From a virus, in the IMG/VR virus record IMGVR_UViG_3300015261_000016, positions 1 to 25,646 of that record: DNA of 25,646 nt; one strand, written 5' to 3'. Positions 1-25,646 of this stretch are shown piece after piece. Numbering within the stretch: the first letter of the stretch is position 1; each line of letters opens with the position of its first letter. The translations under genes were made by a program, and so were the position numbers. Below the pieces are notes generated by a model that searched no databases, was not told where the DNA came from, and saw nothing but the letters and a program-made list of their open reading frames with translations.

Positions 1-895
1 CGGACGCTCCCGAGGACAGCTGCAGGAAGGCCATCAGGACGTCCGTCAGGCCGCCGAACTGGAGCTGCTTCTGCTCGTATTCTTCCTCGGCGTCCATCAC
101 CAAGGTACCGTTGATCCCCTTTCCGATCGCGGCCAGCTGGAGCCGGTTGAGGACCTTTTCCTCGTAGCCTGCATCGGCGAGCTGTGCCATGAAGTTCGGA
201 ATCTTGATCACATCGACCTTCGCCTCGAACACCAGCGAAGCAATGTTCCCGGCGGTGGCGTCGGCGTCCTTGATGGCCTTGCTGATCGCCAGCAGCACCG
301 AATCACCCCAGCCGTCACCTCCATTGAGCTCCGGGTCTGGCCGCACCGCGCCGTGGAGGATTACCAAGCGCGATGGGTGGATCTGCACCTGCCCGGCGGT
401 ACCGCTGCTGAGCGTGTAGAAGGCCGGCTGTCCGTAGCCCGGGGATTCCGGATCACGGTCGAGCTCGCCCGCCTGCAGCACGCGCTTGGACAGCACGTTG
501 ATGTGCCGGATGCCGGCCTTGCCCAGCGCCTCCGGCTTCAGAGGCTGCATTGGGTCGGATTGGCCAGTACCGATATAAAGCGCTGCCCCACCGGTGAGGC
601 GTGCGCGGATCATGGCGAGCAGCAACTTCTGCTGCAGCCCCAGCCGCTTCTCTTCCGCCTCCAACGCGGTGATCTGGGCTTGGTCCGCACTCCAGCCGCG
701 CCACTTTCGGCAGCTGTCCAGCGCAGGAATGTCGATCACCTTCCTTGCCAGCCAGGTGCCGCGATATGCGTTTTCGGCCTCCAACTCGGTCAGCATGGGA
801 ATGGCGTAGACACTCGATGCCGCCTTGTCCCGCGGCGTGCCCAGGTTGGAAACCAGGTTGACGAGGCCGTCCCTGATCTGTGCGATTTTGCCCAT
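1..895 (-). CDS. Phage portal protein, DUF1073 type (3' end cut by window edge)
   Basis: This gene reads off the left edge of the window, and 298 codons are visible without a stop. The ATG at 893-895 overlaps the TGA of the terminase large subunit, so the two are translationally coupled. The visible protein opens MGKIAQIRDGLVNLVSNLG and continues with NAYRGTWLARKVIDIPALDS, then a GGAALYIG segment, HINVLSKRVL and HPSRLVILHG. These are the order and motifs of the DUF1073 (PF06381) portal-like family. The portal is the dodecameric ring at one capsid vertex through which DNA is packaged and ejected. Its position directly after TerS and TerL supports the call. Family members are about 400-500 residues, so roughly a third to a half lies outside the window. 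The family assignment is from memory of the motifs. Confidence 0.85.
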   Translation of the reverse strand, partial: MGKIAQIRDGLVNLVSNLGTPRDKAASSVYAIPMLTELEAENAYRGTWLARKVIDIPALDSCRKWRGWSADQAQITALEAEEKRLGLQQKLLLAMIRARLTGGAALYIGTGQSDPMQPLKPEALGKAGIRHINVLSKRVLQAGELDRDPESPGYGQPAFYTLSSGTAGQVQIHPSRLVILHGAVRPDPELNGGDGWGDSVLLAISKAIKDADATAGNIASLVFEAKVDVIKIPNFMAQLADAGYEEKVLNRLQLAAIGKGINGTLVMDAEEEYEQKQLQFGGLTDVLMAFLQLSSGAS

Positions 896-2463
896 CAGAG
901 TGCGTTCCCGAGGTTGTAGGTGCTGCCCGTTACCAGCTCAGCAAAGGCGCCGGACAGTGCGTCGACCTGATCGTCGTGCTTGGCGTTGGGAAATTCGGCG
1001 ATCTCGTCCAGAAAGGCAGCAACCCACGGACCATTCACCAGCTTGATGTTTCCGGCCTCGGCCTGAGCTTCAACCGGTGTTGCCCGGACCTCCTTGGATC
1101 CGGATTCCAGCACCGCCTTGACGTCCCAGCCAGCCAGCAGCTTCACCTGGTGCGCGGCGTTGCTCTTGCCAGCGGCGCCAGGATCCTGCGGGATACGAAC
1201 CTTGATGCCCTTCCCGTCCTGCATCGCAGTGTTCTTCAGCATCCGCTCAACGCCGGCGGGTGACACCTGGTCGCGCACGACGTCGATCACGTAGTACGTG
1301 CCGCCAGCCTCCCCCAACAGCAGCCCGACGGTATGGTCCGGGTCGCTACTGGTTTTTTCCTTCGGGTCGGTGGCGGCGAAGTCCCATCGCCGAACCTTCC
1401 GCGCCGACGGGATGGCCGGGGCAACCTCTACCACCTCGAACCATTCCCGCTTGAACCGGCCGCCGTCGCGCGGCGTGGGCCGCTGCTGGTACTGGCCAGC
1501 GTATGCGTAGCTGCCCTTCGCGCGCTTCAGCCTGTCGACCTCGGCGCGCGGGAAGCGCTCTGGGAAGAGCAGTTCGCCGTCCACCGTGCGCGGATCTTCG
1601 AAGAACAGCTCGCCATCGACGTAGGTGCGGCACGGGCCGCCCGATTTCTTTCCGTCCTTGTCGACGCGCTCCGCCTCGAACTCCATGGGCAGGTTCAGGT
1701 GAACGAAGCCCAGGTCCAGTTCCAGCGCCACTGCGGCAACGTCCTGCTGGTGCAGGCGCTGCATGATGATCACCATCGCCGACGACGTGATGTCGTTGAG
1801 GCGATCCGTGATCCCCTCCCGGAAGATGCGGACCGCCGTCTTCCGCTCGGCATCGCTCTCGGCCGTCTCCGTTGAATGCGGGTCGTCCACCTTCACCCGG
1901 TCGCCGCGGCCACCGGTCATCGAACTGAAGGGCCTGGCCTCACTGAAGCCGTTACCGGTGTTCTCGAACTTCCCCTTCGCGTTCTGGTCCCCGCGCAGCT
2001 TCATCGGCCACGCTGCCTGGTACTGGTCGCTCTCAATGAGGCGCCGCAGCTTCAGGTTGTCGCGCAACACGTTTGGCTGACTGTAAGACGTGGCCAGCAT
2101 CTGCAGGTCCGGGCGGCCGACCGGCCCCCACTCCCACGCCGTCCAGAACACCATCAGCAACGACTTCATCATTCCCGGCGGCACGGTCATCAACAGGAAC
2201 TGGATGCGGCCTTCGGTCACCGCTTCCAGATGCCGGCACATGGCCCGCAGCGCCCAGCCGAACTTCAGCGGCCTGACCGGCTCCAGCACATGCCAGTGCT
2301 CGAGGATGAAACCCTCCAGCGACTGGGACCGAGCCCTTATGCCCTCGACATTTAGGGCGATGCGCTCCCGCTCGCGCTCAGATGCCCTCCTCGCCCGCTC
2401 CGCTCGGATCTCCGCCAGCGTCGGCAAGCGGACCGAGGATCTGTTCAAGGCGGTCGAGGTCAT
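895..2463 (-). CDS. terL: Terminase large subunit (ATPase and nuclease)
   Basis: The product is a 522-residue packaging motor subunit that cuts concatemeric phage DNA and pumps it through the portal using ATP. The N-terminal ATPase has a Walker A-like VPPGMMKSLL at residues 94-103, an acidic Walker B-type pair at D193-D194 and a coupling-type segment VIIMQRLHQQ at 231-240. The C-terminal RNase H-like nuclease has acidic candidates at D361 (RRWDFAATD), D427 (IPQDPGA) and the KHDDQVDAL cluster at 496-503. The length is normal for the family. The start lies 86 bp inside the 3' end of terS, a long overlap. The first conserved-looking segment (LPTLAEIRAERARR) begins at residue 13, so a later start is unlikely. 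The stop overlaps the portal start. Confidence 0.95.
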   Translation of the reverse strand: MTSTALNRSSVRLPTLAEIRAERARRASERERERIALNVEGIRARSQSLEGFILEHWHVLEPVRPLKFGWALRAMCRHLEAVTEGRIQFLLMTVPPGMMKSLLMVFWTAWEWGPVGRPDLQMLATSYSQPNVLRDNLKLRRLIESDQYQAAWPMKLRGDQNAKGKFENTGNGFSEARPFSSMTGGRGDRVKVDDPHSTETAESDAERKTAVRIFREGITDRLNDITSSAMVIIMQRLHQQDVAAVALELDLGFVHLNLPMEFEAERVDKDGKKSGGPCRTYVDGELFFEDPRTVDGELLFPERFPRAEVDRLKRAKGSYAYAGQYQQRPTPRDGGRFKREWFEVVEVAPAIPSARKVRRWDFAATDPKEKTSSDPDHTVGLLLGEAGGTYYVIDVVRDQVSPAGVERMLKNTAMQDGKGIKVRIPQDPGAAGKSNAAHQVKLLAGWDVKAVLESGSKEVRATPVEAQAEAGNIKLVNGPWVAAFLDEIAEFPNAKHDDQVDALSGAFAELVTGSTYNLGNAL

Positions 2464-2866
2464 GGTCCGATAGGTCTTTCAGGTTGTAGGTGCCCACGGC
2501 GCCGGAGTGCTGCCGCTTTTCAACCAGCAGTCCGGCCAGCTTCCCTTTGCCCATCGTGGCGGTGACGGCGGCGCTGACCTGCTTTTCCTTGAGGGCGAGT
2601 TTCCGAGCCTGCTCCAGCTCGGCCATCAGTGTTTCAACGGTGACCTCCGCCTTCCTGGCTACCTTCTTCTGCCCGGCCTGCACAGCCGCAAGCACCCGTG
2701 GATCGGTCAGCAAACGCGAGCCCTGCTGCTTGGCAGTCTTCTCGCTGTAGCCGGTGCGGATCGCCGCCTGCGTGCCGTTCTGGTCCTTGAGGTACTCGTG
2801 GACGAAGCGCTGCTGCTTGAGCGTCAGGCCGCCAGCCTTGGCGGCCGCGGTCTTCTTCGTGCTCAT
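2378..2866 (-). CDS. terS: Terminase small subunit
   Basis: The protein has 162 residues. After a short basic leader it has LTLKQQRFVHEYLKDQNGTQ followed by AAIRTGYSEKTAKQQGSRLL, the characteristic N-terminal helix-turn-helix of the Terminase_2 (PF03592) small-subunit family. This domain recognises the packaging site and recruits TerL. A charged helical central segment (about residues 70-125) should form the oligomerisation region. The C-terminus is acidic and Gly-rich. The start lies 3 bp after the stop of a small membrane protein gene, and the 3' end overlaps terL. The cos or pac site would be expected nearby, but none can be recognised by eye. Confidence 0.92.
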   Translation of the reverse strand: MSTKKTAAAKAGGLTLKQQRFVHEYLKDQNGTQAAIRTGYSEKTAKQQGSRLLTDPRVLAAVQAGQKKVARKAEVTVETLMAELEQARKLALKEKQVSAAVTATMGKGKLAGLLVEKRQHSGAVGTYNLKDLSDHDLDRLEQILGPLADAGGDPSGAGEEGI

Positions 2867-2869
2867 GGG

Positions 2870-3031
2870 TCAGCGCTCCACGCCCGTCTTCGGGGAAGGG
2901 TTGGCGACGACCCAGGCCATTAGCAGCATGGCGAGGCCGACGAACGCGAGCGACGCGGCGAAGCTCCAGTCCACCGCATGCAGGCCCGCCACGATCAACA
3001 GCACGGCGATGATCCACGCCAGCACTCTCAC
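2870..3031 (-). CDS. Small membrane protein of the lysis cassette
   Basis: The product has 53 residues. It starts with GTG at 3029-3031, which overlaps the TGA of the o-spanin gene (GTGA), and stops 3 bp before terS. The sequence is almost entirely hydrophobic: one membrane segment at about residues 3-19 (VLAWIIAVLLIVAGLHA), a second at about 26-42, then a short polar tail ending KTGVER. No family is recognised. Tight coupling to the spanin genes and its two-helix hairpin make an antiholin or second holin-like role possible, but this rests on position and hydrophobicity only. Confidence 0.6.
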   Translation of the reverse strand: MRVLAWIIAVLLIVAGLHAVDWSFAASLAFVGLAMLLMAWVVANPSPKTGVER

Positions 3032-3309
3032 TGCGTCGCCTCCGGCACAGGCTTGCCCTGCACCTGGTCGATTCCGTCCAGCTGGATCTCGTACTGCATC
3101 AGGCAGCGCTTCCGGCCATTGCTGATCTCGAATACTGCCGAGGGCTTGCCGTCGCGCTCCCAGCTGCAGCGCTTCCGCAGCGCGGGATCGATGGGTACAT
3201 AGGTGGCCACCGGCACGTTGACCACGGCTGGCGCCGGAAGATTTTGCTTGGGCTCGGCCGACTGGCAGGCAGCCAGCAGGGTCGCGGTAGCGATCACGAA
3301 GAGGCGCAT
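3028..3309 (-). CDS. o-spanin, Rz1-like outer-membrane lipoprotein
   Basis: The precursor has 93 residues. It starts with a lipoprotein signal peptide, MRLFVIATATLLAACQS, whose lipobox LAAC puts the acylated cysteine at residue 15. The mature part starts proline-rich and contains VVNVPVATYVPIDPALRKRC, the pattern typical of Rz1/LysC-type o-spanins. The partner is the i-spanin encoded just upstream. Together they bridge the periplasm and fuse inner and outer membranes in the last step of lysis. In lambda, Rz1 is embedded in Rz. Here the two genes are in tandem, 1 bp apart. The mature chain of about 79 residues is longer than lambda Rz1. Confidence 0.85.
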   Translation of the reverse strand: MRLFVIATATLLAACQSAEPKQNLPAPAVVNVPVATYVPIDPALRKRCSWERDGKPSAVFEISNGRKRCLMQYEIQLDGIDQVQGKPVPEATQ

Positions 3310-3310
3310 G

Positions 3311-3793
3311 TCAGTACCCCTTCAGAGCCGGGCAGGCTGAGTCGAGCAGCTCGAGCGCGGCCTTGCAGCTGTCAGGCCGCTGCTGGTATCGCTCGCGCCA
3401 GGTGGTGGCATCCTTCTCGGCCGCCTCGATCTTGCCGGCCAAGCCATTCAATGCGGCGGCGCTCTCGGCCTTCAGCACTTGCAGCTTCTGCGCCTCAGCC
3501 CGGAGCGTCTCCGCTACCTCGGCGAGCCGCGCATCGCGCTGTTCCACATCGGACTGCAGGCGGTCGGTGTCGGCTTTCCAATCCGAGCGCACCTTCACAA
3601 CCTGAGCGCTGAGGTCCTGGATCCGCTGCTCCTTTTCATACGCAGAGAGTCCGGCAACCATGAAGCCAAAGGCCAGCACGGCGCACACCACTTTGATCTT
3701 GCTGCCGGGCTTGCGCAGCCATTCCACCGCATCGGCGATCGCGCCGACGATAAGGCCCCACAGGGCCGTTGCCAATCGAAGCAGCACGCTCAT
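3311..3793 (-). CDS. i-spanin, Rz-like inner-membrane protein
   Basis: The protein has 160 residues and starts at the ATG at 3791-3793, which overlaps the holin stop (ATGA). An upstream in-frame extension to 4018 would run through holin coding sequence and is not used. It has one N-terminal membrane segment (about residues 33-52). A long, charged periplasmic coiled coil follows (about 55-130), rich in Glu, Lys and Ala heptads. A short Cys-containing C-terminus (DSCKAALELLDSACPALKGY) ends the chain. This is the usual i-spanin layout. The C-terminal end should contact the lipoprotein o-spanin encoded next, and the cysteines could form intermolecular disulfides. Confidence 0.85.
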   Translation of the reverse strand: MSVLLRLATALWGLIVGAIADAVEWLRKPGSKIKVVCAVLAFGFMVAGLSAYEKEQRIQDLSAQVVKVRSDWKADTDRLQSDVEQRDARLAEVAETLRAEAQKLQVLKAESAAALNGLAGKIEAAEKDATTWRERYQQRPDSCKAALELLDSACPALKGY

Positions 3794-4245
3794 GGCTTCT
3801 CGCCTCCAATGTTGCCGGTGATGCGCTCGACCACCTTCAGGTAGCCCGGCAGCATTCGGCGGATGACCACGCCAGACAGGCCGGCCAGCGGCAACTGCGG
3901 CGCGCCAGCAAGAGACGGGAACCAGGTAGCCGCCACGGCAATGAGCCAGGCGGCCACGATGGCGTAGGAGATGACGGCCAGACCCAGCGCCAACAGGCGC
4001 GTCGCCGTTTGGAACCACCGGTGGCCGCGGGTACGGCTGGCGTCGGCGGCAACCCGATCAGCATCCTTCTCCGGTAGAAGAAGCACACCAATCAGCGCGC
4101 CAGCGATCGCCACCAACAGGACAGACTGAGGCACGCCCAGGATCATTCGCTCCGCCGCGCGAAGCGCATCTGCGGTCGCTGGCGCCACCACTGCCGCCGT
4201 AAAGGTGCCGACTATGGTCTTCATCGTGCTCACGGGCTCGCTCAC
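3790..4245 (-). CDS. Putative holin
   Basis: The protein has 151 residues and starts with GTG at 4243-4245, overlapping the endolysin stop (GTGA). Hydrophobic segments lie at about residues 41-57 and 82-109, with a weaker third at about 113-128. The C-terminal tail is basic. Holins make timed lesions in the inner membrane that release or activate the endolysin. The endolysin here has no signal peptide, so it needs such a pore. The call rests on membrane topology plus position between endolysin and spanins; no specific holin family is recognised. An in-frame ATG at codon 8 (4222-4224) gives a possible second start, which could make a holin/antiholin pair as in lambda S. Confidence 0.7.
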   Translation of the reverse strand: MSEPVSTMKTIVGTFTAAVVAPATADALRAAERMILGVPQSVLLVAIAGALIGVLLLPEKDADRVAADASRTRGHRWFQTATRLLALGLAVISYAIVAAWLIAVAATWFPSLAGAPQLPLAGLSGVVIRRMLPGYLKVVERITGNIGGEKP

Positions 4246-4730
4246 GGCGCGGTCGCCCCGCCGGCCTTCCGATAGATGGAGAGCAGGTTGTCCAGCTTCT
4301 GCTCGTGCTGACCGTAGCCGGCACCGGGCAGGCTGGCCCAGATGTTGCGCACGGCCGCGATTGCCTCTGTGATCTTCCCCGCTTGGATCAGCGGCAGCGC
4401 ACGGCGCTCGCGGATCTGCTGCAGGGCGATCAGGTCTTGGCTCAACGGGCTGAAGTCCTTGAGGCCCAAGGTTCGGCGGTAGGCGTCGAAATACCGCCGC
4501 AACAGCTGGTAGCGTCCAGCAGCCGTCGATTGGATTTTCAGTCGGGGCAGGTCAACCAGCACCCGCGGGTGGTCGGCATACCCGCTGAAAAGTTGACCAC
4601 CGACAATTACGTCGTAGCCGCGGTCCTTGGTTGCCTGCCGTCCGTTGTCGGTCCCTTCAGACCACGCGAGCATGTCGAGGAAGGCCACGACGTTCGCGCC
4701 GCCAGCCTGTTTGGGGGTGACCTGCGCCAT
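4242..4730 (-). CDS. Endolysin, lambda R-type lytic transglycosylase
   Basis: The enzyme has 162 residues and closely resembles lambda endolysin R from memory: FLDMLAWSEGTDNGRQ, GYDVIVGGQLF, STAAGRYQLL, LGLKDFSPLSQDLIALQQI and NIWASLPGAGYGQ. Lambda R cleaves the glycan between N-acetylmuramic acid and N-acetylglucosamine, forming 1,6-anhydromuramic ends. The likely catalytic Glu is E25 in AWSEGT. No signal peptide is visible, so it accumulates in the cytoplasm until the holin opens. It is the first gene after the presumed late promoter. A good AGGAG site at 4739-4743 precedes the ATG. The order endolysin-holin-spanins is reversed for the first two compared with lambda. Confidence 0.95.
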   Translation of the reverse strand: MAQVTPKQAGGANVVAFLDMLAWSEGTDNGRQATKDRGYDVIVGGQLFSGYADHPRVLVDLPRLKIQSTAAGRYQLLRRYFDAYRRTLGLKDFSPLSQDLIALQQIRERRALPLIQAGKITEAIAAVRNIWASLPGAGYGQHEQKLDNLLSIYRKAGGATAP

Positions 4731-4965
4731 GCGGCGTCTCCTGCATAGGTGCCCGCCCCGCTACCGGCTGGCGCGTGGTTCGTGGTTGGTCCGGGGGGCC
4801 GCGGGCGTAGAAGGCCGATCACCACCGCTGGATAGGCACCGCCGGGGTCATGGACCCAGCTACCCTCCGCCCGGAGGTCTTGGTGCCGGCCCGTGTCGCC
4901 TCACGGCGAGGTTTTGCTGGGCCTGGTCGCTCGGTGGTCAATCGGTGTTGGGGGCCAAGAACGCA

Positions 4966-4992
4966 GAAGCCCCGGCTTTTGGCCAGGGCTTC
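4966..4992 (-). terminator. Hairpin terminator just downstream of the late promoter
   Basis: The arms GAAGCCC (4966-4972) and GGGCTTC (4986-4992) pair perfectly. An inner GGC/GCC pair extends the stem across one mismatch. Read leftward, the hairpin is followed by a weakly T-rich stretch (TGCGTTCTTGG). It lies about 20-45 nt past the predicted start site of the promoter at 5018-5046, in the position of lambda tR'. It would hold back the lysis genes until an antiterminator acts. It is also placed to end the ATPase transcript. The poor T-tract lowers confidence. Confidence 0.5.
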
Positions 4993-5017
4993 AGGGACAA
5001 TTCTTGACAGTTGCAGA

Positions 5018-5046
5018 ATCAGACCATTTGCTGACGTCACTGTCAA
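5018..5046 (-). promoter_or_regulatory. Probable late promoter (PR'-like)
   Basis: Read on the minus strand this is TTGACA (5041-5046), a 17-bp spacer, then TCTGAT (5018-5023): a perfect -35 box and a 4/6 -10 box. The -35 box directly abuts the TAG stop of the ATPase gene (5047-5049). The start site would be near 5011, giving a leader of about 280 nt before the endolysin at 4730. A TTGACAG/CTGTCAA inverted repeat (5004-5010 and 5040-5046) and a TGACGTCA palindrome (5032-5039) lie in and around the promoter. They are candidates for the site read by the Q-like protein. No gene is seen in 4731-5046; it holds this promoter, the hairpin terminator and the untranslated leader. Confidence 0.6.
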
Positions 5047-6228
5047 CTAGGGAATGAGTTTTTCCGCGTGACCTCGCATGATCACGTAGGGGCGCATCAG
5101 CGGATTCACAAAACGGTACCGAAGCTTGCGAGCAGTTCCGGTTCGCGTGATTATCCCTCCCCTGCCTTCCTCACTGAACTCTTTCAAATGCCGGGCGAAG
5201 TTGGGGATATCCAGCACGCGCCCTGCAATGCGGCTCAAGGGCGAGCGGACCGCAGCCGCAGTGAAGTAACCCATTTCGTCTACGTCCGCCATAGCGCAGG
5301 CTAGCAACACCTGCCGATAGATATTGCCAGGCTGAGGACTCTTCGTCGCGTAGTAGTAATCGGTCTTGATCGACTCTTGCCATTGGTCGAGAGAGTCAAT
5401 AATTCCCCCATCAGCGTCAACGCGCATCACGGTATCCGACCCTCGAACGATAGCGCGTCGCGCGGTGTTAAGCGCAAGCAGATGCGCGATGTATGGAAGG
5501 CCCTGAGAGAGACTGCGAAGGTGGGATTTTGCAGACTCATCCATCGTCATGGCTAAACGTGCCATTCCCTTCTCGAAAATCTGATCAATCTCCTCATCCG
5601 TCATGCGAGGCATGGGGATTTGCACCAAGGCGCGCTCGATCGAAAGATGGCCCTCAATCAGCTCCGAAATCGATTCAGCCACACCAATGAGGAGTAGTGA
5701 CGCAGCTACGCCGAAATCTGACAGGGCCTTGATAGTGTCGGCGACCAAGGTCTGTGTGCACCTGTCCTCAATCCGATCAAATTCATCAAATATGATCAGT
5801 ACCGGCATATGGGCACTCATCTGCGTGAGAACACGACGGACGTCGTCAGGCTGGACAGTACTGGGAAGACTGTCCGCAACAGAAACCATAGTGTGGCTCG
5901 CGGACGGATTGAAGCCCACTCCGGGATTGGTCTGGGTGAAGGTAATGTCCCGCAGCGCCTTCTTCCATAATGTAGAGAAGGTGTCGCTCGCATCGCAATT
6001 GACCTTGCCGATAATGTACGTGCCCTGGACCGCAGGGATCAGCATGTTCGCCAGCGACGTCTTCCCAACGCCTCGCTCCCCGAACAAGACGGCGTGGTAC
6101 CCCTTCTGGGATACCGCGCCGATGATGCGTCGGAGTTGGTCCAGGCGACCGGCGAAGAGGTCTTGAGTGTTCACTGGAGACCCAGGGGTAAAAATCTGGC
6201 CTGCGTGAATGTATTTGGCTTGATCCAT
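5047..6228 (-). CDS. AAA+ ATPase, ORC1/CDC6-like (cargo gene)
   Basis: The protein has 393 residues. Walker A is GERGVGKTS at 50-58 (K56). Walker B is LIIFDEFD at 144-151. A sensor-1-like strand LLLIGVAE is at 178-185, a candidate arginine finger is in SIERAL at 196-201, and a sensor-2-like GLPYIAHLL is at 243-251. The C-terminal 100 or so residues, with a basic end, could be a winged helix, giving the ORC1/CDC6 or STAND-like layout. The N-terminal TPGSPVNTQDLFAGR segment resembles the strand that leads into such ATPase domains. It sits between the antiterminator and the late promoter, where lambdoid phages carry cargo. Base composition is visibly less GC-rich than its neighbours, and it has its own promoter. 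Its function is unknown; a role in excluding other phages is inference. No effector domain is visible. Confidence 0.8.
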   Translation of the reverse strand: MDQAKYIHAGQIFTPGSPVNTQDLFAGRLDQLRRIIGAVSQKGYHAVLFGERGVGKTSLANMLIPAVQGTYIIGKVNCDASDTFSTLWKKALRDITFTQTNPGVGFNPSASHTMVSVADSLPSTVQPDDVRRVLTQMSAHMPVLIIFDEFDRIEDRCTQTLVADTIKALSDFGVAASLLLIGVAESISELIEGHLSIERALVQIPMPRMTDEEIDQIFEKGMARLAMTMDESAKSHLRSLSQGLPYIAHLLALNTARRAIVRGSDTVMRVDADGGIIDSLDQWQESIKTDYYYATKSPQPGNIYRQVLLACAMADVDEMGYFTAAAVRSPLSRIAGRVLDIPNFARHLKEFSEEGRGGIITRTGTARKLRYRFVNPLMRPYVIMRGHAEKLIP

Positions 6229-6255
6229 CTTCGGTCGCCTCGGCTAAGTGAGCAA

Positions 6256-6299
6256 AGGCTACCCTTGAAGCTTGAAAGGCGTCAAGTGTTTGGCCAAAC
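6256..6299 (-). promoter_or_regulatory. Promoter of the AAA+ ATPase with upstream palindrome
   Basis: Read on the minus strand, TTGACG (6280-6285) is followed after 18 bp by TAGCCT (6256-6261). The start site would be about 20-25 nt before the ATG at 6228. Immediately upstream of the -35 box lies a perfect 12-bp palindrome, GTTTGGCCAAAC (6288-6299), a plausible operator or activator site. The -10 box is weak (3/6). The presence of a private promoter fits a cargo gene expressed from the prophage. Confidence 0.4.
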
Positions 6300-6327
6300 C
6301 CATCAAGTAATGGCCGGCTGGCTGATG

Positions 6328-6861
6328 CTAAGCTGCTACTGCGCCACGCAGCCACTCCAAGCTCTTCCCGAGCTCATAGCGATACTGCCGGAGGGTCAGA
6401 GCGCCACCGTAACGCTCCGCAACCAAGCGGGCCTTCACAGCTTGGCTGGCCGAAGCCGTGAACTCGGTGCGAACGATCATTGCCCGGAGCGGGTGTTGCC
6501 GCTGCATGGAGGCCAGCGCCCTATCGACCCACCGCAGCTCGTCGGGGGTTCCCAGGTCGACGGCAATCTCGGGGTTGTCGTGCGGTTTGCTTGCGTCATT
6601 TGAGGATCGGATCGGATCCACAGCCCACATCGGCAGCGTGTGCATCCCGACCACGCCAGTGCGCGCACCCATGAAGCGCCGACGGTCGCCGCCGTCCCGG
6701 CCAACCAGCTCCCGTAATGCCCGCTCCCGAGTACCAGGCGCCAGATCCCGGGCATGCTGCAGCACGTGCACGCCGCGCTCGGCATGACTGAAGGCGTAGC
6801 GGTTCACCTGGGCATGGCCCCAACGGCGGAGGTCTTCGGTCAGAGGGTCATTGCTACGCAT
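6328..6861 (-). CDS. Putative Q-like antitermination / late regulator
   Basis: The protein has 177 residues and starts at the ATG at 6859-6861, 8 bp inside the upstream gene; a longer in-frame start at 6999 would overlap that gene extensively. The N-terminus is MRSNDPLTEDLRRWGHAQVN. The C-terminus, with RLVAERYGGALTLRQYRYEL and a closing SLEWLRG, has the look of the C-terminal helix-turn-helix of phage antitermination Q families (Phage_antitermQ / DUF1133 type). Q proteins load on RNA polymerase at the late promoter and let it ignore the terminator that follows. Position supports this: it is the last gene of the nin-like region, and the next element of the operon apart from the cargo ATPase is the late promoter. 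The family identification is moderate. Confidence 0.6.
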   Translation of the reverse strand: MRSNDPLTEDLRRWGHAQVNRYAFSHAERGVHVLQHARDLAPGTRERALRELVGRDGGDRRRFMGARTGVVGMHTLPMWAVDPIRSSNDASKPHDNPEIAVDLGTPDELRWVDRALASMQRQHPLRAMIVRTEFTASASQAVKARLVAERYGGALTLRQYRYELGKSLEWLRGAVAA

Positions 6862-7063
6862 CGCGAAGTTGCTCCAGTACATGATCATCGAATCGAAACG
6901 CCGGCAGCTTGCCATCGGTGTCGCAGGTGGCCACCCGGTCTGGCCAGCCCTTGCAGTGGTAGCCGGCGTCGCCCTGCCCCCGGAACTGGCAGACCGCACA
7001 CCGGCCGTTCTTCTTCAGGTAGTGGGCGTAGCGCTTGCGAAGCCGCAGCTCGGCCACCGTCAT
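6854..7063 (-). CDS. Small zinc-ribbon-like phage protein
   Basis: The product has 69 residues, with LRLRKRYAHYLKKNGRCAVC followed by further cysteines and a histidine (GYHCKGW, VATC). The Cys pattern C-x2-C ... H-C ... C suggests a small zinc-binding module. The start overlaps the resolvase stop (ATGA) and the 3' end overlaps the Q-like gene by 8 bp, so translation is coupled. Small zinc-finger proteins are common in lambdoid nin regions, but no exact family is recognised. Confidence 0.7.
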   Translation of the reverse strand: MTVAELRLRKRYAHYLKKNGRCAVCQFRGQGDAGYHCKGWPDRVATCDTDGKLPAFRFDDHVLEQLRDA

Positions 7064-7578
7064 GCGGCCTTTCCCATGGCGACTTGGTGCGCCGTCCAGA
7101 GGCCGATCATCAGGGCGTCGGCGCGCCCGTCATCCTTTTTCCGGGTCAGGTAATGGGCAGCGGCGGGGAACCGCTGGATGGCCAGCAGGCGGCATGCGTC
7201 CTTATCCTTGCCGACCAGGCCAAAGCGGCGCTTCCAGCTCAGCGGCTCCGCGCGGATCGTGGGGATGCCCAGCAGCTCCAGCACTGCCTTCGCCTTGCCG
7301 TAGTTGTCGCCGAAGTTCATGGATGACTGGGCACCCTGCTTTCGGCCCTGAGCCGGCATGGCCCGGACTCGCTCAATGCAGGCAAGCACCTCGGCGCCCG
7401 GATGCGCGGCGCGCTGCTCCCGGATGAACACCGCGATGGCGCGGGCATCGATCTCTGTCCGCCCGTCCACCTCCATGGTCGGCATGTCCAAGACGGCGCA
7501 GGGGAACCCGTCGGCCAGAGCCGCCACCGCGCCGTAGAGGCCCGGGTCAACTGCAAATATCAGGCGGCTGGTCGCCAT
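7060..7578 (-). CDS. RuvC-like Holliday junction resolvase
   Basis: The protein has 172 residues and an RNase H-like fold is indicated. The first catalytic Asp is D11 in IFAVDPGLYG. The acidic E69 is in CIERVRAMPAQG. A conserved SSMNFGDNYG stretch follows at about 85-94. The C-terminal acidic cluster KKDDGRADAL is at 147-156. This is the RuvC pattern, and it matches the length of bacterial RuvC (about 173). It would resolve branched DNA formed during RecT/YqaJ recombination or concatemer replication, the role played by Rap/NinG in lambda. It overlaps the Ref-like nuclease by 19 bp upstream and the zinc-ribbon gene by 4 bp downstream. Confidence 0.9.
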   Translation of the reverse strand: MATSRLIFAVDPGLYGAVAALADGFPCAVLDMPTMEVDGRTEIDARAIAVFIREQRAAHPGAEVLACIERVRAMPAQGRKQGAQSSMNFGDNYGKAKAVLELLGIPTIRAEPLSWKRRFGLVGKDKDACRLLAIQRFPAAAHYLTRKKDDGRADALMIGLWTAHQVAMGKAA

Positions 7579-7955
7579 GAAGTCTTCTCCAGGTGCTGTT
7601 CAATCAGGGTGTTCTGCAGGTCAAGCAGGTAGTCGTCGTTGCCGATCTCCTGACGGAACCGGCGGGGTTGCTTGGCGTAGGACGGACCGAACATCTCTTC
7701 GCACCTTGCCGCCGACCAGCCGCAGAAGGGTTCGCCGCGGTGCGACCATGGGTTCAGCCCGATAGTGAAGTCGTGGCCACGTCGCTTCTGGCCGTGGCGT
7801 CCGCCCACAGTCAGGTGATGGACCTCTGCCGGTATTGGATCGTCACCCAGGCTGATGCCCAGACTCTTGGCGACGATGCAGCCAATCTCGGTGATAGCGT
7901 CCATCCTCGCCTGCTGGGCGGCGGTGGGCTTGCCGGTAGAACGACCGCGCCTCAT
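7560..7955 (-). CDS. Ref-like RecA-dependent HNH nuclease
   Basis: The protein has 131 residues and starts at the ATG at 7953-7955. A longer reading to 8111 would run antisense into the membrane-protein gene and is not favoured. The motifs are AEVHHL at 43-48, GLNPWSHRGEPF at 66-77, and EEMFGPSYAKQPRRFRQEIG at 86-105. This is the pattern of the phage P1 Ref family, HNH-type nucleases that cut DNA at RecA-made D-loops. Ref has a basic N-terminus, seen here as MRRGRSTGKP. The usual paired cysteines for a structural zinc are not obvious. It sits next to the resolvase in the recombination-rich nin-like region. Confidence 0.8.
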   Translation of the reverse strand: MRRGRSTGKPTAAQQARMDAITEIGCIVAKSLGISLGDDPIPAEVHHLTVGGRHGQKRRGHDFTIGLNPWSHRGEPFCGWSAARCEEMFGPSYAKQPRRFRQEIGNDDYLLDLQNTLIEQHLEKTSWRPAA

Positions 7956-7981
7956 GCTTGAGCCTCCACCAGGGACAGGGG

Positions 7982-8593
7982 ATGAACGTGGCTGATCCGA
8001 TGTACTGCGCAATGCCGTTTGATGCTCCTTGCATGAAGCCGGAGGTCTGGGCCGCTTGGGCGCAGGCAGTGCTTTCCGTAGCGGCGATTGCTGCCGCCGA
8101 ACGTTTCGCATCCCGAAGAGAGCGGAAAGAGCTTTCCAGAAAGACCGACGTCTACGTCAACCTTCTCTCGATGGCGGAGATTCGTTGCCATTCCCTCGCG
8201 ATGTACACGCCAGGAGATGTCAGGACGCTGAGAACTGGAAAATCCGTCAACGACTATCAGATTCGGGATATGGAACAGTTCGCGGCTGCGTTTCGTGCGA
8301 TCACGCTCCAAGATGTGCCTGACTACCGGCTGCTGCCACCTCTTCGTGATGCTGCGGATACATGCCAGATCTTGGTTGAGCATCTGAGCGGGATCGACGG
8401 CATCAAGCCGATGTCTATTACTGACGAATCGATGCACATTGGTAAGGAGATAAAGCACGCGCAGTGGCGCCTGAACCAGTGTTACCTGCAGGCTGCTGAG
8501 GTCTCCAATGAGTACGCGATTCCAAGCCTTTCGCAGCGCTGGCACCGAATCAAACTTGCCCTTCTGGCCAGGTTTAGCCGGCCGCGGAGCTGA
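7982..8593 (+). CDS. Single-pass membrane protein, antisense cargo gene
   Basis: This 203-residue gene faces against the leftward operon around it. The ATG at 7982 has an AGGGA site at 7971-7975, 6 nt away; a TTG at 7958 in the same frame is less likely. A membrane segment lies at about residues 22-40, followed by the basic stop-transfer stretch RFASRRERKE. About 150 helical, soluble residues follow with no recognised motif. Codon use includes ATA, AGA and GTA and is less GC-biased than its neighbours, a sign of transfer. It resembles the antisense protein at 20062-20652 in size, layout and a short motif after the membrane segment (E-I/V-x3-x-x-S-L-A). It is a candidate superinfection-exclusion protein by inference only. 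The complementary frame is open too; this strand is preferred on protein character. Confidence 0.7.
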   Translation: MNVADPMYCAMPFDAPCMKPEVWAAWAQAVLSVAAIAAAERFASRRERKELSRKTDVYVNLLSMAEIRCHSLAMYTPGDVRTLRTGKSVNDYQIRDMEQFAAAFRAITLQDVPDYRLLPPLRDAADTCQILVEHLSGIDGIKPMSITDESMHIGKEIKHAQWRLNQCYLQAAEVSNEYAIPSLSQRWHRIKLALLARFSRPRS

Positions 8594-8601
8594 TGCGGTG
8601 A

Positions 8602-9231
8602 TCATGCTGCCTTCCCCTGCTGCTTCCCGTTGACCATTCGCCAGTACTCGCCGCGCACCTCTTCGAGCATCACCTGGGCATAGTGCTCTCCGATCCAGGC
8701 GGTGATGCCGTCGAAGAACAGGCGGAAGTCGGCCTCTTCCATCGAGTCAAAGGCCAGGGACTGGGCGTGCTTCACCGGTATCGTGCGGATCTCCGGTAGC
8801 ACTCCGGCCAGCACCTTCCGGGCGCCCTTGCCCAAGACCGCCTCGGCTGCGTCCAGTAGCGCGCCCACCACGGGCGTGGCGTCCATTTCGACCATCTCGC
8901 AGCAGATCCCGGAATCGAGCTGGACCTGCTTGAGAGCGGCGTGCGCGTCCAAGTCACGGAAGGCCTCGACGTTGTCCACAAGCAGGTGCCCGATGGCGTG
9001 TGCCAGGCGGTGGAAGGCGGGGTTGCGGGATTCCTTGATCTCCAGCCGGTATTCCTGCCCGACGCGGTAGCCGCGCTGCTTGGCCAGCCGACGGTCGATC
9101 TCATGCACGGGCACGAAGGCACCCAGTTCCTCACCGGTGCCGGGCTCGACCAGACGCATGCAGGTGGCGTAGATGGGCCGGCTAGCGCGCTTGGCGCGGA
9201 TCTTCTTCGCTGCAGCGGTCATCGCGGTCAT
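8602..9231 (-). CDS. nin-region phage protein, possibly DUF1367-like
   Basis: The protein has 209 residues and starts at the ATG at 9229-9231, overlapping the dnaB stop (ATGA). It has a basic N-terminus, then FVPVHEIDRRLAKQRGYRVG, LEIKESRNPAFHRLAHAIGH, and near the C-terminus SLAFDSMEEADFRLFFDGIT. The order (short beta-rich start, the Asn/His-containing helix, and a final acidic-aromatic helix) recalls phage DUF1367 or NinB-type proteins, but the match is weak. NinB-like proteins bind single-stranded DNA and help recombination. No catalytic motif is seen. The gene lies between the DnaB helicase and the Ref-like/RuvC-like pair. Confidence 0.75.
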   Translation of the reverse strand: MTAMTAAAKKIRAKRASRPIYATCMRLVEPGTGEELGAFVPVHEIDRRLAKQRGYRVGQEYRLEIKESRNPAFHRLAHAIGHLLVDNVEAFRDLDAHAALKQVQLDSGICCEMVEMDATPVVGALLDAAEAVLGKGARKVLAGVLPEIRTIPVKHAQSLAFDSMEEADFRLFFDGITAWIGEHYAQVMLEEVRGEYWRMVNGKQQGKAA

Positions 9232-10697
9232 GCGGCACCTGCTTGGGGAAGGTGGGCGGCCAGGCCGGAGCGCTTCTTCCGCGGCGCTGCCCCAGGGCTG
9301 TCCTCATTGGCCGCCGTCTGCTTCGGCTGCCACCATTCCGGCAGCGTGGAGAACCGGAAGTACTCCGGCTGGTACTGCACCCTCGCGATGCCGGGCGCGC
9401 CGTCGCGCTGGATGGCCACGATCAGTTCTGCCGTGCCCTCCCAGCGGCTGTCCTTGTGGTAGATCTCGTCGCGGTAGATGAAGATCACCGCATCGGCGTC
9501 TTGCTCGATCGAGCCGGAGTCGCGGAGGTCGGCCACGATGGGCCGCTTGTCGCCAGGGCGCTTCTCCACGTCGCGGTTGAGCTGGCTCAGCAGCAGCACG
9601 GCGATGTCCAGCTCGCTGGCAAGCAGCTTCAGCGCGCGCGTGATGTCACCGATGCCGGAGGCGCGGTTGTCACCGGACACGTGCATGAGCTGCAGGTAAT
9701 CGATGACGACCAGAGCCAGCTTCGGGTCCTGCGCCTTCATGCGCCGTACCTGCGCGCAGACGTGCTGGACCTTCGCGATGCGGGGCCGGCTGATACGGAT
9801 GGATGCCTCGCCGATCCTACGCGTCCACTCGGTGACGTTCTGCCAGTCGATCTCGTCCAGGTTGCCGCTCCTCAGCTTGTTGCCGCTGATGCCGGCCTGG
9901 TTGCACAGCATCCGCTTGCCGAGCTCCTCGGGCTTCATTTCGAAGCTGAAGAAGGCAACCGAGCGGTCCAAGCGCAGGGCCACGTATTCCGAAATGTTCT
10001 GCGCCAGCGTGGTCTTCCCCATCTTCGGGCGCGCCGCCAGAACGTAGAGTCGACCGGGTTGCAGCCCGTCCAGAATCACATCGAGGTCCCACATGCCCAC
10101 GGGCAGGCCGGTGATCCCGTTCGGCGTCGTGGCTGCCCGGCTGATCTGGTCGAAGACACGCGCCATCACCGGTGCCACCGGCTCCAAATCGCAGGGCTCG
10201 TTGTCCAGCAGACCGCCGATACGGCTCTGTGCTTGGCCCACCAGGTCCAGCGCGCTGCGCCCTTCCGGGCTGTACGCAGCGTCGATCAGGTCGTGTCCGG
10301 CATCGATGAGCGCACGCAGCTTCGCTTTCTCGGCCACGATCTCAGCGTAAGCAACGATGTTGGCTGCCGACGGCGTGGTGGAGCTCAGCTCGATCAGGTA
10401 GGCACCATCGCGCACTTGGTCCAGCTTGCCGCGCGACTCGAACCATTCGCCAATGGTCACCGCATCGAACTCGGTCGGGCGAATGGCCTCCATCGCCTGC
10501 CAGATGAGCCGGTGGTCATGCCGGTAGAAGCTGTCCGCACTCAGCAGGTCAGCAACGTCATCCCAGGCGCGGTGGCGCAGCATCAAGCCACCCAGCACTG
10601 CCTGCTCAGCGTCGACGCTGTGCGGCGGCAGGCGCAGGGCCTGCTGGTCCCCGTACAGGCCGGCCAGGCGATCCGTTTCGTCCCGAAGCCCGCTCAC
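9228..10697 (-). CDS. dnaB: Replicative DNA helicase, DnaB family
   Basis: The protein has 489 residues. The N-terminal DnaB domain (about 22-130) begins PPHSVDAEQAVLGGLML. The RecA-like ATPase domain has Walker A ARPKMGKTTLA at 222-232, Walker B LVVIDYLQLM at 329-338, SQLNRDVEKR at 371-380 and the LRDSGSIEQDAD motif at 391-402. A Pro/Lys tail ends the chain. The hexamer would be loaded at the phage origin by the protein encoded immediately upstream. Carrying its own DnaB, as P22 gene 12 does, removes the need for a lambda P-type loader of the host helicase. The start is GTG at 10695-10697, overlapping the upstream stop (GTGA). Confidence 0.97.
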   Translation of the reverse strand: MSGLRDETDRLAGLYGDQQALRLPPHSVDAEQAVLGGLMLRHRAWDDVADLLSADSFYRHDHRLIWQAMEAIRPTEFDAVTIGEWFESRGKLDQVRDGAYLIELSSTTPSAANIVAYAEIVAEKAKLRALIDAGHDLIDAAYSPEGRSALDLVGQAQSRIGGLLDNEPCDLEPVAPVMARVFDQISRAATTPNGITGLPVGMWDLDVILDGLQPGRLYVLAARPKMGKTTLAQNISEYVALRLDRSVAFFSFEMKPEELGKRMLCNQAGISGNKLRSGNLDEIDWQNVTEWTRRIGEASIRISRPRIAKVQHVCAQVRRMKAQDPKLALVVIDYLQLMHVSGDNRASGIGDITRALKLLASELDIAVLLLSQLNRDVEKRPGDKRPIVADLRDSGSIEQDADAVIFIYRDEIYHKDSRWEGTAELIVAIQRDGAPGIARVQYQPEYFRFSTLPEWWQPKQTAANEDSPGAAPRKKRSGLAAHLPQAGAA

Positions 10698-11701
10698 GCT
10701 GCATCCTCCGACGCCGCCCGGTCAGCCAGCTTGGCAATGACCGTCTCGCGCAGCAGGTATTCGAAGTCTGGCCGCCAGTTTTCGTGCGGCGCAGTGTAGG
10801 GCCCATTCCCGTTGTGAAAGTCGTCGCCGGCAGCCGTTTCGAAGTAGGCCTGCCAGAACTGCGGCGTCACCTTCTCGCTGCCGAACATCGCCTGACACAG
10901 TTGGCGCACGGTCGGCAGGGCCTTCTCCACGGCCTTGAGGCGCGGCCTGTTGACCACGGTGCAGGCCGGCAACTGACCGTTTGGCTTGGCCAGGACGGCG
11001 TTGTAGGCGGTGCGGGCGTCCTCGAAGATCTGGCGGATCCGGTCTGCTCGCTTTGCCTTGAGGTCAGCCGGGGCAGACGGGTCGCCCGTCAGCGCAAGCT
11101 GCGGGGACGACTCCGAGCGAAGCGAGGAAGCTTCTTCCTGTTCCTGTTCCTGTTCCTGTTCCTGTTCCTGTTCCTGTTCCTGTTCCTGTTCCTGATTAGG
11201 CATAGCCTTCGGGGAAGGCTTTCCGGAAGCCTTCCCGAAAGCCTTATCGAATGCCTTGGTGAAAGCCTCTCCAAGCCCATAAACAAAGGCCCTAAGCGCG
11301 TCCAATGCTTCCCACTTCAAGGGGCATTCGGGAATGAGGTCGAACTCTGCCGCCCAACTCAGGACGACGTTGGGCGACTCCGGCCGGTTGTGGTTTATCG
11401 CCTTCGGAACCCACACAACCCGGGCCTTAAAGTCGGCCTTGACCATGCCTTCCCGAAAGGCTTCCCCGAAGGCTTTGTCGAAGGCTTCAACTTCCCAATC
11501 CAGCTCTTCGGCCATAGCTGCCCGGCCTGCGCGAAACAGGCCAGGGATGGGGCCAGTGTGGGGTCCAGTGATCAGGAAGAGCCAGAGGCCCTGCCCGCAC
11601 GGCGGCATCGGCGACAGGCGGCGGAACTTCTCGTCCCCCCACGTGCGCACTTCGACCTTCCGATAACGACCTTTGGCCTGGCGGACGTCTGTCTCAGCCA
11701 T
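10694..11701 (-). CDS. Putative replication initiator with Gln-Glu repeat linker
   Basis: The protein has 335 residues. The N-terminal 130 or so (RYRKVEVRTWGDEKFRRLSP, GLWLFLITGPHTGPIPGLFR, VVWVPKAINHNRPESPNVV) have the pattern of phage replisome-organiser winged-helix domains. A linker follows with four-residue repeats of the type KAFG/KAFD at 145-168 and a run of ten Gln-Glu pairs at 170-189. The C-terminal domain (about 215-335) is helical with TVRQLCQAMFGSEKVTPQFW. It lies directly before dnaB, so it likely binds the origin and loads the helicase, as lambda O/P or P22 18/12 do. The repeats in its own gene may be that origin. Function rests on position and N-terminal pattern. Confidence 0.75.
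   Translation of the reverse strand: MAETDVRQAKGRYRKVEVRTWGDEKFRRLSPMPPCGQGLWLFLITGPHTGPIPGLFRAGRAAMAEELDWEVEAFDKAFGEAFREGMVKADFKARVVWVPKAINHNRPESPNVVLSWAAEFDLIPECPLKWEALDALRAFVYGLGEAFTKAFDKAFGKASGKPSPKAMPNQEQEQEQEQEQEQEQEQEQEEASSLRSESSPQLALTGDPSAPADLKAKRADRIRQIFEDARTAYNAVLAKPNGQLPACTVVNRPRLKAVEKALPTVRQLCQAMFGSEKVTPQFWQAYFETAAGDDFHNGNGPYTAPHENWRPDFEYLLRETVIAKLADRAASEDAA
11135..11194. repeat. Perfect hexanucleotide tandem repeat (TTCCTG)10
   Basis: Ten exact copies of TTCCTG fill 60 bp; on the coding strand this is (CAGGAA)10, encoding Gln-Glu pairs at residues 170-189 of the replication protein. The unit is a multiple of three, so slippage changes linker length without breaking the frame. 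Identical codons at all ten units point to recent expansion. Confidence 0.98.
11198..11269. repeat. Iteron-like 12-bp repeats, cluster A (candidate origin)
   Basis: Six tandem 12-bp units lie in phase: AGGCATAGCCTT, CGGGGAAGGCTT, TCCGGAAGCCTT, CCCGAAAGCCTT, ATCGAATGCCTT, GGTGAAAGCCTC. The consensus is close to CCCGAAAGCCTT. They encode the KAFG/KAFD four-residue repeats in the linker of the replication protein. In lambda the origin iterons likewise lie in the linker-coding part of gene O, so this is a candidate replication origin. The function is inference. Confidence 0.75.
11440..11487. repeat. Iteron-like 12-bp repeats, cluster B
   Basis: Three clear units (CCCGAAAGGCTT, CCCCGAAGGCTT, TGTCGAAGGCTT at 11452-11487) and one degenerate unit before them (TGACCATGCCTT at 11440-11451) repeat the same 12-bp motif as cluster A, about 170 bp away. 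They encode DKAFGEAFREGM at residues 75-86 of the replication protein. Sharing of one DNA motif by two separate parts of the gene favours a DNA-level role. Confidence 0.7.
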
Positions 11702-11716
11702 GAAGGCTTTCTCCCT

Positions 11717-11722
11717 TATGAT
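11717..11722 (+). promoter_or_regulatory. Possible -10 box for the antisense small gene
   Basis: TATGAT matches the -10 consensus at 5 of 6 positions and lies 30 bp before the ATG of the plus-strand gene at 11752. No convincing -35 box is seen 16-18 bp upstream, so the promoter would be weak or would need an activator. Confidence 0.3.
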
Positions 11723-11751
11723 CGACGGAATTCCGCCCGAGGAGATTCGTC

Positions 11752-11946
11752 ATGAACGACAAAAGCGTCACGGCGCTCAGCCAGATTGTGCTGGTCAGAA
11801 CGGAACGGCACGAAGACCACGTCAACAAGCTGCTGAAGGAAGGCTGGCGACTGCTGCTGGTCGACAGTGTGCCGATGCCCGAGGGGCCGGATGGATATGT
11901 CGAGTTGAAGTACCTGCTGGGTTTCCCAGGACAGGACCCGTTGTAA
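11752..11946 (+). CDS. Small protein, DUF1737-like, antisense to the replication operon
   Basis: The product has 64 residues. The ATG at 11752 has an AGGAG site at 11740-11744 with 7-nt spacing, and a -10-like TATGAT precedes it. The sequence SQIVLVRTERHEDHVNKLLK followed by EGWRLLLV and YVELKYLLGF resembles the short DUF1737-type fold (strand, helix, EGW, strand), for which no function is known. It points against the leftward operon that surrounds it. The opposite strand at 11694-11957 is also open and fits between neighbouring genes with short overlaps. Its Ser-rich, low-complexity translation looks like a shadow, so the plus strand is preferred. Confidence 0.6.
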   Translation: MNDKSVTALSQIVLVRTERHEDHVNKLLKEGWRLLLVDSVPMPEGPDGYVELKYLLGFPGQDPL

Positions 11947-11953
11947 GACCGGC

Positions 11954-12040
11954 TCACAGCTCACCTCGCAGCACCTGCAGACAGCCGGATACGTGCCAGA
12001 GCTGGCGGACGACGATCATCGCCTTGGCGGTAGCGTTCAT
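11954..12040 (-). CDS. Possible 28-residue coupled peptide after the CII-like gene
   Basis: An ATG at 12038-12040 overlaps the TGA of the CII-family gene (ATGA) and opens a 28-codon frame, MNATAKAMIVVRQLWHVSGC..., ending with TGA at 11954-11956. The overlap style matches the rest of the operon. The short length and lack of a recognised family leave open that this is chance. Confidence 0.3.
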   Translation of the reverse strand: MNATAKAMIVVRQLWHVSGCLQVLRGEL

Positions 12041-12480
12041 ACCCCGCCCCGCTCCGCTGCTGCCTCAGCGTGCTGGCTTACCTGCACGATGGCCGCCATG
12101 ACCTGGGCACAAGCGCGAGAAATGGCATCGGCCTCGTTCGGGGAGATCCGGTTGTCGGACATTGCCTCGGCGATCAGCTCAGCGAGGTCGCCTTTGGCAG
12201 CAGCCGCCGAGAGCAACGCGGTGATCAGGGTGCCGCTCGCCGGTGCATCCACCCGCTGGGCTACGAAACCATGCTCTGCGCAGAGGGCGTGCAGGATCCG
12301 GAAGTCGCCGGTCCGCCCCATCAGCGTGTCCGCCTCCTGGAGGCTGAGCAGGTTGCGGTCCGTGTTGGGATTTACCTTGCCGCGAAGGGTTGCGGCGGAC
12401 ATGCCCATCCTGGGCGCCAGAGCCTCACTACCACCCCGGTACTGGTGGACGGTGTCATAGGCGGCATCGGTGACATTCAT
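12037..12480 (-). CDS. Phage regulatory protein, CII family
   Basis: The protein has 147 residues: MNVTDAAYDTVHQYRGGSEA, LAPRMGMSAATLRGKVNPNT, LLSLQEADTLMGRTGDFRIL, HALCAEHGF. This is the pattern of the Phage_CII (PF06892, CP76-type) regulators, with a helix-turn-helix in the first 40 residues. Members are thought to act as lysogeny activators like lambda CII. It lies second in the PR operon after cro, the same position as lambda cII, behind a strong hairpin at 12567-12620. The C-terminal half is Ala-rich and helical, fit for oligomerisation. Confidence 0.85.
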   Translation of the reverse strand: MNVTDAAYDTVHQYRGGSEALAPRMGMSAATLRGKVNPNTDRNLLSLQEADTLMGRTGDFRILHALCAEHGFVAQRVDAPASGTLITALLSAAAAKGDLAELIAEAMSDNRISPNEADAISRACAQVMAAIVQVSQHAEAAAERGGV

Positions 12481-12536
12481 GGGCGGAGCTCTCGATTGGA
12501 GACGTCGTGGCGACGGCGGCGCAGGATGAGCGCCAT
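12477..12536 (-). CDS. Possible 19-residue Arg-rich leader peptide
   Basis: A frame of 19 codons from ATG 12534-12536 reads MALILRRRRHDVSNRELRP and its TGA overlaps the ATG of the CII-family gene (ATGA). It would couple translation of that gene. The RRRRH block recalls the arginine-rich RNA-binding motif of N-type antiterminators, but the peptide is very short and no ribosome binding site is visible. Chance is quite possible. Confidence 0.2.
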   Translation of the reverse strand: MALILRRRRHDVSNRELRP

Positions 12537-12566
12537 GGAGAAGATCAAGTCAGGGAAGACCGGCGC

Positions 12567-12620
12567 CCCACCCCAGCCGAATACCTGCGGTCACCACACA
12601 CGCAGGCCGGCTGGGGTGGG
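12567..12620. promoter_or_regulatory. Strong stem-loop between cro and the CII-like gene
   Basis: A perfect 13-bp stem (CCCACCCCAGCCG at 12567-12579 with its complement at 12608-12620) encloses a second 6-bp stem (CCTGCG 12584-12589 / CGCAGG 12601-12606). There is no T-tract on either side, so it is not a typical intrinsic terminator. Its position in the PR transcript, right after cro, matches lambda nutR/tR1 or an HK022-type put RNA. The rest of 12481-12627 holds no convincing gene. Confidence 0.6.
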
Positions 12621-12627
12621 ACATAGC

Positions 12628-12876
12628 TCACGCGGCGAAGTCCGTAGCGCCGGAGTCGTTGGCCGACTCGGCCGGTGGCCAAATATCGGGCCGAAGCTCG
12701 CTCCGAGAGACGGCGCCGCCGCTATGGATGTCGAGCTGGCGGACCAAGCCCCCATCAAATCGCTGGCCCAGGCTCATAGCCTTGCGGAGATAGTTGATGG
12801 TGGTGCCGGCGCGCTTGGCGTACACCGCCTGATCTGCCGGGCTCAACGTCGAGAGGTAATGTCGGAGGGTGTCCAT
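12628..12876 (-). CDS. cro: Cro-like repressor (YdaS/Cro type)
   Basis: The protein has 82 residues: MDTLRHYLSTLSPADQAVYA, KRAGTTINYLRKAMSLGQRF, LVRQLDIHSGGAVSRSELRP, DIWP. This is the YdaS/Cro-type helix-turn-helix, where GTTxxYLRK is the recognition region and SGGAVxxxELRPDIWP the signature end. It is divergent from cI and first in the leftward PR operon, so it likely represses cI and then PR. No Shine-Dalgarno sequence precedes the ATG at 12874-12876, and the predicted transcript starts next to the ATG, so the message may be leaderless. An Asp/Ser-rich tail follows the conserved domain. Confidence 0.9.
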   Translation of the reverse strand: MDTLRHYLSTLSPADQAVYAKRAGTTINYLRKAMSLGQRFDGGLVRQLDIHSGGAVSRSELRPDIWPPAESANDSGATDFAA

Positions 12877-12883
12877 GCCGGGA

Positions 12884-12911
12884 ACATTACCACATGGTAA
12901 TTCTCAGTCAA
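12884..12911 (-). promoter_or_regulatory. PR-like early promoter
   Basis: On the minus strand, TTGACT (12906-12911), a 16-bp spacer and TAATGT (12884-12889). The spacer and -10 box contain operator 12886-12901, so repressor binding would block RNA polymerase. The predicted start site is about 7 nt past the -10 box, at or next to the cro ATG. Confidence 0.65.
12886..12901. promoter_or_regulatory. CI/Cro operator 1 at PR
   Basis: ATTACCACATGGTAAT has 7-bp arms (ATTACCA/TGGTAAT) around a 2-bp centre and overlaps the PR -10 region. The same motif recurs at 14208-14223 in PL. Confidence 0.8.
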
Positions 12912-12925
12912 CACCATTTGGTGAA
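12910..12925. promoter_or_regulatory. CI/Cro operator 2
   Basis: AACACCATTTGGTGAA contains CACCA-TT-TGGTG, a 5-bp-arm version of the operator. Its start is 24 bp from the start of operator 1, the same spacing as the two operators at PL. Confidence 0.65.
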
Positions 12926-12940
12926 TTACCCTCTGGTATC
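12925..12940. promoter_or_regulatory. CI/Cro operator 3, next to cI
   Basis: ATTACCCTCTGGTATC keeps the ATTACC and TGGTA half-sites. It ends 14 bp before the cI ATG, the place where occupancy could repress cI transcription. Confidence 0.65.
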
Positions 12941-12953
12941 CGAAACTCGCCGG

Positions 12954-13637
12954 ATGAAGACTGACACCCCGGCCGTGGCCAGACGCAGGCAGCGCCTGCA
13001 GCAGTGGATTGACGAACGCTTCCATGGGAAGCAGGCCGACTTCGTGCGTGCCACCGGCATCAATCAGGGTGAGCTGTCTGGACTGCTGAAGGAGAAGTCT
13101 TTCGGCGAAAAGCGCGCCCACTCCATCGAGCAAGCAGCTGGCATGCCGGCTGGATACCTCGGTGACGAATCGACCAAGGTCTCAACGGTCGCAGAGATTG
13201 CGACGACCAGCGACTACGTTCGCGTCGAGCAAATCGACGCGGAGGCACAAATGGGAGCGGTAGGTCGGGTGAACGAGGATTTTCCGGAGGTCGTACGTGC
13301 GATGGACTTCGCGCCCAACTACATCCGTTCCGTGATCGGGTTCATGCCGCCCGCTGGTCGGCTAAAGCTGGTGACTGGCGTTGGCGACTCGATGGCGCCG
13401 AAGATCAAGCCAGGTGAGATGGTGATGGTCGACACTGGTTGCCATGAATTCGTGGGCGACGGGCTGTACCTGATCAACACTGGATATGGCCACCAGATCA
13501 AGGCGCTCCAGGCCCAGCCTGATGGGATCTGGGCCCGGAGCGCGGACCAGGTCCTCTATCCCCCTTTCCGCTTGACCGACGAGGCCATCATTGGCGGCCG
13601 CGTTTATCTGATCCAGCACCTGGAGCGCGTGGCCTGA
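12954..13637 (+). CDS. cI: CI-type phage repressor, S24 peptidase family
   Basis: The protein has 227 residues; ATG 12954 is chosen because the in-frame ATG at 12894 lies inside operator 1. The N-terminal helix-turn-helix (about 10-50) includes KQADFVRATGINQGELSGLL. The C-terminal S24/LexA-like domain (about 90-227) has Ser146 in GVGDSMAPKI and Lys183 in GYGHQIKAL as catalytic pair, with GEMVMVD between them. It should keep PR and PL off in the lysogen and be cleaved upon RecA activation. The usual Ala-Gly cleavage site before the domain is not present; the hinge region reads AQMGAVGRV (99-106 region). It is transcribed rightward, between the two operator regions, as in lambda. Confidence 0.93.
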   Translation: MKTDTPAVARRRQRLQQWIDERFHGKQADFVRATGINQGELSGLLKEKSFGEKRAHSIEQAAGMPAGYLGDESTKVSTVAEIATTSDYVRVEQIDAEAQMGAVGRVNEDFPEVVRAMDFAPNYIRSVIGFMPPAGRLKLVTGVGDSMAPKIKPGEMVMVDTGCHEFVGDGLYLINTGYGHQIKALQAQPDGIWARSADQVLYPPFRLTDEAIIGGRVYLIQHLERVA

Positions 13638-13643
13638 CAAAGC

Positions 13644-13665
13644 GAGGCGGGAAGTGCCCCGTCTC
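13644..13665. terminator. Possible bidirectional terminator between cI and the lipoprotein
   Basis: GAGGCGGG (13644-13651) pairs with CCCGTCTC (13658-13665), with one G-T wobble, around a 6-nt loop, in the 32-bp gap between two converging genes. No long T-tract follows on either strand. Confidence 0.4.
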
Positions 13666-13669
13666 TGCG

Positions 13670-14092
13670 TTACTGCTCGCGCGTCAGGCGAAGACTTCCG
13701 TCCGAAGGAAGCAGCACCCGGTACGCCTGACGCTCGCCCGGGGCCAGCGTCAAATTCTGAGACGTTGAAATATTGGGGCATAGCCCGCCGCCGGTCTCCA
13801 GCTTGAGGAAGTAGGCGCCAGGCGCGAGGTGCAGCGTTGCCGTCTCCGCCTGTCGCAGCGCAACTACCTTCTGGTTGTTGACCGAAATGTCATGCGAGCA
13901 CCCCGACCCGGAGAACCCCTTGTCGCGGGCGATGACCACCACAGCCGAGCGTTCCGGCGACGCCTGCAGATACTCGGCCGCGTAGATTCGATCAGCCGGA
14001 ACCGCCCTGGCCTGCCCTTCAGCAACGGGCGCCGTGGAGCATCCAGCGGCCAGCGCTGCGCACAAAAGCGGTAGATAGCCTGAAGCCTTCAT
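13670..14092 (-). CDS. Prophage-encoded lipoprotein (lysogenic conversion candidate)
   Basis: The precursor has 140 residues. ATG 14090-14092 has a GGAGG site at 14098-14102. A lipoprotein signal, MKASGYLPLLCAALAAGCST, has the lipobox LAAGC with the acylated Cys at residue 18. The mature part resembles small beta-rich lipoproteins of the DUF2846 kind (SAVVVIARDKGFSGSGCSHD, LHLAPGAYFLKLETGGG). It lies outside the lytic operons, next to cI, where lambdoid phages carry genes expressed in the lysogen (compare rexAB). Prophage lipoproteins such as T5 Llp block receptors; a similar role here is inference. No Asp at +2 is seen (Ser follows Cys), which favours outer-membrane sorting. Confidence 0.85.
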   Translation of the reverse strand: MKASGYLPLLCAALAAGCSTAPVAEGQARAVPADRIYAAEYLQASPERSAVVVIARDKGFSGSGCSHDISVNNQKVVALRQAETATLHLAPGAYFLKLETGGGLCPNISTSQNLTLAPGERQAYRVLLPSDGSLRLTREQ

Positions 14093-14113
14093 CGTTTCCC
14101 CTCCATGTTGAGG

Positions 14114-14128
14114 CTCGATTCTATCGAG
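14114..14128. promoter_or_regulatory. Palindrome overlapping a -10-like box before the lipoprotein gene
   Basis: CTCGATTCTATCGAG has 6-bp arms around TCT. On the minus strand it contains TAGAAT (14118-14123), a 5/6 match to the -10 consensus, 26 bp before the lipoprotein start. No good -35 box is seen. It may be an operator for a regulator other than CI, since its sequence is unrelated to ATTACC sites. Confidence 0.35.
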
Positions 14129-14183
14129 TTGGATGCGATTGAGCTGACTTGTCCACACCTCCCTGAACGTCTTTACCAATTAT

Positions 14184-14199
14184 TTTACCTGATGGTATT
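14184..14199. promoter_or_regulatory. CI/Cro operator at PL (upstream)
   Basis: TTTACCTGATGGTATT keeps the TACC and GGTA half-sites of the operator. It overlaps the PL -35 box and starts exactly 24 bp before the second PL operator. Confidence 0.65.
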
Positions 14200-14225
14200 G
14201 ACACATCATTACCGTTTGGTAATCT
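14198..14225 (+). promoter_or_regulatory. PL-like early promoter
   Basis: TTGACA (14198-14203), a 16-bp spacer and TAATCT (14220-14225), with operator 14208-14223 in the same place as in PR. The start site would be near 14232, about 43 nt before the first gene at 14275, which has a GGAG site at 14265-14268. Confidence 0.65.
14208..14223. promoter_or_regulatory. CI/Cro operator at PL (downstream)
   Basis: ATTACCGTTTGGTAAT shares both ATTACC/GGTAAT arms with operator 1 of PR and has the same distance to the -35 box (4 bp). Confidence 0.8.
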
Positions 14226-14274
14226 CTCCGCACGCCCCGACGCCTCACTCCGAGGAAGGGCGACGGAGACCGTC

Positions 14275-14697
14275 ATGGACCAGCCCGCTGCCAACTCCAA
14301 CCCCTTGGCCCACCCCGCTGAGGAGATCCGCTTCCAACGCCAACTCGCATCCGTCCTCGCCGCCCAGCTGCTGAGCCACGGGCTGACCATGCCGGGCTGC
14401 GAAGTTGCGTACCTCGGCGCGCACTGGGCCAGCGACGGCAACTGCGAGCTGGCTTGGGAAGCTGCCCGCCGGCACCAGCTCCAGATGCTCGGCGATGCGA
14501 TCGACATCGTCCCGACCGGCCGGGATGCCCGTAGCGACCGTTCTGGGATGACCACGGACGCGCTGCAGAAGCGCCGCGCCGCCCGTCAGGAAGAGATCGA
14601 CCGCGTCCGCGCCCTGACCAACCCCTTCGCGGCGCAGCAGCCGCATGCCGATGGCGAGCTGCTTCTGGGCAACGCAGACCTGGAGCGCGCGGCATGA
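14275..14697 (+). CDS. Hypothetical phage protein, first gene of the PL operon
   Basis: The product has 140 residues and no recognised domain. After a Pro/Asn-rich start it is helical, with EEIRFQRQLASVLAAQLLSH at about 16-35 and a charged stretch QKRRAARQEEIDRVRAL later. Cys occurs at two places (MPGCEVAYLG, DGNCELAWEA). The first PL gene in lambda is N; this protein lacks an N-type short arginine-rich domain at its start, though it has RKR/RR clusters near residue 100. It ends in a 4-bp overlap with the next gene. Confidence 0.75.
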   Translation: MDQPAANSNPLAHPAEEIRFQRQLASVLAAQLLSHGLTMPGCEVAYLGAHWASDGNCELAWEAARRHQLQMLGDAIDIVPTGRDARSDRSGMTTDALQKRRAARQEEIDRVRALTNPFAAQQPHADGELLLGNADLERAA

Positions 14698-14897
14698 CCC
14701 CGCACTTCAACCCCTTCCTTTCGATCTTCGGCGGCCTGCTCTCTGCGCGGCCCGAGCCGATGACCAACGCAGGTCGCTACCTGCAGCAGCTGGAAATGGG
14801 CGACTGCCGCTTCTCCACCAACGACGAAACCGTCAGCGAAGAGCTGCTGGCCGGCCTGCGTCGCATCCAGATCACGACCTCCAAGGAGCCGCAATGA
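14694..14897 (+). CDS. Small hypothetical phage protein
   Basis: The product has 67 residues, coupled by ATGA overlaps at both ends. It opens MTPHFNPFLSIFGGLLSARP and carries NAGRYLQQLEMGDCRFSTND, a helix-turn-strand pattern. No family is recognised. Confidence 0.7.
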   Translation: MTPHFNPFLSIFGGLLSARPEPMTNAGRYLQQLEMGDCRFSTNDETVSEELLAGLRRIQITTSKEPQ

Positions 14898-15103
14898 ACA
14901 CCAACGTTCGCCAGATCGCCGAGTTCCGAGCTGTCCGCGACGCAGTGGCCTGCACCGGGCTGAACCCGGCCCCGCTGTTCCAGCGCCTCAATGCTGAGCA
15001 GCGCCAGGGCTATCGCGGCCTCTCCGTCGTCAACAACGCGCTGCGCCTGCGCCGGCAGTTCAAGGACGAGTTCACCACCCCGACCGGCCCGGAGGCGGCA
15101 TGA
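14894..15103 (+). CDS. Small hypothetical phage protein
   Basis: The product has 69 residues. The start at ATG 14894 overlaps the preceding stop; a longer frame from 14645 would run through the two upstream genes. It is a mostly helical, basic protein (VRQIAEFRAVRDAVACTGLN, ALRLRRQFKDEF). No family is recognised. Confidence 0.7.
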   Translation: MNTNVRQIAEFRAVRDAVACTGLNPAPLFQRLNAEQRQGYRGLSVVNNALRLRRQFKDEFTTPTGPEAA

Positions 15104-15228
15104 AGTTCGAAGAATTGATCGCCGAGGAAACCGCAGGCATGTCGCGCGAGTTCGCCTTCTACGGCGCGGTGGTCGGGCTGGTGCTGGGCATCGTTGGCAC
15201 GCTGGTGGTGCAGGGAGTTTTCCAGTGA
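15100..15228 (+). CDS. Small membrane protein
   Basis: The product has 42 residues. An acidic start (MKFEELIAEETAGMSREF) leads into a single hydrophobic segment (about 20-41, AFYGAVVGLVLGIVGTLVVQ). It is coupled upstream by ATGA and downstream by GTGA. No family is recognised. It may pair with the next, also membrane-bound, product. Confidence 0.6.
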   Translation: MKFEELIAEETAGMSREFAFYGAVVGLVLGIVGTLVVQGVFQ

Positions 15229-15470
15229 GCCGGCCCGTTGCTCCGATCCTGGCGCCGCTGGCCATGTGGGCGCTGTTCTGCGGCTTCGCCGCCGCCGGCT
15301 GCGTGCTGGCCGTGGTGCACGACAGCCTCTTCGCGCTGCTGGTGATGCGCGGCGTGCTGGCTGCGTCGGTCTACCAAACCGTTCTGGAATGGCAGCGCGC
15401 AGAGAAGGCGCTGGCCACCCGCCGAACTGCCGCCGCGACGATCCCCGCCGTTCCCCAAGACCTGCAGTAA
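15225..15470 (+). CDS. Small membrane protein with two hydrophobic segments
   Basis: The product has 81 residues and a GTG start at 15225 overlapping the preceding TGA; the frame is open far upstream but only this start fits the operon. Hydrophobic segments lie at about residues 6-29 and 33-48, followed by a basic cytoplasmic tail (WQRAEKALATRR). No family is recognised. Confidence 0.6.
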   Translation: MSRPVAPILAPLAMWALFCGFAAAGCVLAVVHDSLFALLVMRGVLAASVYQTVLEWQRAEKALATRRTAAATIPAVPQDLQ

Positions 15471-15508
15471 CCACTGCCGGCGCGGCCGGCCCAACCTAAG
15501 AGGTTCCC

Positions 15509-16033
15509 ATGTTCCATCTGGACAAAAACCCCGCCGTGATCGGAAACGTCAACGTGCGCATCGAGCGCCACGGTGAAGAGCGTTCCCTTGCGGTCGACGT
15601 CACCTTCGTCACCAGCACCGGCAACACAGTCCTGGACCACTTCGACAAGGAGCTGCGCAAGGCGCTGTTCCGCAAGCCCAAGGCAGGCGAGCAGCAGTCG
15701 CTGCCGACCATCGGTGAGCACCTGACCGAAATCAAGATTCCCAGCCTGGAACCGCTCAAGGTCGGGCATGAATTCAAGGGCTTCGAACTGCAGATCGATG
15801 GCGAGCTGGATGGCACGCGGCCGATCTTCCTGGTCGACGTGAAGCTCAAGAAGTTCGTCATCGCCCCGAAGGAAGGTGGCAGCGTGGAACTCTCCTTCAA
15901 GGCGTCGGCGAACGTCGATCCGGATGAAGTGGCGGAGCTCACCGAAGCGCTGATCCGTGAATCCGTCGTGCTGACGCTGCAGCCCGGCAAGGCCAACGAC
16001 GAACCGCAGCAGGAAGACCTGGCTGCCGCCTGA
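15509..16033 (+). CDS. Hypothetical phage protein of the recombination region
   Basis: The product has 174 residues. It is a beta-rich, acidic protein (NVNVRIERHGEERSLAVDVT, FKGFELQIDGELDG, IFLVDVKLKKFVIAPKEGGS) ending in an acidic tail (DEPQQEDLAAA). It lies upstream of recT, where single-strand binding proteins often occur. The acidic tail is shared by SSBs, but no OB-fold signature is evident, so no function is assigned. It has its own start after a 38-bp gap. Confidence 0.75.
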   Translation: MFHLDKNPAVIGNVNVRIERHGEERSLAVDVTFVTSTGNTVLDHFDKELRKALFRKPKAGEQQSLPTIGEHLTEIKIPSLEPLKVGHEFKGFELQIDGELDGTRPIFLVDVKLKKFVIAPKEGGSVELSFKASANVDPDEVAELTEALIRESVVLTLQPGKANDEPQQEDLAAA

Positions 16034-16115
16034 TCCCCTGCCCTGCGCTGCCCCCCTGTGGCGCATGGCTGACAGCCCGGAAAGACGGGCACCTCTTTCC
16101 GCCCAGGAGCACAAC

Positions 16116-16412
16116 ATGTCCAGCACTTCGCCGGCCCCGCGCCGCATCCAGCTGATCGACGTCGATTCCTCGCAGATCCACAGCATCGGCCACGACCCTG
16201 ACACCGACACCTTGGCCATCTGCTTCAAGCGCGGCACTGGTGCCGCCCGTGGCCCGGGTTCGATCTACCACTACGAGAACTTCAGCGCGGCCGAGTTCGA
16301 GGCGTTCAAGAACGCCGACTCCATCGGCAAGCACTTCGGCGGCTACATCAAGCCTTTCCCGCTGAAGTATCCCTACAAGCGGGTCAATGAAGAGCAGCAG
16401 GCAGCCGCCTGA
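16116..16412 (+). CDS. KTSC-domain protein
   Basis: The product has 98 residues. ATG 16116 has an AGGAG site at 16105-16109; an in-frame ATG at 16065 lacks one. The core, IQLIDVDSSQIHSIGHDPDT, LAICFKRG, IYHYENFSAAEFEAFKNADS and IGKHFGGYIK, follows the KTSC domain (PF13619): a short beta sheet with the SSxIxxIGYDP start and a final GxxFxxxIK. These domains occur alone in phages and fused to RNA or DNA-associated enzymes; the molecular role is not known. Confidence 0.85.
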   Translation: MSSTSPAPRRIQLIDVDSSQIHSIGHDPDTDTLAICFKRGTGAARGPGSIYHYENFSAAEFEAFKNADSIGKHFGGYIKPFPLKYPYKRVNEEQQAAA

Positions 16413-16537
16413 TCGACCACGGAGAGGAATGCGCAGGCTGATGCGCAGCGAGATGGAATGCCGCAGTTCAAGGGCGCGGCTGCCATAGGTGGTAATGACG
16501 GGGCGCTTCGGCATAACCGTCTAAGCGCTGGATCAGT

Positions 16538-16611
16538 GCCACCCAGCCAGCCGGAGATCAGCACCGGCCCTCTCCACCAGTAAATCGCGGGTTCGATTCC
16601 CGCTAGGTGGC
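16538..16611 (+). pseudogene. Degenerate tRNA-like sequence
   Basis: The 3' part has a perfect T-arm, GCGGG-TTCGATT-CCCGC (16587-16603), followed by TAGGTGG, which pairs at six of seven positions with CCACCCA at 16540-16546. In between, AGCCAGCCGGAGATCAGCA resembles a D-arm with the conserved GG pair. The total length is about 73 nt, right for a tRNA. The D stem and the anticodon stem do not pair properly, so it is probably a decayed phage tRNA or a structural mimic. Confidence 0.4.
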
Positions 16612-16635
16612 GACGTTGTGGTCAAGACGAGATGC

Positions 16636-16646
16636 GGTTCGATTCC
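16636..16646 (+). repeat. Second copy of the T-arm 11-mer
   Basis: GGTTCGATTCC occurs at 16590-16600 and again here, 46 bp later. The second copy lacks a full T-stem and acceptor, so it looks like a remnant of a second tRNA-like unit. Confidence 0.5.
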
Positions 16647-16742
16647 GTGAGGGGGCCTTGGAAGCCAAAGCCCGCGTGGTCCCGGCGATACGGGACACCC
16701 CATTCCCATCAAGCCGGTCATGCCGGCCGGAGATCCAAAGCC

Positions 16743-17585
16743 ATGAATGCCCAGGTGCAACAACAGGTCGCGGTGGCACCCCAGCCGCGCCAGCAATTCG
16801 ACCTCAGCCCGCAGACGTTCGAGCAGGCCCTGACCTTCGCCGACTACCTGGCCGACAGCGACTTGGTGCCGAAGGACTTCAAGGGCAAGCCGGCCAATTG
16901 CCTGATTGCCATGCAGTGGGGCGCCGAGCTGGGACTCAAGCCCCTACAGGCTCTGCAGAACCTCGCGATCATTAACGGTCGGCCCGCGTTGTGGGGCGAT
17001 GCCGTGATTGCGCTGGTGCGCAGCTCACCGCTGTGTGAGTACATCACCGAAGCGGATGACGGCCATACCGCAGTTTGCCGGGTGAAGCGCCGCGGCGAAG
17101 CCGAGGAGGTCCGCACCTTCAGCATGGACGACGCCAAGGTGGCCGGCCTGCTCGGAAAGGCTGGCCCTTGGACGCAATACCCGAAGCGCATGCGCCAGAT
17201 GCGCGCCCGTGCCTTTGCCTTACGCGACGTGTTCGCGGACGTGCTGCGCGGCATGCCCATCGCCGAAGAGATCATGGACATCCCGGTGGCAGGAGCCGCC
17301 CAGGCCGAGCCGTCGCGAGCTGCCATCGAAGGCGAGTCGGCGAAGCAGCTCCCCTTCTATCCGGAGGCGGACTTCAAAGCGAACCTGCCGAAGTGGTGGG
17401 ACCTCATCGCCAGCAAGAAAAAATCCGCCGACGACCTGATTGCAACCCTGCAGACCAAGGCGCGTTTCACGGACGAGCAGCTGAAGGACATCCGTAACCC
17501 GCCGAAGGATGAAGACCCGGGCGAGCCGCAGACCGACGTCGCGGCTGCTGCTGGCGGACTGACCCAAACTGCCGTGGAGCGTTGA
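16743..17585 (+). CDS. recT: RecT-family single-strand annealing protein
   Basis: The protein has 280 residues. ATG 16743 is used because the upstream in-frame extension covers the untranslated region. The core has LADSDLVPKDFKGKPANCLI, AMQWGAELGLKPLQALQNLA and IINGRPALWGDAVIALV (about 36-94), then AKVAGLLGKAGPWTQYPKRM and MRARAFALRDVFADVLRG. This is the RecT (PF03837) pattern. RecT coats single-stranded DNA and anneals it to complementary strands. Its partner nuclease is the next gene. A helical C-terminal third (about 205-280) with KKKSADDLIATLQTKARFTD is an addition. Together they make the phage's own recombination system. Confidence 0.93.
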   Translation: MNAQVQQQVAVAPQPRQQFDLSPQTFEQALTFADYLADSDLVPKDFKGKPANCLIAMQWGAELGLKPLQALQNLAIINGRPALWGDAVIALVRSSPLCEYITEADDGHTAVCRVKRRGEAEEVRTFSMDDAKVAGLLGKAGPWTQYPKRMRQMRARAFALRDVFADVLRGMPIAEEIMDIPVAGAAQAEPSRAAIEGESAKQLPFYPEADFKANLPKWWDLIASKKKSADDLIATLQTKARFTDEQLKDIRNPPKDEDPGEPQTDVAAAAGGLTQTAVER

Positions 17586-17587
17586 CC

Positions 17588-19363
17588 ATGAAGATCGTGA
17601 GCCTGATCCAGGGCACCCCGGAATGGCACGCCCACCGCGCCAGCCACTTCAACGCCAGCGATGCACCGGCGATGCTGGGCCTGTCCCCGTACAAGACCCG
17701 CGCGCAGCTGATCCGCGAGCTGGCGACCGGCGCGGCCGAAGAAATCGACGCCGAGACGCAGCGCCGCTTAGATGATGGACACCTCTTCGAGGCTCTGGCC
17801 CGCCCGGTGGCCGAGCAGATCATCGGGCACGAGCTGTACCCGGTGGTCGGATCGGATGGTCCGTATTCCGCTTCTTTCGACGGCCTCACGTTGCTGGGCG
17901 ATCTGGCCTTCGAGCACAAGTCGCTGAACGACGCCCTGCGTGCCGCCATGGTTGAAGGGTGCACCGGTGCTGACCTTCCAGAGCTCTACCAGGTGCAGAT
18001 GGAGCACCAGCTGATGGTCAGCGAGGAATCTGATCGCGTGCTGTTTATGGCGTCGAAGTGGAAGAAGGACAGCCAGGGCGAGTGGCAGCTGGTCGAAGAG
18101 CGCCACTGCTGGTACACGCCCAACCCCGAGCTGCGCGCACGCATTGTCGCCGGCTGGGCCCAGCTGGAGGCCGACGTGGCTGCCTACGAGCCGGAGGCAC
18201 ATGCAGCGCCGGTCGCCGCCGGCCGCGCGCCGGACCAGATGCCCGCGCTCCGCATCGAAGTGACCGGCATGGTTACCGCCTCGAACCTCGCCGACTGGAA
18301 GGAGCGAGCCATCGCAGTGTTCCAGGGCATCAGCCAGGACCTGGTCACCGATCAGGACTTCGCCGATGCCGAGAAGACCGTGAAGTGGTGCAGCGATATC
18401 GAGAGCCAGCTGGCCGGCGCCAAGCAGCATGCCCTGAGCCAGACCGAGAGCATCGACCTGCTGTTCCGCACGATCGATGACATCAGCGAGCAGGCCAGGG
18501 CCACACGCCTGGCGCTGGACAAGCTGGTCACGAAGCGGAAGGAGGAGCGCCGCACCGAGATCGGCAACAACGCCCGCCGCGCGGTGCAGGATCACGTCCG
18601 CGCCATCAACGAGACGCTGGGCGAACACGGCCTGCCGATGCCGACCACGCTGATCGCCGACCTGCAGGCGGCAATGAAGGGCAAGCGCTCCTTCGCCAGC
18701 ATGCAGGACGCGGTCGACACGGTGGCCACGAACGCCAAGATCACCGCCAGCCAGACCGCCGACCGGATCCGCGCCAACATGGCGATCCTGGCCGAGCAGC
18801 CCGAGTATTCCACCCTGTTCTCCGACCGCGTGCAGCTGTGTGCCAGCAAGGCGCCGGAGGACCTGCGCAACCTGGTCGCCGCCCGCATCGCCGAGCACCA
18901 GCGCGTCGAGCAGGCCCGACTGGATGCCCAGCGGGAGAAAATCCGTGAGGAGGAGGAGGCCAAGGCCCGGAAGCTGGCCGCCGATGAAGTCGCAGCCCAG
19001 CAGCAGCGAGAAGCGGAGGAGCGTGCCGCGGCTGCTCCGGCCCCTGCTCCGGTCGAGGCCGCGCCGCCCGCTCAGCAGGTGGGCGCTCCGGCGCCGCGCC
19101 CGGTACCGACGGCAGTGTCCAGCAGCAGCGCACCGCCGGCAGCGGCGGCACCGCGCGAGGTGGTCAAGATCAAGCTGGGCGACATCAACGCGCGCATCGC
19201 CCCGCTTTCGATCTCCGCCGACGGCCTGGCCCAGTTGGGGTTCAAGCCTCTCAACACCACCGGCGCGGCGAAGCTCTACGACCAGGCGCAGTTCCCGGCC
19301 ATCTGCAAGGCGCTGATCGAAGGCCTGCGCGGCGCCGCCGAACAGTACCCGATGGCCGCCTGA
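17588..19363 (+). CDS. YqaJ-type exonuclease with long C-terminal extension
   Basis: The protein has 591 residues; ATG 17588 has a GGAG site 8 nt upstream, and a TTG at 17582 is less likely. Residues 1-200 are a YqaJ/lambda-exonuclease fold: RASHFNASDAPAMLGLSPY, ASFDGL with D98, the E109-x-K111 pair in FEHKS, and YQVQMEHQLMV at 134-144. It would degrade one strand of double-stranded ends to feed RecT. Typical YqaJ proteins are about 200-320 residues. Here a helical middle (about 225-430) that recalls DUF1351, a highly charged coiled coil (430-478), an Ala/Pro linker (479-518) and a final 70-residue domain are fused on. The stop overlaps the next ATG by 1 bp. Confidence 0.9.
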   Translation: MKIVSLIQGTPEWHAHRASHFNASDAPAMLGLSPYKTRAQLIRELATGAAEEIDAETQRRLDDGHLFEALARPVAEQIIGHELYPVVGSDGPYSASFDGLTLLGDLAFEHKSLNDALRAAMVEGCTGADLPELYQVQMEHQLMVSEESDRVLFMASKWKKDSQGEWQLVEERHCWYTPNPELRARIVAGWAQLEADVAAYEPEAHAAPVAAGRAPDQMPALRIEVTGMVTASNLADWKERAIAVFQGISQDLVTDQDFADAEKTVKWCSDIESQLAGAKQHALSQTESIDLLFRTIDDISEQARATRLALDKLVTKRKEERRTEIGNNARRAVQDHVRAINETLGEHGLPMPTTLIADLQAAMKGKRSFASMQDAVDTVATNAKITASQTADRIRANMAILAEQPEYSTLFSDRVQLCASKAPEDLRNLVAARIAEHQRVEQARLDAQREKIREEEEAKARKLAADEVAAQQQREAEERAAAAPAPAPVEAAPPAQQVGAPAPRPVPTAVSSSSAPPAAAAPREVVKIKLGDINARIAPLSISADGLAQLGFKPLNTTGAAKLYDQAQFPAICKALIEGLRGAAEQYPMAA

Positions 19364-19593
19364 TGGACACCAAGACCTGCACCGGGTGCCACCGCTGCCT
19401 GCCGCTGGATTCGTTCCCGCGCGCCGGCAAGCGGGGCCATGAGTCGACTTGCGCCATGTGCACCAACGACGCGCGCCGGTTGCGCACGCCGCTGCCGGCA
19501 ATCAAGCCGGACCCGGTGCAGGTCCGGATCAACAACACCTTCAACCTGTGGCACGGGCCGGTGAGCCGCGCGCCGCTGAGGATCGCAGCATGA
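19363..19593 (+). CDS. Small zinc-finger protein
   Basis: The product has 76 residues. It opens MDTKTCTGCHRCLPLDSFPR and continues GHESTCAMCTNDARR: two CxxC knuckles about 20 residues apart, the zinc-ribbon arrangement seen before HNH domains (which is absent here). The ATG shares its A with the preceding TGA, so translation is coupled. No specific function is known. Confidence 0.75.
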   Translation: MDTKTCTGCHRCLPLDSFPRAGKRGHESTCAMCTNDARRLRTPLPAIKPDPVQVRINNTFNLWHGPVSRAPLRIAA

Positions 19594-19805
19594 CCGACAT
19601 CCATGCCCGCCCCTTCTACGACAGCCCCACGCGGCGCCAGAAGGAAACCGAACAGCAGAAGCTGGAGGCCGACATTGCGGCCTTCCAGAAAGCCGGCGGC
19701 CGCGTCCAGGTGCTGGGCGACACGCCGCTGAAGAAGGCGAAGAGCCGTCGTCAGGTGATCGAGGGGCGACTGCCCTCGCCCAGCCGGAAGGAGCAGGCTG
19801 CATGA
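19590..19805 (+). CDS. Small basic hypothetical protein
   Basis: The product has 71 residues, starting at ATG 19590 in a 4-bp overlap with the previous gene. It is charged and helical (SPTRRQKETEQQKLEADIAA, PLKKAKSRRQVIEGRLPSPS). No family is recognised. The basic content would suit nucleic-acid contact, but that is a guess. Confidence 0.65.
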   Translation: MTDIHARPFYDSPTRRQKETEQQKLEADIAAFQKAGGRVQVLGDTPLKKAKSRRQVIEGRLPSPSRKEQAA

Positions 19806-20059
19806 GCCGGACAATCTCCCGCCGCGCGCCGAAGCGCAACGGCGGCTTCTCCTGGGGCCGGTACCCGATGGGCAACACCGGTGTTATCGCCTATCGGCTG
19901 TTCCGCCGTGACCTGACCGGCGCCGTGCACTTCGAAGGGCTGGATTTCTACCCGCAGGACAACCGCCGCGATGTGGCGATCGCGCTTCGTGCGGCGTGCC
20001 ACCGCCTTCGCGATCGCGTGGATGACCTGGACCTCGTTTCTCTCGGAGTGGCAGCGTGA
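19802..20059 (+). CDS. Small hypothetical phage protein
   Basis: The product has 85 residues and starts in a 4-bp overlap. The N-terminus is basic (MSRTISRRAPKRNGGFSWGR), then a beta-rich middle (VIAYRLFRRDLTGAVHFEGL) and a helical end. No family is recognised. It is the last operon gene before the antisense membrane-protein gene. Confidence 0.65.
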   Translation: MSRTISRRAPKRNGGFSWGRYPMGNTGVIAYRLFRRDLTGAVHFEGLDFYPQDNRRDVAIALRAACHRLRDRVDDLDLVSLGVAA

Positions 20060-20061
20060 TC

Positions 20062-20652
20062 TCAGCGGCCAGCCGGCACCAAAAAGACGCGACGAGCTTT
20101 CATCACGCCGTGGATCAGCTGCGCCTCCGAGTGCATGCGGCGCGCCGTTTTCTCAAGAGCTTCGAGGACTCCCACGGCCTGCTCGTCGCTGGCCAGCTCA
20201 CCGGCATTTACGGTAGTGCGAAGAAGGCTGAGCGTACCTTTCAGCCGGGACAGCGAGTAGCAGAGTTCATCAGGAAGCACGTGCAGGCGGTCGAAGTGAG
20301 CGTCCACCTCCGGAATTGCCAGAGTTTCCGAACGACGCGCGACCGCGACGCGAACTTCCGAATCATGGGCGTAGCGCTGCCCATCCGATTCAACGTACTT
20401 GAGGAACGTTGCAAGGCTGATCGCAAGCATGCCGACTTCGCCCTCAAACAGGATGGTCAGGATGTCGGCTTCACGTTGTCGAATACGACTGTTCTCTGCG
20501 TCGGTTCGGCTGACTTGCTTGTTTGCTTGCCTGCCAAGGTAGGCCACAGCCACCGCGCCTGCGAGCGCCACCAACGCGGCCGCCATTCCCACTATGACTG
20601 CGGCCCAATCCGCGAGCGATCCGATGTCGCCACTGATCGTGAAAGTTCCCAT
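20062..20652 (-). CDS. Single-pass membrane protein, antisense cargo gene
   Basis: The gene points against the rightward operon. It encodes 196 residues from ATG 20650-20652, with AGGAGG 7 nt upstream; an ATG 6 bp earlier (20656-20658) is also possible. A strong membrane segment lies at about 14-39 (DWAAVIVGMAAALVALAGAV), then RQANKQVSRTDAENSRIRQR, then a soluble helical domain. A short stretch EVGMLAISLA after the membrane segment recalls EIRCHSLAMY in the antisense protein at 7982-8593. The C-terminus is basic (HGVMKARRVFLVPAGR). No family is recognised. It is a candidate membrane-located exclusion protein by layout only. The complementary strand is open too, but this strand has the better ribosome site and protein character. 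Confidence 0.75.
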   Translation of the reverse strand: MGTFTISGDIGSLADWAAVIVGMAAALVALAGAVAVAYLGRQANKQVSRTDAENSRIRQREADILTILFEGEVGMLAISLATFLKYVESDGQRYAHDSEVRVAVARRSETLAIPEVDAHFDRLHVLPDELCYSLSRLKGTLSLLRTTVNAGELASDEQAVGVLEALEKTARRMHSEAQLIHGVMKARRVFLVPAGR

Positions 20653-20687
20653 TCCCATCCCTCCTCCCTGTTGGAGCCGATTCTGCC

Positions 20688-20825
20688 ATGAACTGCATCC
20701 ACCCCAACGACCGCGCGTATGCACTCGAGCTCGCCCTGGCCGCAGCCACTGCCCAAGACGAGGACCGCAAGGTGCTGGAAGACCTCCGCGAGATCCTGGC
20801 CGAGGCCCGGCGGGACGCCCGCTGA
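20688..20825 (+). CDS. Small acidic hypothetical protein
   Basis: The product has 45 residues: MNCIHPNDRAYALELALAAA and a charged helix KVLEDLREILAEARRDAR. A GGAG lies 11 nt upstream. Its TGA shares a base with the ATG of the next gene. No family is recognised. Confidence 0.55.
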   Translation: MNCIHPNDRAYALELALAAATAQDEDRKVLEDLREILAEARRDAR

Positions 20826-21142
20826 TGAGCGCCTTGGTGCTGGCGCCGGCCACAGGCCCTACCCCGGGCCGGATGAAGCAGCCGACCAAGGCAGCCCTGC
20901 GCCACTGGCTGGTGCTGGCCGCCGAGCGGACCGAGCAGTTGCAGGCGGAGCTCGCCGAGCTGCGCGCCGCCGGCGCCACCACCAAAACCCAGCGCGAGCA
21001 GCTGCTGGCCGAGCTGGTCGAAGCCTCCGTCAGCCTCGGGCACCACGAAACGCTGCGCAGCAGCAGCGACGAAACCATCGAATTCTGGCGCGCCGAGGTT
21101 CAACGCCTTCGCGCCGCCCTCAACGGAGAAACCCATGGCTGA
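20825..21142 (+). CDS. Coiled-coil hypothetical protein
   Basis: The product has 105 residues. Start ATG 20825 is chosen for its overlap with the previous stop; a longer frame from 20594 would lie antisense to the membrane-protein gene. Residues 30-100 are an almost continuous coiled coil (ERTEQLQAELAELRAAG, QLLAELVEASVSL, EFWRAEVQRLRAALNG). No family is recognised. It overlaps the methyltransferase start by 8 bp. Confidence 0.65.
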   Translation: MSALVLAPATGPTPGRMKQPTKAALRHWLVLAAERTEQLQAELAELRAAGATTKTQREQLLAELVEASVSLGHHETLRSSSDETIEFWRAEVQRLRAALNGETHG

Positions 21143-23054
21143 CGGCTCCCGCTCGCCAGACATCCGCATCACCCCGAAGTCCCGCACCCGGACCGCATTG
21201 GTAGGGGACCTGTTTTGCGGTGCCGGCGGACTGTCCAACGGCGCGGCGCGCGCCATGCGCGAGCTGGGCCGGCCAGTGCAGCTGATCGCTGTGAACCACT
21301 GGCCGGTCGCCATCGAGACGAACCGGCGCAACCATGCGGATCACGCCAACCGCATCCACTGCGCAGACCTTGAATCGGCCCTGCCGCTGACGTTGGTGCC
21401 CGAGGGCCGGCTGGACCTGCTGATTGCTGCGCCGTCGTGCGTCTTCCACAGCCGCGCCCGGGGCGGCCGGCCCGTGCACGATCAGCAGCGGATGGATCCC
21501 TGGCACGTAGTGCGCTGGTGCACCGAGCTGCGCGTTACCCGCATCTTGGTGGAGAACGTGCCGGAGTTCATGGACTGGGGTCCGTGCAGCCTGGTCACCG
21601 GCCGCCCGATCAAGTCCCGCCGCGGCGAGTACTTCCGCGCTTGGGTAGCGGCGCTGGAGGCCGTGGGGTTCAAGGTCGACTGGAAGGTGCTGACCTGCGC
21701 CGACTACGGCGACCCCACCACCCGCCGCCGGTTCTTCCTCATTGGTCGCAGCGACGGCAAGCGCCTGCGCTGGCCAGAGCCGAGCCATGACCGCGTCGGC
21801 GGTACCGACCTGCTGGGCAGCCGGCAGCGCTGGCGCGGCGCGCGCGAGGTGATCGACTGGACGATGACCGGCAACAGCATCTTCCGCCGGAAGAAGCCGC
21901 TGAAGCCGAACACCCTGCGCCGGATCCTCGCGGGCGCGCAGAAGTACCGCTGGCCGCAGCCCTACGTCGATGCTGTGCAGGCGCTGCTGGACGGCACGAC
22001 TCCGCGCCTGGTGTTCGACCGCGCGGAGGCTGTGGCCCAGGGCCTGATCGAAGTCGACCCGATGCTGGTCCACCTGCGCGGCACCAGCCAGCAGCACCTG
22101 CAGGCGACTGCGAAGTCGGTGGACGTTCCCCTGCCCGCCCTGACTGCCGGCGGCGGCCATGTGGGGCTGGTGCTGGCCACGGGCAGCGGCGGCGCAGCGC
22201 GCGACCTCGAACAGCCCTTGCCCACGATCACCACCGGCGGTGCCGGTAGCGAGCGCCCCGGCAACGCGCGGCCGCAGCTGGTGGAGCCGATCATCGTTCC
22301 GACGTCGAACAGCAGCAGCGCCGGCGTGCCGCGCTCGGTGGCCGACCCAATCCGGACGGTCACGACAGCGAAGGGCGGCGATCAGGCCATGGCCGTGCCG
22401 TTGGTGGCTCCCTACTACGGCGGCGGCTCGGGCCTTACCGCCGCATCCGTGTCGGAGCCGGTGCCGTCGGTCACCACCAAGGCCCGCTTCGGTCTGGCCG
22501 AGCCGGTGCTGATGCGCGCCTCCCACGGCGACAGCGACGGCCGTGACCCGGCTGGCCGCGTCCTGGACTTGGACGGCCCCCTGCCGACCTTGACCGCTGC
22601 CGGCGGCGACATCAGCGTGGCGCAGCCGATTGTCATGCGTGGCAACGTCGGTACCGGCCGCACCGGCGACATGCGGCCGGCCACTGAGCCGATGCCTACG
22701 ATCACCTGCAGCGAATCGCTGGCGCTGGCCGAGCCGTTCACCATGCCGGTCACCCATCACGGCCACGACCGCACGCGCGGCATGGGCGATCCTCTGCCGA
22801 CCGTGACCGGCGCCAACCGGGGGGAGCTGGGCCTGATCCAGGCGGCCGCCGAGCTGGCCGACCAGATCGAGATCGACATCAACTACCGCATGTTGCACTG
22901 GCGGGAATTGGCCAGGGCCACTTCGTTCGACGACGAGGGAGAGGTCTACGATTTCGCCGGCACCGCCACTGAGATCACCAAGCAGATCGGGAATGCCGTC
23001 CCGAACCGCACCGCGAAGGCGCTGGTCAAGTCGCTGATGCAGGAGGCCGCATGA
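21135..23054 (+). CDS. DNA cytosine-5 methyltransferase with repeat-rich target domain
   Basis: The enzyme has 639 residues. Motif I is DLFCGAGGLSNG at 25-36. Motif IV is APSCVFHSRARGG at 99-111, where the catalytic Cys102 sits in PSC instead of the usual PCQ, as in some phage enzymes. Motif VI is ENV at 140-142. Motif VIII-type RRRFF is at 197-201. QIGNAVPN at 617-624 closes the catalytic fold. Between about 330 and 560 lies a long variable region with seven PLPTxT-type repeats. It transfers a methyl group from S-adenosylmethionine to C5 of cytosine. No restriction partner is seen nearby, so it probably protects phage DNA from host restriction. The target sequence is unknown. Confidence 0.93.
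   Translation: MADGSRSPDIRITPKSRTRTALVGDLFCGAGGLSNGAARAMRELGRPVQLIAVNHWPVAIETNRRNHADHANRIHCADLESALPLTLVPEGRLDLLIAAPSCVFHSRARGGRPVHDQQRMDPWHVVRWCTELRVTRILVENVPEFMDWGPCSLVTGRPIKSRRGEYFRAWVAALEAVGFKVDWKVLTCADYGDPTTRRRFFLIGRSDGKRLRWPEPSHDRVGGTDLLGSRQRWRGAREVIDWTMTGNSIFRRKKPLKPNTLRRILAGAQKYRWPQPYVDAVQALLDGTTPRLVFDRAEAVAQGLIEVDPMLVHLRGTSQQHLQATAKSVDVPLPALTAGGGHVGLVLATGSGGAARDLEQPLPTITTGGAGSERPGNARPQLVEPIIVPTSNSSSAGVPRSVADPIRTVTTAKGGDQAMAVPLVAPYYGGGSGLTAASVSEPVPSVTTKARFGLAEPVLMRASHGDSDGRDPAGRVLDLDGPLPTLTAAGGDISVAQPIVMRGNVGTGRTGDMRPATEPMPTITCSESLALAEPFTMPVTHHGHDRTRGMGDPLPTVTGANRGELGLIQAAAELADQIEIDINYRMLHWRELARATSFDDEGEVYDFAGTATEITKQIGNAVPNRTAKALVKSLMQEAA
22128..22808 (+). repeat. Seven degenerate protein repeats in the methyltransferase
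   Basis: The hexapeptide P-(L/V/M/I)-(P/R)-(T/S/A)-(I/V/L)-T occurs at residues 332, 361, 405, 442, 482, 519 and 553, with spacings of 29, 44, 37, 40, 37 and 34. Most units are followed or preceded by a (V/A)(E/Q)P(I/V/F)-type strand (for example VEPIIV, AEPVLM, AQPIVM, AEPFTM). Copies are divergent at the DNA level, so they are old. Confidence 0.8.
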
Positions 23055-23293
23055 CGGCCGCCGTCCGTACCCGCCGCCAGAAGGAATACAACCGCCGCGC
23101 AGGCCTGGCCCGTGCTCGGCTCTTCGCCCACGTGGTCGAAGGGAAGCTGCTCACCAGCCGGGAGATCGCCGAAGCCCTCGGCACGAGCGTCGAAACCGCA
23201 TCCACCCGGGCCAAGCGCGGCCCGTTTCCCCTCACCTGGGCGTCGCTGCAGTCCGCGCGCTCGCCCCAGCAGCAGAAGGAGCAACAGCCATGA
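23051..23293 (+). CDS. Small helix-turn-helix-like protein
   Basis: The product has 80 residues and starts in a 4-bp overlap with the methyltransferase. A basic start (MTAAVRTRRQKEYNRRAGLA) leads to LLTSREIAEALGTSVETAST followed by RAKRG, a probable DNA-binding helix-turn-helix. The tail is Gln-rich. It could regulate the operon or the methyltransferase; no family is recognised. Confidence 0.65.
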   Translation: MTAAVRTRRQKEYNRRAGLARARLFAHVVEGKLLTSREIAEALGTSVETASTRAKRGPFPLTWASLQSARSPQQQKEQQP

Positions 23294-24276
23294 ACAACGC
23301 GCAGCAACCTGAGAAGAGCACGAGTCGCGCGTCGCACCTCACTTGGTCCGGGCTGCAAGCCGCAGCCTCGTCGTCCGCGCCGGCGCTTATCTTCGGAACC
23401 GGCAAGGAGATCTTCCGGATTCAGCCGGACGGCAGCGTTCTGCTCGCCGAGGGAGCCCAGCCCGATGACGCCGCGCGCGCGTTCTGGGCAGCGGTGGACT
23501 GGCTGCGGCCGGCAACGCTGTCCACCGTGAAGCCGGGAGGCGCCGTGCACCTACCAGGCCATGTCCCGCACCTTCGGCAGGAGTTGCTTGACCGGGCGGA
23601 AACTCTGGAGCGGCAGGCCGCTGGCGACCGGGAGACGGGCGAAAGCATCGAGCAGGCCATTGAAGACGGCGAAGGCTACACCCCCGACGAGCCGCAGGAC
23701 GTCGCGGCTGGCCTGTCGAATGACGCAGACCGCGCAGAGGAGATTGCCGGGCTGCTGCGACGAGCTGCGACTGCCCTCGCCGCCCGCCAGTCGGTGTGGC
23801 AGGAGCCGGAGGACGATGAGGTCACGGAGCGTATCCAGAGGCTTCGCGACAGCGCTTCATGGGAGGCAGTCGGTCTCGACACGATTGTGATGACTGTAGG
23901 CCCCAAGCATTTCGATGCCCGCTACGTCGTCACCTTCGACATCAACGAGAACCACAATGGCGTTTGGGTAGCCGAGTGGCAGAACGAGAGTTTGGAGCCT
24001 CGCCGTGTCGGACTCTTCGCCAGCGAAGAAGAGGCCAAGGGTGCCTGCGTAATCGATGCAGTCAAGGAAGACAACGACAGGTGGGTGTGGACCGGACCGA
24101 CCATCGCCGCCCCGCCCGCGCAGGGCATCGACCTGGGGCAGTTCCGTGTATTGCTGCAAAGCGCAGCGATGTTCTACGACAGGGGTCTGAAGGGACGCTG
24201 TAGGGGCAGGATTGACGACGCGCTCGCATTGATCGACAGCCAGCTTGATGCAGCACCGGGGGTGAGCCGTGGCTGA
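23290..24276 (+). CDS. Hypothetical phage protein, three apparent segments
   Basis: The product has 328 residues. After a Ser/Ala-rich start, residues about 33-77 (IFRIQPDGSVLLAEGAQPDD, ARAFWAAVDWLR) form a small beta-helix module that recurs in short phage proteins. An acidic helical middle (about 95-190) follows. A third part, HFDARYVVTFDINENHNGVW to about 270, is beta-rich. The C-terminal end is helical. No enzyme motif is seen. It may be a fusion of small phage modules. The 3' end overlaps the next gene by 8 bp. Confidence 0.7.
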   Translation: MNNAQQPEKSTSRASHLTWSGLQAAASSSAPALIFGTGKEIFRIQPDGSVLLAEGAQPDDAARAFWAAVDWLRPATLSTVKPGGAVHLPGHVPHLRQELLDRAETLERQAAGDRETGESIEQAIEDGEGYTPDEPQDVAAGLSNDADRAEEIAGLLRRAATALAARQSVWQEPEDDEVTERIQRLRDSASWEAVGLDTIVMTVGPKHFDARYVVTFDINENHNGVWVAEWQNESLEPRRVGLFASEEEAKGACVIDAVKEDNDRWVWTGPTIAAPPAQGIDLGQFRVLLQSAAMFYDRGLKGRCRGRIDDALALIDSQLDAAPGVSRG

Positions 24277-24547
24277 TATCGACCAGATCGCCCTCGACGT
24301 GGCGCGCCGCTTCACCCAGGACGATGAGCCGCAGCGCCGCGCGCAGCTGCAGGTCGCGGTGGTGGAAGCCATCCGCGCCGGCCAGGCCCCGTTCCCGCTG
24401 GTGGACCTGCTGGACATCCGCAACCAGCTGCACGTCATGGCCACCACCGTGGTGCCGAACTTCTGCGACATGGCTGCCGGGCTTCAGAGTCAGGTGCAGC
24501 AGCTGATCGACACCCACCGCCACATGCAGCCGGAGGAACGCCCGTGA
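24269..24547 (+). CDS. Small hypothetical phage protein
   Basis: The product has 92 residues and starts with GTG 24269, inside the previous gene. It is largely helical (IDQIALDVARRFTQDDEPQR, FPLVDLLDIRNQLHVMATTV). No family is recognised. It ends in a GTGA overlap. Confidence 0.65.
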   Translation: MADIDQIALDVARRFTQDDEPQRRAQLQVAVVEAIRAGQAPFPLVDLLDIRNQLHVMATTVVPNFCDMAAGLQSQVQQLIDTHRHMQPEERP

Positions 24548-24753
24548 TCACCAGGCTTTTCAACAATCCGCACGTGCTGTTCCAAACGACGGATGACAAC
24601 GGCTTCGCCGAGGTTGCCATCGGCGCTTCGGTCGACGGCGGTGGTTCCATCGTTCTGGAGCAGGAGGAGCGCTACATCGTGATCAGTCCAGCCGCGGTGC
24701 CGGAGCTGTGCAAGCTGCTGCGGAAGCTGCAGCGGGAGGGCGCGGGTGACTGA
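24544..24753 (+). CDS. Small hypothetical phage protein
   Basis: The product has 69 residues and a GTG start in a 4-bp overlap. Beta-rich (VLFQTTDDNGFAEVAIGASV, YIVISPAAVPEL) with a final basic helix (KLLRKLQREG). No family is recognised. Confidence 0.65.
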   Translation: MITRLFNNPHVLFQTTDDNGFAEVAIGASVDGGGSIVLEQEERYIVISPAAVPELCKLLRKLQREGAGD

Positions 24754-25009
24754 CGACCTGCGCCTCACCTTCGGCGACGCGATAGAGCGCACCTCCCACG
24801 ACCTGGCCGGCATGTCCGGCGTGGACCTCGCCCAGGCATCGCCGGCCGCCGTCCGCCTCTGGGAGGCCCGGGGCCTGGCCCTCCACCGCCTCGCCGCCGG
24901 CGACATGGACGAAGCGCTGAAGGTCATGGCAGCCGCCCGGGGCAGCTCCCCGCGCACCCGAAAGCAGAACCCCAATCAGCCGCGTGACGCGGCGAAGGAG
25001 ACCCGATGA
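24746..25009 (+). CDS. Small hypothetical phage protein
   Basis: The product has 87 residues and starts with GTG 24746, overlapping the previous gene by 8 bp. It has a helical core (AIERTSHDLAGMSGVDLAQA, LALHRLAAGDMDEALKVMAA) and a basic tail. No family is recognised. Confidence 0.65.
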   Translation: MTDDLRLTFGDAIERTSHDLAGMSGVDLAQASPAAVRLWEARGLALHRLAAGDMDEALKVMAAARGSSPRTRKQNPNQPRDAAKETR

Positions 25010-25245
25010 ACACCAACACCTCACCGCGCCGCGTACCCAACCTGCTGCGCCTCAAGGAGGTCACCGCCCGGACGGGCCTGGCCAAGAACACCATCTACGA
25101 CCGGATCCGCCGGAAGGAGTTTCCTGCGCAAATCGACCTCGGGGGCAACTGTGTCGCCTGGTCGGAGGACGAAATCGACGCCTGGATTGAGGCCAAATTG
25201 GCTGCCCGGGACGGGAGTTCGGAGGAGCTGCCGAAAGCCGCTTGA
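25006..25245 (+). CDS. AlpA-family regulator / probable excisionase
   Basis: The product has 79 residues. The core LLRLKEVTARTGLAKNTIYD, RIRRKEFPAQIDLGG, VAWSEDEIDAWIEAKLA is a clear AlpA-type winged helix (PF05930). AlpA proteins bind near attachment sites and act as excisionases or as activators of integrase genes. An AAGGAG site at 24995-25000 precedes the ATG. It is the last phage gene before the host boundary, next to direct repeats at 25250-25268 that may be its binding sites. No integrase gene follows. Confidence 0.9.
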   Translation: MNTNTSPRRVPNLLRLKEVTARTGLAKNTIYDRIRRKEFPAQIDLGGNCVAWSEDEIDAWIEAKLAARDGSSEELPKAA

Positions 25246-25380
25246 GCGCGGGGGCACATGTGGGGGCATCTGTACCAACAGGCCCGCCGCTCCCTTTGTG
25301 CCACAAGGCTTTCCAAGGTTTCAGCGGTTCCCCTTGGCTCCACCACATTCCCGCCGCCGTCTCCGGACGACCGCGCAACA
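25246..25380. other. Probable prophage right end (attR region)
   Basis: No gene is seen here. The segment lies between the excisionase and the terminator of the host hydrolase gene. It holds the GGGGGCA repeats and a CAAGG/CCTTG inverted repeat (about 25313-25335) followed by GGCTCCACCA, which looks superficially like a tRNA 3' end but has no T-arm. The exact crossover point cannot be placed without the other prophage end. Confidence 0.45.
25250..25268 (+). repeat. Short direct repeats, candidate Xis or integrase arm sites
   Basis: GGGGGCA occurs at 25250-25256 and 25262-25268, a 12-bp period, 5 bp after the excisionase stop. Spacing near one helical turn fits cooperative binding by Xis or by integrase arm domains. 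Confidence 0.4.
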
Positions 25381-25407
25381 AAAAAGCCACCCGACGGGTG
25401 GCTTTTT
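25381..25407. terminator. Bidirectional intrinsic terminator
   Basis: AAAAAGCCACCC (25381-25392) and GGGTGGCTTTTT (25396-25407) form a perfect 12-bp stem around a 3-nt loop, with T-tracts in both directions. It lies 20 bp after the stop of the host hydrolase gene (minus) and 136 bp after the excisionase (plus). Confidence 0.95.
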
Positions 25408-25426
25408 CGTTTGCGTGGCGCTGCCG

Positions 25427-25646
25427 TCAAGGTGTCTCAGCGGGGACGTCTCCTGCCCGCTCGGCAATCGGGCGTACCTGCTGTACGAGGCTGAGCAGGG
25501 TCTTGCCCGGTTCTTCGATCATTACTTCGTGCGCGGACTGCTCGAACCAGACCAGCTGCTTGGCCGGCGCCTTTACGCCCTGGAGCCACTCCGCCGCGAG
25601 CTCGGACGAGACGTTGTGGTCGTGCCGGCCTTCGAACAGGAACACC
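25427..25646 (-). CDS. Host alpha/beta-fold hydrolase, C-terminal part (cut by window edge)
   Basis: The frame is open to the right edge, so only the last 72 or so codons are seen. VFLFEGRHDHNVSS carries the late-strand Asp, and FEQSAHEVMIEEP carries the catalytic His of an alpha/beta-hydrolase, followed by a final helix (TLLSLVQQVRPIAE) and a short tail. The enzyme could be an esterase or peptidase; the substrate cannot be told. The nucleophile Ser lies outside. It marks chromosomal DNA to the right of the prophage. Confidence 0.8.
   Translation of the reverse strand, partial: VFLFEGRHDHNVSSELAAEWLQGVKAPAKQLVWFEQSAHEVMIEEPGKTLLSLVQQVRPIAERAGDVPAETP

Follow-up and report, generated by a model that had tools for sequence, protein, structure and literature searches.

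Noncontiguous operons, defined in S. aureus, are known from prophages through tha/ith of phage 80alpha (PMC11087260) and tai/ati of phi80 (PMC11364771). The locus analysed here resembles these in that an accessory or immunity-type gene, equipped with a leader of its own, is turned against the direction of an operon in a temperate phage. It is also like a phage moron, in that a putative promoter accompanies the additional gene and related phages have the site empty or otherwise filled. Morons are generally described as independent transcription units only, and the gene here is unlike them in being nested antisense in a coupled operon and in being bridged, that is, spanned in the operon direction by an open reading frame (the bridge). 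A further likeness is to antisense overlapping pairs such as olg1/gene 10 of Pseudomonas phage Fc02 (PMC9936078), with long open frames on both strands, of which one strand is expressed during lysogeny and the other as part of the lytic operon, a division that would probably hold here as well. Unlike in the Fc02 pair, the operon-sense product is not conserved here and openness alone is. The junctions of the bridge, RTGA at its start and ATGA at its end, are like those of translational coupling in polycistronic mRNAs and may pass ribosomes from gene to gene, although in contrast to ordinary coupling the linking ORF appears to be without a product to conserve.

Two features set the locus apart from the published noncontiguous operons, in the portions of the reports available: selection for an open operon-sense frame, and coupling of this frame to a gene on either side. 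The phi80 tai gene carries 15 in-frame TTA, CTA or TCA codons, which are stops on the operon strand, and is not bridged. Thus bridging is not universal, phi80 tai being the one case checked outside Lysobacteraceae. The architecture is known, as a noncontiguous operon with a moron-like gene, and the bridge is the new part; a literature search that left out most subscription journals and preprints found no account of selected openness across antisense operon genes. The locus is probably a bridged noncontiguous operon, in which a moron-like cassette lies backwards in a coupled operon and the bridge is selected for the passage of ribosomes.

The window, that is, the whole 25.6-kb stretch of an IMG/VR virus record that was analysed, has its nearest relatives among temperate phages and prophages of Stenotrophomonas and Xanthomonas. 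A reading of the sequence without database searches (the sequence-only reading) had described, in a rightward operon of the window, a plus strand open for 211 codons from GTGA to ATGA over a minus-strand gene, and this layout is exact (Table 1). The TGA of the upstream gene (20057-20059) is overlapped by the bridge GTG (20056-20058), and the next gene starts with an ATG at 20688 that the bridge TGA (20689-20691) overlaps, so that stop and start overlap at both bridge ends, as in translational coupling. The start that had been used for the minus-strand gene, here called the cargo, is its second in-frame ATG, at 20652. The bridge is in the operon-sense frame that is codon-aligned with the antisense gene, and can therefore be open only if this gene avoids TTA, CTA and TCA. 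The leader holds a putative extended -10 (TGGCAGAAT), which may serve as promoter, together with the cargo's Shine-Dalgarno. On the operon strand, this leader gives the bridge end LLEPILP and then GGAG before the downstream ATG.

Table 1. Features of the two bridged sites in the window.
Feature	Position	Strand	Remark
Upstream operon gene, RLFRRD family, 85 aa	19802..20059	+	GGAG 7 nt ahead of bridge GTG
Bridge ORF, GTG to TGA, 211 codons	20056..20691	+	Openness kept across homologues, product not
Embedded antisense cargo gene, 198 aa	20062..20658	-	ATG at 20658
Cassette leader CATGGCAGAATCGGCTCCAACAGGGAGG	20659..20690	-	Common to most membrane-type cassettes
Downstream operon gene, IHPNDR family, 45 aa	20688..20825	+	ATG overlaps bridge TGA
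Second bridge ORF, ATG to TGA, 217 codons	7952..8605	-	Leftward operon
Second embedded cargo gene, 203 aa, putative single-pass membrane protein	7982..8593	+	Weakly like family B

A search with the window cargo protein alone found no relatives in the viral contigs, the genome contigs and the phage collection, and the neighbouring upstream gene was therefore taken as the anchor. This gene has 22 relatives in viral contigs, and 97 loci were obtained in all; the wider survey drew its genomes from the bacterial family to which the Stenotrophomonas genome of L025 belongs. The upstream and downstream operon genes are both conserved among relatives, and the cargo is thus a gene of opposite orientation nested in an operon with conserved flanking genes, as in a noncontiguous operon. 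The extra gene is missing at the same site in L015, L019 and L022, as is seen with morons; there the site is empty and the upstream stop overlaps the downstream ATG directly (GCATGACC). Other relatives have the site filled by genes in the operon direction or by antisense genes of several kinds, namely families A, B and C plus two unrelated cargoes (L036, L087). The window cargo is a distant member of family A (about 25% identity), and families A and B are not mutually alignable. A bridge is present over families A, B and C, over the unrelated soluble cargo of L036 and over that of L087, at several non-homologous sites. The leader CATGGCAGAATCGGCTCCAACAGGGAGG also precedes other downstream genes, at several sites, and therefore travels with the cassette.

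The hotspot also takes sense accessory genes of the MNTERTEKFVNA... and MNAHNEQ... types with variable C-termini (L025, L045, L046, L049-L051, L065-L068, L073-L078). Genome G375 (L148, L161, L162) carries three cassettes of the membrane protein family in tandem. In L347, around 1500-2050, a homologue of the soluble L036 cargo resembles an integron gene cassette in having similar inverted sequences on either side.

The exact coupling at both ends had been singled out as the notable point of the locus, an emphasis that the empty sites in L015, L019 and L022 take away, since they already supply the junctions. The empty site is the source of the Shine-Dalgarno motif as well as of the junctions, and the leader may have inherited its phase with the cassette. 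Thus the RTGA and ATGA overlaps are not evidence by themselves. Among 55 embedded genes, 44 have their most coding-like upstream stop in the phase that brings an overlapping RTG into the bridge frame (one third expected; p = 1.6e-12), and all 42 TGA stops among the 44 are part of GTGA (25) or ATGA (17). A Shine-Dalgarno-like motif is found at a usable distance from 35 of 45 bridge starts, compared with 17% for control RTGA anywhere. For 42 of the 73 embedded genes the end of the bridge is precisely an ATGA; the other ends are an in-frame run into the downstream gene or, at another site, an 8-nt overlap (ATGGCTGA). In L013/L014, for instance, the bridge frame (6255-7052) does not end at ATGA but continues as an in-frame fusion to the downstream gene. 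L053/L057 were rejected as exceptions in phase: around 4255-4270 an apparent frameshift in the upstream gene shifts its stop to TAG, and the older GTGA bridge start is still present at spacer 8.

Profile searches over all loci returned 91 distinct family genes. Genes with the leader made up the embedded set (73, or 69 after clustering), and 11 homologues without leader and without nested coupling made up the non-embedded set; genes were chosen by protein profiles and leader alone, and bridge openness was never a criterion. The embedded genes (15,736 codons, GC3 about 0.63) contain 18 TTA, CTA or TCA codons, of which six come from L144, a gene counted here although it is outside any opposite operon, and the non-embedded genes (2,250 codons) contain 46. 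This corresponds to 0.23 against 4.09 per 200 codons, or to 18/2,151 against 46/357 Leu and TCN-Ser codons (Fisher p = 2.8e-26; per-gene rank test p = 2.2e-9). In the 69 clustered embedded genes the share of A-ending codons is 0.7% in TCN and 0.5% in CTN, compared with 12-26% in the other fourfold boxes. The depletion is specific to the bridge frame, the other two frames of the embedded genes having 7.4 and 4.6 per 200. Host genes with GC3 of 0.58-0.68 have 2.81 per 200 (0/11 with zero), and where cargo in this site runs with the operon and has GC3 below 0.75 the rate is 1.78; at these two rates about 140-220 would be expected in the embedded set, where 18 are seen. Selection for an open operon-sense frame, suspected in the sequence-only reading, is thus supported by the frame-specific depletion and by the conserved phase of the bridge relative to its two ends. 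The survey of homologues at other loci that had been proposed as a check agrees, with embedded genes nearly free of the three codons and non-embedded genes carrying them, and with an effect larger than had been thought. Selection for openness, tied to the nested context, is strongly supported.

Ordinary GC-rich codon bias, by which TTA, CTA and TCA would simply be rare and the junctions coincidental or inherited, is highly improbable as an explanation. It is true that long antisense frames stand open over several plain genes of the window, that only 0.14 such codons per 200 occur in host genes of GC3 above 0.9, and that empty sites already have the junctions. However, the cargo GC3 is about 0.63, host genes, sense cargo and non-embedded homologues all have far higher rates than the embedded genes, and other A-ending codons are common in the latter. 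GC bias as the sole cause is refuted by these comparisons, and the idea of inherited junctions with GC bias and nothing more was dropped, as embedded and non-embedded homologues differ strongly. Avoidance of the codons for the cargo's own translation (tRNA supply) or as sequence motifs has next to no probability: although the three codons are rare in these hosts, they are used by non-embedded homologues within the same bacterial family, and as trinucleotides they occur commonly in the remaining two frames of embedded genes.

Selection tied to the nested context is also seen in closely related genes. L144, which is preceded by the leader and whose protein is 90% identical to that of embedded L021, has neighbours in its own orientation and no operon of the other orientation around it; six forbidden codons are present in L144 and none in L021. 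The embedded copy of the unrelated L036 cargo has 0 in 202 codons at GC3 0.76, and its homologues outside the site have 7 in 203, 3 in 100, 2 in 207 and 1 in 227 (GC3 0.80 for the last). One or two residual stops occur in L301, the second copy of L148, L302, L152 and L195. In L003, L319, L159 and L137 the in-gene stops are inside the last 15 codons of the bridge, so that the untranslated gap would be short. Same-site homologues with in-frame stops, named beforehand as the contrary case, are limited to L060, where TAA replaces RTGA in a sequence cut off by the contig end, and weakly to L003, with a single stop about 60 nt upstream of the downstream ATG.

To which strand the selected protein belongs is seen from substitutions. 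In 84 homologous pairs, 6567, 5294 and 11181 substitutions fall at antisense codon positions 1, 2 and 3, respectively, and in the pair L129/L202 identity is 0.92 for the antisense protein and 0.66 for the sense product. The excess at position 3 and these identities indicate that the antisense protein is the selected product; purifying selection on amino acids was not found for both frames together. The operon-sense product is free to change while staying open, and it has no match to a Pfam or PHROG family. That both strands are functional, the operon-sense ORF being a true overlapping gene with a relevant product, is accordingly very unlikely. The gene-like start of the bridge, its Shine-Dalgarno-like motif and its couplings would fit such a gene, as would the precedent of Pseudomonas phage Fc02, in which each of two opposite overlapping genes gives exclusion (PMC9936078). 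However, substitutions concentrate at antisense position 3, which is sense position 1, the sense identity of L129/L202 is much the lower, and the bridge product differs with each unrelated cargo.

The AlphaFold model of the window cargo (pLDDT 87) has a long N-terminal helix with a membrane segment followed by a helical bundle; the protein is a predicted single-pass membrane protein. Nothing significant was found for it in Pfam, PHROGs, NCBIfam or PADLOC, and it is not assigned to a known defence family there; fold searches with the model gave generic helical bundles alone, with no E value under 0.001. The cargo family is rapidly diversifying and exchanged at fixed sites, and several cassettes can be present in one phage (for example L129, L148, L202 and L227). 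These features, together with the analogy to prophage immunity genes carried by noncontiguous operons (PMC11087260, PMC11364771), suggest that the most likely role of the cargo may be exclusion of, or defence against, other phages, a proposal for which the case is evenly balanced.

The real protein is that of the minus strand, hypervariable, membrane-anchored and helical, and most likely expressed from its own leader in the lysogen while the operon is silent. The bridge, starting at the upstream stop (RTGA) and ending at the downstream start (ATGA), would be translated from the operon mRNA; ribosomes crossing the antisense gene would prevent Rho-dependent polarity on this mRNA and would be handed to the downstream gene by reinitiation. 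It is likely, though somewhat less so than the bridged operon as a whole, that the bridge ORF is a product-free new genetic element, kept by selection solely so that ribosomes can cross the antisense gene. Polarity appears to be the most likely reason for translating the bridge, although the sequence does not tell it apart from other reasons. In the available text on phi80, the late operon is controlled by the antiterminator Q (PMC11364771), which would ease polarity; the unbridged tai gene thus fits the polarity model, as one case.

The open frame could alternatively silence the cargo, with translation supporting transcription through the cargo promoter after induction, and with downstream expression secondary. 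In the parts of the reports available, the noncontiguous operons of S. aureus phage 80alpha and of phi80 serve as lysogeny-lysis switches for prophage immunity genes (PMC11087260, PMC11364771), which lends this some plausibility. It is nevertheless unlikely, because silencing would not need the bridge to reach the downstream start with a stop or an in-frame fusion at the ATG, as it does, and because several of the residual stops are at the very end of the bridge.

Selection here acts on translatability rather than on a product, on the strand opposite a real gene. If the bridge does serve the passage of ribosomes, it would explain how noncontiguous operons, now recognised as carriers of prophage immunity genes, avoid polarity where transcription would end in an untranslated antisense stretch, and it would mean that phages can place interchangeable genes of an immunity-like kind in reverse orientation within closely coupled operons and leave the operon unbroken. 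It also calls for caution in annotation and in claims of overlapping genes, as long coupled antisense ORFs may be selected without a functional protein. Loss of TTA, CTA and TCA in one strand context could be used as a signature in seeking backward cargo in other GC-rich phages.

The second site of the window (Table 1) repeats the junction design in an operon running the opposite way, as had been pointed out, with ATGA at 8605-8602 and at 7955-7952. The short motif that was said to be similar in both cargoes is weak: the second cargo matches the family B profile at E = 2e-4 only and does not match that of family A. The warning that openness alone is weak evidence was justified, since, at GC3-matched rates, the two window genes taken alone would both lack TTA, CTA and TCA with a probability of about 0.004-0.03; unlike in these two genes alone, the signal is overwhelming once homologues are pooled.

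Other genes of the window have features of their own. An ATPase-like gene on the minus strand of the leftward operon (5047-6228; GERGVGKTSLANML) resembles another accessory gene. A gene of the replication region (10694-11701) has a long low-complexity (EQ)n run, the opposite strand of which reads FLFLFLFL. The ORF at 21135-23054 is like a C5 cytosine DNA methyltransferase, and its C-terminal half has repeated (E/D/G)P(L/M/V)P(T/S)(I/L/V)T motifs.
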